Of a stretch of DNA of 64,000 bases, positions 1 to 64,000 are shown one piece after another; the first letter of the stretch is position 1, and every line of letters starts with the position of its first letter. The stretch comes from an uncultured Christensenella sp. (lineage in GTDB: Bacteria; Bacillota; Clostridia; Christensenellales; Pumilibacteraceae): NCBI GenBank assembly GCA_949948895.1, contig CATLHE010000001.1, positions 1-64,000 of the forward strand, given 5' to 3'. The position numbers and the translations under genes are program-made. The notes below the pieces were generated by a model. That model worked only from the letters and a program-made list of their open reading frames with translations. It did no database searches and was not told the origin of the DNA.

Positions 1-24
1 ATCGTCGAGAGTGGCGATAAATAA
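1..24 (+). CDS. Possible 3' tail of an upstream gene (partial)
   Basis: Frame 1 reads seven codons (IVESGDK) and then TAA at 22-24, four bases before the first repeated ATG at 28. It may be the end of the gene upstream of the shikimate kinase. Too little is present to identify it, and it could be chance. Confidence 0.25.
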   Translation: MVESGDK

Positions 25-27
25 AGC

Positions 28-235
28 ATGAGTTTAAACGGTAAAAGACTTGTATTTATAGGACCTATGGGTAGCGGAAAAAGGCGGCAGACGGAGCGGA
101 AAGAAAATGAGTATCAACGGTAAAAGATTGGTGTTTATAGGACCTATGGGTAGCGGAAAAAGGCGGCAGACGGAGCGGAAAGAAAATGAGTATCAACGGT
201 AAAAGACTTGTATTTATAGGACCTATGGGTAGCGG
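28..235 (+). repeat. 79-bp tandem triplication over the start of the shikimate kinase gene
   Basis: ATG codons at 28, 107 and 186 each begin a near-identical stretch encoding MS(L/I)NGKRLVFIGPMGSGK. Copies one and two run into a GC-rich segment containing GGAG that serves as the ribosome binding site of the next copy. The unit is 79 bp, not a multiple of three, so the first two copies encode 31-residue peptides that stop at 121-123 and 200-202, inside the next copy. The copies are not identical. Copy 1 has TTA where the others have ATC (Leu for Ile). Copy 2 has TTG GTG where copies 1 and 3 have CTT GTA (synonymous). That divergence argues against a simple assembly stutter. Confidence 0.9.
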
Positions 236-1352
236 TAAAAGCTCATTGGCGAGGCGCGTTTCCGCGCAGTACGGCGGCGACGTATTTGACACCGATCGCG
301 AGTTTGTGCGCCGTTACGGCGATATCAAGGCGTTTTTCGAGCGCAAAGGCGAAGCGGAGTTCAGAAAAATAGAGACCGAACTGCTCAGAGAAGCCGCCGA
401 CTCGACTGCCGCGTATATAGCCACGGGCGGCGGCGCCGTGCTCGATAAACGCGGTATGTGCGCGCTCCGCGCCAAATGCGACGTAGTGTATTTAAGCGCG
501 CCCGTAAGCGTTTTGGAATCGCGCATAAAAAACTCCAACCGCCCGCTTAAAGGCAAGCTGAGCGAGACGCTGAAAGCGCGCGCGCCGCTGTACGAAAAGT
601 ATGCGGACTATATTATAGATACTTCCGTCGATTCGGTCTCGGCGTTATTGACCGCGCTCGAGACTCCGCGAAAAAATAGGTATGACGTGATCTTATGCGA
701 CGCCGACGATACGCTGTTGGATTTCAGAAAAGCAATGCGCCACGCCGTGATTGCGGCGGTGCGCGGCGAGTGCGACTGTTCCGCATCCGACGACGCGATA
801 TGCGCGGCGTACTCGGCGATAACCGACGAGGTGTGGTCTGAATTAGAGCGCGGCGAGATAACTCGCGCCGAGCTCAACGCCGCAAGGTTCGTCATGTTAA
901 AAGAGCGATTGGGCGCGGACTTTTCGCCCGAGCGCACCAACGCGCGATACGTTCCGGAAATGCAAAAAACGCGGTTTACGATAGACGGCGCAAAAGAGTT
1001 TTTGGACGCGGCGAGAGCGCGCGGCGTAAAGGTATATATAATAACCAACAGTTTCGCGCATATAGCGAGCCAACGGTTAAAGGCGTTGGACGGACATCAC
1101 GATGGCGCGTTCATATCGGAAAACGTGGGGTACGACAAGCCCGACGTAAGGTTTTTCGCGCGCGTGTGCGAGGCTGTCGGCGCAGTCGATAAGAACAGGA
1201 TACTTGTGTTTGGCGACGGCGAAAACTCGGATATATCGGGCGGGATAGCGTACGGCGTAGATACCTGTCTATTCGATAGGCACGGTAAAAACAGGGCGAC
1301 GGCGGCGGATTACAGAGCGTGCGATTTCGACCGTGTTTTAAAGATAATATAG
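186..1352 (+). CDS. aroK: Shikimate kinase fused to a HAD-family hydrolase
   Basis: The product is 388 aa. Residues 1-160 are a shikimate kinase, which phosphorylates shikimate with ATP in the chorismate pathway: Walker A GPMGSGKS near residue 12, the DTD magnesium/shikimate motif, RKGEAEFRKIE, the ATGGGAVL substrate loop and the NRPLKGK lid are all present. Residues 165-388 are a HAD phosphatase of the YjjG/nucleotidase type, with motif I CDADDTLLDF, motif II IITNS, the motif III lysine in KPD and motif IV GDGENSD. The start at 186 is the only one of the three repeated ATGs that opens the full frame; GGAG lies about 12 bases upstream. Shikimate kinases are normally about 170 aa, so the fusion is unusual. 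The HAD substrate cannot be deduced. Confidence 0.9.
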   Translation: MSINGKRLVFIGPMGSGKSSLARRVSAQYGGDVFDTDREFVRRYGDIKAFFERKGEAEFRKIETELLREAADSTAAYIATGGGAVLDKRGMCALRAKCDVVYLSAPVSVLESRIKNSNRPLKGKLSETLKARAPLYEKYADYIIDTSVDSVSALLTALETPRKNRYDVILCDADDTLLDFRKAMRHAVIAAVRGECDCSASDDAICAAYSAITDEVWSELERGEITRAELNAARFVMLKERLGADFSPERTNARYVPEMQKTRFTIDGAKEFLDAARARGVKVYIITNSFAHIASQRLKALDGHHDGAFISENVGYDKPDVRFFARVCEAVGAVDKNRILVFGDGENSDISGGIAYGVDTCLFDRHGKNRATAADYRACDFDRVLKII

Positions 1353-1385
1353 TTGGGAAAATTTGGCAATAGCGCTTGTAAACGT

Positions 1386-1414
1386 TTGTCAAAAACGACA
1401 AAACGCGCTATAAT
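1386..1414 (+). promoter_or_regulatory. Promoter of the phosphohexomutase gene
   Basis: TTGTCA at 1386-1391, a 17-base spacer, then TATAAT at 1409-1414. About 60 nt of leader follow and include a GC-rich inverted repeat (GCGAC...GTCGC, about 1423-1473) before the start at 1483. Confidence 0.7.
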
Positions 1415-1482
1415 AACTGTGAATGCGACGCGCGCTTGCATATCGGCGCGGCGCGTAGTCGCGAAAAAGTTACGGAGGCTGT

Positions 1483-2985
1483 ATGTCTGAATTATCCAAG
1501 TTAAAGAGCGGAACGGATATCCGCGGTCGAGCTATAGCTTCCGATACAGAACCCGCCGTTCTTACCGCGGAAGCGGTGAGCGCGTTTGCCAATGCTTTTG
1601 CGGTATGGCTGACGCGGCGGACGGGCAAGCAACGCTGCAAAATAGTTATAGGCAGAGACAGCCGTATTACGGGCGAAGGTTTTGCCGAGACGATAGTTTC
1701 CGCGCTCAAAACGACGGGACAGGATATTTACGACTGCGGCATGTTCAGCACGCCCGCGGCGTTCATGGTGACTAAATTTCCGTCCATTCTTGCCGACGGC
1801 TCGATCATGATAACTGCGAGCCATCATCCCAAGGATATAAACGGTCTCAAATTTTTTACCGCCGACGGCGGAGTCAATTCGACGGAACTCAACGAGATAA
1901 TCGAGCTTGCCGAAAACGGAGAAAAGCTCGAGTCGGGCGTTTATTCGTCCATAGTGCGCCGCGACTGTCTGCGGCTTTACTGCGACATGCTGACCGATAC
2001 TATCCGTAAAGGCACGGGTATTTTCATGCCGCTTAAAAACATGAAAATAGTAGTGGACGCGGGACACGGCGCAGGCGGCTTTTTTGCTACGCGCGTGCTC
2101 ACTCCGCTCGGCGCGGACGTTTCGGGCTCGCAGTTCTTGGAGCCCGACGGAACGTTCCCCGCGCACGCGCCCAATCCCGAAGACAAGGAAGCTATCGGGT
2201 CGCTCAAAGCCCGCGTGCTCAAGACGGGCGCCGATCTCGGCGTCATATTCGACGCGGACGTCGATCGCTGCGCGATAGTTGCGGCGGATGGCACGGAGAT
2301 AAACCGCAGCAGGCTGATAGCGCTTGCCGCGGCTATGGTTTTGCCTTCGCATAAAGGCGCGACGATAGTTACCGATTCGGTGACGACCGAGGGCTTGCGC
2401 GAGTTTATCGAGGCGCACGGCGGCGTGCAGGAGCGCTACATGCGCGGCTACCGCAACGTTATAGACGAAGCCAAGCGCCTCAACGCCCAAGGCATAGACG
2501 CGCCGCTCGCTATAGAGAGCAGCGGTCACGCGGCTTTTTCGGAGCATTATTTTTTGGACGACGGCGCGTACTTCGTAGCCAAAATATTGATCACGCTGTC
2601 CAATCTCAGACGCAACGGCAAAGACCTTACAGATCTCATTGCGGGGCTTCGCAGCCCGCTTGAAGAAGCGGATATCAGACTCAAGCTTACGGGCGAGGAT
2701 TGGCGAAACACAGCCGATACGGTGATTACGCGGCTTACCGCATTGTCGGAGCGTCTGCTTAAAATATCGCCCGATAACTACGAGGGCGTAAGAGCATACG
2801 TATCGCACGCGAGGGGATATTTTATAGTGAGAACGAGCGTGCACGATCCCGTGCTTCCCATTTATATCGAGTCGGATAAAGCGGGCGGCGCGGTCGCGAT
2901 AGCAAGGTTTTTAAAATCGTTCTTGGGCGGCTTCCGCGGTATAGACTGCGTGCCTCTTGACGAGTATATAGGTAATAATCAATAA
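1483..2985 (+). CDS. Phosphohexomutase (phosphoglucomutase/phosphomannomutase)
   Basis: The 500-aa length is typical of the alpha-D-phosphohexomutase superfamily, which moves phosphate between C1 and C6 of hexoses. The catalytic phosphoserine loop is ITASHHPKDINGLKFF near residue 107. The magnesium loop DADVDRC lies near residue 263 (family consensus DGDxDR), and the sugar loop IESSGHAAF near residue 345 (consensus GEXSGH). The N-terminal SGTDIRG motif is also present. GGAGG lies close to the ATG. The gene has its own promoter and precedes transketolase, pointing to central sugar metabolism. Glucose versus mannose specificity cannot be called. Confidence 0.9.
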   Translation: MSELSKLKSGTDIRGRAIASDTEPAVLTAEAVSAFANAFAVWLTRRTGKQRCKIVIGRDSRITGEGFAETIVSALKTTGQDIYDCGMFSTPAAFMVTKFPSILADGSIMITASHHPKDINGLKFFTADGGVNSTELNEIIELAENGEKLESGVYSSIVRRDCLRLYCDMLTDTIRKGTGIFMPLKNMKIVVDAGHGAGGFFATRVLTPLGADVSGSQFLEPDGTFPAHAPNPEDKEAIGSLKARVLKTGADLGVIFDADVDRCAIVAADGTEINRSRLIALAAAMVLPSHKGATIVTDSVTTEGLREFIEAHGGVQERYMRGYRNVIDEAKRLNAQGIDAPLAIESSGHAAFSEHYFLDDGAYFVAKILITLSNLRRNGKDLTDLIAGLRSPLEEADIRLKLTGEDWRNTADTVITRLTALSERLLKISPDNYEGVRAYVSHARGYFIVRTSVHDPVLPIYIESDKAGGAVAIARFLKSFLGGFRGIDCVPLDEYIGNNQ

Positions 2986-3061
2986 ATATCGGTTTTGGCG
3001 CAGAGGTTGCGCCGAGTTTTAAAGCGTAATAATTTTCGGGGATTGCCCCAAGGAGAGCATA

Positions 3062-5077
3062 ATGGACGAAAAACTCAACATTTCCACGATACGCGTACTT
3101 TGTGCGGAAGCCATAGAAAAGGCTAAAAGCGGACATCCGGGAATTTGTCTCGGCGCCGCGCCTATCGGCTATACGCTGTTTGCGCGTCACTTGAAGCACA
3201 ACCCCAAAAACCCCAACTTCTTCGACCGCGACAGGTTCGTGCTTTCCGCGGGACACGGGTCCATGCTGTTATACTCGCTTTTGCACGTGTTCGGCTACGG
3301 ACTCACCAAGGAAGACCTTATGCGTTTCCGTCAGCACACGTCCAAAACGCCCGGGCATCCCGAGTACGGCGTTACAGCGGGTGTCGAGGTGTCCACGGGG
3401 CCGCTCGGTCAGGGCATAGCCAACGCCGTCGGTTTCGCGCTCGCAGAGAGAATGCTCGCGCAAAAATTCAATCAGCCCGACTGCAATCTCATAGACCATT
3501 ATACTTATGCGCTTTGCGGCGACGGTTGCATGATGGAAGGTATCGAAAACGAAGCGGCTTCGCTTGCCGGCACACTCAAACTCGATAAGCTCATCGTTTT
3601 GTACGACAGCAACCGTATAACCATAGAAGGCAGTACCGATCTTGCGTTTACGGAAGACGTGGGCAAGCGTCACGAAGCGCTCGGCTGGCAGGTGCTTCGC
3701 GTTTCCGACGGCGAGAATATCGAAGAGATATCCGCCGCGATAACGCTTGCGAAAGCGGAAAAGACCAAGCCGTCGCTTATTATAGTAAACACGACTATCG
3801 GTTACGGATCGCCGCTTGCAGGCACTTGCAAATGCCACGGCGCGCCGCTCGGTGACGTGAACGTAAAGGCGCTTCGCAAAAACCTCGGTTATAAGACCGC
3901 GGCGTTCGAGGTGTCGTCGCAAGTGACGGAGTCCATAGCCGAACTTCAATCGACGTTTGCCAAGTATGAGTCCGAATGGAATAAGACCGTCAAGGCATAC
4001 AAGACCAAATATCCCGAGCTGTACGAGGAGTTTTTGCGCTGGCGTAAGTCGGAGATCGATTTTTCGACGCTCGACAGTATATACGATCAACCCAAAAAGG
4101 ACGAGGCGACGCGCGCTTCGTCGCAGCGTATACTCAATGCCATAGCCGAGCAAAACCCATTCATAGTCGGAGGTTCTGCTGACCTTGCCACATCCAATAT
4201 GGTAGTGCTTGCCGACGGCGGCGATATGTCCGCCGACGGATTCGGGCGTAATATCCACTTCGGTATACGCGAGCATGCCATGGGCGCCGTAGTTAACGGC
4301 ATGTACCTGCACGGCGGTCTGTTGCCTTTCTGCGCGACGTTTACCGTGTTCTCCGATTATATGAAAGCGGCTATACGCATGAGTGCGCTTATGAATATCC
4401 CCGTTGTGTACGTGCTTTCGCACGATTCCATAGGCGTGGGCGAGGACGGTCCTACGCATCAGCCTATCGAACAGCTCGAAATGCTGCGCTCCATACCCAA
4501 TATCAAAGTTTTCCGTCCCGCGGACGCCAAAGAGACCGCGGCGGCGTACGAGTCCGCTTGGACGGGCAAGAGCCCCACGGCTATCGTACTGTCGCGTCAA
4601 AACCTGCGTCAGCTCAAAGAGACTGGTACTGACGCGCTTTATGGCGGATATATCGTGGCGGACAGCGATAAAGAGACGCCCGACGTCATACTTATCTCCA
4701 ACGGTTCGGAGCTCGCTCTTGCGCTCGACGCCAAAGAAATGCTCAAAAAAGACAATATCGATGCGCGCGTAGTCAGTATGCCGTGCATGGAACTGTTTGA
4801 TATACAAACGCAAAAATACCGCGAATCGGTGCTTCCGTCGTCTGTGCGCGCGCGCGTCGCGATAGAAGCAGGTCGCTCGACCGCATGGTATAAGTACGTC
4901 GGTCTCGACGGCGAGTTCTGTTGTATCGACAGGTTCGGAATGTCCGCGCCCGCGAGCGTTATGTTCGAAGTGTGCGGATTCACCGCCGACAATGTTGTCA
5001 AGCTCGCGAAAAAGACTGTTAAAACGTGCGTCAAAGCGGCGAACGTTATTCCCACGGCGGTAAGCGATGATCAGTAA
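3062..5077 (+). CDS. tkt: Transketolase
   Basis: The 671-aa protein matches full-length transketolase, the thiamine-diphosphate enzyme that transfers two-carbon units in the non-oxidative pentose phosphate pathway. Visible features are the N-terminal [16 protein letters not shown], the thiamine-binding stretch from GDGCMMEGI to SNRITIEG near residues 155-185, and the pyrimidine-domain segment [18 protein letters not shown] near residue 455, followed by the C-terminal domain. AAGGAGAG precedes the ATG. A short hairpin (GGCGCA/TGCGCC at 2997-3013) in the gap upstream could be a weak attenuator. The end overlaps the next gene by 11 bases. Confidence 0.96.
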
Positions 5078-5648
5078 GTTTTTTGCGTTTCTCGACCGCA
5101 TGAAGCTTATCGACAGATGGGCGTTGATGCGCAATACGACCGTCGAGGACGTAGCTCAGCACACTATGCAGGTGTCTATCATTGCGCATGCGCTTTGCGT
5201 TATCGAAAATACTTTTTACGGCGGTAAACTCGATGCGGAAAAAGCGGCGGTATTGGCGCTTTATCATGAATCGGCGGAAGTTGTTACGGGCGATCTTCCT
5301 ACGCCCGTCAAGTATTACGACGACGATATAAACCGTGCGTACAAAAACATAGAGCACCGCGCCGAGCAAAAGCTTATCGATACGCTTCCGAAAGAGCTTG
5401 CTGGCGCGTTTACGCCGTTCGTAAAGCCCGATAAATCGAGCGCGGAATACAAGATAGTCAAGCGCGCGGACAAAATGAGCGCGCTCATCAAGTGCGTGGA
5501 AGAGCTTGCCGTAGGCAATAAAGAGTTTGAAAAAGCGTATGAATCCACGCGTAAAAGCTTGGAAGAAGTGCCCGAAAAATCGGTCAAGTATTTCTTGGAG
5601 ACTTTCATTCCCGCGTATTCCATGAGCTTGGATTACCTGCTCGACTGA
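5067..5648 (+). CDS. YfbR-type HD-domain nucleotidase
   Basis: The 193-aa protein resembles the 5'-deoxynucleotidase YfbR from end to end: N-terminal [20 protein letters not shown], then [19 protein letters not shown], then the distal metal aspartate in [12 protein letters not shown]. In YfbR the central motif is HD followed by EVLTGD. Here the metal-binding aspartate is glutamate (HE), which could still bind metal. The start lies inside the transketolase gene (11-base overlap), suggesting translational coupling. A strong terminator follows. Confidence 0.85.
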
Positions 5649-5662
5649 TAAGTAACAAAATC

Positions 5663-5700
5663 AAAAGCTCTCTGTCGAAGATAAGACAGAGAGCTTTTTT
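5663..5700 (+). terminator. Intrinsic terminator after the tkt operon
   Basis: An 11-bp perfect stem (AGCTCTCTGTC with GACAGAGAGCT) closes a short loop and is followed by six T residues. Confidence 0.92.
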
Positions 5701-5763
5701 GCTTGATATGTAATATTATCTAGGAGCCTGCCGAATATATCGGCGCTGTGATGATATACGTCT

Positions 5764-6630
5764 TTACTTTTCTGTACGGTCATCGCCCGTAAAGAACAGG
5801 GCGAGAGTGCCGGGACCGGAGTGCGAACCGATTACGTAGTCGAGCGGGAGGAATTTGACGTCCAGCCCGAATTGTTCTTTTATCATGTCCGCAAGCAGTT
5901 TTGCGTCGTCGTAGCAATCGCCGTGGGAGATGTAAACGAGCTTGCTTTCTCCGTTGTAACGCTCGACCATTCTTTCAAACAAAGCTTTGACCGATTTTTT
6001 TCTGCCGAAAACTTTTTTGAACGGTACGAGCCTGCCTATGGGATCGACGTGAAGCACGGGTTTTATGTTTATAAGGTTGCCGACTATTGCCGTGCCCTTG
6101 CTGAGCCTGCCGCCGCGGGCGAGGTATTTGAGATCGTCTACCGTGAAGTAGTGCATGATATGCTGTTTGATATTTTCCGCATATTCGCACGTTTCGTCAA
6201 ACGACGCGCCGCTCAAGCGTTTTTCATTGACGAGCGTAACAAAAAGTCCCTGACCGCCTGCCGCGCACAGCGAATCGACTACGCATATTTTGTTTTTTGC
6301 GGTAGCGTTCAGCTCTTCCGCAACGCGCTTGAAGTTGGCGTATGTGCCGGAGAGCGCGCTGTCGAACGACAAGTACAATATGTCCTCGCCGCGCTGTAGA
6401 AGTTCGGTCATAAACGAGCGAGCGGCGTCCTCGTTTATCATGGACGTGTTGGTTTTTGCTCCATTACGCATCTTATCATAGAACTCGTGGAACTCGACTT
6501 TGTCGGATACGTCGTCGTCATACTCCACGCCGTCTATAATGTAGGTAAGGTCGCGCGATTCGATGTTCATTTCCGCAAGCATTTCTTTGGGCAGATCGCA
6601 TGCGGAATCGGTTGCCAAAATAAAACTCAT
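5764..6630 (-). CDS. DegV-family fatty-acid-binding protein
   Basis: The 288-aa protein begins MSFILATDSACDLPKEML, the hallmark DegV N-terminus, and carries DDLKYLARGGRLSKGTAIVGNLINIKPVL near residues 160-190, which forms part of the lipid-binding cleft. DegV/FakB proteins bind fatty acids and present them to the FakA kinase in several Bacillota; no FakA is visible here. GAGGTG precedes the ATG. A perfect 8-bp hairpin (ATCCGTCG/CGACGGAT, 6649-6674) sits in the upstream gap and could terminate the GNAT/arg transcript or fold in the leader. Confidence 0.92.
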   Translation of the reverse strand: MSFILATDSACDLPKEMLAEMNIESRDLTYIIDGVEYDDDVSDKVEFHEFYDKMRNGAKTNTSMINEDAARSFMTELLQRGEDILYLSFDSALSGTYANFKRVAEELNATAKNKICVVDSLCAAGGQGLFVTLVNEKRLSGASFDETCEYAENIKQHIMHYFTVDDLKYLARGGRLSKGTAIVGNLINIKPVLHVDPIGRLVPFKKVFGRKKSVKALFERMVERYNGESKLVYISHGDCYDDAKLLADMIKEQFGLDVKFLPLDYVIGSHSGPGTLALFFTGDDRTEK

Positions 6631-6752
6631 ATTTCACCTCATTAAATCGATCCGTCGTTATTGTTTTCGACGGATAAAAGTTATTTGCCGAATCGCGGCG
6701 TTTATCTTTTGTATTTTAATCTTAAGTAGTATGTATATCGGGTTTATCCGAA

Positions 6753-7259
6753 TTACATCAAAAAAGAAGGGGATAGGTCGGCGCCGCCGTCTGCAAGCTC
6801 GAGTACGAATAACGCCCGCACATACCCGCGATCGAACGACGTGGAATGAACATAAAACATTTTGCCGTAGTAGTATCTCGCAAGCCTGTAATACTTGGCG
6901 TTTGTGTGGAGCGTTACGGCTTTTGCGCCGTGTTCTTTGGCGTATGTGACCGCCGCGTCGAGTAGTGCCGAGCCGAGTCCGGTATTAGATATCTCGGGGC
7001 TTACGCCGAATCTGTATATATACCACAGGTCGGGCGAGAGCTGTTTTATGCGTATCGCGCCGACAATGCCGCCGTTGCGTTCCACAACGAATACGGCGTT
7101 TTCGCGTATGTCCTTTAGCGTCGACTCGATGGTTTCTTTGAGCGCCTTTACTTCGTAGTCGACGTGCAGCTCGTCCTGATAGAGCGAAAACGAATCTTTC
7201 GTTACTTTCAATACCTCGGCGGTATCGTTGTCTGTGGCTTTTCTTATCGCCAAAAACAT
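6753..7259 (-). CDS. GNAT-family N-acetyltransferase
   Basis: The 168-aa protein has GNAT architecture: the N-terminal IRKATDNDTAEV strand and helix, the central VVERNGGIVGAIRI strands, and FGVSPEISNTGLGSALLDAA near residues 83-102, which corresponds to the acetyl-CoA pyrophosphate loop (consensus Q/RxxGxG/A). The last 15 residues are an extra tail. The stop codon of argF and this ATG share bases (TAATG), so the gene is coupled to argF. The substrate is unknown. Confidence 0.85.
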   Translation of the reverse strand: MFLAIRKATDNDTAEVLKVTKDSFSLYQDELHVDYEVKALKETIESTLKDIRENAVFVVERNGGIVGAIRIKQLSPDLWYIYRFGVSPEISNTGLGSALLDAAVTYAKEHGAKAVTLHTNAKYYRLARYYYGKMFYVHSTSFDRGYVRALFVLELADGGADLSPSFLM

Positions 7260-8206
7260 TATTTTTTACCCATCAATAGGCACATGACGGCTTTTTGCGC
7301 ATGGAGCCTGTTTTCGGCTTGCTCGAAGATAACGGAATGAGTCGAATCGATGACGCTTTCGGTGACTTCCTCGCCGCGGTGAGCGGGTAAGCAGTGCAAA
7401 AACACCGCGCTCTTTTTTGCCATGCCGAGCACGTCGGAATTGACCTGATAAGGCATGAGCGCCGCTTCTTTCTTGGGATCTTTGGCTTGTCCCATCGAGA
7501 AGAAAACGTCGGTATAAAGCGCGTCGGCGTCGGCTGCCGCTTCTTCTACGCTGTTGGTCACGGTCACGTCACCGAACTTTTGCGCGGCGGCGGTTATCTC
7601 GGGATTGGGTTCATAGCCTTTGGGCGAGCATATGCATACTTTCATGCCCGTTTTTGCGCCCGCGAGCATAAGGGAGTGAGCCATGTTATTGCCGTCTCCG
7701 AAGTACGAAAGCTTCAGCCCGTTAAGACGTCCGAAAGTCTCGGTAAGCGTCATAATGTCGGCAAGCGCTTGGCAGGGGTGGAAATCGTCGGTAAGCCCGT
7801 TTATAACGGAGAAAGAACCGTACTTTGCGAGCGCTTCTACGTCCGACTGCAAAAACGTGCGTATCATAACGCCGTCAATTCCGTACCTGGATAGAACGCG
7901 CGCAGTGTCCTCTATGGTTTCGCCGCGTCCGAGCTGTATATCGTTGCTCGACAAAAACAAAGTATGTCCGCCGAGTTGGTGCATACCCATTTCAAACGAA
8001 ACGCGTGTCCTCGTAGACGATTTGGAAAAGATCATCGCGAGGGTCTTACCTTTTAAAAGTTCGTGTTTTTTGCCGCGGTGAAACGCGTTCTTAAGATCTT
8101 GAGCGAGATACAATATCTCGTAAATATCGAAAGCGGAGTAGTCGAGCAGATTGAGTAAGTGCTTGTGCTCGATCCTGCCTTTGGGCTTGTATGCCGAAAC
8201 GTCCAT
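7259..8206 (-). CDS. argF: Ornithine carbamoyltransferase
   Basis: The 315-aa protein makes citrulline from ornithine and carbamoyl phosphate. The carbamoyl-phosphate loop SSTRTRVSFEMG is near residue 62, the HPCQALAD motif near residue 142, and the ornithine/catalytic loop HCLPAHRGEEVTE near residue 271. It is the last gene of the argC-B-D-F cluster and also has its own promoter in the 117-bp gap behind argD. AGAGG lies a few bases before the ATG. Confidence 0.96.
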   Translation of the reverse strand: MDVSAYKPKGRIEHKHLLNLLDYSAFDIYEILYLAQDLKNAFHRGKKHELLKGKTLAMIFSKSSTRTRVSFEMGMHQLGGHTLFLSSNDIQLGRGETIEDTARVLSRYGIDGVMIRTFLQSDVEALAKYGSFSVINGLTDDFHPCQALADIMTLTETFGRLNGLKLSYFGDGNNMAHSLMLAGAKTGMKVCICSPKGYEPNPEITAAAQKFGDVTVTNSVEEAAADADALYTDVFFSMGQAKDPKKEAALMPYQVNSDVLGMAKKSAVFLHCLPAHRGEEVTESVIDSTHSVIFEQAENRLHAQKAVMCLLMGKK

Positions 8207-8236
8207 TTTGTCCTCTATTATGTAAATGATTAATTT

Positions 8237-8265
8237 ATTATATCAATTTTTTTTGCCGTTCGCAA
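8237..8265 (-). promoter_or_regulatory. Promoter of argF
   Basis: On the minus strand TTGCGA (8260-8265), a 17-base spacer and TATAAT (8237-8242) lie about 31 bases before the argF ATG. The AT-rich stretch downstream might hold an ArgR box, but I could not match one convincingly. Confidence 0.65.
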
Positions 8266-8323
8266 GCGAAATCGGAGAAAAAATCGTATATGCGTCCGAA
8301 TTAGGTTAAAAATCGATAAAAAC

Positions 8324-9526
8324 TCAGCACATCACGCACGTGGATGCGCAAATATCATCGAGCGCGGCAACAAGACCGTCGATCTCTTCCGTCGTTATCG
8401 TAAGCGGCGGAACAAGCCTTATCGTGTTGTTGCCCGCAACGTTCACCAAAAACCCGCGCTCTCTCAGCTGCCTTTCAAATTCGGATGCCGCAACTTTGTC
8501 GCATAGCTGTATGCCGCGCATAAGTCCTTTGCCGCGCACGTCCTTTATAAAATTGTACTTGCGAAAATGCGCGAGCTTGTTGCCGAGATACTCTCCGACG
8601 GCGGCGGAGCGTTCCAAAAGCTCTCCGTCGAGCAATATTTCCAAAACCTTGTTCGCCGCGGCACAGGCGAGCGCGTTGCCGCCGAACGTAGAACCGTGGT
8701 CGCCGAGTTTGAACGCCGTGCCAACTTCTTCCGACGCCAGGCACGCGCCCATTGGAATACCGCCTGCTATTGCTTTTGCAAGCGTTATCACGTCGGGCTT
8801 GATACCGAAATGCTCGAACGAGAAAAGTTTTCCCGTTCTGCCCATGCCGGTCTGCACTTCGTCTACTATAAACAGTACGCCCTTCGATTTGCAAAGTGCG
8901 TACGCGCCCACTAAAAAGTCGTTGTCGAACGGACGCACGCCGCATTCGCCCTGGATGGTTTCCATAAACACCGCGCCGACGTCGTCGGTCAGTTTGGATT
9001 GGAAATCTTCGAGATCGTTGTACTTGAACGATGCGAAGCCGTCGGGAAGCGGCGAATACACCTCGTGCTGAGCGGCATTACCCGTCGCAGTAAGCGTAGC
9101 GAGCGTTCTTCCGTGGAACGCGCCCTCGGACGTGAGGATGGTCATATTCTTGCCGTGGGTGTTTTTAAAATACCGTCTTGCCAATTTGATAGCGCATTCG
9201 TTGGCTTCCGCGCCCGAATTGCACAGGAACACGCGCGGGAATCCCGATGCTTCGCAAAGCTTGTTGATATAGCGCGACTGTACGGACGAGTAATAGTGAT
9301 TGGATATGTGCATGAGTTTTTTTACTTGTTCGCAAACGGCTTCGGTGTATTCTTTATGTCCGTATCCGAGTATGTTCGTCGCGATACCCGCCACAAAGTC
9401 CACGTATTTATTGCCGAAAGAATCGTACACGCAGTTGCCTTCGCCGCGCTCTATGGATATTTCGTCGCGCGAGAATACTGGCATATAGTGAACGTTTGCC
9501 GCATCCTTGATTTTTTTAAAGTTCAT
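8324..9526 (-). CDS. argD: Acetylornithine aminotransferase
   Basis: The 400-aa class-III PLP aminotransferase converts N-acetylglutamate semialdehyde to N-acetylornithine. Seen are the CNSGAEANECAIKLAR motif near residue 100, the FIVDEVQTGMGRTGKLF segment with the cofactor-binding aspartate near residue 220, and the Schiff-base lysine in DVITLAKAIAGGIPMGA near residue 250. It lies between argB (48-bp gap) and argF. The family can also act on succinyl-diaminopimelate intermediates, so a second role in lysine synthesis is possible; context favours arginine. Confidence 0.95.
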   Translation of the reverse strand: MNFKKIKDAANVHYMPVFSRDEISIERGEGNCVYDSFGNKYVDFVAGIATNILGYGHKEYTEAVCEQVKKLMHISNHYYSSVQSRYINKLCEASGFPRVFLCNSGAEANECAIKLARRYFKNTHGKNMTILTSEGAFHGRTLATLTATGNAAQHEVYSPLPDGFASFKYNDLEDFQSKLTDDVGAVFMETIQGECGVRPFDNDFLVGAYALCKSKGVLFIVDEVQTGMGRTGKLFSFEHFGIKPDVITLAKAIAGGIPMGACLASEEVGTAFKLGDHGSTFGGNALACAAANKVLEILLDGELLERSAAVGEYLGNKLAHFRKYNFIKDVRGKGLMRGIQLCDKVAASEFERQLRERGFLVNVAGNNTIRLVPPLTITTEEIDGLVAALDDICASTCVMC

Positions 9527-9574
9527 AGCGTTTCCTTTAAATTCGTTGTCGATAGTCGAGCGAGTGTTTCGTCG

Positions 9575-10438
9575 TTAATTTTCTATCATCGTGCCGACGC
9601 CGTCGTCGGTGAACAGTTCCAATAGTATGGAATGGGGTAGCGTGCCGTTGAGTATGAGCACGCTGTTTATGCCGCGCTCGATGGCGTCGATACAGCTTTG
9701 AGCTTTGGGCAGCATGCCGCTCGAGATGGCGCCGCTTGCCATCATCTTTTTCAGTTTGGTCACCGTGATACGGTCGATTAGCGTTTCGCGGTCGTCTTTG
9801 TCCGCCATAATGCCGTCGATGTCGGTGAGGAACAGCAGTTTTTCTGCGTGCATCGCCGCGCCTATCGCAGCCGCCGCAACGTCGGCGTTCACGTTGTAGC
9901 TGTTGCCTTCGTCGTCGGTAGCTATCGACGCGATAACGGGTATAAACTCGTCCTCTGCGAGTATATCTAGCAGTCGCGAATTTATCTCGGTCACTTTTCC
10001 TACGTATCCGAGATTTTTGTCGAGCCGCTCGGCTTTAATCAGTTGCGAGTCTTTACCGCAAAGCCCTATGGCTTTTACGCCGAGCGAGTTGATCTTGCCG
10101 ACTATGTTTTTATTTATTTTGCCGCACAGTATCATTTGCGCGACTTCCATGGTCGCTTCGTCGGTGACGCGCATGCCGTTCACAAACTGCGGCTTTATGC
10201 CGAGCCGCGAGAGCAGTTTGTTTATTTCCGGTCCGCCGCCGTGCACGAGAATGGGATTTACACCAACTATTTTGAGCGCGGCTATGTCCTGAAGAATGGT
10301 CTCCGTCACCGCTTCGTCGTTCATGGCGTTGCCGCCGTACTTGACAACGAGCGTTTTTCCGCGGTATTTGTGAATGTACGGTAACGCTTCGCAAATGGTA
10401 TTGGCACGTTCTATTATGGTCTTGTATCCGTCTTTCAT
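9575..10438 (-). CDS. argB: Acetylglutamate kinase
   Basis: The 287-aa amino-acid kinase phosphorylates N-acetylglutamate. Motifs are VVKYGGNAMND (nucleotide-binding lysine and glycines), LVHGGGPEINKLL and the C-terminal AIERGINSVLILNG. I chose the start at 10438 because GGAG lies eight bases upstream and the protein then begins MKDGYKTIIERA; a longer in-frame reading adds 21 basic residues typical of untranslated sequence. The gap to argC is 22 bases. Confidence 0.95.
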   Translation of the reverse strand: MKDGYKTIIERANTICEALPYIHKYRGKTLVVKYGGNAMNDEAVTETILQDIAALKIVGVNPILVHGGGPEINKLLSRLGIKPQFVNGMRVTDEATMEVAQMILCGKINKNIVGKINSLGVKAIGLCGKDSQLIKAERLDKNLGYVGKVTEINSRLLDILAEDEFIPVIASIATDDEGNSYNVNADVAAAAIGAAMHAEKLLFLTDIDGIMADKDDRETLIDRITVTKLKKMMASGAISSGMLPKAQSCIDAIERGINSVLILNGTLPHSILLELFTDDGVGTMIEN

Positions 10439-10460
10439 GATGATTCTCCGATTATATGCG

Positions 10461-11453
10461 TCAAACGGGCGCGACGCGCGGAAGCCCCGCCGCCTCGTCA
10501 AGCCCGAACATGATGTTCATATTTTGTACGGCTTGACCCGCCGCGCCTTTCAAAAGATTGTCTATGACGGATACGATTATACCGTATTCGCCGTCGAAAC
10601 GCGCCGAAAAAACGCAGTTATTGGTGTACGCCGCTTGCGATATTTGCGGCAGGGCATCCGAATACTTGACAAAGTTTTCGCCGTCGTAATGCGTTTTAAG
10701 TGCGGATAAAGCCGCGTCGCGGTCTTTTACTTTAAAGTATATCGTGGAAAGTATGCCGCGTTTAATCGGCAAAAGATGCGGGGTGAACAGCACGCCGCAA
10801 CCGAGTTTTTCGCTTATCTCGGGCGCGTGGCGGTGGGAGAATACTCCGTACGCTCTGAAACTTTCGTCCACGGTGCAAAACGAATACGCTTCGTCGCTCT
10901 TTCTGCCCGCGCCGCTCGTTCCGCTTTTTGCGTCAATGATGACGTCGGATATGAGACCTTTTTTTGCAAGCGGCAGAAGCGGGAGCAGTGCGCTCGTGAC
11001 GTAGCAGCCGGGATTGGCGACAAGCTTTGCGGACGCGATGGCTTTTCGGTTATGTTCGCACAGCCCGTACACCGCGTGCTTAGATAGATCGGGGCGAGGG
11101 TGCGTGACGCCGTAAGTGCGTTCGTAAAGCGACACGTCGTCAAAGCGGTAGTCTGCCGAAAGGTCAATCACTTTAACGCCGCGGTCGATAAGCTCGCCGA
11201 CGAGCGATGCGCCCACGGTTTGCGGCAAAGCGACAAACGCCACGTCGCACTCGCGGATCTCGGGCGCGTCGGCGTCTTTGAATATCATTTTGTCTGGCAT
11301 TCCGCAAATAACGTCGGATACTGGTTTGCCCGCGTGCGCTCTGCTCGTTACGACGGCAGGCTCTGCCGACGGATGCGAATAGAGCAGTCTTACGACTTCC
11401 GCTCCCGCATAGCCGTTTGCGCCTATTATCGCCGCCCGTATTTTTTTGTTCAT
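10461..11453 (-). CDS. argC: N-acetyl-gamma-glutamyl-phosphate reductase
   Basis: The 330-aa protein reduces N-acetylglutamyl phosphate to the semialdehyde. The Rossmann motif IIGANGYAGAEVVRLL is at residues 9-24, and the active-site cysteine is in NPGCYVTSALLPLLPL near residue 148. It is the first gene of argC-B-D-F. argJ, which commonly sits between argC and argB in Bacillota, is absent. Confidence 0.96.
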   Translation of the reverse strand: MNKKIRAAIIGANGYAGAEVVRLLYSHPSAEPAVVTSRAHAGKPVSDVICGMPDKMIFKDADAPEIRECDVAFVALPQTVGASLVGELIDRGVKVIDLSADYRFDDVSLYERTYGVTHPRPDLSKHAVYGLCEHNRKAIASAKLVANPGCYVTSALLPLLPLAKKGLISDVIIDAKSGTSGAGRKSDEAYSFCTVDESFRAYGVFSHRHAPEISEKLGCGVLFTPHLLPIKRGILSTIYFKVKDRDAALSALKTHYDGENFVKYSDALPQISQAAYTNNCVFSARFDGEYGIIVSVIDNLLKGAAGQAVQNMNIMFGLDEAAGLPRVAPV

Positions 11454-11494
11454 TATTCGTTCCTCGCTGAATACAGCTATTATAATACTTTCCG

Positions 11495-11523
11495 ATTATA
11501 ATATATAGACATGCAAAAATCAA
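11495..11523 (-). promoter_or_regulatory. Promoter of the argCBDF operon
   Basis: On the minus strand TTGATT (11518-11523), a 17-base spacer and TATAAT (11495-11500) stand about 41 bases before the argC ATG. A second TATAAT-like box lies a little downstream, near 11480. Confidence 0.7.
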
Positions 11524-11596
11524 CCGTTTGGGCGAGCTTTATCGAGGCGCGCCGCATGTCGCATCAAAATAGTCGATAAGAAATGTATATTTGAGA

Positions 11597-11625
11597 TTGA
11601 CAAATTGCAAATGTTGTGTTATCTT
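11597..11625 (+). promoter_or_regulatory. Promoter of the zinc-ribbon membrane protein
   Basis: TTGACA at 11597-11602, a 17-base spacer and TATCTT at 11620-11625, followed by about 95 nt of leader. It diverges from the argC promoter. Confidence 0.65.
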
Positions 11626-11719
11626 ATTCGCAGAACGGATCGGCTCGGGAAATTGCATACACAAAATGCATTAATTCGAGCATGACGGCATATTGCTTTA
11701 AGGGAGGTAAAAGTCCTAC

Positions 11720-13012
11720 ATGTCAAAAAACGGTACGTGCGAGTTGTGTGGATTGCCGGACGACAGTTACACGATAGAAGACGGCGGCAAGGTATTTAAG
11801 GTATGTAAGCTCTGTCACGACGGATACGTCGAAAAACAAGGCGACCCGTCGGAAGCGATCGAAAATACCATAGACGAGATAGTTTCGTCGATGGCTGTAG
11901 AGCCCGCGAGCGGCGGGCGCGTGGAAACGCTTACCCCCGAACAGCTCGAAAAGCTTTTGACGCCGTCCAACGAGGAGCGCCGCAAGCTCTATGCGTCGCT
12001 CAGGAAATCGGCAAAAAACAGCGAAAAAGCAAACGGTCTTGCCGCGGACACCGAAGCGTTGAAACGCGAGCTCATAGAGGAAAACGCGGCGATAGAGGAA
12101 GAAAAACGCGCGCAGGCAATACGCGAAAATGTCAAAACGGCTGCGTCGGGGCTTGGCGATACGGTCGCAAGCGACGACGTGGACAGTTCGGTAGAGGAGG
12201 CTATGAAAAAGCTAATGGGTAAAAAGACTAATTCGGAACCCGAAAAACAGCATGACGAGGACGAGCGCATCAAGCGCGCGGAAGAAAAGCGCGCGGCTGC
12301 AAGAGAACGCGCCAAGCTCGCGGCAAATCCCACGATAGACGACGAACGTATTTCTATCACGAGCCCCGAGGTCGAGCTTGTAAAAGACGAGCGTCCCAAG
12401 ACCAATTTCGACGCCGCCACAAGCGAACACGTCAAGTCCGTGCGGTTTATAGAAGCGTTTAAATATGTAGTGCATCCCGTCGTGTACGCTATATTCGCGG
12501 GGCTGTGCGTGCTCGCCGTCGCAACGGCGTTTATGATAACGCTTACTTGGAAAGAGGCTGTTGTAGACTTTTTTGCGGGCGCGGGCGCGGTAGCGATAGG
12601 CTTCCTTCTCGTATGGTACTTAAAGCGTCGGCTCGAAGTCGATCGCAGAACGTTGCTTCTTCGTATCCGTCAGGAGCAGATAGCGTTCGACAGTATTGCT
12701 ACTCCGTGCTATCGCGAACTCAAAACCAAGTACCCCATAATCAAAGCGCTCGCATGGCTGTTGTCCAAGCTTTCGGTGATATTGCCGGTAGTGACCGTGA
12801 TAGGCGGTACGGTCGCGGCTGTGATACTCTCGTTCCTGTCGTTCTGGTGGTTGTTTGCGCCCGTGCTCGTCGGCGCGGCAGTGGCGGCGGTTTTGGTGTA
12901 TTACACGTTTAAGTTCGGCGCGGACTATGTGTATTATAAACTCGACGTCGAGCGCAATCAGCAAATAATCCAACAATCGCTCTTGGATATACTGTCCAAA
13001 AAATCCAAATAA
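11720..13012 (+). CDS. Zinc-ribbon, coiled-coil membrane protein of unknown function
   Basis: The 430-aa protein was not recognised. Residues 7-34 hold two CxxC pairs (CELC and CKLC), a likely zinc ribbon. Residues 70-235 are charged and probably largely helical or coiled coil, with many Lys, Glu and Arg. Residues 245-305 and 340-390 contain two pairs of hydrophobic helices (FAGLCVLAVATAFMITL, AVAIGFLLVWYL, VILPVVTVIGGTVAAVIL, LFAPVLVGAAVAAVLVYY), so both long termini are probably cytoplasmic. AGGGAGG lies 12 bases before the ATG. A terminator follows at once, and the next gene also encodes a membrane protein with large cytoplasmic domains. Confidence 0.75.
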   Translation: MSKNGTCELCGLPDDSYTIEDGGKVFKVCKLCHDGYVEKQGDPSEAIENTIDEIVSSMAVEPASGGRVETLTPEQLEKLLTPSNEERRKLYASLRKSAKNSEKANGLAADTEALKRELIEENAAIEEEKRAQAIRENVKTAASGLGDTVASDDVDSSVEEAMKKLMGKKTNSEPEKQHDEDERIKRAEEKRAAARERAKLAANPTIDDERISITSPEVELVKDERPKTNFDAATSEHVKSVRFIEAFKYVVHPVVYAIFAGLCVLAVATAFMITLTWKEAVVDFFAGAGAVAIGFLLVWYLKRRLEVDRRTLLLRIRQEQIAFDSIATPCYRELKTKYPIIKALAWLLSKLSVILPVVTVIGGTVAAVILSFLSFWWLFAPVLVGAAVAAVLVYYTFKFGADYVYYKLDVERNQQIIQQSLLDILSKKSK

Positions 13013-13021
13013 CGATATGAT

Positions 13022-13050
13022 AAAAAGGCAACCGCGTAGTTGCCTTTTTT
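13022..13050 (+). terminator. Intrinsic terminator
   Basis: AAAAAGGCAAC and GTTGCCTTTTTT form the arms around CGCGTA. It ends 11 bases before the -35 box of the next gene. Confidence 0.9.
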
Positions 13051-13060
13051 GTTGTCGGTA

Positions 13061-13089
13061 TTGACTTATAAAAGTATTTATGGTAAATT
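13061..13089 (+). promoter_or_regulatory. Promoter giving a probable leaderless mRNA
   Basis: TTGACT at 13061-13066, a 17-base spacer and TAAATT at 13084-13089. The ATG at 13097 lies seven bases beyond the -10 box, at the expected transcription start, and no Shine-Dalgarno sequence is present. Confidence 0.6.
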
Positions 13090-13096
13090 GTTAGCT

Positions 13097-15544
13097 ATGA
13101 TAGGTATTAAGGTAGGAATTTCGGTTTGCTTGGCGCTGCTTATCGTTATAGCGGCATGTGCGGTCATAGGCTTGGTTAGGTCGGGCTCGAGAAAGGGCAG
13201 GATCGACTATGTGCGCAATTTTAAACGCGGTAAATGCATAATCATTTATATAGCCGTTATACCGCTTTTTATGATCGGGTTTAGCTATGCCGGAAAGAAT
13301 TTCGGTGAAAGCTTTTTCGGCGCTATCTCCGAATCGGCGGATCTGATATTTTTGGATTGCAGTCTGGAAAAGGTTTCCGAGCTGGCATCTGCGAGCGTGT
13401 TTTATACGGCGACGATGTATTTCGCGTTTGCATTGGTATTGATAAACGCGATACTTTTTACCGCGTCGATACTGCAACAAATGATATGGCATTTTGTAAA
13501 GAACGTCACTTGGCGATGCGGCGAACGCGACAGGCTGATAATATTTGGCAATAACGAGTGTTCGAGGATAACCTATGACTCCGCAAAAGAGCATAAGGGT
13601 AAAATAATCGTAGGCAAGAAACTGAGTGCCGATGAAAAATACGCGCTTTTTGCCGACGGTGTAATGTATTCCAATGTGGGCGCCATGCTCAAGTATATCC
13701 AAAAGCGATTGGACAAAAAGACGAGCAAGGGCAGGCATTTTACCAATCGCACGGTATTGGTTGTAAACACCGGCGACGAAGTCGAAAATATCTCGCTTTG
13801 CCGCGAGCTCGTCAAAGTTATCAAATACGTAGGCTACATAAAAGAGAAAAGCGAAGACGAAGACCGCAAGCGTTTCAAGGAACTGCCAGAGATCAAAGAT
13901 AACGAGCCGGAAGAAAAAAAAGACGAAAAAGGCAAAGAAGCGGCGGCTATCAAAAAACAGATAGTCGAGTTGTTTTCGCATTTCCGCGTTTATGTATTCG
14001 GAGACGCGGCGAACGAAGCGCTTTATCGCGAGATAATGCAAAACTCTTACGGCTGTATTCGGTACGTTAATCGCTACAACCGCGCGGCGATAGATTTTAT
14101 CGACGAGTACCCGCTCGCTCGGTTCATGGACGAAAAACACGTCGATTATGCGACTTCGCTCGTAAGCCCGGGCGTGGATATAAACGTTACGATGATAGGC
14201 TTCGGCGATACGTCGCGGCAAATATTTTTGGCGTCCGTGGCAAACAATCAGTTCCTCACGAGCGACGGTAGCGGCAAGGCTGTATTAAAGCCGGTGCATT
14301 ATCATATTTTCGACAAGGATGCGGCGCAACACAACAAAAACCTCAATCACAGTTATTATCGATACCGTAACGAGTTTTTCGAGCTTGATGAAAACGCCCG
14401 ACCCAAGACCAAAGACGGGAAGTTCATTCGTCCGAAATGGATATCGGAGAGCGATTATTTGGAATTGCCCGAGCTTCCGTCCGACGACGAGTATATACAC
14501 TTGGATATCAACGATGCGGAGTTTTATATCCGCCTCAAAAACATATTCACGCACAAAGCGGCGGCGGTCGATTACGTTATAGTCTCATACGGCACCGATC
14601 TCGAGAATATCGATCTCGCGCAAAAACTCTTGGAAAAGAAAAAAGAGTGGGGCGTAGAAAATCTTGTCGTATTTGTCAAAGTGAATACTGCCGATAACGT
14701 GACCGATATCTTCGAGCGCAACGACTGCTTCAGAATAGCCGAATATGCGAGTATCTACGATATAAACCGTATAGATAACGACGCGCTCATGCGTATGTCC
14801 GATAGCCGCAATCATTTGTACGTCGTGGAAACGGTGTTGCGTAAAGAAGAAAAAGCGGTCAGAGAAGAAGGTCAAGCGCCCCGTTCTTCTGCCGAGATAA
14901 TGGAAAAACTTAAAAAAGAAATACCAAATGAAGATTATAAATGGTATGTGAGCAGAAAACAGTTCGAGCGCGACTCCAACACATATGCGTCGCTGAGTCT
15001 GAGGTCGAAATTGCTTTTAATGGGGCTCGATTATGTAAGAGCGGATGCGGAAGGAAAAGGACTTTCGGACGAAGAATACCTAGCCGTATACGCAAATGGC
15101 GACGCGCCCGAGTATTTGGACGGGGTCGAGTCGGTTTATCCCGAAGCCGCTTTTAAAGGAAAACGGGTAATCAAATACGAACCGTTAAAGTTTAAGCCGT
15201 CGCTTCGCACGACAATGGCGATACAGGAGCATTACCGCTGGAACTCGTACATGCTGAGTATAGGATTTATTCCGGCGGATAAAAAGACTATAGTATCCGA
15301 AGTAAAGGAAGACAGGGGAAAAAACTACGAATTGCGCCGTCACGGAAACCTGACTTCGTTTGAAGGTCTTGTCGAATTCCGCGAAATCGTGGCTAAAAAA
15401 TTATGCAGCGACAGTGTTACGGCGGAGGCGTTGGAAGCAAGCGTAATAGAAAACGACGTGATAAAGTACGATTATCAACTAATGGACAATGCGTACTGGC
15501 TATTGAAGCAGGGCGGGTATAAAATAATACAGCGTAAGAAATAA
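13097..15544 (+). CDS. Membrane protein with two Rossmann-like domains and a RyR-like C-terminus
   Basis: From the ATG at 13097 the protein is 815 aa; the longer reading from 13040 would begin inside the terminator. Three hydrophobic helices occupy the first 140 residues. A first Rossmann-like region starts at RDRLIIFGNNECSRITYDSA near residue 137 and a second, TrkA-N-like, at VTMIGFGDTSRQIFLASVAN near residue 364. The C-terminus has EHYRWNSYMLSIGFIP, RRHGNLTSFEGL and KYDYQLMDNAYWLLKQGGY, a pattern I associate with bacterial RyR domains. The layout resembles RCK-gated channel subunits, but I see no selectivity-filter sequence. A ligand-sensing membrane role is inference. No terminator is visible before the tRNA. 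Confidence 0.7.
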   Translation: MIGIKVGISVCLALLIVIAACAVIGLVRSGSRKGRIDYVRNFKRGKCIIIYIAVIPLFMIGFSYAGKNFGESFFGAISESADLIFLDCSLEKVSELASASVFYTATMYFAFALVLINAILFTASILQQMIWHFVKNVTWRCGERDRLIIFGNNECSRITYDSAKEHKGKIIVGKKLSADEKYALFADGVMYSNVGAMLKYIQKRLDKKTSKGRHFTNRTVLVVNTGDEVENISLCRELVKVIKYVGYIKEKSEDEDRKRFKELPEIKDNEPEEKKDEKGKEAAAIKKQIVELFSHFRVYVFGDAANEALYREIMQNSYGCIRYVNRYNRAAIDFIDEYPLARFMDEKHVDYATSLVSPGVDINVTMIGFGDTSRQIFLASVANNQFLTSDGSGKAVLKPVHYHIFDKDAAQHNKNLNHSYYRYRNEFFELDENARPKTKDGKFIRPKWISESDYLELPELPSDDEYIHLDINDAEFYIRLKNIFTHKAAAVDYVIVSYGTDLENIDLAQKLLEKKKEWGVENLVVFVKVNTADNVTDIFERNDCFRIAEYASIYDINRIDNDALMRMSDSRNHLYVVETVLRKEEKAVREEGQAPRSSAEIMEKLKKEIPNEDYKWYVSRKQFERDSNTYASLSLRSKLLLMGLDYVRADAEGKGLSDEEYLAVYANGDAPEYLDGVESVYPEAAFKGKRVIKYEPLKFKPSLRTTMAIQEHYRWNSYMLSIGFIPADKKTIVSEVKEDRGKNYELRRHGNLTSFEGLVEFREIVAKKLCSDSVTAEALEASVIENDVIKYDYQLMDNAYWLLKQGGYKIIQRKK

Positions 15545-15585
15545 AATATATAGGTGTGTAATTTTATGCAACATACCGAAAACGC

Positions 15586-15614
15586 TTGCATAATTTTTAA
15601 AAGTGTGCTAAAAT
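15586..15614 (+). promoter_or_regulatory. Promoter of tRNA-Leu
   Basis: TTGCAT at 15586-15591, a 17-base spacer and TAAAAT at 15609-15614, 11 bases before the mature tRNA 5' end. Confidence 0.65.
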
Positions 15615-15625
15615 TACTATACTTT

Positions 15626-15713
15626 GCCGGTGTGGTGGAATTGGCAGACGCGCCGGACTCAAAATCCGGTGGGCTAATCACCCGTGTCGGTTCGACTCCG
15701 ACCACCGGCACCA
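15626..15713 (+). tRNA. tRNA-Leu (anticodon CAA)
   Basis: 88 nt including the encoded CCA. The acceptor stem GCCGGTG pairs with CACCGGC. The anticodon loop CTCAAAA carries CAA, reading UUG. A long variable arm (GGTGGGCTAATCACCC) marks a class-II tRNA, and GGTTCGACTCC forms the T arm. The discriminator base is A. A terminator follows directly, and its last 19 nt are repeated three more times downstream. Confidence 0.97.
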
Positions 15714-16404
15714 AAAAGACGCGTGTAGCGTCTTTTTTTGTGCCGAATGCGAGGAGTCGATGCGCCAAAGGTAATCAATGTGTCATAGGTCGATCAAATA
15801 AATAGCAGTGCCGAGTAACTACGAATATGGACGGCGCAGGTTCGCTAGGCGCTTGGGCTTTAAGCCCAAAGCCCGCCGCGAATACGCGGCACTCCGACCA
15901 CCGGCACCAAAAAGACGCGTGTAGCGTCTTTTTTTGTGCCGAATGCGAGGATTTGATGCGCCAAAGGTAATCAATGTGTCATAGGTCGATCAAATAAATA
16001 GCAGTGCCGAGTAACTACGAATATGGACGGCGCAAGTTCGCTAGGCGCTTGGGCTTTAAGCCCAAAGCCCGCCGGGCACTCCGACCGCCGGCACCAAAAA
16101 GACGCGTTGAGCGTCTTTTTTTGTGCCGAATGCGAGGAGTCGATGCGCCAAAGGTAATCAATGTGTCATAGGTCGATCAAATAAATAGCAGTGCCGAGTA
16201 ACTACGAATATGGACAGCGCAAGTTCGCTAGGCGCTTGGGCTTTAAGCCCAAAGCCCGCCGCGAATACGCGGCACTCCGACCGCCGGCACCAAAAAGACG
16301 CGTTGAGCGTCTTTTTTTGTGCCGAATGCGAGGAGTCGATGCGCCAAAATCGATTAATGTGTCATCGATTAAATAAAATGCAGTGACAAATACGAAAGTG
16401 TCGG
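15695..16404 (+). repeat. Tandem array derived from the tRNA-Leu 3' end and its terminator
   Basis: The last 19 nt of the tRNA (ACTCCGACCACCGGCACCA, 15695-15713) recur at 15891, 16078 and 16274, the last two with one A-to-G change. Periods are 196, 187 and 196 bp. Each unit continues with the terminator hairpin, a conserved stretch of about 100 bp, a hairpin TTGGGCT/AGCCCAA (15853-15869 in unit 1) and GCCGCG-AATA-CGCGGC (15875-15890), which is reduced in unit 2 and explains the 9-bp shortening. The fourth unit is incomplete and decays after about 16348, ending beside the hydrolase stop. I find no convincing protein gene in it. It resembles repeated insertion of a small element at the tRNA 3' end, or tandem duplication. 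Confidence 0.93.
15713..15739 (+). terminator. Terminator of tRNA-Leu
   Basis: AAAAAGACGC pairs with GCGTCTTTTT around GTGTA, followed by T residues. The stem can extend outward because the tRNA 3' strand CGGCAC is complementary to GTGCCG at 15740-15745. Copies recur in each unit of the downstream array. Confidence 0.9.
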
Positions 16405-16405
16405 A

Positions 16406-17203
16406 TCATGTTGTCGCGCTATTGCACGATAACCAAAAATCTTCCAATACGCGGTTAAATTCGGTCGGAGCGTCCATATTCGCGCAATGTCCTGCGTTTT
16501 GTATGATAACGGCTTTGCAATTAGCGGAGCTCGACCATTCTTTGACTATTTCCAGCTCCGTAGGAATGTCGAACTCGCCGCATCCGACCAATAACGGGAA
16601 ACTGCGTTTTTCGTTGGGGTATCGGTTGACCAAACTGCTCAGCTTGGCAAGATGCTTTAAAGATCTTTTTTTGAATTGGACGTTGAGATCGTAAAACTCC
16701 TGTTGCGCCGACTCGGTATATGCGGATATCTTTTTATTGGCTTTAGCAAACCATTTGATCGATATCATTGCTTTTAGCATCATTTTCATTTGGCTTTTTG
16801 AGTTGGCTTTTTGCTTTGATATGTCGAAGTTATTGATATCGTAGCCGCCGAAGCAGGCGAGCGACAATACCTTTTCCTTATATTTATTGGCAAAATCCTG
16901 TATGAACACCGAGCCGAGCGACACCCCGACAAAGTGTGCCGAAGTTATGCCGTGCTTGATAATAATACGATTTATCCAGTCGGACATATTTTCGACACAG
17001 TCGCCTTTGTTCGCGTTTAATGAATTTCCGTGCCCCAAAACGTCCACGGCGAGAAGATTGTACTTGCCCTTAAAATAATCGAACTGTTTATTAAACATTC
17101 TGCTGTCGACAAAAGCCGCATGGATAAATACCACCCATTCCGAATCGGCGGAGTCGTCTAAATAGTATGCGATAGGCGAGTTATCAAGATATAGCTGTTG
17201 CAT
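16406..17203 (-). CDS. Alpha/beta hydrolase
   Basis: The 265-aa protein has the alpha/beta-hydrolase fold signatures: an oxyanion region VVFIHAAFVDSRMF near residue 29, the nucleophile elbow GVSLGS near residue 94, an acid region LLVGCGEFDIPTE near residue 217 and a terminal histidine in QNAGHCANMDAPTEF near residue 241. No signal peptide is seen, so it is likely cytoplasmic. It overlaps the PadR gene by 20 bases and is probably controlled by it. The DNA looks AT-richer than its neighbours and lies next to a tRNA-derived repeat array, which suggests acquisition by transfer. The substrate is unknown. Confidence 0.88.
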   Translation of the reverse strand: MQQLYLDNSPIAYYLDDSADSEWVVFIHAAFVDSRMFNKQFDYFKGKYNLLAVDVLGHGNSLNANKGDCVENMSDWINRIIIKHGITSAHFVGVSLGSVFIQDFANKYKEKVLSLACFGGYDINNFDISKQKANSKSQMKMMLKAMISIKWFAKANKKISAYTESAQQEFYDLNVQFKKRSLKHLAKLSSLVNRYPNEKRSFPLLVGCGEFDIPTELEIVKEWSSSANCKAVIIQNAGHCANMDAPTEFNRVLEDFWLSCNSATT

Positions 17204-17738
17204 CGTCTTTGCTCCTTATTTTATTTAATAATCCGTCGAACCAGTTTATATTAAAACGAATAAACTCCAATGCGTAAGATACCGTTTGCATCTGATAAAA
17301 GAAAATATCGTTATTGCCGTATTCGGGTTTAAGACCTTCGCCGTCTTTGTTTATTCGCTCGAGATCGGCGTAAATGACTTTCAAATTGTTGATATATTCT
17401 TCGACGATCGCGACGTTGGTCTGCTTCGCGGAAAATCCCATAAAGTATATTTTAGTCAGTTCTTGATTCTTAGGCGGCTCGCTGTTTATGGGACCGTTCA
17501 GCCAAGCGAAAAATAAGCGTTTGCCTTCGTCGGTAATGGAGTAAATCTTTTTCAGTTTCCCGTCCTCGGTAATTTCCGTTTGCGTAATCGCATTTATTTT
17601 AAGCAGTTTCCCGATCGCGGCTTGGATGCTTCCCGTGCTGCAACTGTACATCAAGTTAAGCCCTTTGCCGATTCGCTTGCGTAATTGGTATATCGTGCGC
17701 GGCTGTAATAAAAGCAAGCCTAATATTATATTATCCAT
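17184..17738 (-). CDS. PadR-family transcriptional regulator
   Basis: From the ATG at 17738 the protein is 184 aa, preceded by a perfect AGGAGG. Residues 1-75 form the PadR winged helix (IILGLLLLQPRTIYQLRKRI, then SIQAAIGKLLKINAITQTE and KKIYSITDEGKRLF). The remainder is the helical dimerisation region (Vir_act_alpha_C-like), with a longer C-terminus than the shortest PadR proteins. A longer reading frame to 17786 would run through the promoter and operator and is rejected. It forms an overlapping pair with the alpha/beta hydrolase, and PadR proteins commonly repress such adjacent genes in response to small molecules. Confidence 0.88.
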   Translation of the reverse strand: MDNIILGLLLLQPRTIYQLRKRIGKGLNLMYSCSTGSIQAAIGKLLKINAITQTEITEDGKLKKIYSITDEGKRLFFAWLNGPINSEPPKNQELTKIYFMGFSAKQTNVAIVEEYINNLKVIYADLERINKDGEGLKPEYGNNDIFFYQMQTVSYALEFIRFNINWFDGLLNKIRSKDDATAIS

Positions 17739-17748
17739 AAATCCTCCT

Positions 17749-17786
17749 GTGTTACTAATAGTAACACTATGCGATAAAAGTGTCAA
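17749..17786 (-). promoter_or_regulatory. PadR promoter with an overlapping palindromic operator
   Basis: On the minus strand TTGACA (17781-17786), a 17-base spacer and TACTAT (17758-17763) form a strong promoter. The palindrome GTGTTACT-AAT-AGTAACAC at 17749-17767 covers the -10 box and ends 11 bases before the start codon. A repressor bound there would block polymerase, so autorepression of the regulator-hydrolase pair is the natural inference. Confidence 0.8.
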
Positions 17787-17852
17787 TGCTTTTTTAGTAA
17801 ATTATACAATTGGATCAATGTACGAGCGGGTGAGCGCAATAATTTCACAAAC

Positions 17853-17887
17853 AAAAAGATCCGAGTCGAGGTTTTTCGATTCGGATC
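17853..17887 (-). terminator. Intrinsic terminator of the WYL pair
   Basis: On the minus strand GATCCGA-x-TCG pairs with CGA-x-TCGGATC around an A-rich loop, followed by TTTTTG. It lies 18 bases beyond the stop of the 125-aa protein. Confidence 0.85.
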
Positions 17888-17904
17888 GTGTGTTTGATAT
17901 CTTA

Positions 17905-18282
17905 TCAGTCGTTATATTCGGGCGCGTCGCCTTCGTTGAGTTTAAGCTTATACAGCAGTTCTTCCGCCATTCCCAACTGCATGAGGTTGGCGACGGTGTC
18001 GTCGGTGCCATACATGCCCATCGACGCGTTGACCGCCAATGTCTCGTACGCTATTTCTGCGTCGAGCTTTCGCGCGCGCTCCAAAGCTCTTATGTCGCTG
18101 TCGAGGTCCGCCGCCTCGCGTATCGTTCGTTTGAAGTCGTATTCCTCTTCGTATCTGTCGTCCATGTGCTTAGTGTGCGCAAATACCAGATTTATATTCC
18201 GCGTGCCGTATTCTTTGACTATCGTTGCGTAATAAACGCGCGATAAGGGTTTTAACGGCTTATAAGCCGTCGTAAACGTCAA
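17905..18282 (-). CDS. Small protein of unknown function, coupled to the WYL regulator
   Basis: The 125-aa reading starts with TTG at 18282, inside the last codons of the WYL gene (23-base overlap), and has no clear Shine-Dalgarno site, so translation probably depends on coupling. A shorter form could begin at an internal Met (HMDD, residue 40). The middle is charged and helical (RYEEEYDFKRTIREAADLDS, then RALERARKLDAEIAYETL). It is soluble, with no cysteines. I do not recognise it. A clear terminator after it supports a real gene. Confidence 0.6.
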   Translation of the reverse strand: MTFTTAYKPLKPLSRVYYATIVKEYGTRNINLVFAHTKHMDDRYEEEYDFKRTIREAADLDSDIRALERARKLDAEIAYETLAVNASMGMYGTDDTVANLMQLGMAEELLYKLKLNEGDAPEYND

Positions 18283-19189
18283 GCATGAGTTTTGCCTCGT
18301 CCCGCAATCTTTCCGCGAGTTCGGGCGGGCTGACGACGCGTATCGACGATCCGAAGCCCAAAAGCTTTTTATACAGCGAATCGGTCACGGGCACTTCGGC
18401 AACGGCGTAGAGTTTTGTTCCGCGCTCTTGTATGGCGGAAACGCCCAGCCAGTCCACGACGCTATCGGTGACGGTGGGGAAGAACTCGAATTCCAGATCG
18501 GCATATATTTCGTTGTAAAATTCAAGACCGAGCTTTTCTACGAGCTTGCTCTCCGTTTTTGTAAAGCTCTTGCTTGTTTTGCGTATATAGCCTATACGCG
18601 TCAGCTTGAACAAGCGAAAGTCTCCGCGCAGTCTGCACATGGCGTAAACGTACCATGCGCCCGTTTTAAATACGAGAGTATACGGTTCTATCGACCTATA
18701 TGATTCGTATCCGCGCGAGTCGGTGTATTTTATGTCCAATACTCTGGACGCGTTGATAGCCTCGGTGATAACTTTTATTTTTGGGCGAAGTATAGCGGCT
18801 TGCTCGTAGTCGCAGTCTATGTACAGATCGTCCTGCTTGATGACAAACCCGTCTTTGGAGCGCATTTTATCCACCGAATCGATCTTTTCGGAAATCGCGC
18901 GGTTGATCTTGTCGCCGTATTCGTCGTCGGTGCGGGCGAGCGCGTCTTTTATCCTGAGCGATTCTGCCTCGGAGAAATACGTTCTGTCCAAAACGTAATC
19001 GTCGTACAGCATGATCCCGCCTTCGCGCCCGGCTTCTACGGTGATCGGTACGCCCGAATCTTCGAGCACGCGTATATATCGCGAGACGGTGCGCTTGCTC
19101 ACAGAAAACCGCTCGGCAAGATACTCGCGCGTCACTTTTCTGCGAGTAAGAAGGATCATCATTATGGAAAACAGCATGTCTTGTTGCAT
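18260..19189 (-). CDS. WYL-domain transcriptional regulator
   Basis: From the ATG at 19189 the protein is 309 aa. The N-terminal HTH (TRRKVTREYLAERFSVSKRTVSRYIRVLEDSGVP) precedes the LDIKYTDSRGYESYRSIEPYTLVFKTGAWYVYAMCRLRGDFRLFKLTRI segment, which matches the WYL domain, and a C-terminal WCX-like region. This is the YafY-type architecture that senses ligands or nucleic acid. A longer frame to 19669 is antisense to the next gene and low in complexity, so it is rejected. The start lies about four bases after the predicted transcription start. Confidence 0.9.
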   Translation of the reverse strand: MQQDMLFSIMMILLTRRKVTREYLAERFSVSKRTVSRYIRVLEDSGVPITVEAGREGGIMLYDDYVLDRTYFSEAESLRIKDALARTDDEYGDKINRAISEKIDSVDKMRSKDGFVIKQDDLYIDCDYEQAAILRPKIKVITEAINASRVLDIKYTDSRGYESYRSIEPYTLVFKTGAWYVYAMCRLRGDFRLFKLTRIGYIRKTSKSFTKTESKLVEKLGLEFYNEIYADLEFEFFPTVTDSVVDWLGVSAIQERGTKLYAVAEVPVTDSLYKKLLGFGSSIRVVSPPELAERLRDEAKLMLDVYDGL

Positions 19190-19199
19190 ACGGTGTTTA

Positions 19200-19228
19200 A
19201 TTATATACCTAATTATCCCGAGTGTCAA
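19200..19228 (-). promoter_or_regulatory. Consensus promoter of the WYL regulator, near-leaderless
   Basis: On the minus strand TTGACA (19223-19228), exactly 17 bases, then TATAAT (19200-19205): full consensus. The ATG at 19189 is 10 bases past the -10 box, leaving a leader of about four nucleotides and no Shine-Dalgarno site. An 8-bp palindrome, GACATGTC, lies just upstream of the -35 box. Confidence 0.8.
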
Positions 19229-19376
19229 GACATGTCGGGTAAAGCCGCGTTTTAACGGCATTTTTTGGGACCTTGGCAAAAGAAGCAGAAAAAATCGAAA
19301 AAGTCTGTCAATTTGATTGTAATAAAGTTTAAAGTATGTTAAAATATCAAAGAATACTATTTTATACGGAGTAGTA

Positions 19377-22328
19377 ATGAGTAACGAAGAAACTATGGAT
19401 ACAATCGCTACCGAAACGGCGGACGAGGTAGCTCCCGACGCGTCGGTGTCGGAATCGACGGAAGCTTCGGACAAGCCCGAAGTTTCGGCGGCGGAAAGCG
19501 ATAACGTCGATAATAACGCCGCCGCGGAAGAAAACGCGGGCGACGCAAATGCCGATAAACAAGTGGCTGACGCGGCCGCATCCGAAATATCCGAAAAGCG
19601 TGAAAAACAAGCAAAGCGCGATAAGAACAAGCCCGCGTCAAAGGGCATGAGCAAACTGTTTAAGCTCATTTATTTCCCTGCGCTGGCATTGTTTACCGTT
19701 ATCATGCTCGTTTTTTCGATAGTGGACGGCGTGTACGGCTATAAGCCCAAAGCGTACGGCGAGGGGTATTACCAAAAAGTGCAAAAGCATATAGAAGTGC
19801 TTGCCGCGGATTCGCGTTCGTCGATGACTTCGGGCGGTATTTCTTATGCCAAAGATTATATAGTTTCCGCTCTTACCGAGGGCGGGTTTACGGAAGCCGA
19901 CGAAGAAAAATCGGGCGAGTACGGTAATCCCGACGAGCTTGTGACTACCGTTACCGATTGGCAGACCGTTTCCAACGTTCCCGTGCCTACCGTTACCGTC
20001 ATGACGGCGCGTCCCGACGTGGCGCTTCAAAACGGCATGAAAGCGGGAAGTTTCCTTGTCGGTACGGAAATTACGAATATAATAGCCGCTATCCCGAGCA
20101 AAACGACCAAAAGTCGCGGCGCGGTAGGTGGCAATGCCGATAAAAAAGCGGGCTCGATAGTCATAACCGTGCGTTACGATACGAGACCCGATACCGCGGG
20201 CGCGGCGGATAACGCGGCTTTTACGGCGGTCGCCGTGCAGTCGCTTATAGAGTATGCCAAGTCGGGCGCCGATTTCGACAGAGATATTATCGTTGTATTT
20301 ACCGAAGAACTCGACAGGTCGTACGGCACTTACTCGTTCTTCGAGTCGTTTAAGGGCTTTGACAACGCGGCGGAACGCGCGGAAGTTGGCGTAAGCCTCG
20401 ACGCGTACGGCAATAGAGGCACGCTTGCGCTTACCGACGCTTCGGGTGCGGGACTCGATTATATCAACTCATACACCAAGATCTCGGGCAAAACGTTTAA
20501 TTCTTCGCTCGTAGCAGATTCGATACCCGAATACGTAAAAGCGTACGGCGCGATAGACGCGTTCGGCGACGTGCCTGCTATACAGGTCGCTGTGCTCGGC
20601 GGATTGGACGCGTTCGGTTCGCTCACGGACACTGCCTCCGATATCGGCAAGTCGATTATTTATCAGGAAGCGGATTTCTTTAAGAGCTATGTGGATGCAT
20701 TCGGTAAGTCTACAAAAAAACTCTCGGCGGAAACGGACAGGACGCTTACGTATTTCTCGTATTTTGACGCAGGCACCGTCGCGTACAACGATATAGCCGC
20801 TTATGTAGTGGGCGCGATGATACTTGCGCTTATCGGCGCGGCGATAGCGGTAATAGTAGTTAAGAAAGCGTTTTCCATCAAAAAATTGCTTATTGCTTTG
20901 GGCGTTGAAGCGCTTGTTGTGGTAAGCACGCTCGTCGCTATGTTCGGCGCGTCTTTCCTCATAACGCTCATGCTCACGGGCTTCGGCGTATTGCCCATAC
21001 ACGCGATAACTCAGCTCAGATACTTCAATGCCGGTATATTCATCGCGGCAATGGTGATCGCGGTCGCGTCGGCGTTCGGGTTCACTACGCTCTACAAAAA
21101 GCTGTTTAAAGTGACTGCGTCCGATACTGTGCGCGGAACTGCGCTGTTATTCGGGCTTGTAGGCGCCGTTATGAGCTTTGCCGTTCCCGCATACTCGTAT
21201 GTCGCTTCGTGGGTAGGACTGCTTCTCAATGCGGTGCTGCTTGTCACCGCGTGTCTCAACGGGAAGCTCAAAGAGCGTTTCGGTATAGGCTTTGACAGAC
21301 TGTTCGTGTTTGTATTGCCGATAGCGCTTTGCATGCCGTTCATGATGTCGGCGCTGTCCATGCTGACCGTTATATTGCCGCTGTATATGCTGCCCGTAAC
21401 GATGACGGTGTTTACCGCCATGCTCGGCGTAGCTGTTCCGTACCTCGACCGCACGGCTGCGGTCTTTGATAAGGTCGCCAAAAAACTGCCCATGCGCACG
21501 CAGCGTGTTCAGCGCGTCGTTACCGAAAAGGTGGAAGACCGCGCCAAGAAAGGTAAGTTTACCGAGCGTACCGTTAAACGTATCGACAAAGAAAAAGTCG
21601 CCGTATCGTACAAAAACTATTTCGGCGTCAGCGTATTGGCTGTTCTCGGTATCGTTATAGCTTTGTTCTCGGGCGGGTTCGGCGTAACGTTCGGTCAGAC
21701 CGTTACCGCAACGCATTCGTACGACAGAGCTATCTATAACGACTCGCTCGTTTACGAGTGGGATAAGAGCTCGTCGGGCGAGGTCACGCAAAAGATAATA
21801 GTTGACGATCTCGTGGCGTACAAGTATATCCGCAACGCGGTCACCGATCTTAAATGGGATGCGGCTAACGAGTACTACTACAAAACCGTTTACTACAAAG
21901 ATACGGAAATCATCGCAAATGCGCCCACAGTCACGCGCGACGGCAAACATTACGATATAACGACATTCGACGGCGCGTATTCGTACGTTACGCTCACTAT
22001 CGAGTCGGCACAGCGCATAACCGATTTGAAGATCACGAGCAACGTAACTAACAAAGAGTTCGAATACAAGTTCTTCGAGCAGGAAGAGATAACGCTCAGG
22101 CTCCCGTACGGGTTCGGCAACTTCTCGATAGACGTCGAGCTCGAAAGCGGTACTTCCGCTCCGAGCGTAATCAGATATGAAGAAGTGAGAGCGGTCGCGC
22201 CCAACAGCGAAGACAGAGCAATGGATAATATCGACGAATGGAATGCCGTTCTCAATGCGTACCGCGATCAGGACGTTCTCGATCATCTTCGCGGCGGCAT
22301 CGTGCTTAAGCAGACTTTCAGTCTTTGA
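19377..22328 (+). CDS. M28-peptidase-like polytopic membrane protein, probably inactive
   Basis: The 983-aa protein has an acidic, low-complexity N-terminus (residues 1-90), a membrane helix near 96-118, an M28-type domain near 130-440, a cluster of about eight membrane helices near 475-700, and a C-terminal region near 770-983 that looks beta-rich. The order resembles ERMP1-type M28 proteins. Zinc-ligand motifs are partly lost: VRYDT stands where the family has HxD, GAADN retains the bridging aspartate, TEELDRSYG retains the glutamates, SLDAYG retains an aspartate, and TDTASD stands where the last histidine is expected. Two histidine ligands therefore appear replaced by Arg and Asp. GGAG precedes the ATG. 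Confidence 0.75.
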   Translation: MSNEETMDTIATETADEVAPDASVSESTEASDKPEVSAAESDNVDNNAAAEENAGDANADKQVADAAASEISEKREKQAKRDKNKPASKGMSKLFKLIYFPALALFTVIMLVFSIVDGVYGYKPKAYGEGYYQKVQKHIEVLAADSRSSMTSGGISYAKDYIVSALTEGGFTEADEEKSGEYGNPDELVTTVTDWQTVSNVPVPTVTVMTARPDVALQNGMKAGSFLVGTEITNIIAAIPSKTTKSRGAVGGNADKKAGSIVITVRYDTRPDTAGAADNAAFTAVAVQSLIEYAKSGADFDRDIIVVFTEELDRSYGTYSFFESFKGFDNAAERAEVGVSLDAYGNRGTLALTDASGAGLDYINSYTKISGKTFNSSLVADSIPEYVKAYGAIDAFGDVPAIQVAVLGGLDAFGSLTDTASDIGKSIIYQEADFFKSYVDAFGKSTKKLSAETDRTLTYFSYFDAGTVAYNDIAAYVVGAMILALIGAAIAVIVVKKAFSIKKLLIALGVEALVVVSTLVAMFGASFLITLMLTGFGVLPIHAITQLRYFNAGIFIAAMVIAVASAFGFTTLYKKLFKVTASDTVRGTALLFGLVGAVMSFAVPAYSYVASWVGLLLNAVLLVTACLNGKLKERFGIGFDRLFVFVLPIALCMPFMMSALSMLTVILPLYMLPVTMTVFTAMLGVAVPYLDRTAAVFDKVAKKLPMRTQRVQRVVTEKVEDRAKKGKFTERTVKRIDKEKVAVSYKNYFGVSVLAVLGIVIALFSGGFGVTFGQTVTATHSYDRAIYNDSLVYEWDKSSSGEVTQKIIVDDLVAYKYIRNAVTDLKWDAANEYYYKTVYYKDTEIIANAPTVTRDGKHYDITTFDGAYSYVTLTIESAQRITDLKITSNVTNKEFEYKFFEQEEITLRLPYGFGNFSIDVELESGTSAPSVIRYEEVRAVAPNSEDRAMDNIDEWNAVLNAYRDQDVLDHLRGGIVLKQTFSL

Positions 22329-22351
22329 TCCGTGCAGAATAGCAATAAAAC

Positions 22352-22387
22352 AAAAAGCGGCTACGTCGAATGACGCGCCGTTTTTTT
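22352..22387 (+). terminator. Intrinsic terminator after the M28-like gene
   Basis: AAAAAgCGGC and GCCGTTTTTTT enclose an inner CGTC-GAAT-GACG hairpin. The rest of the 333-bp gap (to 22662) holds only short GC-rich inverted repeats such as CGGCAAAACTGCCG and a probable promoter. Confidence 0.85.
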
Positions 22388-22587
22388 GTTTTGCGTGCGC
22401 TATTATAAGCGCCGTTAGTGTCGTAAGCGTGCGCTTATCGGGCGTGTGTTTCGGTGCCGAAAATGCGCGGTAGTTTCGGGCGGCAAAACTGCCGTGCCGA
22501 GCCGAAAACGTGTCAGAGGGCGAATTTAGGGCGTAAAATGCACATAAATTCAAAATAAAGGCATAAATGTCGTATAAATTATGGTCG

Positions 22588-22623
22588 GAATAGTGGACAA
22601 AACTCAAAACGGTATGGTATAAT
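22588..22623 (+). promoter_or_regulatory. Probable promoter of the GH95-like gene
   Basis: TGGACA, an 18-base spacer and TATAAT, ending near 22623, about 40 bases upstream of the ATG. The -35 box is a weak match. Confidence 0.45.
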
Positions 22624-22662
22624 TTACACGATAAAGCGGCAAATCGCGAGGAGAATTATTAA

Positions 22663-25050
22663 ATGGCAGCAGCACGAAAACCTAAGAATACTTTGAAATT
22701 TTCACGCCCGTCGTCTTGGTGGGGCAGTCAGTGGCGAGAGGCGCTTCCTCTCGGCAACGGTGTGTTGGGCGCGTCCGTTTACGGCGGCGCGGCAGACGAC
22801 TGCATAATGCTCACGCACGGCGATCTGTGGTGGCAAGGTAAGGATTCCGTACTGCAAGACGTATCGGATAAAGTAAAGGACGTGCGCGCCAAAATAGACG
22901 GCGGCGATTTTGTCGCCGCAGAAAAAATACTTTCTACGGAACTCATAAGAAAAGGTTACCGACCTCAGCTTTCGTACCCGTTGCCGCTGTGCGATTTTAT
23001 TATAGAAATGAACTCCGTGCGCGGAGTCAAGGAATATTCCCGCGTATTGGATATGGAAAGCGCCGAGGCGTCGGTGTCCTTTAAGGACGGCACGACGCGT
23101 TTTGTGCGCAATGTGTTTGTCTCGCGTGCGCGCGATATAATCGTTTACGAGATAGCACGCGTCGGTCAAAAGAACATAGACGCGACTTTCCGTTTCGATA
23201 TACATGATAAATTCAACGCGAGAACGCCTGTTGCCGTGAGCGCGACTCCCGAAAACGTCAATAAGAAATGCGAAAACTATTGGCTGTATTACTCGGCGAG
23301 AAGCTCGACGGGCGCCGATTTCGGCGCAGTCGCAAAAATCAATTTCTTCGCGGGAAAACAGGAAGTGACCGACGACGGCATTACCGTCACGGGCGCGGAA
23401 AAAATACTAGTTATAATTAAGCCGTTTATCGAGGCTCAGCGCGAAAAAGCATGGAAGGAATGCAAGGCTTCCATTATGGAGATCAAACTGCCTTACGACA
23501 AACTGCTCAAAGAACACGAAACATTGCATCAAAAGCTGTTCCTTTCGGCGGAAGTCGATTTTGCATGTGACGACACCGACGAATTTGTCGATAATTCGAT
23601 AGCGCACGCCGTGCAGTCGGGCGAGACAGACGCGTCGCTTCTCAATAAGCTTTGGGCATACGGTCGGTATCTTATGATCACGGGTTCGAGACCCGACGCC
23701 AGACCCTTTGCGCCGTACGGACTTTGGTGCGGCGATTATAAGGCGGTAGACGCTCAAATAAACGCGGCGGGCGATCTTCAAGCCGTATACGATATGACCC
23801 AGACGGGCAACCTCAACGATTTTGCAGAAAGCGTGTTCAGGCTTTACGAGTCGGTAATGCCGTCGCTCAAATATAACGCGTCAAGACTTTACGGCTGTCG
23901 CGGTATATTCGTTCCGTACACGACTTCGCCGTCAACGGGGTATCTCGGAGAAGTGTACGAATCGATGATACACTTTACGGGCGTCGCGGGCTGGCTCGGC
24001 AATCTCTTTTACGACTATGCGCTCTACACCGACGATCAAAAGTTCTTAAAGGCGCGCGCGCTCCCGTTCATGAAAGAAGCCGCTACGTTCTATGAAGAAT
24101 TTTTCAAGCTCGTCGATCTCAAATATTACGAATCTTCGCCGTCGTATTCGCCGTTCACTACGCCCGGCAATCTTACGGGAACGGGCGAGGAGCACGCTAT
24201 CGCCAAGAACGCGACGGTAGACTTTGCCGTAGCGAGAAACCTGCTCAAAAACCTCATAGAAGGCAGTAAAGCCGCCGCAGTGTACAAAGCGGAGGTCATA
24301 AAGTGGGAGGATATGCTCAAAAAGATCCCCCCGTACAAACTCAATCCCGACGGCACGGTGAGCGAGTTTATAGACGATCGTTGCACAGACAATCCCAATT
24401 CTCCATCGCTTGCGATGTATTATCCCGTATATCCCGATTATCGTTTGCGCGACAATGCGGAGCTTACCAAAGCGTTTGCCGCTACCGCGCGCAAAAAGAG
24501 CGTTTCCGCAAGAAGCGAAATGACGGCTTCCGCGCTCGCGCGTTATGCGGAGATATTTGCGCGTCTCGGCGACGGCGACGCGGCGTACGAGCAGATAAAC
24601 GCGCTCGTCCGCGGCATGGCTATGAACAACCTCGTGTTTGCGGCAGACGACTGGCGCGGCATGGGTAGCGGAAAGAAATCCATTTGGGCTCAGCCCGTTC
24701 CGTACGTCAACGCTATCGTCACGGGCGCTATCCAAGAAACGCTCGTACAGTCCACGCCCGACACCATACAACTGTTGCCCGCGCTGTTCGGCGGAACGGC
24801 AAAAGGCTCGCTATCGGGCTTCCAGACCCGTGCGGGAGTAGAAGTAACTTCCATGGAATGGGATGTTGCGCGCGGCACGCTGATCGCGAGGCTTAAAGCC
24901 AAGCACGCGACGGTAATTGACGTACAGCTTCCCAAAACGGCAAAAGCGCCCAAAAAGATAGACGCGGAAAAGTTCGACGATTCGTGCGGACTGCTTATAG
25001 GGCTCAAACTTGCGGCAAACCGTCCGGTCGTGCTCGATATAAGATTCTAA
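22663..25050 (+). CDS. GH95-like glycoside hydrolase with altered catalytic positions
   Basis: The 795-aa protein has the family layout of GH95 alpha-L-fucosidases/galactosidases: N-terminal WREALPLGNGVLGASVYGG and THGDLWWQGKDS, a long (alpha/alpha) barrel, and a C-terminal LLPALFGGTAKGSLSGFQTRAG segment. However, the barrel lacks familiar catalytic signatures. SYSPF near residue 494 stands where many members have SPE, QPVPYVNAIVTGAI near residue 677 where FQIDGNFG is usual, and NSPSLAMYYPVYP where HRHLSHLYPLYP is usual. No signal peptide is present, so it would act inside the cell. GAGGAG precedes the ATG. It may be a divergent subfamily with other chemistry, or inactive. Confidence 0.75.
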   Translation: MAAARKPKNTLKFSRPSSWWGSQWREALPLGNGVLGASVYGGAADDCIMLTHGDLWWQGKDSVLQDVSDKVKDVRAKIDGGDFVAAEKILSTELIRKGYRPQLSYPLPLCDFIIEMNSVRGVKEYSRVLDMESAEASVSFKDGTTRFVRNVFVSRARDIIVYEIARVGQKNIDATFRFDIHDKFNARTPVAVSATPENVNKKCENYWLYYSARSSTGADFGAVAKINFFAGKQEVTDDGITVTGAEKILVIIKPFIEAQREKAWKECKASIMEIKLPYDKLLKEHETLHQKLFLSAEVDFACDDTDEFVDNSIAHAVQSGETDASLLNKLWAYGRYLMITGSRPDARPFAPYGLWCGDYKAVDAQINAAGDLQAVYDMTQTGNLNDFAESVFRLYESVMPSLKYNASRLYGCRGIFVPYTTSPSTGYLGEVYESMIHFTGVAGWLGNLFYDYALYTDDQKFLKARALPFMKEAATFYEEFFKLVDLKYYESSPSYSPFTTPGNLTGTGEEHAIAKNATVDFAVARNLLKNLIEGSKAAAVYKAEVIKWEDMLKKIPPYKLNPDGTVSEFIDDRCTDNPNSPSLAMYYPVYPDYRLRDNAELTKAFAATARKKSVSARSEMTASALARYAEIFARLGDGDAAYEQINALVRGMAMNNLVFAADDWRGMGSGKKSIWAQPVPYVNAIVTGAIQETLVQSTPDTIQLLPALFGGTAKGSLSGFQTRAGVEVTSMEWDVARGTLIARLKAKHATVIDVQLPKTAKAPKKIDAEKFDDSCGLLIGLKLAANRPVVLDIRF

Positions 25051-25079
25051 GCCGTATCAGTTATTCAATATCTTAAATC

Positions 25080-25118
25080 AAAAGCGCCACGTATCATTTA
25101 GAATACGTGGCGCTTTTA
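25080..25118. terminator. Bidirectional terminator between the GH95-like gene and dapB
   Basis: AAAAGCGCCACGTAT and ATACGTGGCGCTTTT form a long perfect stem with A and T tracts on both sides, serving both converging genes. Confidence 0.93.
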
Positions 25119-25169
25119 TATATAAATGGGTCAGAAAACAAATCAGTACGGTTGTTGGGATATTTGTGT

Positions 25170-25919
25170 TTATTTGACAAGCGACGCTACGAGATCGTCC
25201 ATGTTGTAGAGCGCGGGGGAGCCGACCGACAACACATAGTCCGCCGCCTTGTATGCGCCCGCGGCAAACAGCTTGCGCGAAAACGCAGTATGCGTTATCG
25301 TTACCGTCTCGCTCTCGCCGTAAAATCCTATCTCGTGTTCACCGACCACGCCGCCGCCGCGAACGGACACTATGCCGAGTTCGCCTTTGTTGCGCTTGCC
25401 TTCACGACCTATAACTTGATCTTTTTTATCTGCGAGCGCATCGGCAAAAAGCAGGGCTGTGCCCGACGGTGAGTCCGCTTTTTGGTTGTGGTGTTTTTCG
25501 ACTATTTCTATATCAAAGCCGTCGCCCAATATCGACTGCACGGTTTTTGTCGCCGCCTTTGCCGCGGCAACTCCGAGGCTCATATTGGGCGAGAAAAACA
25601 CGGGCACGCATTCGGAAAGCTTTTTTATTTCGTCTAAGCCCTTCGCGTCGAAGCCCGTAGTCGCTATCACCGCGGGAACGTTGCGGCTTTTTGCAAGCGC
25701 AACGATCGCGTCGAGCGTGTTGCGTTCGGGGCGCGAAAAATCGATGACGACGTCGTAGTCTACGTTTACCGCGGCGGCATTGCCGAATACGGTTATCCCG
25801 TCCGTAACGCCGTCTTTTATATCGAATCCGCCGGACACGGTGTAGCCGTACTCTTCGGCGCATTCGCAGAGGTTTTTGCCCATTTTGCCGTTTATGCCGA
25901 TAATAAACGCCTTTTTCAT
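25170..25919 (-). CDS. dapB: 4-hydroxy-tetrahydrodipicolinate reductase
   Basis: The 249-aa protein performs the second dedicated step of diaminopimelate/lysine synthesis. The NAD(P) motif GINGKMGKNL is at residues 8-17, and the catalytic segment VEKHHNQKADSPSGTALLFAD near residue 138 carries the family His-His and Lys. It overlaps dapA by four bases (ATGA-type), indicating coupling. It is the last gene of asd-dapA-dapB. Confidence 0.96.
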   Translation of the reverse strand: MKKAFIIGINGKMGKNLCECAEEYGYTVSGGFDIKDGVTDGITVFGNAAAVNVDYDVVIDFSRPERNTLDAIVALAKSRNVPAVIATTGFDAKGLDEIKKLSECVPVFFSPNMSLGVAAAKAATKTVQSILGDGFDIEIVEKHHNQKADSPSGTALLFADALADKKDQVIGREGKRNKGELGIVSVRGGGVVGEHEIGFYGESETVTITHTAFSRKLFAAGAYKAADYVLSVGSPALYNMDDLVASLVK

Positions 25920-26800
25920 TTGATAAGACCTACTTTTTTCATTTCGGCTGTCAATATCGCCGTGTGTTCGGGCTCGAGCTCGGTGAGCGGAAGGCGCGGC
26001 GCGCCTACTTCAAAGCCCAAGATTTGCATGGCTTTTTTTGCGGGTATCGGATTGACCTCGATAAACAGAGAATGTATAAACTCGTTGAGACGGAATTGCA
26101 GTTCGCGAGCCGATTTGAAGTCGCCGTCAAGACAAAGCGCGCACAGTTTGCTCATAAATGCGGGAGCGGGGTTTGCCGCGACCGATATCGTGCCGAGAGC
26201 GCCCATGGCGATAGCGATAGTCGTGAGGCTGTCGTCGCCGCAATAAAGGTCGAGCCCTATATCGTGACAGACCTTTGCCGCGTCCTGAAACTGATCGATA
26301 TCTCCGCTCGCTTCTTTGACGCCGACGACGCCTATCTTTTTAAGCTCGATAAGCGTTTTGGGCGCTATGTTTACGCAGGTGCGTGTGGGAACGTTGTAGG
26401 CGATAACGGGTACTTTGGACGCTTTGACGACCGCGCGGTAATGCTCGACAATGCCCGCTTGCGTGCATTTGTTGTAGTATGGCGTAACGACGAGCACGCC
26501 GTTCGCGCCGAGCGAATGGGCTTTTGCCGCGAGCGCGGCGGCGGTAGCGGTGTTGTTGCTTCCCGCGCCGACTATGACGGGCGCTCTGCCGTGTACGCGC
26601 TCGACAATAAAGCGCGTAGCCGTCTCATATTCTTCGGGAGCGACGGTCGCAGGTTCGCCTGTAGTGCCAAACGGCAGCAGGGCGTTTACGCCGTTATTTA
26701 TAAGATGTTCTATGTATCTTTCGAGTACGGCGTAGTCGATTTTTCCGTCCGCGCCGAACGGCGTGACCATCGCCGCGCCGCAACCTTTGAAAAGTGCCAT
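25916..26800 (-). CDS. dapA: 4-hydroxy-tetrahydrodipicolinate synthase
   Basis: The 294-aa TIM-barrel enzyme condenses pyruvate with aspartate semialdehyde. The GTTGEPATV motif lies near residue 45, the catalytic tyrosine is in VIAYNVPTRTCVNI near residue 134, and the Schiff-base lysine is in VVGVKEASGDIDQF near residue 161. It lies 50 bases downstream of asd and overlaps dapB. Confidence 0.96.
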   Translation of the reverse strand: MALFKGCGAAMVTPFGADGKIDYAVLERYIEHLINNGVNALLPFGTTGEPATVAPEEYETATRFIVERVHGRAPVIVGAGSNNTATAAALAAKAHSLGANGVLVVTPYYNKCTQAGIVEHYRAVVKASKVPVIAYNVPTRTCVNIAPKTLIELKKIGVVGVKEASGDIDQFQDAAKVCHDIGLDLYCGDDSLTTIAIAMGALGTISVAANPAPAFMSKLCALCLDGDFKSARELQFRLNEFIHSLFIEVNPIPAKKAMQILGFEVGAPRLPLTELEPEHTAILTAEMKKVGLIK

Positions 26801-26850
26801 AATTGATCCTCGTATACGATTATATTTGTATGATGATTATGCGAATAATG

Positions 26851-27849
26851 TTACTTTCTGCGCGAGTTGAGTAGCTCGGCTATCTGGACAGTGTTGGACG
26901 CCGCGCCTTTACGTATATTGTCGGCAACGACCCAAAGATTAAGCCCGTTTTCCACCGAAAAGTCCTGTCTTACGCGCCCTACGTAAACTTCATCGGTGCC
27001 TTCAGCGTCTATGGGCATGGGGTAAACGTTGTTATCCACGTCGTCGCAGACGACTACGCCTTTCGCGCTTTTCAGGCATTCGAGCGCCGCTTTTCTCGTG
27101 ACGGGTTTATAAAACTCGACGTTTATGCTCTCGCTGTGTCCGTAATATACGGGAACTCGCGCGGTAGTCGCGGTTATCTTGAGCGTGTCGTCGCCGAGTA
27201 TTTTTTGCGTCTCGTTTATCATTTTCATTTCTTCAAACGTGTAGCCGTTTTCGTCGAATACGTCTATATGCGGGATTATATTGTGGGCGATAGGATACGG
27301 GAATTTTTTGGGCGCTTCGCCTTTTTCGCCGTTGGTAAGGTCATCTATGCCCTGTCTGCCCGCGCCCGACACCGCTTGATATGTGGAGTAAATTATGCGT
27401 TTGATTTTAAACGCGTCGTGCAGCGGTTTGAGCGCGACCACAGCTTGAATGGTGGAGCAGTTGGGGTTGGCTATGATACCGTGATTTTCAAAAGCCGCTT
27501 CGGGATTGACTTCGGGCACGACGAGCGGCACGGTCTTATCCATGCGCCAATACTTGGAGTTGTCTATAGCGACGGCGCCGCATTCGGCAAACAGCGGAGC
27601 GTAGTCGCGGGATATGCTCGCGCCCGCCGAAAATAGAGCATAATCTGCGCCGCATGCGCGCACGTTTTTCTCGTTGAGTTCTTGAACGATTACTTTTTTT
27701 CCGTCAAAATCTACTTCTTGACCGGCACTGCGCGCCGAGGCGAACAGAGTAAGCTCGTCTATGGGGAACTTGCGTTCGATTAGCACTTTTTGCATCATGC
27801 GTCCGACTACGCCGGTCGCGCCTACAACGGCAACGTTTGCTTTTTTCAT
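26851..27849 (-). CDS. asd: Aspartate-semialdehyde dehydrogenase
   Basis: The 332-aa protein reduces aspartyl phosphate to the semialdehyde, the branch point to lysine and threonine. It starts MKKANVAVVGATGVVGRMM, with GGAG six bases upstream; the longer frame to 27888 would read through the -10 box. The catalytic cysteine is in IIANPNCSTIQAVVAL near residue 127, and the substrate segment YSTYQAVSGAGRQG follows. It is first in the asd-dapA-dapB operon. Confidence 0.95.
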   Translation of the reverse strand: MKKANVAVVGATGVVGRMMQKVLIERKFPIDELTLFASARSAGQEVDFDGKKVIVQELNEKNVRACGADYALFSAGASISRDYAPLFAECGAVAIDNSKYWRMDKTVPLVVPEVNPEAAFENHGIIANPNCSTIQAVVALKPLHDAFKIKRIIYSTYQAVSGAGRQGIDDLTNGEKGEAPKKFPYPIAHNIIPHIDVFDENGYTFEEMKMINETQKILGDDTLKITATTARVPVYYGHSESINVEFYKPVTRKAALECLKSAKGVVVCDDVDNNVYPMPIDAEGTDEVYVGRVRQDFSVENGLNLWVVADNIRKGAASNTVQIAELLNSRRK

Positions 27850-27878
27850 GGTTATCTCCAAAAATGTTATGCGATCAA

Positions 27879-27908
27879 ATAATAACATTTTCCCGTAACG
27901 ACTGTCAA
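27879..27908 (-). promoter_or_regulatory. Promoter of asd-dapA-dapB
   Basis: On the minus strand TTGACA (27903-27908), an 18-base spacer and TATTAT (27879-27884). It diverges from the M20 gene promoter. I find no lysine riboswitch in the short leader. Confidence 0.7.
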
Positions 27909-27984
27909 GTTTTTAAATGCATTTGACCGCTTGTCGCGCGCGTATCTTTAAAAATAAGTATGTTAAAAAACAAAGCCTTTTGGC

Positions 27985-28013
27985 TTGCAAATATTTCGGC
28001 TTTGGTGTATAAT
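27985..28013 (+). promoter_or_regulatory. Promoter of the M20 gene, leaderless
   Basis: TTGCAA (27985-27990), 17 bases, TATAAT (28008-28013), then six bases (GTAAAC) and ATG at 28020. The start codon coincides with the expected transcription start, and no Shine-Dalgarno site exists. The recX promoter has the same arrangement. Confidence 0.75.
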
Positions 28014-28019
28014 GTAAAC

Positions 28020-29126
28020 ATGGATAGTATGTCGCTTTCGTATCTTACCGAAACTCGCAGAAAATTGCACGCGCTTGCCGAGCTTTCGGGAAGCGAGTAC
28101 AAGACCTCGGACTTTATATTTTCCGAGCTTTTGCGGTTTGGGTACAAGCCCAAGCGTATCGATACGGGCGTATACTGCGATCTCGGTCGAGGAAACAAAA
28201 GGCTCGCTTTTCGCGCCGATATAGACGCGCTGCCCATTAAAGAAAACGTACAGGCGACGCACTGCGATTTTGCCGCCGAAGGCAGCGCCATGCATGCGTG
28301 CGGTCACGACGGACACACCGCCAATCTTTTGAACATTGCAAGGCTTATGCAGGGCAAAACCGATACGCCGCTGCGGTTTATTTTTCAGTACGGCGAAGAG
28401 GGGATAGGCGGCAGTCTTGCTATGATAGAGGGCGGCGTTTTGGACGGCGTGGACGAGATATACGCTCTTCATCTTTGCCCCGAGCTCGAAGCGGGTAAGA
28501 TAGGATATTGTTATGGCGGAATGTTTGCGGGGTGCGTCGAGTTCGATTGTAAGATAAAAGGTCGAGCCGCGCACTGCGCTATGCCCGAAAAAGGCGCTAA
28601 CGCCGTGCATGCTTCTATTGACGTAGCGGAAGCCGCGTTTAAAGCGGCAGACAGGCGCGGGCTTTTGCTCAATCTCGGCAAGATAACGGGCGGCGTCGCG
28701 CGAAACGTAATAGCCGCGGAATGCGTGAGCGAGTACACGGTCAGGTTTTACGATCAGGCAAAGAGCGAGGCGGTCATGATCGATATAGAGCGCGCGTTGC
28801 TTGCCGCGGACGACAGGTACGGCGTAGAGCACAGGCTCGAAGTTTTGAGCACGTACCCGCCGCTTATAAATCACGCGCTTGCCGTAGACAAAGCGAGAAA
28901 AGCCGCGGGCGAGCGCGCTGTGGAAATGCCGCCGAGAAACACCGCGGAGGACTTTTCCAACTACTTGCTTGAAACTACGGGCTGTATGGTATGGCTCGGT
29001 ACGGGACGCGACGGCATGCGGTCGCCGCTCCATAGCGATACTTTTGCATTTGACGAGCGCGATCTTTTGGTCGGTACAGAACTGTTTATGCGGCTGATAG
29101 ACATGAGACGCGGCAATAAGGAGTAA
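28020..29126 (+). CDS. M20-family amidohydrolase (possible N-acetyl-diaminopimelate deacetylase)
   Basis: From the ATG at 28020 the protein is 368 aa; a 20-residue longer reading runs through the promoter. The M20D motifs are FRADIDALPI near residue 65, HACGHDGHTANLL near residue 91, YGEEGIGG near residue 124 and ALHLCPELEAGKIG near residue 150, giving the two-metal site. The family cleaves N-acyl or peptide amides. Divergent placement from asd-dapA-dapB makes N-acetyl-LL-diaminopimelate deacetylation plausible, but other substrates are equally compatible with the motifs. It leads a five-gene operon. Confidence 0.85.
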   Translation: MDSMSLSYLTETRRKLHALAELSGSEYKTSDFIFSELLRFGYKPKRIDTGVYCDLGRGNKRLAFRADIDALPIKENVQATHCDFAAEGSAMHACGHDGHTANLLNIARLMQGKTDTPLRFIFQYGEEGIGGSLAMIEGGVLDGVDEIYALHLCPELEAGKIGYCYGGMFAGCVEFDCKIKGRAAHCAMPEKGANAVHASIDVAEAAFKAADRRGLLLNLGKITGGVARNVIAAECVSEYTVRFYDQAKSEAVMIDIERALLAADDRYGVEHRLEVLSTYPPLINHALAVDKARKAAGERAVEMPPRNTAEDFSNYLLETTGCMVWLGTGRDGMRSPLHSDTFAFDERDLLVGTELFMRLIDMRRGNKE

Positions 29127-29128
29127 AA

Positions 29129-30454
29129 ATGGCAAAATCCGAAACTGTCAAGAAAAAGAGAAATATCGTTCAGCGAATGATGTTCGGTAACGAGAATAAG
29201 CCCGATCTTACGCCCGAGCGCATGAAAATGTCTAAATGGGCGATGTTTAAATATTTGTTTTTTCATCGCTTCGGAACGATGGTCGCGCTCAATCTTTTGA
29301 CGTGTCTTTTCGCTATTCCCGCCGTACTCGTATATGTTTTGTTTTTCATGAATATCTCGGTAGCCAACGGACTCATACCGTACTCGGCAAACATCGGTAT
29401 AGGCTATCCCGTTGTTACCGACGCCGTCGCGCTCGGAACGATGGCAACGTTTAATTACCGACTCATGCAGTACACCCTTATGGTTCCGGGCATAGCGATA
29501 TTCGCTCTCGGCGTGGCGGGCAATCTTTACGTAATGCGCAAGCTCATTTGGGAGCAACCGACCAGAACGTTCAAAGACTTTTTCATCGGCATAAAAAAGT
29601 GCTGGCTTCCCGCGCTTCTTATGGGGTTTGCTTTCGGATTGACAGTTTTGTTTTTGGTGTTTTCGCTCGGGTACTTCGACGCGTATCATCCGTCGATCCC
29701 GCTCAAAGCGCTTTGCATCACGCTGTCTGTCATACTTCTCGTGTTTATGACGCTGTTCGCTTCGTTTTTGATGACGCAGACCGCCGCGTTCAAAATGCGC
29801 GCCATGGTGCTTATACGCAACTCGATACTGTTTATCATAGGTACGCATATACTTTCCGTGGTTATGATAGGCTTGGGCGTTGCGCCGATATTCCTCGCTT
29901 TTATACCCGGGTTTACCATGATATTCGCTATGCTGTACGTATTGATCGGCATATCGTTTTCGACGCTCGTGATATCGCTGTACTGTCATTATTGTTATGA
30001 GCGGTTCCTGTACGACAAGATCGACGATTCCGCGTCCGTGTATACAAAGCGCGTCAACGATATAAACGACGACGACGGCGATAAGAAACGCGCGGAGAAA
30101 AAGCGTCAAGCGCCCGCGCCGTACAAAAATCCCAAAAAGCGCAAGAAGTCTATCGACGAGGGCGCTTCCATCACGCCGCTTACGCCTATGTTCAGGCGCG
30201 AGGACTTGGAGCGTTTGCAGTCCGAGCACGAACAGGTCCAAAGCGAGAGCGATATGGATCTTGACGACGATCTCGGCGAGCTCGAGGACTTGGAAACTCC
30301 CGAGACCGATACGCCCGTAGCCGCCGTAGAAACGACGGAGACGGATGAGACTATAAACGACGACGACGCTACGAACGCCTCGAGTGCGGACGCCGAGGCG
30401 GCAGACGCGACAAACGACGGCGCGCGTAAAAAGAACGGTAAAGGCAAGAAGTGA
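29129..30454 (+). CDS. DUF624-like membrane protein with acidic cytoplasmic tail
   Basis: The 441-aa protein starts two bases after the previous stop, with AGGAG upstream. About six hydrophobic helices lie between residues 50 and 285 (FGTMVALNLLTCLFAIPAVLVYVLFF, IFALGVAGNLYVM, LPALLMGFAFGLTVLFLVFSL and others). The opening resembles the YesL/DUF624 family. Residues 290-441 are a charged, disordered tail with a Lys/Arg-rich part followed by an acidic, Thr/Asp-rich part. Function is unknown; DUF624 proteins often sit near sugar transport genes, which is not the case here. Its stop overlaps the next GTG start. Confidence 0.75.
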   Translation: MAKSETVKKKRNIVQRMMFGNENKPDLTPERMKMSKWAMFKYLFFHRFGTMVALNLLTCLFAIPAVLVYVLFFMNISVANGLIPYSANIGIGYPVVTDAVALGTMATFNYRLMQYTLMVPGIAIFALGVAGNLYVMRKLIWEQPTRTFKDFFIGIKKCWLPALLMGFAFGLTVLFLVFSLGYFDAYHPSIPLKALCITLSVILLVFMTLFASFLMTQTAAFKMRAMVLIRNSILFIIGTHILSVVMIGLGVAPIFLAFIPGFTMIFAMLYVLIGISFSTLVISLYCHYCYERFLYDKIDDSASVYTKRVNDINDDDGDKKRAEKKRQAPAPYKNPKKRKKSIDEGASITPLTPMFRREDLERLQSEHEQVQSESDMDLDDDLGELEDLETPETDTPVAAVETTETDETINDDDATNASSADAEAADATNDGARKKNGKGKK

Positions 30455-32565
30455 TAACCGAATTCGACAAAAGCGGGAGAGCCGCGCATTTTAAAAGTAT
30501 GTTCGGCGAATGTCTGGACGACGAGGATTTCGAGGGCGCAATGGATTGCCTTTTGAAATACTCCGAAGAGACGCGCTTTGCCGACTTTCACTTGGCGTGC
30601 GGCATGCTATATTTGGAGATGTGCTTGGATAGCGACGATAACGAGCTTTTGAGCATGGCTTACCGCGAGTTCATGATGCACTTGCGGCGGTTTCCAGATT
30701 GTCGGATAGCGTATAGAGACCTGCTCGCCGCGATACTGTTGCGCCGCGACGCAGTGGCTTTTATTTCGACGTGCAAGTGGATAAAAAAACGCGGTATCGC
30801 CCTCGACCCTATCATGAGCGATCTTGCCGAGTGCGGCGTACTGTTCGCGGCGGAAGGCGGAGAACCGCCGATATTTACCGATATGTTCGAAGGCGAGTAC
30901 GGCGAGATCGATCCCGAGTACGTTCCGACGGATAAAGCCGAAGAACAGGGAGCGAGCCTCGATTCAGACTCTTCAAACGCGAACAAAGCGCAAAAGTCCA
31001 AGATCTTGGCTTTTGACGGCGGTAAGAAAGAAACCGCCGACAAAAAGCGCGTCGCGGTCGGAAAGAAAAAGATACTGAGCATCGATTCTGGCGACACGTT
31101 CAAGATACTCGACGAAAACGGCGAGGCGATAGAGCCGTCTTTCGACAGCGAAGAGGAAAAGTTCGACCTGTTCGACGACTTGCTTGCGATAGAAAAAGGC
31201 GACGGCGAATTCGAATCGGAAGGCGATTTTAACGACTTTATCAACGCCTATCTGTTTGACGGCGTTCAAGAAGAGGACGAACCGATATACGACGAACGCG
31301 GACAGCAAAGCGACGTAAAGCTTGAGGACAACGCCGCGTTAAGCGCGGTAAAGACGGCGGAGAACGCGTACGGGCGCGGCGATCTCAACGGCGCTATCGA
31401 GGCGCTGAGCGAGATACGACCGGACAGCGAGCAGTATTATTACGCGCTCAACATGCGCGCCCTTATCTATATGGAGCTCGGGCGGTATGACGAAGCGGAA
31501 GCGTCGCTGAATAAAGCCATGCAAATAAAGCCCGACGGCGCACTTGGCGGCGCGCTTTTGTGTCAGCTTTACGAGTATGAGGGCAAAACGGAGCTTATAG
31601 CGCCGCTACTCAAAGCGATAGACGTTAAGGACTACGTAAACAGCTCGCACCTGTACAAGTCGTTTTACATGGTGCTCAAATACTGCGATCAGTCGGATGC
31701 CGAGCTTTTGCTCGAAAGATATATCGACGAGTTCAACATTTTGGATATGCGGCTCGCTTACGCGTTACTGCTGTATAATCGTGGCGAGAAAGAAGGTGCG
31801 ATAGACGAGCTGTACATTATCTCGCGAATATTCTACGACGATATCAACGTCAAGTATTACTACTTATCGGCGCGCGGCGGTATCGAAAAATTCAAATTGG
31901 ACACCACCGCGCCGCAAGAAGTTTTGGCGTCGCTTGTAGAAAACGTAATGGCTGTAATGAGCGTGGAGAAAGTTCCCGACGACATACTTAATAATGATAT
32001 ATTCAAGTACAGTCTGGAATTTTTTCTGACTCTGGAATTTCGCAACGACAAACGATTGCTTATCGCCATGTTCGAGACTTTGCGCCGCATAGCGCGAGAC
32101 CCTCGGCTAGGCGAAAAGGTGCGCGACGCGCTGGTATCACCGTATGTAGAGCCCATAGTCAAAGCGACGCTTCTCGGCGAACTGTTATCGGCGCACCCCG
32201 AGCAAGACTTTACCGCTACGTTTTCATACATTCCGTGCAGTTCGGACTGCGAAAAAACGCTTAAAGGCGGATATTCCGACGGATGTTACGTGGCGTACTC
32301 ATATGCGCTCGCGCTCGACCCGCTTTCGGTAAACGAGATAGTAAAGCTTGCAGACGAGTTCGGCGGTCGCAATACGCTTACGGCGTTTGCTAACGAGCGC
32401 GATAAAGCGTATTACTTATTGAGACGCGCGCTCGGTAAGCGCGCCGATTCGGATGAACGCATACCGTATGCGCTTGGCTACAGATCAAAGGCGACAGCGT
32501 CGCGCGCGTACCGCGCCGCGACGACGGCAATAAAAGAAAAAACGGCAAAAGGAGAAACATTATGA
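30451..32565 (+). CDS. Large TPR-repeat protein of unknown function
   Basis: The 704-aa protein starts with GTG overlapping the previous stop (GTGA). Residues 1-120 are helical, residues 140-260 acidic and probably disordered, and residues 290-370 hold clear TPR-like repeats (SEQYYYALNMRALIYMELGR, then YDEAEASLNKAMQIKPDG). More helical repeats follow to the end. It has no membrane segment. Tight overlaps on both sides mean co-translation with the membrane protein and the HEAT-like protein, so a complex is plausible. No catalytic motif was recognised. Confidence 0.75.
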   Translation: MITEFDKSGRAAHFKSMFGECLDDEDFEGAMDCLLKYSEETRFADFHLACGMLYLEMCLDSDDNELLSMAYREFMMHLRRFPDCRIAYRDLLAAILLRRDAVAFISTCKWIKKRGIALDPIMSDLAECGVLFAAEGGEPPIFTDMFEGEYGEIDPEYVPTDKAEEQGASLDSDSSNANKAQKSKILAFDGGKKETADKKRVAVGKKKILSIDSGDTFKILDENGEAIEPSFDSEEEKFDLFDDLLAIEKGDGEFESEGDFNDFINAYLFDGVQEEDEPIYDERGQQSDVKLEDNAALSAVKTAENAYGRGDLNGAIEALSEIRPDSEQYYYALNMRALIYMELGRYDEAEASLNKAMQIKPDGALGGALLCQLYEYEGKTELIAPLLKAIDVKDYVNSSHLYKSFYMVLKYCDQSDAELLLERYIDEFNILDMRLAYALLLYNRGEKEGAIDELYIISRIFYDDINVKYYYLSARGGIEKFKLDTTAPQEVLASLVENVMAVMSVEKVPDDILNNDIFKYSLEFFLTLEFRNDKRLLIAMFETLRRIARDPRLGEKVRDALVSPYVEPIVKATLLGELLSAHPEQDFTATFSYIPCSSDCEKTLKGGYSDGCYVAYSYALALDPLSVNEIVKLADEFGGRNTLTAFANERDKAYYLLRRALGKRADSDERIPYALGYRSKATASRAYRAATTAIKEKTAKGETL

Positions 32566-33398
32566 ACGATGCCGAAAACTTATATTATATAGATTTCGAT
32601 AAGCTTTTCGAGAACTATGCGGACAGGTATTACGTCGAGCACGAGTCGGAATACGATTCGCCCGACGATTTCGCGCGCGATCTCGACAAGGTCTATCACG
32701 AGTGGGCGACTTCGCCGCAGGACGTTCTCGGCGGTATATCTCCGTCCGAGTTTTTTAACCGCGTGCCTACTGCCGAGCTCGTTGACATTCTCAAAGGCGC
32801 GTGCGCGGGCGAGAATAATCCGTCGTCGCTTTTATACGATCGCATAGCGACCGAACCTATCGTATTGCCCGACCTTGTCGCGCTTGCAAACGAGACGGAC
32901 GACGAGAAGCTTTTGACGGTTACGATGAGCCTTATCTCGGAGCTAGGCGGCGCGGCGGACGTATTCTATTTGGACATGCTCGAACGCAACGTAGACGCCG
33001 CGGTCAAAGAGCAGTGCATAGAAGCGCTGTGCGATCACGCCGAGGACGTCAAGGACGAGCTTATCGCGCGAGCGAAAGCCGCCGACGACGTGGGAATGAT
33101 CGAGTTGTACATAGAGCCGCTCACTTATTGCACGCCGGGCGACGACGATATATTGGAGCTTTTACGGCTGTTGCTCAGGACCGATCCCAACGTCGCGTAT
33201 GTGGCGGCGCTTATGGGCAGGTACGGCGATACGCGCGCTACTGCCGATCTGTATCCGCTTCTCGATACGTGCGATTACGCCGAATTTTTGGAGATACGCA
33301 ACGCCATAGAAGAGCTCGGCGGAGCGGTCGACGATAAGTATCGCGATTTTTCCGACGATCCGCTGTTCCAAGCCGTAAAGGGCGAGAATAATAATTAA
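32562..33398 (+). CDS. HEAT-repeat-like acidic protein
   Basis: The 278-aa protein overlaps the TPR gene by four bases (ATGA), with AAGGAG upstream. It is strongly acidic and built of short paired helices (DEKLLTVTMSLISELGGAAD, AAVKEQCIEALCDHAEDVKD, then PNVAYVAALMGRYGDTRATA), in the manner of HEAT or PBS-lyase repeats. It has no membrane helix and no catalytic motif. A scaffold role is inference from the fold and its coupled neighbours. Confidence 0.7.
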   Translation: MNDAENLYYIDFDKLFENYADRYYVEHESEYDSPDDFARDLDKVYHEWATSPQDVLGGISPSEFFNRVPTAELVDILKGACAGENNPSSLLYDRIATEPIVLPDLVALANETDDEKLLTVTMSLISELGGAADVFYLDMLERNVDAAVKEQCIEALCDHAEDVKDELIARAKAADDVGMIELYIEPLTYCTPGDDDILELLRLLLRTDPNVAYVAALMGRYGDTRATADLYPLLDTCDYAEFLEIRNAIEELGGAVDDKYRDFSDDPLFQAVKGENNN

Positions 33399-33438
33399 AG
33401 CGCAAAGCGACTTATTTTTACTTCCGTCACGTAACCGA

Positions 33439-34053
33439 ATGAAAAAAGATAAGACAAAAACAAAAATAACAACGGCAAACTTGCCGAGAGAGACGGCAAT
33501 GCATATCGTCATACCCGTTTTGCAGTTGGGTATACTGATAGGCATTTGTTGCGGTCCGTTTGACCGTGTCTGGACGTTTTGGCTGTTGGTCGCTTCGCTC
33601 TCGGTCGTGTGTCTTTATTTCTCGTTCATGCTCGTATACAAGCTGTACCGCGCGCGAATCACGTTTGCGACTTTTACTAAAGAGAGCGTGCGTTTTTATA
33701 TCGGGTTTCACGCCGTTGAGCTTAAAGCCGACGAGCTGTCAGTCACGCTGTGCGATACAGGCAAACCCTCCGCCAAAAACAAGTATGCCGTCGTCCATGA
33801 AACAAATAACGGCGATAACGGTTTTATGCTCGTCGTTTCGTGCACCAAGAGCTTGGCAAAGTTCAAAGACTGCGCGCCCGAGCCGCTGTTGAAGTTTATT
33901 ATCGCGTGCACATTGCCTCAGGTCTTGGAGTCGGCGCGCAAAGACGCGTCGGACGAGCTTAAGCAACTTATAGACGAGGATATCGAAGAACGCGAAAAAA
34001 CGCGCTTGCAAGAAGAGAGCGCGGCGCGCAAAAAAAGAAAAAATAAGAAATAA
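33439..34053 (+). CDS. Two-helix membrane protein of unknown function
   Basis: The 204-aa protein has a basic N-terminus, two hydrophobic helices near residues 22-68 (IVIPVLQLGILIGICCGPF and FWLLVASLSVVCLYFSFMLVY), a compact domain of about 100 residues that looks mostly beta, and a Lys/Arg/Glu-rich coiled C-terminus. The layout suggests a bPH-like domain behind a membrane hairpin, but I cannot confirm it. No Shine-Dalgarno site is visible before the ATG. It is the last gene of the five-gene operon and is followed by a terminator. Confidence 0.65.
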   Translation: MKKDKTKTKITTANLPRETAMHIVIPVLQLGILIGICCGPFDRVWTFWLLVASLSVVCLYFSFMLVYKLYRARITFATFTKESVRFYIGFHAVELKADELSVTLCDTGKPSAKNKYAVVHETNNGDNGFMLVVSCTKSLAKFKDCAPEPLLKFIIACTLPQVLESARKDASDELKQLIDEDIEEREKTRLQEESAARKKRKNKK

Positions 34054-34060
34054 CAGTTAG

Positions 34061-34090
34061 ACCGTCGTTTTTTTACGGCGGTTTTATTTT
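34061..34090 (+). terminator. Intrinsic terminator of the five-gene operon
   Basis: ACCGTCG pairs with CGGCGGT (one wobble) around a T-rich loop, followed by a run of T residues. Confidence 0.8.
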
Positions 34091-34165
34091 TATGAGACAA
34101 ACGTTCTGTTTGTTTTGTGTGCACTTAGCGTAAGAACCATGGTCTAACGGCTCGCGCATCGGGCA

Positions 34166-34171
34166 TATAAT
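34166..34171 (+). promoter_or_regulatory. -10 box five bases before the YkvI-family start codon
   Basis: TATAAT at 34166-34171, then TAACC and ATG at 34177. No good -35 box is seen at 17 or 18 bases, and no Shine-Dalgarno site, so if this box is used the mRNA is leaderless. Confidence 0.5.
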
Positions 34172-34176
34172 TAACC

Positions 34177-35259
34177 ATGTTTAAGTCGTTCATGCGTGCT
34201 CTGTCCGTTGCTATGCTGATAATAGGAACGGTTATAGGCGCGGGGTTTGCGTCGGGGCGGGAGATAGTTACGTTTTTCGGCGCGGCGCCCAATATGTTTA
34301 CCGCGCTCATTACGGGCGTGCTCGTTTTCGGTTGCTCGGTCTTGTTCCTGTTTGTGGGGCGGCGGGTAAAAAAGACGGATATAGGCGAGGTAAACGGCGC
34401 GGTGTTCGGAAAACTGAGACCGATTGCCGACGTTTTCATGCTGTTCAACTCGATGACGGTGCTCGGCGCTATGCTCGCGGGAACGGACAGTCTTGTTGCG
34501 GAACTTATCGATATTCGCCCGTTTGCGTCGATAATAGTCGGTATTATCTGCGCCGTAATAGCGGTGAACGGGCTTAATGGCGTTATCAAGTCGAACGCGG
34601 TACTCGTGCCTATCATGGTCGCGTTCATACTCGTATGCAGTATTCTTGCGACCGATTTTCCGTTCGCCGCGCAGTCGTCGCCAATAAAGCCGTATTCGAT
34701 AATATTGTACGTGTCTATGAATATGATACTCGGCGGCAGCGTTCTTACAACAGTACATAAACTGTCGCCGCGCGAAATAATACTCTCGTCGTCCATAGCC
34801 GCGGTCATAATAGCGGCGCTTTTGACTTTTATGATGGGCGCGTTGCAGTCGAGCTCGGCTTCCAACGCCGATATGCCCATGCTTCTCATTGCGCTCAAAA
34901 GCGGCAGAGCGGCGTATTTTATTTGCCTGCCCGTTATCGGCGCGTCGATATTTACAACCATGCTGTCGGCGTTTAAATCGGTATACGATTATTTAAAGGG
35001 CTTTATAAAGCACAAATGGGTGGCGGCGGGCATGGTGCTCGTAACGGGGCTTGTAGTCGGCGCGTTCGGGTTTTCGAGCGTAGTCGGAGTGCTGTATCCC
35101 GTCATCGGCGCGATCGGGGTATTATATTTGGCATGCAGTTGCTGGTTCCTGTTCCGAACGCGCGCAGTCCGCGGCGCCAAGCGTAAATTGCGCAAGGTGA
35201 GACATAAAGCAAATTGTATGCGGTCTAAAGTCGAAAAAGGGGCGCGGCGAGCGACATGA
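34177..35259 (+). CDS. YkvI-family transporter-like membrane protein
   Basis: The 360-aa protein has about ten hydrophobic helices. The first carries IIGTVIGAGFASGREIVTFF at residues 15-34, the diagnostic opening of the YkvI family within the APC superfamily of amino-acid and ion-coupled transporters. The C-terminal 45 residues are strongly basic and cytoplasmic. The substrate is unknown. The gene stands alone between a terminator and the exonuclease gene. Confidence 0.85.
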   Translation: MFKSFMRALSVAMLIIGTVIGAGFASGREIVTFFGAAPNMFTALITGVLVFGCSVLFLFVGRRVKKTDIGEVNGAVFGKLRPIADVFMLFNSMTVLGAMLAGTDSLVAELIDIRPFASIIVGIICAVIAVNGLNGVIKSNAVLVPIMVAFILVCSILATDFPFAAQSSPIKPYSIILYVSMNMILGGSVLTTVHKLSPREIILSSSIAAVIIAALLTFMMGALQSSSASNADMPMLLIALKSGRAAYFICLPVIGASIFTTMLSAFKSVYDYLKGFIKHKWVAAGMVLVTGLVVGAFGFSSVVGVLYPVIGAIGVLYLACSCWFLFRTRAVRGAKRKLRKVRHKANCMRSKVEKGARRAT

Positions 35260-35347
35260 TGGCTAGACGCACGGTAGGCTTGACAACGGCGCGCCCGAGC
35301 AATTATAATAAATAATAGTTTTATTAAAACGGAAGAGCAGAGCGAAT

Positions 35348-35914
35348 ATGAAACGTAAATTCAAAGGAAAAAGCTTGCTTGAGTTCCCGTCGGATTACAC
35401 GGTAGTGGATATCGAAACAAACGGGCTAATGGAAGGCGTGTGCGAAATAATAGAAGTATCGGCGTTGAAGGTGCGAAATGATATAGTATGCGACAGGTTC
35501 TCGACGCTTATAAAGCCCACTCAGCCTATAAGTAGGTTTATAACGCGCTTGACGGGTATAACGGACAGTATGGTTGAAAACGCGCCGGATATCGTAGACG
35601 TCATGCGGGACTTTTACGCTTTTATCGGTAAGGATATTTTGATAGGTCACAACGTTCACTTCGACGTGAATTTTTTGTACGACAATTTATGGTTGTACAA
35701 CGGGCTCGTGCTCGATAATTCGTTTGTGGACACGTTACGGCTCGCACGAAAGGCGTTACCCGATCTTTCCAACCACAAGCAATCGACGGTAGCCGAGTAT
35801 TACGGAATATCGACGGTCGGAGCGCATCGCGCTTTGCGTGATTGCGAGATATGCGATGCTTGTTATCGGCATTTAAAGCGCGATCTGCTATATCGCATAA
35901 ACGGTTTTTTGTAA
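35348..35914 (+). CDS. DnaQ-like 3'-5' exonuclease
   Basis: The 188-aa protein is a stand-alone DEDDh exonuclease: Exo I VVDIETNGL near residue 19, Exo II GHNVHFDVNFLYDN near residue 101, and Exo III HRALRDCEICDACY near residue 160. This is the fold of the DNA polymerase III epsilon proofreading subunit. The short length without polymerase or GIY-YIG domains suggests a separate proofreading or repair exonuclease. It is followed by a strong terminator. Confidence 0.93.
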   Translation: MKRKFKGKSLLEFPSDYTVVDIETNGLMEGVCEIIEVSALKVRNDIVCDRFSTLIKPTQPISRFITRLTGITDSMVENAPDIVDVMRDFYAFIGKDILIGHNVHFDVNFLYDNLWLYNGLVLDNSFVDTLRLARKALPDLSNHKQSTVAEYYGISTVGAHRALRDCEICDACYRHLKRDLLYRINGFL

Positions 35915-35922
35915 ATCAATTC

Positions 35923-35957
35923 AAAAACGGGCGCGACTTTTTATCGCGCCCGTTTTT
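35923..35957. terminator. Bidirectional terminator
   Basis: AAAAACGGGCGCGA and TCGCGCCCGTTTTT form the arms around CTTTTTA. It serves the exonuclease on the plus strand and the ABC permease on the minus strand. Confidence 0.92.
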
Positions 35958-35968
35958 ATCGAGATATT

Positions 35969-36808
35969 TTATTCTCCGTGGTATTTGCGTTTTACTATGC
36001 GTTCGACGGCGGCTACCGCCAGGTACATAGCGGTCGCTAGCAGACACAGTATGACCGTGCTTGCCATTACAAGGTCCATTTTAAACACTTGACTGCCATA
36101 GATTATCAAATAACCGAGCCCCGCGGTGGACACCAGATATTCGCCCATGATAGTGCCGACCCATGCAAGCCCTACGTTTATTTTGAGCATGTTTACGAGC
36201 GCGGGCACGTTGGCGGGGAATATGAGTTTTGTTAGGATCTGAGTGCGTGACGCGCCCATGGATTTGAGCAATAGTATCTTGCCTTCGTCCACAGCCATCA
36301 GTCCGTTAAGAACGCTTATCACCGTTACTATAAGGCAGATGAGTACCGTCATCACCACAATGGCTTGCATGCCCGCGCCCACCCATATGATGATAATGGG
36401 ACCGAGCGCGATTTTGGGCAAGGCGTTGAGCACGACTATATACGGCTCCATCACGCGTCTCAGTTTTTTAAACCGCCACAACAGCACGGCTATGAGTATA
36501 CCGAGCGCGCTTGCCGCGACAAAGCCTATCGCGCACTCGCCGAGCGTGTAGCCTATATGGATGAATAAGTCTTTTACGTCAATCGTTCCGAGGATCTTGA
36601 CTATTCGCGACGGGCATGAAGTGATAAAAGGATCTATCCAGCCCACCGTTGCCGCAAGTTCCCAAACTCCTATAAAGACAAAAAGCAGACCTATCTGCAA
36701 AAGCACCGTTGTGATCTTGTCGTTTCGACGCTTTGCGAGATACACCTGCCTCGGCGACTTGACTTTCGCCATGCGGCAGGGCAATTTGGATCGCGCTTTT
36801 TCGGTCAT
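35969..36808 (-). CDS. ABC transporter permease (Ssu/Tau/NMT1 type)
   Basis: The 279-aa protein has about six membrane helices and the coupling motif LLKSMGASRTQILTKLIFPA near residue 180, as in SsuC/TauC-type permeases (BPD_transp_1). It is the last gene of an operon holding a substrate-binding lipoprotein, an ATPase and a small protein. The class imports sulfonates, taurine, nitrate or pyrimidine precursors; the substrate cannot be deduced here. The reading begins MTEKARSKLPCRMAKVKSPR, and the Met at residue 13 is an alternative start. Confidence 0.9.
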   Translation of the reverse strand: MTEKARSKLPCRMAKVKSPRQVYLAKRRNDKITTVLLQIGLLFVFIGVWELAATVGWIDPFITSCPSRIVKILGTIDVKDLFIHIGYTLGECAIGFVAASALGILIAVLLWRFKKLRRVMEPYIVVLNALPKIALGPIIIIWVGAGMQAIVVMTVLICLIVTVISVLNGLMAVDEGKILLLKSMGASRTQILTKLIFPANVPALVNMLKINVGLAWVGTIMGEYLVSTAGLGYLIIYGSQVFKMDLVMASTVILCLLATAMYLAVAAVERIVKRKYHGE

Positions 36809-36874
36809 TATGATTACCTCCGTTTACGTTTGTCTTTGGATTGTATCGGCAGGCGGGTTCGGTTCCCGCCTGAA

Positions 36875-37078
36875 TTATTGCGCCTTTTCGGGCGAGTCCG
36901 TTATCTCGTCGTCGCCGTCGGATTTTTTGTCTTTGTCCGCAAGCGCGACCTTGACTTTGACGTACACCGTTTTTCCTACCTGAAAAAGGTATTCGCCTAT
37001 ATTTTGGAGCAATTCTTCTATCTCGGACAGTATCTGTTTGCCCGTGATCTTGTTTTCGGTGACTTCGTGTTCGTTCAT
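36875..37078 (-). CDS. Small acidic protein coupled to the ABC ATPase gene
   Basis: The 67-aa protein begins MNEHEVTENKITGKQILSEI. Its ATG overlaps the ATPase stop (ATGA), and a perfect AGGAGG lies eight bases upstream, inside the ATPase gene. The first 45 residues form an amphipathic helix and a short hydrophobic stretch (LLQNIGEYLFQVGKTVYVKV). The last 20 are charged and acidic. It has no signal peptide. Placement between ATPase and permease suggests an accessory or regulatory subunit; I do not recognise a family. Confidence 0.75.
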   Translation of the reverse strand: MNEHEVTENKITGKQILSEIEELLQNIGEYLFQVGKTVYVKVKVALADKDKKSDGDDEITDSPEKAQ

Positions 37079-37827
37079 AACGACACCTCCTTCCAAATGC
37101 GGTCGAACCATTGCGAAAAGCTCGGATGTTCGCGTTTTTTGAGCGGCGTGGGCGCGTCGATGTCCACGTCGAATATTTTTTTGACCGTTGCGGGACGCCC
37201 CGTGAGAACGACTATCCTGTCCGCCATGGAAACGGCTTCCGAAATGTCGTGAGTGACGAGAAGCGCCGTTTTCTTTTCGTTTTTTATGATCGAGTAAACG
37301 TCGTCGCAAACCGTCATGCGCGTTTGAAAATCGACGGCGGAAAACGGTTCGTCCAGCAATAACAGTTTGGGCTTGAACGCGAGCGTGCGAATAAGCGCCG
37401 CGCGCTGTCGCATACCGCCCGAAAGCTGCGTAGGGTAGTGCGTGCGGAATTCGCCCAAACCGTATTTATCGAGCATGGCGAGCGCGTACTCGCGGTTTTC
37501 TTTGGTCAGCTTTTTTTGTACCGACAGTCCCAAAAACACGTTGGATTCGATAGTCCGCCATTCGAAGAGATTGTCGCGTTGAAGCATGTACCCGACGTCG
37601 CCCGAGCCCGCAGTGACAGGCTTTCCGCCCACCGTAACGCTCCCGCGCGTGGGTGAGATAAGCCCGGCTATCATGGAAAGCACAGTCGTTTTTCCGCAAC
37701 CAGACGGTCCGACGAGAGCGATAAATTCGCCCTCGTCAACCGCAAGGTTGAGGTTTCGCACGGCTTCCGTCTCGTCTGTTTCGGTCTGGTAGATCAGGTC
37801 TACTCGGTCGAGTTCGAGAAGCGCCAT
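37075..37827 (-). CDS. ABC transporter ATP-binding protein (Ssu/Tau type)
   Basis: The 250-aa protein has Walker A GPSGCGKTT near residue 39, the signature LSGGMRQRAAL near residue 135, Walker B LLLLDEPFSAVD and the switch histidine in VTHDISEA near residue 195. It is a full nucleotide-binding subunit of the nitrate/sulfonate/taurine subclass, energising the neighbouring permease at the inner membrane face. It lies 11 bases after the substrate-binding protein gene and overlaps the small protein gene. Confidence 0.95.
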   Translation of the reverse strand: MALLELDRVDLIYQTETDETEAVRNLNLAVDEGEFIALVGPSGCGKTTVLSMIAGLISPTRGSVTVGGKPVTAGSGDVGYMLQRDNLFEWRTIESNVFLGLSVQKKLTKENREYALAMLDKYGLGEFRTHYPTQLSGGMRQRAALIRTLAFKPKLLLLDEPFSAVDFQTRMTVCDDVYSIIKNEKKTALLVTHDISEAVSMADRIVVLTGRPATVKKIFDVDIDAPTPLKKREHPSFSQWFDRIWKEVSL

Positions 37828-37838
37828 GAGTTCCTCCG

Positions 37839-38846
37839 TTAAAGCTCGAGCTCTTTGATAAGCTCGTTGGCTATGTCGTTATTGACCGCCGCCGAATAAT
37901 CCGCACGCGTCGACAACGTGCCCGCGTTTTCCATGATTTCCTGCAAGTGGTTGAAGTCGGTCTCGCTCATGACGGGCGAATGCGACCATGCGTCTATGGC
38001 AAGGTAACTGCGCACCGCGGCGGCGGCGGACTCTTCGCTCGTGCCGGCAAACGATTTCACAAGCGATTTTGCGACCGTTTCGGGCGTGTTTTCTTTCATA
38101 TATTTGTAGCCGCGAAGAACTGCGCGAAGGAACGCCTTGGCGGTGTTTCCGTTTTTGTTGAGCCAAGATTTTTGCGCCGAGAACGCGGTGTACGGCACGC
38201 CGCCCGCGGCTTCGCCGACCGACGCGACTATATAACCCTTGCCGAGCGCAACGTATTCGGATGCGGTGGGCTCGAACATGGTGGTGTAGTCGACCGTTTT
38301 ATCGGTGTCGAAAGTACCGACCATCGCGTCGAAAGCGACGGACGTGTCAAACAGCGGAGTGTCGGTGGATACGCCGTGCTCGTTAAGCACCCATTGAAGC
38401 GTCATAGCAGGAACGCCGCCGGGACGCCCCGCGAGTATGCGTTTGCCCTCTAAGTTAGCCCAATCGAAATCGGGTTCGGGCTCGCGTCCTACCAAGAACG
38501 AACCGTCGCAGCGCGTGAGCTGTCCGAAAATAACGGGGTAGTCGCGCTGACCTTCCACGTGGCAGTATATCGTTGCCTCGGGACCCATGAGTCCTATGTC
38601 GGCAGAGCCCGATATGACGGACGTCATAACTTTATCCGCGCCGCCGCCGTTGCTCAGTTTGATCTTGATATTTTCGTCGTCGAAATAGCCGTTGTTAATG
38701 GCTATGTATAGCGGCGCGTAAAATATCGAGTGCGTGACCTCGCTCAGTCTTACGGTAGTTTTGCCGTCGTTTCCGCACGCCGCAAAAGCGCAAGGGAACA
38801 CAAGCATGAGTGCGGCGCAAAGCGTCGCGGTCAGTCGTCTTTTCAT
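37839..38846 (-). CDS. ABC transporter substrate-binding lipoprotein (NMT1/SsuA type)
   Basis: From the ATG at 38846 (preceded by GGGAGG) the protein is 335 aa. It begins MKRRLTATLCAALMLVFPCA and carries a lipobox FAAC, so it is lipid-anchored outside the membrane. The body has the NMT1/SsuA pattern: YAPLYIAINNGYFDDENI near residue 40, a GGADKVMTSVISGSADIGL binding segment and GRPGGVPAMTLQW. It is first in the operon. The ligand could be a sulfonate, a pyrimidine precursor or another small anion. No thiamine riboswitch was found upstream. Confidence 0.9.
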   Translation of the reverse strand: MKRRLTATLCAALMLVFPCAFAACGNDGKTTVRLSEVTHSIFYAPLYIAINNGYFDDENIKIKLSNGGGADKVMTSVISGSADIGLMGPEATIYCHVEGQRDYPVIFGQLTRCDGSFLVGREPEPDFDWANLEGKRILAGRPGGVPAMTLQWVLNEHGVSTDTPLFDTSVAFDAMVGTFDTDKTVDYTTMFEPTASEYVALGKGYIVASVGEAAGGVPYTAFSAQKSWLNKNGNTAKAFLRAVLRGYKYMKENTPETVAKSLVKSFAGTSEESAAAAVRSYLAIDAWSHSPVMSETDFNHLQEIMENAGTLSTRADYSAAVNNDIANELIKELEL

Positions 38847-38981
38847 TGTCTTTCCTCCCATTGGATTATATTTCAGTCTATGCGGTGCGCTCTTTTGCCG
38901 TTACGTCGATTTTTTAGGCGTTATATAGTGCTATTTTGAAAAAGTATGCATTTTTTGAAAGATAAAAGCATATATTCTTTG

Positions 38982-39019
38982 CGGTATGTCGGAGATATAT
39001 AGTCGACATGTGCATACCG
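38982..39019. promoter_or_regulatory. Inverted repeat upstream of the ABC transporter operon
   Basis: CGGTATG (38982-38988) pairs with CATACCG (39013-39019), and the inner ATGTCG (38986-38991) pairs with CGACAT (39004-39009). It stands in the gap of about 285 bp between the divergent ABC operon and the four-helix protein gene, the rest of which is AT-rich without other recognised features. It could be an operator or a cruciform. Confidence 0.5.
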
Positions 39020-39132
39020 TTATGCTGCTATGCAACAGTTTTGTGATTTATTCGACAAAAAGATGAATTTTAATCCTATATAGCATTTTATCGGTGATAT
39101 AAATATAGTATATAAATCCCTTGGAGGTAAAA

Positions 39133-39633
39133 ATGGAAGAAAAGGTCAAAAAGATACTTGGCTACGTTTTTGCGGCTCTCGTCGCAGTAGCTCTTGTGCT
39201 CGTCATCGTCGGCATGTTTGTCGGTCAGCTCGGCGTCAAGGGCGGCGGTGAGAGCGAAACTGTTAAGCTCTTTGATGAAGGATGGGGCAAGTACGGCGCG
39301 CCCAGCAACACGTTTGCTGTGATCTCGTACATAGTTACGATTGTCGGTCTCGTTGTTCTCCTTGCCGACGCCGTTCTTCGCTTGTTTGCTAAAAAGAATC
39401 TCAAGATCGTTCGCATAATCGGCGTAGCACTTGCCGTCGTAGGCGCGATACTCGTTCTTGTTTCCGGTCTTTTGATGGTAAACGATATGTGGAGCGTGTT
39501 CGGCGAGTCGAAAGAGTTGCTTAAAAAAGCGGGTCTCAGCATTTACTGCGCAGCGGGCGTATGGCTTGCATTTATCGGCGGTCTTGTCGGCGGCGTTGCA
39601 GGCGGACTCGGATTGCTTAAGCAGTTCAACTAA
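39133..39633 (+). CDS. Small four-helix membrane protein
   Basis: The start at 39133 is preceded by TTGGAGG; an earlier in-frame TTG lies on the Shine-Dalgarno site itself and is rejected. The product is 166 aa with four hydrophobic helices (near residues 7-34, 60-85, 95-120 and 138-166) and a short loop rich in Gly, Ser and Glu after helix one. It has no recognised motif, stands alone and is closed by a terminator. Confidence 0.8.
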   Translation: MEEKVKKILGYVFAALVAVALVLVIVGMFVGQLGVKGGGESETVKLFDEGWGKYGAPSNTFAVISYIVTIVGLVVLLADAVLRLFAKKNLKIVRIIGVALAVVGAILVLVSGLLMVNDMWSVFGESKELLKKAGLSIYCAAGVWLAFIGGLVGGVAGGLGLLKQFN

Positions 39634-39662
39634 TATCGATTAAGTATTTCAAAACACAAACG

Positions 39663-39686
39663 GAGCGTCCGACGGGCGCTCTTTTT
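39663..39686 (+). terminator. Intrinsic terminator
   Basis: GAGCGTCC pairs with GGGCGCTC (one wobble) over a three-base loop, followed by TTTTT. Confidence 0.88.
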
Positions 39687-39754
39687 GGTTGCGTTTTTTT
39701 ATGGCGTGTGATAAAATATATAATGAATACATATGTCACGGTTTAGGAGAGGAC

Positions 39755-42325
39755 ATGGACAAGACTTACGATCCGAAGTCGTTTGAGGCGAGAATAAATA
39801 AGCGTTGGCTCGATAACGGTTGTTTCGAGCCGAAGCCCGGTAAGGCGAAAAAGAAGTTTTCCATTGTTTTGCCGCCGCCCAATATTACGGGACAGCTCCA
39901 TATAGGACATGCTATGAACACGACCATACCCGACGCGATCGTGCGGTATAAACGCATGAAAGGGTATGAAACGCTATGGTTGCCGGGGTACGACCATGCT
40001 TCTATCGCGACGGAAATGAAAGTCGTAGAAGCTATGAAAGAAGACGGGCTCACCAAAGCGGACGTCGGGCGCGACGGATTTTTGGAACGCGCTTGGGCGT
40101 GGAAAAAGAAATACGGCGACCGTATCGTCGAACAGCAAAAGACCATGGGGTTCAGCCTCGATTGGTCGAGAATGTCGTTCACGATGGACGAAAAACGCGC
40201 GCGCGCGGTGCGCGAGGTGTTTGTAACGCTGTATAACGAGGGGTATATATATCGTGGCGACAGGATCATAAATTGGTGCCCGGGCTGTAAAACGGCTATA
40301 TCCGACGTGGAAGTGGATTACGTTTCCGAGCCGTCGCATTTGTGGCATATAAAATATCCGTTCAAGGATGGCAACGGCGGCGTTACCGTTGCGACTACTC
40401 GACCCGAAACGTTATTGGGCGATACGGCGGTAGCCGTCAACCCTTCGGACCCGCGTTATGCGGGCATGGAAGGGCGGCTTTTGGTATTGCCGTTAGTCGG
40501 ACGCGAGATACCCATTGTGTTCGACGAGTACGTCGAAAAGGATTTCGGTACGGGTGCGGTCAAGATAACGCCCGCGCACGATCCAAACGACTTCGAGGTG
40601 GGTAGACGTCACGATCTCGAAGTGATACGGGTGATGAACGACGACGGCACTATGAACGAGCATGCGGGCAAATATAACGGTATGACCCGCGAAGCGGCAA
40701 GAGCCGCGGTGGTTAAAGACCTTCAAGAGCTCGGACTGTTGGTCAAGACGGAAGACTATACGCACAATGTCGGGCATTGCAGCAGATGCAAACAGACGGT
40801 CGAGCCCATTGTGTCCAAACAGTGGTTCGTCAAGATGAAAGAGCTTGCCGAGCCCGCCATAAAAGCTGTCGAGAGCGGCGATATAAAGTTTATACCCAAG
40901 CGCTTTGAAAAATCGTACTTTAATTGGATGCGCAATATCCGCGATTGGTGCATATCGCGTCAGCTTTGGTGGGGACACCGTATCCCCGTGTTTTACTGCG
41001 ACGGTTGCGGCGCGGAGATAGCGAGCAAAGAGGATATAACGGTATGCCCGCACTGCGGCGGAAAAGTGCGTCAGGACGAGGACGTATTGGATACGTGGTT
41101 CTCTTCGGCGCTGTGGCCGTTCTCTACGCTCGGCTGGCCGGACGAGACCGACGATCTTGCCAAGTATTATCCTACCGATCTTCTTGTTACGGCGTACGAT
41201 ATAATTACTTTCTGGGTGTCGCGCATGATATTCGCGGGGCTCAAATTCACGGGCAAAGCGCCGTTTAAGGAAGTGTATATCCACGGGCTTGTGCGCGACG
41301 GACAGGGCCGCAAGATGAGTAAATCCTTGGGTAACGGCGTGGACCCTTTAGAAATAGTCAACGAGACGGGTGCGGACGCGCTCAGGTTTTCGCTCGTCAA
41401 CGGTATAGCGCGCGGCGGCGACGTATGCTTTTCGACTTCATCGCTAGCGAGCTACCGCAACTTCATGAACAAGCTCTATAACGCCGCCAAGTTCGTTATA
41501 GGCGCATGTGAAGCCAACGGCTACGAGAAAAATCCCAAGTCGATCACGGCGGCGGACGGCTGGCTTTTGGGTAAGCTCAACAAGCTCATAGGCGCGGTGA
41601 ATACCGCCATGACCCGTTACGACGTGGGGCATGCCGCACAGCTTTTGTACGATTTCATTTGGGACGAGTTTTGCGATTGGTATATCGAGTTCGCCAAAGT
41701 TCAGATAAGAAACGGCAATGCGAAAAACACGGCGGGGCTTTTGCGGTACGCGCTCGACGTTTTGTTAAAGCTCGTGCATCCCATTATACCTTTTATCACG
41801 ACGGAGATATACGACAATCTACCGGGAAGCGAAGGCGAGCTCATGCTATGCGCGTACCCTACCAAAAAGCGCGGCGACTATGAGGCTATGGAAGCGCTTA
41901 CCGAACGCTTTAAGGATTGCGTTCGCGCCGTGCGTAATCTAAAGCAGACCAATAAAGCGGTAGCCAAACAGCCCGAAGTATACTGCGAAGGCGACGGCGC
42001 GCTTATCGAGCTTGCAAAGACGTACTTGCCTACGCTTGCAAAAACTTCCGACGTCACGGTCGGCGCGTGCGACGGCAGAGACTCCGCGCTCATTGCGCTC
42101 GACGGCATAAAATTCCACGTGCCGCTTTGCGACAGCGGAGAAGAGCGCGCGCGGCTCGAGAAAGAACTGAGCTTTGCAGAGTCGGAACTCAAACTCGCAG
42201 AGTCCAAGCTCAACAATGCGGGGTTTGTGAACAAAGCGCCGCAAAAGCTTATCGACGCGGAACGTGAAAAAGTCAAAAACTATTCCGCGCGCATAGCGGC
42301 GCTTAAAGAAAAGCTCGGGAAATAG
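39755..42325 (+). CDS. valS: Valyl-tRNA synthetase
   Basis: From the ATG at 39755 (GGAGAGG upstream) the protein is 856 aa, a normal bacterial ValRS length. The class-I signatures are the HIGH box in PPPNITGQLHIGHAMN near residue 43 and KMSKSLGNGVDPLEI near residue 522. The editing domain shows ATTRPETLLGDTAVAVNP. The C-terminus is the valine-specific coiled-coil arm. No T-box leader is seen upstream. It charges tRNA-Val in the cytoplasm. Confidence 0.97.
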   Translation: MDKTYDPKSFEARINKRWLDNGCFEPKPGKAKKKFSIVLPPPNITGQLHIGHAMNTTIPDAIVRYKRMKGYETLWLPGYDHASIATEMKVVEAMKEDGLTKADVGRDGFLERAWAWKKKYGDRIVEQQKTMGFSLDWSRMSFTMDEKRARAVREVFVTLYNEGYIYRGDRIINWCPGCKTAISDVEVDYVSEPSHLWHIKYPFKDGNGGVTVATTRPETLLGDTAVAVNPSDPRYAGMEGRLLVLPLVGREIPIVFDEYVEKDFGTGAVKITPAHDPNDFEVGRRHDLEVIRVMNDDGTMNEHAGKYNGMTREAARAAVVKDLQELGLLVKTEDYTHNVGHCSRCKQTVEPIVSKQWFVKMKELAEPAIKAVESGDIKFIPKRFEKSYFNWMRNIRDWCISRQLWWGHRIPVFYCDGCGAEIASKEDITVCPHCGGKVRQDEDVLDTWFSSALWPFSTLGWPDETDDLAKYYPTDLLVTAYDIITFWVSRMIFAGLKFTGKAPFKEVYIHGLVRDGQGRKMSKSLGNGVDPLEIVNETGADALRFSLVNGIARGGDVCFSTSSLASYRNFMNKLYNAAKFVIGACEANGYEKNPKSITAADGWLLGKLNKLIGAVNTAMTRYDVGHAAQLLYDFIWDEFCDWYIEFAKVQIRNGNAKNTAGLLRYALDVLLKLVHPIIPFITTEIYDNLPGSEGELMLCAYPTKKRGDYEAMEALTERFKDCVRAVRNLKQTNKAVAKQPEVYCEGDGALIELAKTYLPTLAKTSDVTVGACDGRDSALIALDGIKFHVPLCDSGEERARLEKELSFAESELKLAESKLNNAGFVNKAPQKLIDAEREKVKNYSARIAALKEKLGK

Positions 42326-42348
42326 CCGATTATATTTTGCGCGCGCTA

Positions 42349-42377
42349 TTTACTTTGCTTGCGCTTTATGATAGAAT
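42349..42377 (+). promoter_or_regulatory. Promoter of the DUF4364-TSCPD-bioY group
   Basis: TTTACT (42349-42354), a 17-base spacer and TAGAAT (42372-42377), about 46 bases before the TTG start. Confidence 0.55.
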
Positions 42378-42423
42378 GATCGTACCCGTCCGCAGTATGC
42401 GGGCGGAATAAACGGAGAAAGGT

Positions 42424-42948
42424 TTGGAACAGTCCGAAGAAGATCTACTCAATAAACTGATAGTATTGTTCGTTTTCGACAAAATGGACATCGCGCTCGA
42501 CGAAAAGACGATCATCAACATTTGCTATACGCAAAACGGTTGGATGATGCCGCTCTACTGTATGGACGCTATCCAAAAACTCGTCAAAGCAAACTTTATC
42601 CATCAGGTCGCCCGCGGCAGGGAAAAACTGTACACGCTCACCGTGGACGGCAGGGTTTGTCTTGCCAATTTCTATTCGCGCATACCCGAGTCGCTTAGGC
42701 AGGAGATAAGCGAGTACGTCAAGGAAAACCGCATGTCTTTTAAGCGTCAGCAGGAATACATGCACACCTATTACAAGAACAAAGACGGCACGTATACCGT
42801 GTGGCTGAGGATAGTCGAGCCGACGTCCACGCTTATGGAACTTAAATTCGTCGTTGCAAACAACAAAACGGCTAAGTACATTCACGAAAATTGGGAAAAG
42901 AACGCCGCAAGCGTGTACTTGATGCTTCACGATAAACTTATAGAGTAA
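42424..42948 (+). CDS. DUF4364-family protein
   Basis: The 174-aa protein matches the DUF4364 pattern common in Clostridia: an N-terminal winged-helix-like region (LLNKLIVLFVFDKMDIALDE, then QNGWMMPLYCMDAIQKLV, with EKLYTLTVDGR) and a C-terminal mixed domain. It probably binds DNA, but the role is unknown. The start is TTG, with GGAGAAAGG immediately upstream. Confidence 0.85.
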   Translation: MEQSEEDLLNKLIVLFVFDKMDIALDEKTIINICYTQNGWMMPLYCMDAIQKLVKANFIHQVARGREKLYTLTVDGRVCLANFYSRIPESLRQEISEYVKENRMSFKRQQEYMHTYYKNKDGTYTVWLRIVEPTSTLMELKFVVANNKTAKYIHENWEKNAASVYLMLHDKLIE

Positions 42949-42983
42949 CGCCGCGGCTATCTAAAAACGCAGGAGTAAAAATC

Positions 42984-43232
42984 ATGGAAGAATACACCAC
43001 CAAAGGCACATGCTCGAGCAAAATCATTTTCGAAGTGGAAAACAATAAGATCACTTCGCTTAAATTCGTTGGCGGATGCCGGGGCAATACGCAAGGCGTG
43101 GCGAGGCTTGCCGTCGGACGCGATATCGACGAAGTCATAGCGCTTTGCAGCGGTATACTTTGTCGCGGCGACACCTCGTGTCCCGATCAACTCGCGCGCG
43201 CGCTTAAAGAGTACAAAAGCACGCATGCGTGA
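42984..43232 (+). CDS. TSCPD-domain protein
   Basis: The 82-aa protein carries GGCRGNTQGVARLAVGRDI and the name-giving TSCPDQLARAL at residues 65-75, with four cysteines (Cys in GTC, GGC, LC and SC) likely to bind metal. The domain also occurs at the end of some ribonucleotide reductases; the stand-alone form (TIGR03905) has no assigned function. It overlaps bioY by four bases, so both are probably co-translated. Confidence 0.9.
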   Translation: MEEYTTKGTCSSKIIFEVENNKITSLKFVGGCRGNTQGVARLAVGRDIDEVIALCSGILCRGDTSCPDQLARALKEYKSTHA

Positions 43233-43834
43233 TGAACACCAAACGGCTTGTTAGCATCGCGGTGTTTGCCGCATTGATAACAGTGGGCGGATTGGTGTCC
43301 GTACCCATACCGTTTACGCAAGTGCAACTGTCTTTTCAGACGGTGTTCGTGCTTACGGCGGGAATACTGCTCGGCGGGCGTGACGGCGCGCTTTCCGTGC
43401 TTATTTACATTGCTATGGGGCTGTTGGGCTTGCCCGTATTCACTCAAGGCGGCGGTATCGGCTATGTGTTCATGCCGTCTTTCGGGTATCTTTTGGGCTT
43501 TCCGATAGGCGCGCTCGTCGCGGGCGCGGTCACGGCTCGACTCAAAAAAGCTACGCGCGGCAAAGTGTTTTTGTGTATGCTTTTGGGCATGCTGCCCGCG
43601 TATATCATAGGCGTTACGTATCAAGTGCTTATACTGTATTATTATACAGGCGTAGGGTATGCCGCGGCGATAGGCGGAGTTCCGGCGATAGGCGTGCTCG
43701 CATTAAAGGACGCTGTGCTGTGCGGTTTGGTCGCGTCGCTGTACCCCTCGCTTAAACGAGCTATCCGTTTGGATTCCAAAAATAAAAAGCAAGGTATGAA
43801 AATGCCCGAACATCAAAAAAGTAAGTCGACGTAA
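43229..43834 (+). CDS. bioY: Biotin ECF transporter S component
   Basis: The 201-aa membrane protein has six helices and BioY signatures: VSVPIPFTQVQLSFQTVFVL near residue 24, LLGGRDGALSVLIYIAMGLLGLPVF near residue 47, and GIGYVFMPSFGYLLGFPIGA near residue 76. It binds biotin in the membrane and usually works with the shared EcfA/EcfT module encoded elsewhere. The GTG start overlaps the previous stop. The last 25 residues are a basic tail. No BirA operator was recognised. Confidence 0.94.
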   Translation: MMNTKRLVSIAVFAALITVGGLVSVPIPFTQVQLSFQTVFVLTAGILLGGRDGALSVLIYIAMGLLGLPVFTQGGGIGYVFMPSFGYLLGFPIGALVAGAVTARLKKATRGKVFLCMLLGMLPAYIIGVTYQVLILYYYTGVGYAAAIGGVPAIGVLALKDAVLCGLVASLYPSLKRAIRLDSKNKKQGMKMPEHQKSKST

Positions 43835-43849
43835 ATTGTAGATCGATAG

Positions 43850-43879
43850 AGCGCAGGATGAAATGTCTTGCGCTTTTTG
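43850..43879 (+). terminator. Intrinsic terminator after bioY
   Basis: AGCGCA pairs with TGCGCT around a 13-base loop, followed by TTTTTG. Confidence 0.8.
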
Positions 43880-43942
43880 TACGGTCGCGCGGCGTATGGC
43901 TAAACTATACAAAACTATCGCGAAAATTTAGTCAGTTTGCCG

Positions 43943-43971
43943 TTGAAATTTAATTGTTTAAGTAGTATAAT
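43943..43971 (+). promoter_or_regulatory. Promoter of the MsmK-like ATPase gene
   Basis: TTGAAA (43943-43948), a 17-base spacer and TATAAT (43966-43971). AAGGAG precedes the ATG at 44005. Confidence 0.8.
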
Positions 43972-44004
43972 ATAGATAAACAAAATTGAATTAAGGAGAA
44001 AATC

Positions 44005-46164
44005 ATGGCTAATCTGTCACTCAGACACATTTACAAGGTGTATTCAGGCGGCGTTCGTGCCGTTAGCGATTTCAACCTCGAAATCGACGATAAGGAATTT
44101 ATAGTGTTCGTCGGACCGTCGGGCTGCGGTAAATCCACCACGCTCCGCATGATAGCCGGTCTCGAAGATATCTCGGCGGGCGAACTTTATATAGACGATA
44201 AACTCGTGAACGACGTAGAGCCCAAAGACCGCGATATCGCGATGGTTTTCCAGAACTACGCGCTTTACCCGCACATGACGGTGTACGACAACATGGCGTT
44301 CGGCTTGCGTCTCCGTCACGTGCCCGCAAAAGTCATAGACGAAAAGGTTCAGGAAGCCGCGGAAATCCTCGGCATCAAGCACCTTCTCGAACGTCGTCCC
44401 AAAGCGCTTTCGGGCGGTCAGCGTCAGCGTGTCGCGCTCGGCAGAGCTATCGTTCGCGAACCCAAAGTATTCCTTTTGGATGAGCCGCTCAGTAACCTCG
44501 ACGCCAAGCTCCGCGTACAGATGCGCACCGAGATCACCAAGATCCACCACAGATTGGCGACCACGTTTATTTACGTAACGCACGACCAGACCGAAGCCAT
44601 GACCATGGGTACGCGTATAGTCGTTATGAAAGACGGTATCGTTCAGCAGGTCGATACCCCCACGACGCTTTACGACAATCCCGCCAACCTCTTTGTAGCG
44701 TGCTTCCTCGGCTCGCCGCAAATGAATATATTTAAGGCGCGCCTTGTCGAAGAAAACGGCGAACTTTACGCGCAGATAGGCGAGACCAATAAGGTACTTA
44801 TCCCCAAGAGCCGCGCAAAGCGTCTTATCGATACCAGCGTTATCGGCACGGAAGTGCTTTTGGGTATTCGCCCCGAAGACGTGCATTACGAGCAGATGCT
44901 TGTTGAAGCGCATCCCGACAGCGTTATCAACGCGACGGTAGATGTTATCGAAAACCTCGGTAACGAGACGATACTTTATCTCAACGTAGAAGGCAAAGAC
45001 GATTACACCATAGCGCGCGTCAATTCGCGTTATACGTTTGCTCAGGGCGACGAGGTAAAAATGTACCTCGCTACCGAGCACGCGCACGTTTTCGATCCCA
45101 CGACCGAGCTCACGCTCATGGGCGTGCCCGATTATAACAGGATTCCCGCGCAGTTGGTTGCGGCAGAGGAAGGTCTTTGCGTCATGTTCGGCGATACGTG
45201 CATCAAGCTTCCCGAGACGGTAGTCAGCCGTATTACCGATCAGTGGGCAATAAACAACAAGGTCACGCTTGCGCTCGCTCCCGGCGCTATCAAGACGGAA
45301 GAAGCGCGCGGCGAGAACGACGTGCTCATCGAGGGCGTCGCCGAGTTCTTTGACAATTACCCGCGTTATAAGGCCGTGTATGCGACTATACCCGGCGCCG
45401 AAAACTACGTTATCGCGGCGCGTCCGCTCGACTACGAGTTTGTAGGCGGCGAGAAGATTAATCTTTACGTCAATCCCGAAGACGTTCAGCTCTTTAACGA
45501 ATCGGGCGAGCGCATTGTTGCCGATAAGCCCGTAACGTACAACGCGACTAGCGGAACGGTCACGGAAGCGGCGCAGGTCTATTCTTATAAGTTTGCCGCC
45601 AACAACGGAACGAAAGCGCGTCTTAGTTTCTCCAACGTCGAGGCGGGACTTCCCGGGCTTGCTACGACGACGGAAGAAGATCGTCCCATTCACATTTTGT
45701 CTCGCGGCTTTACCATCGACAAGAACGATATTTCCAAAAATTCCAAGATGGTCATAGTAGGCAACATCACGGCGCTTGACGAATATCGCAGAGACGCGGT
45801 AGTTACCGTTGCCGCCTCAGGCTTCGACGAGCCCATCACCGCGATAATCCGCGACTTCTCCGGCTACAACGTCGGAGACAAAATCAAGCTCGGCGTCAAT
45901 CCCGGCGCGGTCAAAGTCGGAAAACATATGACGAACGCCGAAGCGGTAGTCGCCGCGCAGTCCGAGGGCGAGATTAGATACAAAGAGATTAAAGCGGCGC
46001 GCGAACATGAGCGTGAGCTTGAAAACACCGCCAAAGCAGCAGCGGCAAAGCCGCAGAAAGAGCAAGCGGCAACCGAAGAAACGGCTGCTAAAAAAGCTCC
46101 CGCCGCGAAAAAACCGACCGCTGCCAAAGCGCCCGTGAAAAAACCGACGGCAAAAAAGAAATAA
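44005..46164 (+). CDS. MsmK/UgpC-like ABC ATPase with repeated TOBE-like extension and basic tail
   Basis: The 719-aa protein is about twice the usual length. Residues 1-240 are a complete ATPase of the sugar-importer type: Walker A GPSGCGKST, signature LSGGQRQRVALGRAI, Walker B VFLLDEPLSNLD and switch VTHDQTEAMTMG. Residues 245-375 are the normal regulatory TOBE region. After it come further segments ending in similar strands (KVTLALAPGAIKTEE, KINLYVNPEDVQLFNESGE, KIKLGVNPGAVKVGK), suggesting duplicated TOBE-like modules to about residue 645. Residues 678-719 are a Lys/Ala/Pro tail like histone H1. It has its own promoter and no permease nearby, so it may energise several sugar importers. 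Confidence 0.88.
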   Translation: MANLSLRHIYKVYSGGVRAVSDFNLEIDDKEFIVFVGPSGCGKSTTLRMIAGLEDISAGELYIDDKLVNDVEPKDRDIAMVFQNYALYPHMTVYDNMAFGLRLRHVPAKVIDEKVQEAAEILGIKHLLERRPKALSGGQRQRVALGRAIVREPKVFLLDEPLSNLDAKLRVQMRTEITKIHHRLATTFIYVTHDQTEAMTMGTRIVVMKDGIVQQVDTPTTLYDNPANLFVACFLGSPQMNIFKARLVEENGELYAQIGETNKVLIPKSRAKRLIDTSVIGTEVLLGIRPEDVHYEQMLVEAHPDSVINATVDVIENLGNETILYLNVEGKDDYTIARVNSRYTFAQGDEVKMYLATEHAHVFDPTTELTLMGVPDYNRIPAQLVAAEEGLCVMFGDTCIKLPETVVSRITDQWAINNKVTLALAPGAIKTEEARGENDVLIEGVAEFFDNYPRYKAVYATIPGAENYVIAARPLDYEFVGGEKINLYVNPEDVQLFNESGERIVADKPVTYNATSGTVTEAAQVYSYKFAANNGTKARLSFSNVEAGLPGLATTTEEDRPIHILSRGFTIDKNDISKNSKMVIVGNITALDEYRRDAVVTVAASGFDEPITAIIRDFSGYNVGDKIKLGVNPGAVKVGKHMTNAEAVVAAQSEGEIRYKEIKAAREHERELENTAKAAAAKPQKEQAATEETAAKKAPAAKKPTAAKAPVKKPTAKKK

Positions 46165-46181
46165 CTCTTCGGAGATAAGAT

Positions 46182-46406
46182 TTGCAGACTTTGATAGACA
46201 AGTTGCCGTGGGTATTGGTATTGATACTCACCGTGCTTTTCGATCCTGTTTTTCAGGGCATTAACAGGATAATGCGGCACCGTGACGACGCCGTCGGCGT
46301 GCTTGTCGGGGTGTTGTGGATACTCACGCTCGGCTTGTTCGGCGTCGGTTGGATCGTAGATATCGTTACCATGATCACGCATAAAACCATCAAGTTGTTT
46401 GCTTAA
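46182..46406 (+). CDS. Small TM2-like membrane protein
   Basis: The 74-aa protein starts with TTG, with CGGAG upstream, 17 bases after the ATPase gene. It has two hydrophobic helices, and the second (ILTLGLFGVGWIVDIVTMIT) has the GxxGxGWxxD pattern of TM2 domains. Function is unknown; it probably shares a transcript with the ATPase. A terminator follows. Confidence 0.75.
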   Translation: MQTLIDKLPWVLVLILTVLFDPVFQGINRIMRHRDDAVGVLVGVLWILTLGLFGVGWIVDIVTMITHKTIKLFA

Positions 46407-46422
46407 TACTGTCGTATGATCA

Positions 46423-46454
46423 AAAAGCGTCGAAGCGATTGCCTCGGCGCTTTT
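46423..46454 (+). terminator. Intrinsic terminator
   Basis: AAAAGCG-x-CGA pairs with TCG-x-CGCTTTT around a 10-base loop. Confidence 0.8.
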
Positions 46455-46559
46455 GTCATGCGATAATTGATTTTGCCGTTGCATGACAATGTATCATTAC
46501 GCGTCGAAGGCGGTATTTATTACGACGCGTTATGTATAGATATTCGATAGAGCTTCAAT

Positions 46560-46583
46560 AAAAAATCCCCGACGACGTCGGGG
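46560..46583 (-). terminator. Intrinsic terminator of cysS
   Basis: On the minus strand the near-palindromic stem CCCCGACGTCGTCGGGG is followed by ATTTTTTATT. It lies about 90 bases beyond the cysS stop; nothing else was recognised in the gap. Confidence 0.85.
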
Positions 46584-46675
46584 AAGGATCGTTGTAGAAC
46601 AGTTCACAAGGAACCGCTTTACGTTATTATAGTGTGCATATCCGCAGCGCTTTATGCGTGAGACCTGCACTTAAT

Positions 46676-48070
46676 TTACTTCTTTTTTATCTCGTAGCCG
46701 TCCTTGCCGTCGAGTACTGTATAGCCGAGCTCGTCGAGCTGTTTTCTCAGCGCGTCGGACGTTGCGAAGTCCTTGGCTTTGCGTGCGGCAAAGCGCTTTT
46801 CGGCGAGCTCTTTGATCTCGTCGGGAACGGCGTCCTGCTGTTTTTCCTGCGGTATGTGAAGGTCCAAGCCGAATACTGCGTCAAGTTCTTTTGCCGTATC
46901 GTAAACTTCTTTGCACTGCGGAAGTTTTGCAAGCGTCCACATTTCGCCCAGAGCGAGCGGGAAGTTGAGGTCGTCGAATATAGCGGCTGTTATGTTATCT
47001 CGGCATTTTTGTATTGTTGCCTTTGTCTTATCGTCGGCGGCGGGTGCATTCTCGCATGCCGATATAGCCGCGCGCAAGCGTTCGTACGCCGTTTTTGCTC
47101 CGTCCATTCCGTCGAAAGTGAAATTGAGTTTGTTGCGGTAATGCGTGTTAAGACAGAAATAACGGAAGGCGAGCGGCGAGTATCCGCGCGCTATCAGGTC
47201 GTCTATGGTGTATACGTTGCCGAGCGACTTGCTCATCTTGCCGCCGTCTACCATCATAAACTCGTTATGCATCCATGTGTTTACGACTTGATGCCCTTCC
47301 AACGCTTCGGACTGCGCTATTTCGTTTTCGTGGTGGATGGGAATATGATCTACGCCGCCCGTATGAATATCGAACCGTTCGCCGAGATATTTTTTGCCCA
47401 TAGCCGAACATTCTATATGCCAACCGGGATAGCCCATTCCCCAAGGCGATTGCCATTGCATGATGTGGTTCTTTTCGGCTTTTTTCCATAACGCAAAGTC
47501 GGCGGGGTGGCGTTTTTGAGTATTGACCGCGACGCGCGCGCCTGCTAGCGCGTCTTTGAGGTTGCAGCGCGAAAGCTTGCCGTAGCCGTCGAACTTGGAT
47601 ATATCGAAGTATATCCCGTCGTCGATCTCATAGCCGTAGCCGAGTTCTACGAGCTTTTCGACGAACGCTATCATTTCGGGAATGTTATCGGTCGCCTTAG
47701 CGATTATTTCGGGCGGGATGATATTGAGCCTGCCGAGATCTTTAAGAAAAGCGGCGGTGTACGTAGCCGCGATCTCTTCGGGCGTTTTATTCTGCTTTTT
47801 TGCCGCCGACTGCATTTTATCTTCGCCGTCGTCGGCGTCGGAGGTGAGATGTCCCACGTCCGTTATGTTCATTACCGATTTAGTCGTATAACCGGCGAAC
47901 TTGAGCGTGCGGCGCAGTTCGTCCATAAATACGTATGCGCGGAGATTGCCCATGTGCGCGTAGCTGTACACCGTAGGTCCGCATGAGTATGTAGTCACGA
48001 CGGGCGGAGCTAACGGCTTGAAAACTTCTTTCTTGCGCGTGAGCGTATTGTAAAACTTTAATGTCTCCAT
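46676..48070 (-). CDS. cysS: Cysteinyl-tRNA synthetase
   Basis: The 464-aa class-I synthetase has the zinc cysteine and HIGH-type box in CGPTVYSYAHMGNLRAY near residue 30, GGVDHIPIHHENEIAQSEAL near residue 235 with zinc-binding histidines, and KMSKSLGNVYTIDDL near residue 275. The C-terminal end KRFAARKAKDFATSDALRKQ is typical of bacterial CysRS. It follows cysE with a 54-bp gap, an arrangement common in Bacillota that links cysteine synthesis to its use. No T-box is visible. Confidence 0.97.
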   Translation of the reverse strand: METLKFYNTLTRKKEVFKPLAPPVVTTYSCGPTVYSYAHMGNLRAYVFMDELRRTLKFAGYTTKSVMNITDVGHLTSDADDGEDKMQSAAKKQNKTPEEIAATYTAAFLKDLGRLNIIPPEIIAKATDNIPEMIAFVEKLVELGYGYEIDDGIYFDISKFDGYGKLSRCNLKDALAGARVAVNTQKRHPADFALWKKAEKNHIMQWQSPWGMGYPGWHIECSAMGKKYLGERFDIHTGGVDHIPIHHENEIAQSEALEGHQVVNTWMHNEFMMVDGGKMSKSLGNVYTIDDLIARGYSPLAFRYFCLNTHYRNKLNFTFDGMDGAKTAYERLRAAISACENAPAADDKTKATIQKCRDNITAAIFDDLNFPLALGEMWTLAKLPQCKEVYDTAKELDAVFGLDLHIPQEKQQDAVPDEIKELAEKRFAARKAKDFATSDALRKQLDELGYTVLDGKDGYEIKKK

Positions 48071-48124
48071 GTGTCACTCCGTAAACATATAAGTAGTATT
48101 CGATTAAGTTATATAATCGGAATA

Positions 48125-48814
48125 TCATTCTGTCGCGTCGTTTGCGGCGGGTTTGTCGGATTTTTCGCCGTTCGCAGTTGCAACGCCGAGTAGCTCTTCA
48201 AGATGCGATATGCGAGCTTTAAGCTCTTTTATTTCGTCTTCGACGGGGTCGGGCAGGTCCTGACTGAGATCGTCCACGCGTTTGCCCGCAATGCGCACTA
48301 CGCGCCCCGGACAGCCGACTACCGTCGCGTGCGGCGGAACTTCGTTTAGCACGATCGAGCCCGCGCCTATCTTTGCGCCCGTGCCTACGGTAAAAGGTCC
48401 CAACACCTTTGCGCCCGAGCAAACCATTACGCCGTCCTCGATAGTGGGGTGGCGCTTGCCTTTGTCTTTGCCCGTTCCGCCGAGAGTTACTCCTTGATAA
48501 ATGATCACGTCGTTTCCGATAACGGCGGTCTCGCCGATAACGACTCCCGCGCCATGGTCTATAAACACGCCGCTGCCGATGTTAGCGCCGGGGTGGATCT
48601 CTATGCCCGTGAAAAAACGCGTCAAGCCCGAAAGTATCCGCGCGAGCAAAAAGTACCGATGCACATACAAAAAATGGAAAAACCGATACATTATGAGCGC
48701 GTGGAACCCGCTGTAACAAAGCGCGGCTTCAAACTTGTTGCGCGCGGCGGGATCGTGACGCATGACGGCGTCGAGATCGCGTCGTATTGCTTTGAACGAG
48801 TTGAGTTTTTTCAT
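48125..48814 (-). CDS. cysE: Serine O-acetyltransferase
   Basis: The 229-aa protein makes O-acetylserine for cysteine synthesis. It has the N-terminal helical part (RDPAARNKFE-like MRHDPAARNKFEAAL) and a left-handed beta-helix of hexapeptide repeats (GIEIHPGANIGSGVFIDHGA, GVVIGETAVIGNDVIIYQGV, TLGGTGKDKGKRHPTI). The catalytic His is in IDHG. The tail is acidic and longer than in compact CysE proteins. AAGG lies just before the ATG, and cysS follows. Confidence 0.95.
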   Translation of the reverse strand: MKKLNSFKAIRRDLDAVMRHDPAARNKFEAALCYSGFHALIMYRFFHFLYVHRYFLLARILSGLTRFFTGIEIHPGANIGSGVFIDHGAGVVIGETAVIGNDVIIYQGVTLGGTGKDKGKRHPTIEDGVMVCSGAKVLGPFTVGTGAKIGAGSIVLNEVPPHATVVGCPGRVVRIAGKRVDDLSQDLPDPVEDEIKELKARISHLEELLGVATANGEKSDKPAANDATE

Positions 48815-48865
48815 GGTACCTTAGCTATGATGAGACGGCGCGCATAGTGCATTACAGCAAAAACA

Positions 48866-48895
48866 AAACGCCGCGCACTTATCGTGACGGCGTTT
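48866..48895 (-). terminator. Intrinsic terminator of the MarR gene
   Basis: On the minus strand AAACGCCG pairs with CGGCGTTT around a 14-base loop, followed by a T-rich tract. Confidence 0.82.
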
Positions 48896-48908
48896 ATTTT
48901 GTTACCGT

Positions 48909-49313
48909 TTATTCCACGCCGTTAAGGAAGTTTAACGCGGCTTCTAATTTTTTCTCGCCCTTTTGCGCTTCTTTGTCGTTGAGCTGAAGCTGCTTGGTAA
49001 GCGACTCGTCCAACTCGGCGATAAGACGGTTGAGCTCGGCAATGCCTTTATCCGTGATCTTGTAATGCACGGAACGCATGTCGCGCTCGACGCGCATTTT
49101 CTCGATAAGTCCTTCGGCTATCATGTTGCGCGCGAGGATGGTGAGATTGGGCTTTGCAATGCAGAGTTCGACTACGAGTTCGCGCGGCGAGAGCACCTCG
49201 TTGCGAACGAGGTAAAGCAACCGCATTTTTTGCGTGATAACCGTTCCGTTATCGCAGTTTTTGCAAAGTTTTCTTGTCGTAAGATTGAGTGAGAGAACTT
49301 GTTCTGCTAACAT
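48909..49313 (-). CDS. MarR-family transcriptional regulator
   Basis: From the ATG at 49313 (AGGAGT upstream) the protein is 134 aa. The winged helix is seen in VLSPRELVVELCIAKPNLTILARNMIAEGLIEK, followed by the wing RVERDMRSVHYKITDKGIAEL. CKNCDNGTV near the start is a CxxC pair that might bind metal or sense redox state. It stands alone with its own promoter and palindromic operator. Targets are unknown; autoregulation is likely. Confidence 0.88.
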   Translation of the reverse strand: MLAEQVLSLNLTTRKLCKNCDNGTVITQKMRLLYLVRNEVLSPRELVVELCIAKPNLTILARNMIAEGLIEKMRVERDMRSVHYKITDKGIAELNRLIAELDESLTKQLQLNDKEAQKGEKKLEAALNFLNGVE

Positions 49314-49341
49314 ATTCGACTCCTGAAAATTCGTTTTCAAC

Positions 49342-49371
49342 ATTCTATCATATTATATGAATATTTGTCAA
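49342..49371 (-). promoter_or_regulatory. MarR promoter with an operator filling the spacer
   Basis: On the minus strand TTGACA (49366-49371), an 18-base spacer and TAGAAT (49342-49347). The perfect 13-bp palindrome TCATAT-T-ATATGA occupies 49348-49360, directly between the two boxes, as expected for an autorepressed marR gene. Confidence 0.75.
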
Positions 49372-49521
49372 ACAGATTGACGATTGTTTCGTAATATATA
49401 ATCGTTTTCGCAAGCCGATATTATCGAATTTATGCGAAATTTGTCATATACGTTCGCTTCGGGCTTATGAAAATCCGCTCGTTACATATATGCGACTGCT
49501 ATCGCTCAATGCTGTCAAGTG

Positions 49522-49548
49522 TTAGCACTTTATCTGTATGAGTGCTAA
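49522..49548. promoter_or_regulatory. CIRCE element (HrcA operator)
   Basis: TTAGCACTT (49522-49530), nine bases, then GAGTGCTAA (49540-49548). This matches the CIRCE consensus TTAGCACTC-N9-GAGTGCTAA at 17 of 18 positions with the exact spacing. The nearest genes are marR (209 bp away, minus) and the giant surface protein (264 bp away, plus); no chaperone gene is near. A possible promoter (TTGACT at 49564, 16 bases, TATTCT at 49586) follows it on the plus strand. Confidence 0.85.
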
Positions 49549-49749
49549 AAATAACTTTTAAAATTGACTAAAATAAATTATTGTATATTCTCATAAATGA
49601 CCACTTTGCTTAAGTAAACAAATAATAACGCATATATTTCAGCAAGATTTTGACCCCTTAAGACCATTAGTCGACAATTTTAGATGATTTGTTTATCTGT
49701 GTATTGTTTAGTTAAACGTAAAATAAACGCGTAATAAAATGTCAATATC

Positions 49750-49778
49750 TTGACTTTAAATGAATATTGTTGTAATAT
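49750..49778 (+). promoter_or_regulatory. Proximal promoter of the giant surface protein gene
   Basis: TTGACT (49750-49755), a 17-base spacer and TAATAT (49773-49778). GAGGTG lies 10 bases before the ATG at 49812. The rest of the 468-bp gap is AT-rich and holds the CIRCE element and a second possible promoter. Confidence 0.7.
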
Positions 49779-49811
49779 GTACGTGTATAAAAAGCGATAA
49801 GAGGTGCGTTT

Positions 49812-52800
49812 ATGCCTATATCGGACGAGATTATCGAGCTTGCCCCCGTTAAAAAGACAAAATCCAAACTCATTATCATGTTTGCTGTAATGGGAGTTTT
49901 GTTTGCTTTGGCGGTAACATTTCTGATACTTTATTTTTTGAAGCCGAGCGCTGTCGCGGATAACGGCAAGGTTTTGAACGTCGGCATATCGTCGTCGTCG
50001 GAGCTGTTTTCCACTACGGACGGCGAAGGTAATCAGATATATACCGCGTCTGTGGGTAACGACTATACCGTTTATGCGACGGTCGCAGTAGAGGGCGGTA
50101 AGAGCCCCGAAGTCAAGTGGATAGTCGAGCCGTCCGATAAAGCGATCGAGATCAAGGACTCGGGCAGGGTAACCGACAAGACCGAAACCAACGGCACGCT
50201 CATAAGCGCGACGAGCGACGTACCCGAATATAAATTTTATTGCACGTTTTCGCCCAATGAGGAATACGCGGGGCAAAAGATAACTCTTGCCGCAATGTCG
50301 ACTTCGTCAGACAATAAGATAGGCAAAGTTGAGTTTACCGTAGTAAAGCAGGGCACCGAGCATATCGTACTCAATACGTACAGGCGCGGATCGAACGGTG
50401 CGCAGGAAGCTATCGAAAACGATACTTTGGAGCTTCCTTGGTTTGCCGCCGCAAACTTTAAGCCCGATCCCTCCGAGGCGATGATAACGACCAACGATTA
50501 TTTTTACGTCAACTTTACGCAGTACGGCGAGTATGACGTTTCTACCGATTCGTATTCCAAGATAACGATCGATCGCACGCAAAACAGTAATAACGTGCGT
50601 ATCGACGTAGTCAGCGGTGGCGACGTTATAAATCTCGCAAGCCAAAACCCCGGTGCGTCGCGTTTTTCGTTCAAGCTCAAGAAAGTGGGTACGGCTGTCA
50701 TAAAGATCGTTGCCAATGTAAACAACGATTACATAGCAGACGGGCGCGTGGTCTCGAAAACGCTTACCATAAAATCGGTCAGCAGTGCAAGTCTCGGGTA
50801 TATCGACGGTATGTATTTTACCCAGCAACCCGTTACCGCGGAAACTTTTGCAGCGCTCAAAAATACGTCCGTTCCGCCCGCAGATATTCTTACGGACACG
50901 CTCACCGTGCCGTACAGCATCGCTACGTATACCGGCATAATGTCGCATGTGATACTTACGCCGTATTCATTGCAGTATGATGCGACGACGGGTAAGCTTA
51001 AAGACGATTGGCAGAACAAGATAGAAATTACGTCGTCCGACAAGAGTATATGCACGATCACCGGTTCGGATATCACGTGCCGTAAGCTCGCGGCTAACAG
51101 CGAGTGCACGCTCAGGTTTAACGATAAGAGCGCGAACTCGATAGGCGTCTATAAGAACATCAAGCTCAATATAGTCGCGCCCGTAAATCAAGTCAATCTC
51201 GATTACAAGACGTCGTCCGGCGGCAAACCGGAAATAGACGCTTCGACCGGTGCGATAAAGTCCGCGCTCGGCGCTTCTTACGGTATGACGGTAACGTATA
51301 ATATTACCGTGCCCGCCGGTACCGACCCCAAGACGTTGATCGCCAAGGGGTATCTCTCGGGCAATTTCAAGATCGAAGCCGAGAGCAACTTCGTGAGCGT
51401 CAAGACAAAGAACGGTAAAGATATAAAACTCGGAGAAACGACGTCGTTAAACGAGAACGATATGACGTTTACCGGCACGGGTACTACGATCACGGGCACC
51501 GCCGAGTTTATCGTTACTATTAAAGACAAGGGGATAGTAGACGACGAGTATGAGCTGAAATTTACCAAGTTTGGAATCATGTTCGGCGACGATCCCGATA
51601 AACAGATCAACACTGTCAATCCCGAGATAGTAAAGACGACTAATTTTAAGATCGAAGCGACAGCCAAGCACGCGTATTTTGTTAAGGATAAGGACAAAAT
51701 CGATAATATTGTGACGGCGGGCGGTACGCAGGCGGGTAAGTTTGTAGATACGTCCGATTCCGACGCGACGGATGCGTTCTCGGCGACCGTATATGTTCAG
51801 GCGAAAGCGGCGGGCGCGTTTTTATCGAGCACCGTAGATCTTATAAAACTTATCGATAAAGACGGTACGGGCGATATCACGGGAAAGATAACCGGTCGCT
51901 CGAGTTTTAAGGGCACTATTGGCGGAGATTATAAAACGCTGGAGTTTATCAGCATTCAGAACTTGGACAACTGTTCCGCAACGTTAACGTTTACGGTTAC
52001 CGATTACCACGAAACGATAGCCACGTTTATTATAACAGTCAGGCTCGTCAACGAAATAAGAAGTATAGAATGCGCAAACACGGAGACGGCGACGATGCCG
52101 TATGAATCTACAAAGCTCCTCAGTTTTGCGCGTGAAAAGATAGTGCCTAATCGCGTACTCAATATAGGCAACGAGTCGCTTACAAACGAAAAGACCACGG
52201 TGTCTATGTACTATGAGGACCTGGATGGTAAAAAACCATTTGTTGCGGTAGAAGATAAGGATGCGGGACTTACGTACTTCAGACTGGCTGAAAACGGTAA
52301 AGATATATTCTCGTTTAACGGCTCGCGCTTTAATGCCTGCGTCGATCTGTTTGCGGCGGCGTATCAAAACGGTATACCGCTCAGCACGATTTATGTAAGA
52401 TATACCACGGTATCGGAAGCCAATTATGTGCAAGAACCCCGTTGGTGCGAACGCACGTATAATTTGGTGCGCTATGCGGACAGCGTCAAACTGTTTGATG
52501 ATGAGTATTGCATGAACGAAGTTGTTTATGACAATACCGCAAAAAGTTATATACCCGAGATGAATCAGGGTAAGAGCGAAGATTTCTGGGTCTCTTCCGT
52601 GGTGCATATAGCATTGGACAACGGAACCGAAAAGGACGTTGTTATAGAGCAAGAGCGTCATCAAGGCACGGTGCTCTCCGAAGTCGAAGCGTCGTATATT
52701 TCATTACCTTCCAAAAACGGTTTGCTGGATGTGTCCGGTAAGCCTTTCGGCGATATACAAAACGCGTATTTGTCGATCAGGTTTACGGCGCCCGACGTTT

Positions 52801-55800
52801 CTAACAACGAAGTTTCCCAAGAGCACGAATTTTCGTTGATCAGTGCGCGCAGAAACGAGGTAACTCCAGTTGTTCTGACCGTAAACAACAGAGCGCGCCG
52901 TGTAGTGTCGGTAGGTTTGTTTGCGGACGATAAGGGCGACAACAGCATAACCGAATTCGATTTCGGTCTGTACAACAATACCGCCACGGGCGTTAAGCCT
53001 TATACTAAGGAAGCGTACATTATTGTCACTTACGTTGCCGCTAGCGAGGGCGTATATTCGTATTTTGAATCTGCAACGCTTAAGATACCCGATTATTTGG
53101 AGCTCAAACTCGGCGAGGGCGAGTACCTTGCGTATAGTCAGTCCGGATATGAAATAAAACGCGGCGATACTTACGTAGGCGATGCCGAAACTAAATTTGT
53201 GCAAAAGTGCACGTTCAGAGTCTTGGATTCGTCGGTGAACCACAGCGGCGATACGGCTAACGAGGTCATTACGCTCGGAGTCGAGGCGTCGTCCGTTGTG
53301 GGACACGAGGCAAAAGCGAAAGTCGATGCCGGTCTCGATAATATCTCGTATACGGTCAACGACATAGAGTATAATACGGACGGCGGTCAGCAACCGACAG
53401 TCAATCTCATGCTTAAATATAACGGCGACGCCGAGCAAAAATGCGTGATACCGTTTAAATTGAACGCGTTGGTAGGTACGGGATATAACAAGCTTGCATA
53501 CAACAAGAGCAATATCAGCATTACAAGCAATAACTTGACGGGTACCGGACTTTCCGCGAGCGGCGCGCTTTCTGGTGAACTCGTGATAGCAGCCGACGGA
53601 ACAAAGACGGTAAGCAATCAGCTCGTGTCGTTTACCGTTACCGATACCGCAGGTTATGCCACGGGCGGTAAAACGTTTAATATCAATATCATGGTCAACG
53701 TTACGACCGATATTTATGAAGTAAAGTTGTTGCGTAGCGCTATCAACGTTACAACGACGGGCGGAAGCGGCTTTGTCGACTATATCGAAGAAGGTAAAAA
53801 GGTCAATCAACTCACACTGATAATAAACAACAATAATACAAATTTTGTTCCGAATGAAGATGTTGTCAGAAATATCAATGTAGCGATCGTAAAAAAATCG
53901 GGCAACGGTTATATAGAACATAAGGGCGAAGATATTACTGTCGACAAGTTGAATTCAGATATACCCAAGGGCATATATATTCTTAAAATTTCCAATTCCG
54001 TAATTACGACCAAAATCGATAATGTCGAGAGCTATTTTGTTGCGCTGTCTTACGGCACGCTCGAACCTAAGTATTATCCGATTATCGTTACGACAACAGC
54101 CAATGAATTACGTCTCGGCGCGGATGGCAACTCCATCACCGTTAATCCCGACAGGCAAGCGAACGTTACGGTCGGCAGTGCAAGCGACAGGTTTAAGCTG
54201 GGCGCGACCGTTTACAATCGCGGCACGGGAGAAAAAGTAGAAAGCGGCGTCACTGTTACGTATGAGCTGTACGACAATTCCGAGCGTACCGATCTAATTG
54301 CGGACAGCAAGACGACAGCCGCCGCCAACGCCGTAGCCGATATAGACGCGTTCGGCGTAATTAGATTTATCAAACCCGATGCGAGCGGTACCGGCACGCT
54401 GTACTATCGCGCAAAATATACCGACTCTTCGAGCGGTAAAGAGTACGTCGAGGACGTCGCTATAAATTATCTTGTTACCATCGCAAAGATCAGCTTGGAT
54501 TTCGGCAAGCCGCTCATGCTGTATTATATGGACGGCTCGCATTATACACAGGTCGATCTTAAGGACCATATAGTTGTGGAAACGGCGTTTGCGGGCGTTG
54601 CCATACCGACGAGCGGCGTGACCGTTTCCGTTAAATCCAACGATACCGGATATATTTCGGTCGTCAACGGTCATACGGTGCGTCCGCTTCAGTTGAGGGT
54701 CGACGACAGCAGTATTACCGTAAGCGCGACCTATTATGACTCCGTGTACGGTACGACGACCGTCAATCAAGATTACAGCGTAAGCACTACGGGTATTACC
54801 GCACCGCGCTTTACATTCGATAAGAATTCGGTGGAGATTGTCTCTAACGAGACGGCGACGCTCACGCCCGACGTGGTAACTTACGATTGGCTCGGTTACA
54901 CGTATTCGATAGTATCGTATAACAACGCCAAGTTTACGATAACGCCGAGCGCAGGCGATATAAGCGGAGATCTTGCCGCAGGAACTACTTTGAGCATATC
55001 GCTCAAGCGCAACGGCTTTACAGGTCAAGCCGATTACGACGGCGATTATAAGTTTAAACTGCGCGTTAAGTACTCTGCGCTTCCCTCGGCTATGGGAACG
55101 CTTGTCGGCGGCTCGTTCGATAGCGAATATAGTTTGAAAGTAACGTGGGCGCTTACCGGCGTGAGCTTTAACATAGTTGAGAGCAAAGACGGCAACGAGT
55201 CCGTTTATGCAGGCGGAACCGTGACGGCGCCTACTGCGATAGAACATGATTCCAAAGCGGCATACAAACTTCAACTCGATCTGTCGGGCGTGTCCGAGAG
55301 CTTCGACGGCAAGTACGTTGTTGCCAGCGATAACGTGAACATCGTTTCGTTCGGTTCGTCTAAGTCCAATACGGCGACGCTCACGGACAGCGGAGTCGCT
55401 CTCAATACGGGCGACGGGTTCGGCACGGTTATGCTTACCGTTACCGCAAACGTATACGGCAAGAGCTTGGGCTTTGCCAAATACTTTACTGTCACGTATA
55501 ACGGCGCGACTACCGTGGCGCTCGAAACTTCCGCCGATAACGGCAGTACGTTCAAGACTGCAACAAGCGGCAGCACGCTCAACGTCGATTTCGATAACGA
55601 CACGCACAAGCGTTTGATACGCTACTATATCGACGTTTCGGGCGTAGGCATAGACGTGAAAGCCGAAGATATATCCGTGGTATACAGCGGCAATGTGACC
55701 GCCAATACAACGACGGACGGCGGCATGGTATTCAAAGCCGCAGACGGAAGATACTATGCGGAATTTGTAGCGAATAAACCCACGACGTTTACCGCCCGCG

Positions 55801-58800
55801 GTACGATAATAGTAGGCGGCAGAACATTCTATGCCGATACCGCGACGCTCGAGCTTACCGCTTCCGAACCCGATTTTACGTTTGGGTTTAAAGTCGGCGG
55901 CGCCGAATCGTCGCAGTTGTATCAGGAGTCTACGGCGACGCTTGCTCCGTCGTTTGTCGATAACGGATTCAAGGGCGAGCATGATATCGAGTACACTTTG
56001 GTTTCGGGCGGCGAATACGTTACGCTTGTCAACGGCGTGCTTACTCCCAAAAAGAACGCGACTTCCGATCACATGATAATTGTAGGCGCTACGATCAAAG
56101 TGACGGGCGGCGCGTATGCGGGCAAGACATATTACAAAGAGCGCGCGCTTACTTTGCGAGGCGTGTCGCTTCCCAAACTCGAGCTTGTAAACATAGAGAA
56201 AACGCTCACGGTAACGGGCAATTTCGTTACAGAAGATATTGCGGGCAACTTTGTCTTGGGCAAAGGTATAGCAAACGGCAAACAGTATGATTACAGCGGC
56301 AAGGTCGATTATAATTACTCGATAACGCCGCCCGCCGGCTATACTGCCGCAGATTATTCGATAAGCGGCTCGCGCATCACCGTGAACAACACGGATAAGG
56401 CCCGCGCGGGCGGTAGCTTTACCGTCAGCGTTTCCGCTACGATCAAGAGCGGCGAGATCAATGCCGGCAGCGTCGTAACTTCGGACGTATATACCGTTAT
56501 CGTCAGACCTCAAGCATGTGCGGTGAGCGGAGTATCCGTATCCGGTCAGAAAGGCGGTTACGATATCCGCAGCAGCGTCAAACCGTTTACGAGCGATTCC
56601 GACGGTCAAGTCAAGGACGGTGATAAGTATAACGTTTCGTTCGCGCTTAAGAACGGTACGACCGTCATTACCGTAGGCGGAGTATCCAAGCAGTTGGGCG
56701 ACGTCGTAAAGGTAAGCGGCGGCACGCTCACGATCTTGGAAAACATAACGTCCAATGTTACCGTTCAACTCGCGGCAACCGTAGCGATGGCAGATGGCGC
56801 GTATGCGGGCGAAGTCATGACCTGCGATACGACGGTAGTCGTCAACGGATTCACAATAGTAGCGAAAGATATAGATTTTGCAAGCGTTGTCGAAGGCGTG
56901 ATCGTAAACGCATACGGCGAGCTCGACGTTGCGGATTGGGTTTCCGCTGTTGTGAGCGGCACTATCTCGCAAATAGATGTATACGTTGTAACGTCGGGTG
57001 CGGGCGCGTTCGTAAAAACGGATTATACCGATAAAGCGGCGCCCATCGTCACGTTCGATAACGATATCAACGTGTCGCTTACTCAAAACCGTCGCGTCGT
57101 ACGTATCGGCTTTGCGGTTTATACGGATAACGGCGTTTATTACGGCGAGGGCGACGTGAATATCGCCGCGATCCATCCGGAAACTATGGTAAGAGCAAAC
57201 GACGAGATCTTAAACGATCCGTATGCCGTTGAACTGATAGGCGGTTCGTCTGTCTCCTTCGGCTTGAACGAAGAACACGGGCTCGATATCGAGAACGTGA
57301 CAGTCAGAGATGCCGGCGACAGCCTTGCCGTAACCGTAAGCGGAGCGAATATCATGTTTACGGCAGCGGATATCGTAACTACCGTCACGGCTAACGTCGA
57401 GATATCGTACAGAGTTTGTGACGTAAATCAGTCTCTCAGAATAGCGTTTGTAATAACGCCGCGCCCGTCAGAGGATCTTTTCATCGTTACCAACAAGACC
57501 GTTACGGTCTCGTCAAGCGCGTACGAGTTCGTTTCCAAATGGACGCCGTCGTTGTCGAATAACTATGTATACGGCAAATCGATAAGCATATCGTTGTCTA
57601 ATAACGACTATGTAACAAGGAAAATCTCGAGTATAACTTTCACGGGTTACGATGCGAGCGGCGGAGCTTATACAAAGACGGGCAGCATAGGTATGATCGA
57701 CAGAACGGTCAATATTTCGCCCAATAGTTCCGTGCCGTACAAATACTTCCAACTGACCATAGGCGTCAAGCAAAGCTGTACGTTAAAAGTAACGTATACT
57801 TCGGCGAACAGCGCGGACGGAAATTCTACCGTCAGGACCGAAGTTACTTACAACATAATACGCAGCAGCAGTTCTCAGGTGCCCGTAACGTTCGATGCCA
57901 ACGGCGGCACGTTTGCGGACGGCAATTCCACGCTTATGATAACTCACAACTACGGCAACGCGTCGCGCACGTATATGCTTCCTTCGGTACCGCCTACGAG
58001 AGAGGGCTATGAACTCGACGGTTGGTATTTCGAGGCGGACGGAACGGGACTGAAAGTAACTTCGGATATGGCGGTTGCTTACGGTTACGATCACGTGATC
58101 TATGCCAAGTGGAAGGTTGCCGATTACAGCGTTACGCTTGATAAAAACGACGGAATGGGTATAAACGACGTGATAACGGTGACGTTCGGTCAGACGTTTA
58201 GCGGTAAGCTCACCGTGCCTACGCGCACCGGCTATGCGTTTAACGGCTGGTATACTTCCGAAAACGTTCGAGTTACCGACAGCACCGTCGTTACCGCGGC
58301 ATTCGACAACGCTACGCTTCATGCGGAGTGGACAGCAGTATCATACAGTATAACTCTCGATGCCGACGGCGGAAGCTTCAAGACCGGCAATACTATGCCG
58401 ACCGTCACGTTTGACCAACAGTATCCCGATCTTGCAGTTCCCGAACGCGCGGGCTATACGTTCGGCGGTTGGTATACCCAAAAGGACGGTTTAGGTACGG
58501 CTGTTACCGACGCTACGGGCGAGAACGTAAATTTGGTCAAAGTAAGCAACGAAAACGAGCATTCGCTTTATGCCAAGTGGACGGCTAACCGTTACACCGT
58601 GCAGTTGAACGGCAACGGCGGCAACCTCGGCTCGGCAAGCACAATAGACGTGACGTACGGCGAGGCGTACGAGATGCTCGTCGCTACTGTCATCACCCGT
58701 GACGGATACACCTTCGACGGTTGGTACATTACGAAAGGCGATACCGAAATAATGGTATTCGACAGTAACAGCGTAAACGTGAATAACGTCAAAGTATCGA

Positions 58801-59333
58801 TAGCGTCCAATCACTTCATGTATGCGAAATGGACCGCAAACGAATACGCCTTGACGATAGACGCCGACGGCGGCAGCGGTGCGCCCGACGACACTACGGT
58901 GACTTTCGGCGGAACGTTCCCCGAAACGCTCGGCACGGTGCCTACGAAAACGGGCTATACGTTTGACGGTTGGTGGACTGTGGACGAGAGCGGAAATATC
59001 ACCGCCGACAGCATCAAGGTTGTAAGCGGAATGATCGTGAACGTTACGGGCAATATCACGCTCAAAGCCAAGTGGACGGCTAATACGTATACGGTCGTGC
59101 TCGTTACGGCGGACGGCGCGGATATAGCCACCGGTACGGTCATCACGATAGCGTACGGCGAGAACGTTAAGTTCGATTCGTTGCCTACGCCCGAAGTGGA
59201 CGGTTACGATTTCGACGGCTGGTACTCCGATGCGAGCTTCAACAACGCAGTCGACGAGAATACCACGGTGTTTGACGCGAGCGGCAAGTTGGCGTATACC
59301 GTGCTGTTTGCAAAGTTCACGCCTCAACCGTAA
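49812..59333 (+). CDS. Giant membrane-anchored surface protein with InlB-type repeats
   Basis: The 3173-aa protein has a short cytoplasmic N-terminus, one hydrophobic segment at residues 18-43 (LIIMFAVMGVLFALAVTFLI and on) that acts as a signal anchor, and more than 3100 residues outside. The body is rich in Thr, Ser, Val and Asp with repeated beta-sandwich-like segments suggestive of bacterial Ig folds. From about residue 2690 there are six InlB B-type repeats (Flg_new family), each with a GYxFdGWY-like core and ending KWTAN or similar. There is no LPXTG motif and no S-layer domain, so the N-terminal helix is the only visible anchor. Cysteines are few. Adhesion is inferred from the repeat family. 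Confidence 0.88.
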   Translation: MPISDEIIELAPVKKTKSKLIIMFAVMGVLFALAVTFLILYFLKPSAVADNGKVLNVGISSSSELFSTTDGEGNQIYTASVGNDYTVYATVAVEGGKSPEVKWIVEPSDKAIEIKDSGRVTDKTETNGTLISATSDVPEYKFYCTFSPNEEYAGQKITLAAMSTSSDNKIGKVEFTVVKQGTEHIVLNTYRRGSNGAQEAIENDTLELPWFAAANFKPDPSEAMITTNDYFYVNFTQYGEYDVSTDSYSKITIDRTQNSNNVRIDVVSGGDVINLASQNPGASRFSFKLKKVGTAVIKIVANVNNDYIADGRVVSKTLTIKSVSSASLGYIDGMYFTQQPVTAETFAALKNTSVPPADILTDTLTVPYSIATYTGIMSHVILTPYSLQYDATTGKLKDDWQNKIEITSSDKSICTITGSDITCRKLAANSECTLRFNDKSANSIGVYKNIKLNIVAPVNQVNLDYKTSSGGKPEIDASTGAIKSALGASYGMTVTYNITVPAGTDPKTLIAKGYLSGNFKIEAESNFVSVKTKNGKDIKLGETTSLNENDMTFTGTGTTITGTAEFIVTIKDKGIVDDEYELKFTKFGIMFGDDPDKQINTVNPEIVKTTNFKIEATAKHAYFVKDKDKIDNIVTAGGTQAGKFVDTSDSDATDAFSATVYVQAKAAGAFLSSTVDLIKLIDKDGTGDITGKITGRSSFKGTIGGDYKTLEFISIQNLDNCSATLTFTVTDYHETIATFIITVRLVNEIRSIECANTETATMPYESTKLLSFAREKIVPNRVLNIGNESLTNEKTTVSMYYEDLDGKKPFVAVEDKDAGLTYFRLAENGKDIFSFNGSRFNACVDLFAAAYQNGIPLSTIYVRYTTVSEANYVQEPRWCERTYNLVRYADSVKLFDDEYCMNEVVYDNTAKSYIPEMNQGKSEDFWVSSVVHIALDNGTEKDVVIEQERHQGTVLSEVEASYISLPSKNGLLDVSGKPFGDIQNAYLSIRFTAPDVSNNEVSQEHEFSLISARRNEVTPVVLTVNNRARRVVSVGLFADDKGDNSITEFDFGLYNNTATGVKPYTKEAYIIVTYVAASEGVYSYFESATLKIPDYLELKLGEGEYLAYSQSGYEIKRGDTYVGDAETKFVQKCTFRVLDSSVNHSGDTANEVITLGVEASSVVGHEAKAKVDAGLDNISYTVNDIEYNTDGGQQPTVNLMLKYNGDAEQKCVIPFKLNALVGTGYNKLAYNKSNISITSNNLTGTGLSASGALSGELVIAADGTKTVSNQLVSFTVTDTAGYATGGKTFNINIMVNVTTDIYEVKLLRSAINVTTTGGSGFVDYIEEGKKVNQLTLIINNNNTNFVPNEDVVRNINVAIVKKSGNGYIEHKGEDITVDKLNSDIPKGIYILKISNSVITTKIDNVESYFVALSYGTLEPKYYPIIVTTTANELRLGADGNSITVNPDRQANVTVGSASDRFKLGATVYNRGTGEKVESGVTVTYELYDNSERTDLIADSKTTAAANAVADIDAFGVIRFIKPDASGTGTLYYRAKYTDSSSGKEYVEDVAINYLVTIAKISLDFGKPLMLYYMDGSHYTQVDLKDHIVVETAFAGVAIPTSGVTVSVKSNDTGYISVVNGHTVRPLQLRVDDSSITVSATYYDSVYGTTTVNQDYSVSTTGITAPRFTFDKNSVEIVSNETATLTPDVVTYDWLGYTYSIVSYNNAKFTITPSAGDISGDLAAGTTLSISLKRNGFTGQADYDGDYKFKLRVKYSALPSAMGTLVGGSFDSEYSLKVTWALTGVSFNIVESKDGNESVYAGGTVTAPTAIEHDSKAAYKLQLDLSGVSESFDGKYVVASDNVNIVSFGSSKSNTATLTDSGVALNTGDGFGTVMLTVTANVYGKSLGFAKYFTVTYNGATTVALETSADNGSTFKTATSGSTLNVDFDNDTHKRLIRYYIDVSGVGIDVKAEDISVVYSGNVTANTTTDGGMVFKAADGRYYAEFVANKPTTFTARGTIIVGGRTFYADTATLELTASEPDFTFGFKVGGAESSQLYQESTATLAPSFVDNGFKGEHDIEYTLVSGGEYVTLVNGVLTPKKNATSDHMIIVGATIKVTGGAYAGKTYYKERALTLRGVSLPKLELVNIEKTLTVTGNFVTEDIAGNFVLGKGIANGKQYDYSGKVDYNYSITPPAGYTAADYSISGSRITVNNTDKARAGGSFTVSVSATIKSGEINAGSVVTSDVYTVIVRPQACAVSGVSVSGQKGGYDIRSSVKPFTSDSDGQVKDGDKYNVSFALKNGTTVITVGGVSKQLGDVVKVSGGTLTILENITSNVTVQLAATVAMADGAYAGEVMTCDTTVVVNGFTIVAKDIDFASVVEGVIVNAYGELDVADWVSAVVSGTISQIDVYVVTSGAGAFVKTDYTDKAAPIVTFDNDINVSLTQNRRVVRIGFAVYTDNGVYYGEGDVNIAAIHPETMVRANDEILNDPYAVELIGGSSVSFGLNEEHGLDIENVTVRDAGDSLAVTVSGANIMFTAADIVTTVTANVEISYRVCDVNQSLRIAFVITPRPSEDLFIVTNKTVTVSSSAYEFVSKWTPSLSNNYVYGKSISISLSNNDYVTRKISSITFTGYDASGGAYTKTGSIGMIDRTVNISPNSSVPYKYFQLTIGVKQSCTLKVTYTSANSADGNSTVRTEVTYNIIRSSSSQVPVTFDANGGTFADGNSTLMITHNYGNASRTYMLPSVPPTREGYELDGWYFEADGTGLKVTSDMAVAYGYDHVIYAKWKVADYSVTLDKNDGMGINDVITVTFGQTFSGKLTVPTRTGYAFNGWYTSENVRVTDSTVVTAAFDNATLHAEWTAVSYSITLDADGGSFKTGNTMPTVTFDQQYPDLAVPERAGYTFGGWYTQKDGLGTAVTDATGENVNLVKVSNENEHSLYAKWTANRYTVQLNGNGGNLGSASTIDVTYGEAYEMLVATVITRDGYTFDGWYITKGDTEIMVFDSNSVNVNNVKVSIASNHFMYAKWTANEYALTIDADGGSGAPDDTTVTFGGTFPETLGTVPTKTGYTFDGWWTVDESGNITADSIKVVSGMIVNVTGNITLKAKWTANTYTVVLVTADGADIATGTVITIAYGENVKFDSLPTPEVDGYDFDGWYSDASFNNAVDENTTVFDASGKLAYTVLFAKFTPQP

Positions 59334-59401
59334 TAGCGGCGTTGCTGTGCCGACTGCAAGAATAGCCGTAAAGATAGGTTTTATACTACTGTTATCGAAG
59401 A

Positions 59402-59433
59402 CCCCGAAAGCCCTTGACTTTTCGGGGTTTTTT
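59402..59433 (+). terminator. Intrinsic terminator containing the next promoter's -35 box
   Basis: CCCCGAAA (59402-59409) pairs with TTTCGGGG (59420-59427), followed by six T residues. The loop ends in TTGACT (59414-59419). Confidence 0.85.
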
Positions 59434-59443
59434 GTGGTATTAT
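59414..59443 (+). promoter_or_regulatory. Promoter of the phosphoribosyltransferase gene
   Basis: TTGACT (59414-59419), an 18-base spacer and TATTAT (59438-59443). The -35 box lies in the terminator loop and the T-tract lies in the spacer. The start at 59496 follows AAGAGGTGAG. Confidence 0.6.
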
Positions 59444-59495
59444 TGTATATGTGGGCGCCGCCCCGTACTATAAAACAACGCTAAGAGGTGAGCAA

Positions 59496-60038
59496 ATGAA
59501 AAAGGTTTATACGGTAGATATTTGCGGAAGGAAAGAAGACCTGCCCGTGATACCGTTGCCGTCGTGCGTCAATATTTGTTTCTTTAATCTTCACGGCAAC
59601 GTAGAGTTGACCGAGTACTGCGCGGAAAAGCTTGCGGAGCGCATAGTGCCGTATTCGCCCGATGTGGTCATAACCGCCGAGAGCAAAGGCTTACAGCTCG
59701 CGCATTGCATAGCGCGCAATATCGGGCAGAATTATTATGCGGTAGCCAGAAAGAGCAAAAAGCTCTATATGCAGGACGGTATATCTGTGGACGCCAAGAC
59801 CATTACCACGGGCGAAGTGCAGCATTTGTATCTGTCCGCGCACGACGTGGAACTTTTGAACGGCAAGCGCGTCGCGATAGTAGACGACGTTATCAGCACG
59901 GGCGCCGCCAACGCCGCGCTGGAACAGCTCGTAGAAAAAGCGGGCGGTAAGGTCGTTTGCCGCGCATTCGTGCTTGCGGAAGGCGAGGCGAAAGAGCGTG
60001 CCGATATAGAGTATTTGGCGGCGATACCTTTATTGTAG
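59496..60038 (+). CDS. Phosphoribosyltransferase, adenine-PRT-like
   Basis: The 180-aa protein has the type-I PRTase signature VAIVDDVISTGAANAALEQL near residue 125 and an upstream PDVVITAESKGLQLAHCIA segment like the substrate end of APRT and xanthine PRT. It would join a nucleobase to PRPP in purine salvage. The substrate is not certain, because the hood region is not a clear match to APRT. The ATG at 59496 is chosen by its Shine-Dalgarno site; a longer reading to 59451 overlaps the promoter region. Confidence 0.8.
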   Translation: MKKVYTVDICGRKEDLPVIPLPSCVNICFFNLHGNVELTEYCAEKLAERIVPYSPDVVITAESKGLQLAHCIARNIGQNYYAVARKSKKLYMQDGISVDAKTITTGEVQHLYLSAHDVELLNGKRVAIVDDVISTGAANAALEQLVEKAGGKVVCRAFVLAEGEAKERADIEYLAAIPLL

Positions 60039-60056
60039 AAAAAGTTAATTAATAAC

Positions 60057-60087
60057 AAAAAGACGCGTAAAATTGCGCGTCTTTTTT
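60057..60087. terminator. Bidirectional terminator
   Basis: AAAAAGACGCG and GCGCGTCTTTTTT form the arms, lying between the converging phosphoribosyltransferase and CotF-like genes. Confidence 0.9.
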
Positions 60088-60112
60088 GTGTTTTATTTAT
60101 TATTCTGCGCGA

Positions 60113-60871
60113 TCAACGGTGATTATCGCAGAGCGGACGGAACTGCTGTTTTGCTTCCGTTACCTTTTCTTCCGTAGCGGGTTCGGTTTTATACATTCCG
60201 CGTTTTTGCATATACTCGAACGTGGAATACTGATCGGCGGCGGCTTCTATAAGATTTTCGCGGAATATATCGCGAAGCGGCTCTTCCGCGCTCTCGCAAA
60301 GCGCCGTCGAATAGAGCTTGACGAGCTGTTTTTCGCAACCGAGTACGTCGGAAATGATCTCGTAGTCGTCGAGCGCGCAGCGGCTTCTCGCGTCGCAAGT
60401 CGGGTCGTCGCAGGTCGCAGCGGTCTCGTCTTCGGGCGAGCCCGTCATGCCGTAGTCTTCCGCCGTTTCGCTGTCCTCATCGCAGTTGCAGTGTCTGTCT
60501 ATGCCGCAACCGTCGTTGTCGCAACCGCAACCGCAGCCGCTGTCGGAAGCACTCTCGGTGTCATACACGTCGGGCTGTTCGTCGTAGAGCCCGCTGAGAT
60601 CGTCAGAGCGGTCTACGGGGTTAGTGGTCTCGTTTTTGCCGAGCGGCGCGATAACTCCGGGCGCGTTAAAGAAATCTTTTGCGGTCTCGGGCTCGTTTAC
60701 ATATTGCGGGATACCGTCTTCCGCGGTCTCGGCGCTGTTTGCACCGAATTCGTCGGGCGTCGAGGGAAATTCCGTGGCGGATTCGACGTCGCATTCGCGG
60801 CGCGTCTTGTAGCCGTTGCAGTCGGAAGGGTCGCTATCGAACGAATCGAACAGATCTTTATTGTTTTCCAT
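60113..60871 (-). CDS. CotF-like spore-coat-type protein with acidic Cys-rich N-terminus
   Basis: The 252-aa protein ends in a CotF-type ferritin-like helical domain (residues 165-245: DYEIISDVLGCEKQLVKLYS, then YSTFEYMQKRGMYKTEPATE), as in spore coat protein F. Residues 1-160 are very acidic and low in complexity, with a cysteine cluster near 110-160 (SGCGCGCDNDGC, DRHCNCDED, CDDPTCDARSRC) that could bind metal or crosslink. This N-terminus is not part of ordinary CotF. It lies nine bases downstream of a 60-aa helical protein gene and is probably co-transcribed with it. A coat role is inferred from the family. Confidence 0.8.
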   Translation of the reverse strand: MENNKDLFDSFDSDPSDCNGYKTRRECDVESATEFPSTPDEFGANSAETAEDGIPQYVNEPETAKDFFNAPGVIAPLGKNETTNPVDRSDDLSGLYDEQPDVYDTESASDSGCGCGCDNDGCGIDRHCNCDEDSETAEDYGMTGSPEDETAATCDDPTCDARSRCALDDYEIISDVLGCEKQLVKLYSTALCESAEEPLRDIFRENLIEAAADQYSTFEYMQKRGMYKTEPATEEKVTEAKQQFRPLCDNHR

Positions 60872-60880
60872 AAAAGCTCC

Positions 60881-61063
60881 TTAATTTTTATCGAGATAGT
60901 TGGTGAGCGTTTCGTAACGCTGTTTGTGCCCGTTGGCGAGTTTGCCGAGCGCGCATTGGAGATCGGAATTGTCCGTTTCGGAGACGTAGTTGCAGCATTT
61001 TTTGTATGCGAGTTTTTCGCTGCGACAGAGCTCGCTCAGTTCTTGTAAGCTTTTTGTTGTCAT
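60881..61063 (-). CDS. Small helical protein upstream of the CotF-like gene
   Basis: The 60-aa protein consists of two helices (SLQELSELCRSEKLAYKKCC and LQCALGKLANGHKQRYETLT). The pattern resembles half of a ferritin-like bundle and the helices of CotF, with four cysteines. AAGGAG precedes the ATG. Close linkage to the CotF-like gene suggests a partner in the same structure. It is too short for firm assignment. Confidence 0.7.
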   Translation of the reverse strand: MTTKSLQELSELCRSEKLAYKKCCNYVSETDNSDLQCALGKLANGHKQRYETLTNYLDKN

Positions 61064-61102
61064 TATTTTCTCCTTGTCTATGATGAATTTAATATGTGAG
61101 GC

Positions 61103-61131
61103 TTGATTTATTTCTATTCGCGGTGTATAAT
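61103..61131 (+). promoter_or_regulatory. Promoter of recX, leaderless
   Basis: TTGATT (61103-61108), 17 bases, TATAAT (61126-61131), then GTGGGC and ATG at 61138. Start codon and expected transcription start coincide. Confidence 0.75.
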
Positions 61132-61137
61132 GTGGGC

Positions 61138-61809
61138 ATGGGTAAAATTACCGACATAGCAAGACAAAAGCGTAACAAGTCGCGAGTCAGCGTGTATATC
61201 GACGGCGAGTTCGCGATTGGTCTCGACGCCGTGACGGCGGTCGCGGCAAGGCTCGCGATAGGTGACGAGGTGTCGGAAGACGAGCTGAGAGCGGTGGTCG
61301 AAAAGAGCGAGATAAATTCCGCGTTTGAACGCGCGGTCGGGTATCTTTCCGCCGCGCCGCGCGCCCGCCTCGAGATTCATAGATATCTAAAAGATAAAGG
61401 CTATGACGGTAAAGTTTGCGACGAAGTATTGCGTCGGCTCGACGAGTATCGCTATGTGGACGACAGGGCGTATGCGGAAAGTTATGTAAAGTCGAAATCC
61501 AAAAAATACGGAAAGATACGGCTCTCCGCCGAACTCAAAAAAAAGGGTATAAGCTCGGAGATCGTTTCCGACGTGTTGTCGGGCGAGTCGGACGATTACG
61601 AAGACGCGCAGGAATATGAAGAGACGGACGGCGCGATCAAGGTCGCGGAACGGTATTTGAGATCGCACAAAGAACGCGACGCGCTCAAACTGAAGCGGTT
61701 TCTTGCTGGACGCGGATTTACATGGGACACAATAAACTCGGTTGTTTCCAAGCTTAAAGACGGCGGGGCGTTCGATACCGAGACGGACGACGAATATTTT
61801 TACGATTGA
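61138..61809 (+). CDS. recX: Regulatory protein RecX
   Basis: From the ATG at 61138 the protein is 223 aa, within the range for Bacillota RecX, which binds RecA filaments and limits recombination. Typical segments are SRVSVYIDGEFAIGLD near the start, RLEIHRYLKDKGYDGKVCDEVLRRLDEYRYVDDRAYAESYVKSKSKKYGKIRLSAELKKKGIS in the middle, and RFLAGRGFTWDTINSVVSKL at the end, built of three-helix repeats. An acidic insert (residues 147-165) separates repeats two and three. A longer reading to 61096 would run through the promoter. recA is not in the window. The stop overlaps a longer, rejected start of the next gene. Confidence 0.92.
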   Translation: MGKITDIARQKRNKSRVSVYIDGEFAIGLDAVTAVAARLAIGDEVSEDELRAVVEKSEINSAFERAVGYLSAAPRARLEIHRYLKDKGYDGKVCDEVLRRLDEYRYVDDRAYAESYVKSKSKKYGKIRLSAELKKKGISSEIVSDVLSGESDDYEDAQEYEETDGAIKVAERYLRSHKERDALKLKRFLAGRGFTWDTINSVVSKLKDGGAFDTETDDEYFYD

Positions 61810-61853
61810 CCGCTTTTGCGATAACAATGCGCTATTTTGCGCACGGAGGAATA

Positions 61854-62786
61854 ATGAATAAAATAAAACTGCCTCATGGCATACGCATAGGACATGCGCA
61901 CGACGCATATACGGGCGTTACGTGCATACTTACCGATCGCGCAGTCGGCGGTGTGTCCGTCCGCGGCGGCGCGCCGGGCACGCGCGAGACAGACATGTTA
62001 AGAGCCGAAAAATCGCAGGGCTTTGTCGATGCCGTAGTGCTTTCGGGCGGGTCGGCGTTCGGGCTCGAAGCTTCGTGCGGGGTCTCCGAATATTTGTTTA
62101 AGCGCGGCGTCGGGTTTAATGCGGGCGACAAAATAGTGCCGCTAGTCGCTCAGGCGATTCTGTTCGACTTGATAACGCCGGGCGAGTATCATTATCCCGA
62201 TAAAGCTATGGGGTACGAAGCGGCGGCAAACGCCGAGAAAAACGAGCTTATATTCGGCAACGTGGGCGCGGGACGCGGCGCGACCGTATCGAAGATACTC
62301 GGTAACCAAAGCGCGAGTAAGAGCGGTATAGGCGCGGCGACGCTCGAGTTTAACGATGCGTTCGTCACTGCTGTGATAGCGGTCAACGCGCTCGGTGACG
62401 TGTACGACCACAAAAGCGGCAAACTACTCACGGGCGCAAAACTGCCCAACGGCGCAACTATGGGCGCGATCGACTGTCTTACCAACGGCATGTTCGCGGC
62501 AAAAGCGCGCGAAGCCATGCAAAAATCGGCGGGCACAAATACGACTATAGGCTGCATAATGACTAACGTCAAGTTGGATAAAACTCACGTGAATAAGCTC
62601 GCGGACGTAGCTCACGACGGCTTGGCGCTTTCCATTCGTCCCGTGCATACGGATGCGGACGGGGATACTCTGTTCGCATTATCCCGCGGCGAAGCAAAAC
62701 TCGATTATAATATATTAGCCGCGCTTGCTGTGGAAGCGACCGCGCTCGCAGTCGAAAATGCGATAAAAGAGGGCGGTATCGGATGA
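61854..62786 (+). CDS. P1-family (S58) peptidase, DmpA/NylC-like
   Basis: From the ATG at 61854 (CGGAGGA upstream) the protein is 310 aa. It matches the P1/S58 Ntn-hydrolase family, which self-cleaves to free a nucleophilic Ser or Thr. Seen are GGVSVRGGAPGTRETDML near residue 30, VLSGGSAFGLEASCGVSEYL near residue 63 and the likely cleavage site in GTNTTIGCIMTNVKLDK near residue 230, as in NylC-type proteins cut between Asn and Thr. Members act as beta-aminopeptidases or on amide oligomers; the natural substrate is unknown. It overlaps acpS by four bases. Confidence 0.9.
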   Translation: MNKIKLPHGIRIGHAHDAYTGVTCILTDRAVGGVSVRGGAPGTRETDMLRAEKSQGFVDAVVLSGGSAFGLEASCGVSEYLFKRGVGFNAGDKIVPLVAQAILFDLITPGEYHYPDKAMGYEAAANAEKNELIFGNVGAGRGATVSKILGNQSASKSGIGAATLEFNDAFVTAVIAVNALGDVYDHKSGKLLTGAKLPNGATMGAIDCLTNGMFAAKAREAMQKSAGTNTTIGCIMTNVKLDKTHVNKLADVAHDGLALSIRPVHTDADGDTLFALSRGEAKLDYNILAALAVEATALAVENAIKEGGIG

Positions 62787-63142
62787 TAGGCATAGACACC
62801 GTTCATATTCCGAGAATAGCGAAAGCCGTGGAGAGCAAAGCGTTTACCGAGCGCGTTTTTACCGAATACGAGCGCTCGTATTGCTCGGGAAGAGCGCGCC
62901 CTGCCGCAAGTTATGCGGGATTGTTTTGCGCCAAGGAAGCCGCGGTAAAGGCGTTAAAATGCGGGTTCGGCGGCGGTATCATGCCGTGCGATATAGAAAT
63001 TTATCATGACAAGCGCGGCACACCGTCGCTCAGAGCGTGCGGTAAAGCGGCTATCATGCTGAGCGCATATAATGTGGACGTATCGATATCGCACGACGGC
63101 GATTACGCAGTGGCGGCGGTCATGCTTACTGCTAAAAAGTAA
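62783..63142 (+). CDS. acpS: Holo-[acyl-carrier-protein] synthase
   Basis: The 119-aa protein transfers phosphopantetheine to acyl carrier protein. The N-terminal MIGIDTVHIPRIAKAVE has the magnesium-binding aspartate, and FCAKEAAVKALKCGFGGG near residue 50 has the second metal ligand. The ATG overlaps the peptidase stop. The next gene, nnr, is a frequent neighbour of acpS in bacteria. Confidence 0.95.
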   Translation: MIGIDTVHIPRIAKAVESKAFTERVFTEYERSYCSGRARPAASYAGLFCAKEAAVKALKCGFGGGIMPCDIEIYHDKRGTPSLRACGKAAIMLSAYNVDVSISHDGDYAVAAVMLTAKK

Positions 63143-63186
63143 CGTGCCGTCGTGTCGTTAATATATGGAGTTATAGCGGAGATATT

Positions 63187-64000
63187 ATGAAAAACGTATT
63201 GACAGCCGACGAGGTACGAGCGGCAGAAGCCGCGGTAGCAGAAAAAGGCGTGGACATGCTGTACCTGCGCATGAACGCCGCGCTCGCTGTTGTCGAAGAG
63301 ATATCGGATATATGTAAGCGCTCGGGCGTAAAGACCGCGGTATTTTGCGGCGGCGGAGGCAACGGCTTCGACGGCGTGCTCACAGCCTCGCGGCTTTTCG
63401 GCATGGGCTGTAACGTAGCCGTATACTTGGTCGGCGACGGCGCGGCGAAAAAGCTGGGAAGCTCGATTGCTGTAGCCGAAAATGCGGGCGTGCCTATTTT
63501 GGATGCTTCGGCGTTTGACGGACGGGCGGACGTTGTTATAGACGCTATCTTCGGGATAGGGCTCAACAAGGAAATCGAGGGCGAGACCGCCGAGCTTATC
63601 GAGCGAATAAACGGCGTAAAAGACGCGCTGAAGATAGCCGTCGATATACCGTCGGGACTCGATCCCGATACCGGCGAGGTCAAAGGCGCGGCGGTCAAAG
63701 CGGATAGAACTATCACGTTTTCTTGCTATAAGTACGGCATGCTGTTCGGCAACGGTCGCGATCTTTGCGGCGATATCACAGTAAAAGAAGTGGGTATACC
63801 CACGCAGTCGAAAGCGCGCGTTTTCGAGGACGACGATTTCAAGCCGTATAAGCGCAAGCGCGACGCGCATAAGGGCACGTACGGCAAGGTGTATGTGATA
63901 GGCGGAAGCGGAGCGATGATAGGCGCGCCCGTTATGGCGGGTGCGGCGGCACATGCCGCGGGGCTTAACGGCGCGGGCACGGTAACGCTGTGCTTGCCCG
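63187..64000 (+). CDS. nnr: Bifunctional NAD(P)HX epimerase/dehydratase (partial, cut by window end)
   Basis: The reading is open from the ATG at 63187 to the window end (271 codons), so the 3' part is missing. Residues 1-215 are the YjeF N-terminal epimerase domain (MKNVLTADEVRAAEAAVAEK, FCGGGGNGFDGVLTASRLF, VVIDAIFGIGLNKEIEG, VDIPSGLDPDTGEVKGA). From about residue 230 the ADP-dependent dehydratase/kinase-like domain begins (HKGTYGKVYVIGGSGAMIGA). It repairs damaged, hydrated NAD(P)H. GGAG precedes the ATG. Confidence 0.93.
   Translation, partial: MKNVLTADEVRAAEAAVAEKGVDMLYLRMNAALAVVEEISDICKRSGVKTAVFCGGGGNGFDGVLTASRLFGMGCNVAVYLVGDGAAKKLGSSIAVAENAGVPILDASAFDGRADVVIDAIFGIGLNKEIEGETAELIERINGVKDALKIAVDIPSGLDPDTGEVKGAAVKADRTITFSCYKYGMLFGNGRDLCGDITVKEVGIPTQSKARVFEDDDFKPYKRKRDAHKGTYGKVYVIGGSGAMIGAPVMAGAAAHAAGLNGAGTVTLCLP

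Follow-up and report, generated by a model that had tools for sequence, protein, structure and literature searches.

The tRNA-linked repeats (TLRs) of Escherichia coli have been in print since 1978 and, in the sections of PMC8144298 drawn on here, are described as 22 units at ten loci with tails of 18–19 bp and no known function; in 2021 they were still described as lacking a known function, and a role was then proposed for the three that are linked to 5S rRNA genes. As far as those sections go, the report treats the TLRs of E. coli and places the 5S-linked ones in Enterobacteriales. Some TLRs are transcribed together with the tRNA and processed. In strain K-12, the unit at tyrT/tyrV is 178 bp long, its tail reproduces tRNA-Tyr from A58 to A76 and an antisense copy lies upstream; the Rfam family RtT (RF00391, rttR) lies after tyrT/tyrV, and matches to the RtT unit occur in 4,687 of 5,426 E. 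coli genomes, at 1–14 places each. Scanning 45 tRNA rows from 13 chosen K-12 loci, we found the tail in eight (Tyr, Lys, Arg and Pro), together with a similar E. coli core. The antisense copy outscored 200 of 200 shuffles in both Tyr rows, in Lys (mainly through the T-arm) and in Pro, and the four Arg rows were marginal in one case (4/200), not significant in two (62/200 and 107/200) and confounded by the next tRNA gene in the last. At lysV and proK the order is a hairpin with a T-run, the antisense segment, the core and then the tail. The repeats RrA, RrB and RrF follow 5S rRNA genes, with terminators T1 and T2 on either side in the case of rrnB; in our own search the rrnB repeat tail comprised 13 nt of the 5S gene and bases beyond it, and no antisense target copy was found in this repeat. 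A fixed ruler measured from the 3′ end of the mature RNA does not hold for E. coli 5S, whose copy extends beyond the gene. The stretch between the 5S gene and the second terminator of rrnB (L219) is itself a TLR.

Two other described systems share features with the element reported below. Casposons, in the part of PMC6614799 used here, insert at tRNA 3′ ends with target duplication, as our element would, and encode a Cas1-type integrase and carry terminal inverted repeats; by contrast, our element is too short to hold a gene, and by eye it shows no terminal inverted repeat. The Dada transposons of eukaryotes likewise target small-RNA genes (tRNA and snRNA), but they make 6–7-bp duplications and use a DDE transposase, according to the portion of PMC3706591 used here.

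The arrangement examined here lies behind tRNA-Leu(CAA), the sole tRNA gene that ARAGORN finds in the window, by which we mean the whole stretch of 64,000 nucleotides of DNA that was analysed. The genus hosting the element appears to be Anaerocaecibacter, which NCBI places in Pumilibacteraceae, Clostridia. TRF reports a tandem array at 15695–16348 with a period of 196, 3.4 copies, 94% matches and a score of 1,175, which consists of three complete units (196, 187 and 196 bp) and a fourth, truncated one (Table 1). Every unit starts with positions 58–76 of the tRNA (ACTCCGACCACCGGCACCA), the repeat beginning at 15695, 15891, 16078 and 16274. The preliminary description of this DNA had stated that the final 19 nt of the tRNA recur three times at 196/187/196-bp spacing, and the three further copies are indeed found at these places; that at 15891 agrees with the tRNA end at 19 of 19 positions, and those at 16078 and 16274 agree at 18 of 19, with one A-to-G change each. 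It had also assigned each copy a terminator hairpin, which inspection bears out, and an element of about 150 bp, which is present in the first three units and not in the truncated fourth; there, the match to unit 1 is 86% over 16293–16385 and the core is absent. Identities between units are 184/196, 191/196 and 181/196 (92–97%), and adjacent units have variants in common. The point changes and the 9-bp hairpin loss reported earlier are both present, the latter falling in P4, the last hairpin of unit 2. Units of 187–196 bp are too small for an integrase gene and, in agreement with the earlier statement that no integrase is near, Pfam detected no recombinase in six flanking ORFs that were scanned, two of which had no match of any kind. 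Elsewhere in the window, positions 28–241 hold a 79-bp tandem repeat (2.7 copies) of an apparent ORF start (MSINGKRLVFIGPMGSGK...); because 79 is not a multiple of 3, the final copy is read in a different frame from those before it.

Table 1. Features of the tRNA-Leu(CAA) array, in positions of the window.
Feature	Positions	Strand	Basis or remark
tRNA-Leu(CAA) gene, CCA encoded	15626..15713	+	ARAGORN; Rfam RF00005
First 19-nt repeat copy, tRNA 58–76 (T-loop A58 to CCA)	15695..15713	+	
Terminator-type hairpin with T-run, unit 1	15714..15739	+	terminator by inspection
Hairpin with T-run, further copies	15910–15935, 16097–16122, 16293–16318	+	by inspection
Interrupted reverse complement of own tRNA, unit 1	15740..15760	+	pairs in DNA fold
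Antisense parts, unit 1	acceptor 15740–15745; T-stem 15753–15760	+	
Antisense segment, other units	from 15936, 16123, 16319	+	
P2 stem (15761–15766 with 15833–15838), A+T-rich loop inside, unit 1	15761..15838	+	
Conserved core, unit 1, GGTTCGCTAG	15839..15890	+	covariance model match; covariation
Core hairpins, unit 1	P3 15852–15871; P4 15875–15890	+	
Unit 2, 187 bp: repeat 15891–15909, core, P4 9 bp shorter (16071–16077)	15891..16077	+	
Unit 3, 196 bp: repeat 16078–16096 (1 change), core	16078..16273	+	
Unit 4, truncated: repeat 16274–16292 (1 change), without core	16274..16404	+	
Unit 4 after the repeat: hairpin, antisense segment and left strand of P2, degenerate thereafter	to 16404	+	

Weaker pieces of the unit occur on other contigs of the same genome, and in relatives a stretch of about 60 nt recurs at many places, mostly 93–145 nt behind various tRNA genes. 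The preliminary description had proposed that a very small element is associated with the 3′ end of a tRNA gene; its recurrence behind other tRNA genes supports this, the search for the unit at such genes having been positive in the genomes of relatives. A covariance model (R1) was built from an alignment of 18 cores. The first core alignment was chosen by the motif GTTCG[CT]TAG, whose invariance there is by choice; the motif is still nearly invariant in a relaxed core set. R1 gave at least 145 matches in 17 of 20 congeners (E ≤ 0.01; 150 candidates scored per genome) and none in G001, G003 and G008, of which G001 is 96% complete. Across 74 genomes of the family, with stricter filters (E ≤ 1e-4), the same 17 congeners matched, joined by G028, whose single match was the only one among the 54 genomes of other genera. 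The exact core pattern was found in a species-representative collection on 30 contigs, mostly labelled Clostridiales or uncultured Clostridia bacterium, two of the 30 being labelled Roseburia sp. and one Anaerocaecibacter muris. The same pattern was absent from viral contigs, and blastn with one element as query gave nothing in phages or plasmids. No Rfam family matched the element at gathering or permissive thresholds.

The association with tRNA genes is close. In its own genome, which has 38 tRNA genes, 12 of 16 core matches follow a tRNA gene of the same strand at a distance of 1 kb or less, against about 1% expected by our own arithmetic; these 12 fall at eight tRNA loci. After removal of matches that stopped short of the model end, scored under 24 or duplicated a locus, 80 distinct copies were counted in the loci examined. 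A tRNA lies less than 210 nt upstream of 42 of them and 210–1,000 nt upstream of 10; a further 10 follow a tRNA cut by a contig edge, so that 62 of 80 are within 1 kb behind a whole or cut tRNA. The remaining 18 are behind none, and at least 14 of these still end in a tRNA-like tail by eye. Copies stand behind tRNAs of 12 amino acids.

The order of parts is tRNA, terminator-type hairpin, antisense of the tRNA's own 3′ end, P2 with an A+T-rich loop, core GGTTCGCTAG, P3, P4 and a copy of the tRNA's own end, the tail. The following counts refer to the 43 elements with a whole tRNA less than 210 nt upstream, elements without one being left out. The P2 stem has at least 4 bp in 37/43. Alignment of the tail to its own tRNA starts at position 58 in 31 elements, at position 60 in 11 (position 59 being changed) and elsewhere in one. 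The tail matches its own tRNA over a longer run than any other isotype in 38/43 (mean run 11.8 for the own tRNA versus 4.0 for other isotypes). A complete 19-nt tail (ignoring position 59) is kept in only seven, 28 end at 65–72 instead of 76, and most tails lack the CCA. The antisense segment forms a duplex with its own tRNA end at a mean of −22.4 kcal/mol, versus −14.1 kcal/mol with other isotypes, and the own tRNA is its top-ranked partner in 24/43; pairing between antisense and tail is weaker (mean −14.0 versus −11.5 kcal/mol for other tails). The antisense segment frequently prolongs the terminator palindrome into the tRNA. An exception is the G028 copy (L015), the tail of which is unlike its tRNA-Thr; no G028 tRNA with such an end was found, the pattern being absent from G028 with three mismatches allowed. 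A second terminator/antisense remnant behind the tail was rejected as a rule, the own tRNA coming first in only 9/43.

The core shows strong covariation. Among 90 distinct copies, 98.0% of 1,076 cells are paired in an alignment that was fitted to the structure; both sides have changed in 217 of these cells, versus 76.5 in shuffles, and the covariation score is 0.522, against 0.169 for shuffles and at most 0.088 for slid partners. G–U pairs occupy 9 of 1,054 paired cells in the core, compared with 49 of 603 in the acceptor and T stems of 51 tRNAs of the same loci (Fisher p = 2e-14). We read this scarcity as selection on Watson–Crick pairing, which would be likelier for folded DNA than for RNA and is an indirect pointer to DNA. 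The P2 stems, unlike the core, contain 25 G–U among 347 pairs (7.2%), a tRNA-like rate obtained for pairs chosen by an RNA folding program that favours G–U, and this makes the DNA reading less secure. As single-stranded DNA, unit 1 folds into P1, P2 (with three additional pairs), P3 and P4 round one junction at −33.1 kcal/mol, versus −25.4 kcal/mol for shuffles, 1 in 200 of which was as good; the opposite strand gave z = −1.9 (9/200).

Some tails retain what appear to be the marks of insertion. In seven of the 43, 17 or more nt counted from position 60 are still identical, and the others are shorter or changed. Exact duplications with different DNA beyond each side are found in four of 43, measuring 19 bp at L009, 18 bp at L032, 19 bp at L054 and 19 bp at L089; exact short duplications are what staggered-cut insertion leaves. 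Those at L032 and L054 start at position 60 and take in 1–2 nt past the CCA, and at L009 and L054 another dispersed repeat comes next, so the outer flank may itself be inserted. At L001, L011 and L014 the repeat runs further into the unit, as in arrays, and likewise at E. coli proK. Occupancy is patchy between species. In the roughly 400-nt flank of tRNA-Leu the element is absent in 14 of the 14 congeners listed, two of which, G016 and G019, have a second element family there, whole or in part. Behind tRNA-Thr it is present at 5 of 11 loci listed, two more having the left part only, and it directly follows tRNA-Met at 7 of 11 loci listed. When downstream flanks were compared by BLAST across the loci examined, the matches listed included no clean case of an empty site that shares its downstream flank with an occupied one. 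By short BLAST matches, the best relative of a copy stands in another genome and behind a different tRNA type in 29/43, at the same tRNA type in 11/43 and at another tRNA of its own genome in 3/43.

Repeated insertion at the window locus, as the preliminary description suggested, is not supported. Its units are 92–97% alike, neighbours share variants, and the best match of a window unit elsewhere, among 60 relatives, is 57 nt at 86%; the array therefore grew by tandem duplication. In A. muris (G017), which has arrays at tRNA-Met and tRNA-Pro, two later tRNA-Met units share one truncation that is absent from the first. Together with the likeness of the window units, this indicates that arrays grow by tandem duplication after insertion. 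Two candidate resident partners were also considered and rejected: a reverse transcriptase, its domain being found in only 3 of 20 congener genomes, and the Y1 transposase (PF01797) that IS200/IS605 or REP derivatives would call for, found in only 2 of 20.

Other repeats occur in these genomes. The second element family, at tRNA-Leu and tRNA-Arg, has the same layout with another core (GGGCGTGAGCGTTAA...TTAGCGAACGC...) and a tail from about position 58; its sites are L146 (G016), L021 (G012), L124 (G015) and, in part, L130 (G019). At L009, L054, L073, L067 and L184, a third kind of dispersed repeat (AAAAGGCATATAAGGGCGC...GCCTTTT or a related sequence) lies near tRNA-Thr or tRNA-Pro ends or element tails. 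Where tRNA and element are separated or repeated, a motif like ATTCGTTTTAGGTTA..GCTC immediately precedes the CCA end (L069, L116, L122, L034 and L008) and may mark the right-hand boundary of a family of islands. Between tRNA-Ala and tRNA-Ile of G010 (L034, 1032–1250), a 76-bp tandem repeat of 2.9 copies carries a fragment of the tRNA-Ile 5′ end in its copies. Degenerate tRNA-Thr copies with terminator-like hairpins occur at L184 in G001, a well-assembled congener without the element.

Set beside the TLRs of E. coli, its closest known counterpart, the clostridial element similarly consists of short non-coding units, often tandem, that adjoin a tRNA gene on its downstream side, both in the window and in the 62 of 80 copies counted above. 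Tandem units number 1–5 per locus in E. coli, and three plus a stub in the window, with arrays elsewhere too. In the E. coli tRNA cases, the 18–19-bp tail likewise reproduces exactly the end of the gene before it, from position 58 or 59, and the Tyr, lysV and proK units also share the antisense copy of their own tRNA's 3′ region, which the Arg units show only partly. In RrA, RrB and RrF, too, a structured core precedes 18 bp copied from the end region of the gene upstream (PMC8144298, in the sections used), but their target is 5S and not a T-loop. The clostridial element differs from TLRs in its core sequence, in a terminator palindrome that often runs on directly from the tRNA, in tails that mostly lack CCA and in its dispersal over 12 amino-acid types in one genus. 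Rfam scans of the element and of the second family gave no match to RtT. Because Rfam does not recognise the element and no homology to RtT was seen, we call it TLR-like and not a member by sequence.

On balance, we consider it somewhat probable that the unit is a non-coding, non-autonomous folded insertion element of about 175 bp and of TLR type, tandemly amplified in the window. Its anatomy suggests that it has been mobile in the past. Staggered cutting at a tRNA gene's 3′ end would let such an element in and would duplicate 18–19 bp reaching from the T-loop as far as the CCA; the tRNA would be left intact, the element would supply the terminator, and the second copy of the 3′ end would form its right edge. 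The P1–P4 fold and the GTTCGCTAG joint, kept paired with few G–U pairs in the core, suggest that a partner recognised folded DNA, and this putative partner would act on a single-stranded or cruciform substrate. Ordinary target duplication leaves the antisense target copy inside the element unaccounted for. This segment may tie each copy to its tRNA, as an address or through fold-back copying. In the window, a single insertion followed by recombination between direct repeats would have produced the three units and the stub.

The same features could be read as those of a cis-encoded structured small RNA, an account we regard as rather unlikely, in which read-through past the first terminator and tRNA-type processing free a folded RNA. 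P1, formed by the antisense and the tail copy, would mimic the acceptor and T-stem of a tRNA; the antisense would pair with the tRNA or with the tail, and the tail would thus keep the tRNA from misfolding. Alternatively, the RNA would have a trans-acting role. Strong covariation and the tRNA-like G–U rate of P2 are consistent with such an RNA, as is the RNA fold of 15695–15910, which includes the tRNA end and terminator (z = −3.7, 1/200 shuffles); the fold of 15740–15910, without the terminator, is unremarkable (z = −1.8, 9/200) and speaks against it. From E. coli come an RtT RNA annotated with its 3′ end at the tail CCA, the pairing of antisense segment with tail in the Rfam RtT structure and, in the sections of PMC8144298 used here, read-through transcription and binding of Hfq and CsrA for the 5S-linked TLRs. 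However, the clostridial core is poor in G–U pairs, its antisense pairs only weakly with tails that mostly lack CCA, presence is patchy between species and no Rfam family matches.

Two accounts dispense with a mobile element of this size. It is improbable that the repeats are a mutational by-product, arising where tRNA-adjacent terminator hairpins provoke template switching and unequal crossing-over; the antisense segment, which matches its own tRNA and through which the terminator palindrome often reaches into that gene, fits this, and the window array resembles unequal exchange, but a homologous core behind many different tRNAs, genus-wide, goes unexplained, and for the core this account is largely refuted. 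Very improbable is that the units are scars of repeated integration by larger tRNA-targeted elements at integrase attachment sites. Islands between a tRNA and its element do occur: at tRNA-Ser(tga) (L068), about 10.7 kb with type I restriction genes separate the tRNA from a complete element with a Ser tail, and at tRNA-Val(cac) of G004 (L075), the tRNA and a core bearing a Val tail stand about 14 kb apart, with a serine-recombinase-like gene in the intervening DNA (translations read by eye in both cases). Yet the tRNA-Ser island splits the tRNA from an already complete element and its ends differ, and a conserved, covarying core, the same at 12 amino-acid types, is unlike scars.

A further reading is that the TLRs of two phyla form a single class of self-addressing mobile DNA, which we think quite unlikely. 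The antisense (TGG, acceptor and T-stem complement) would pair with the 3′ end of a stable-RNA gene or with its transcript and would direct insertion there, with an 18–19-bp duplication of that end. It would be rewritten for each new target, so that one core could spread to any tRNA. The antisense layout may be likened to a retroviral primer-binding site.

The occurrence of a TLR-like layout with an unrelated core in a genus of Clostridia opens to comparative study what had been a peculiarity of E. coli. A class of tiny elements that duplicate 18–19 bp may thus be hosted by the 3′ ends of tRNA genes, and in A. muris, which is available as an isolate, transcription, copy-number change and mobility are testable.
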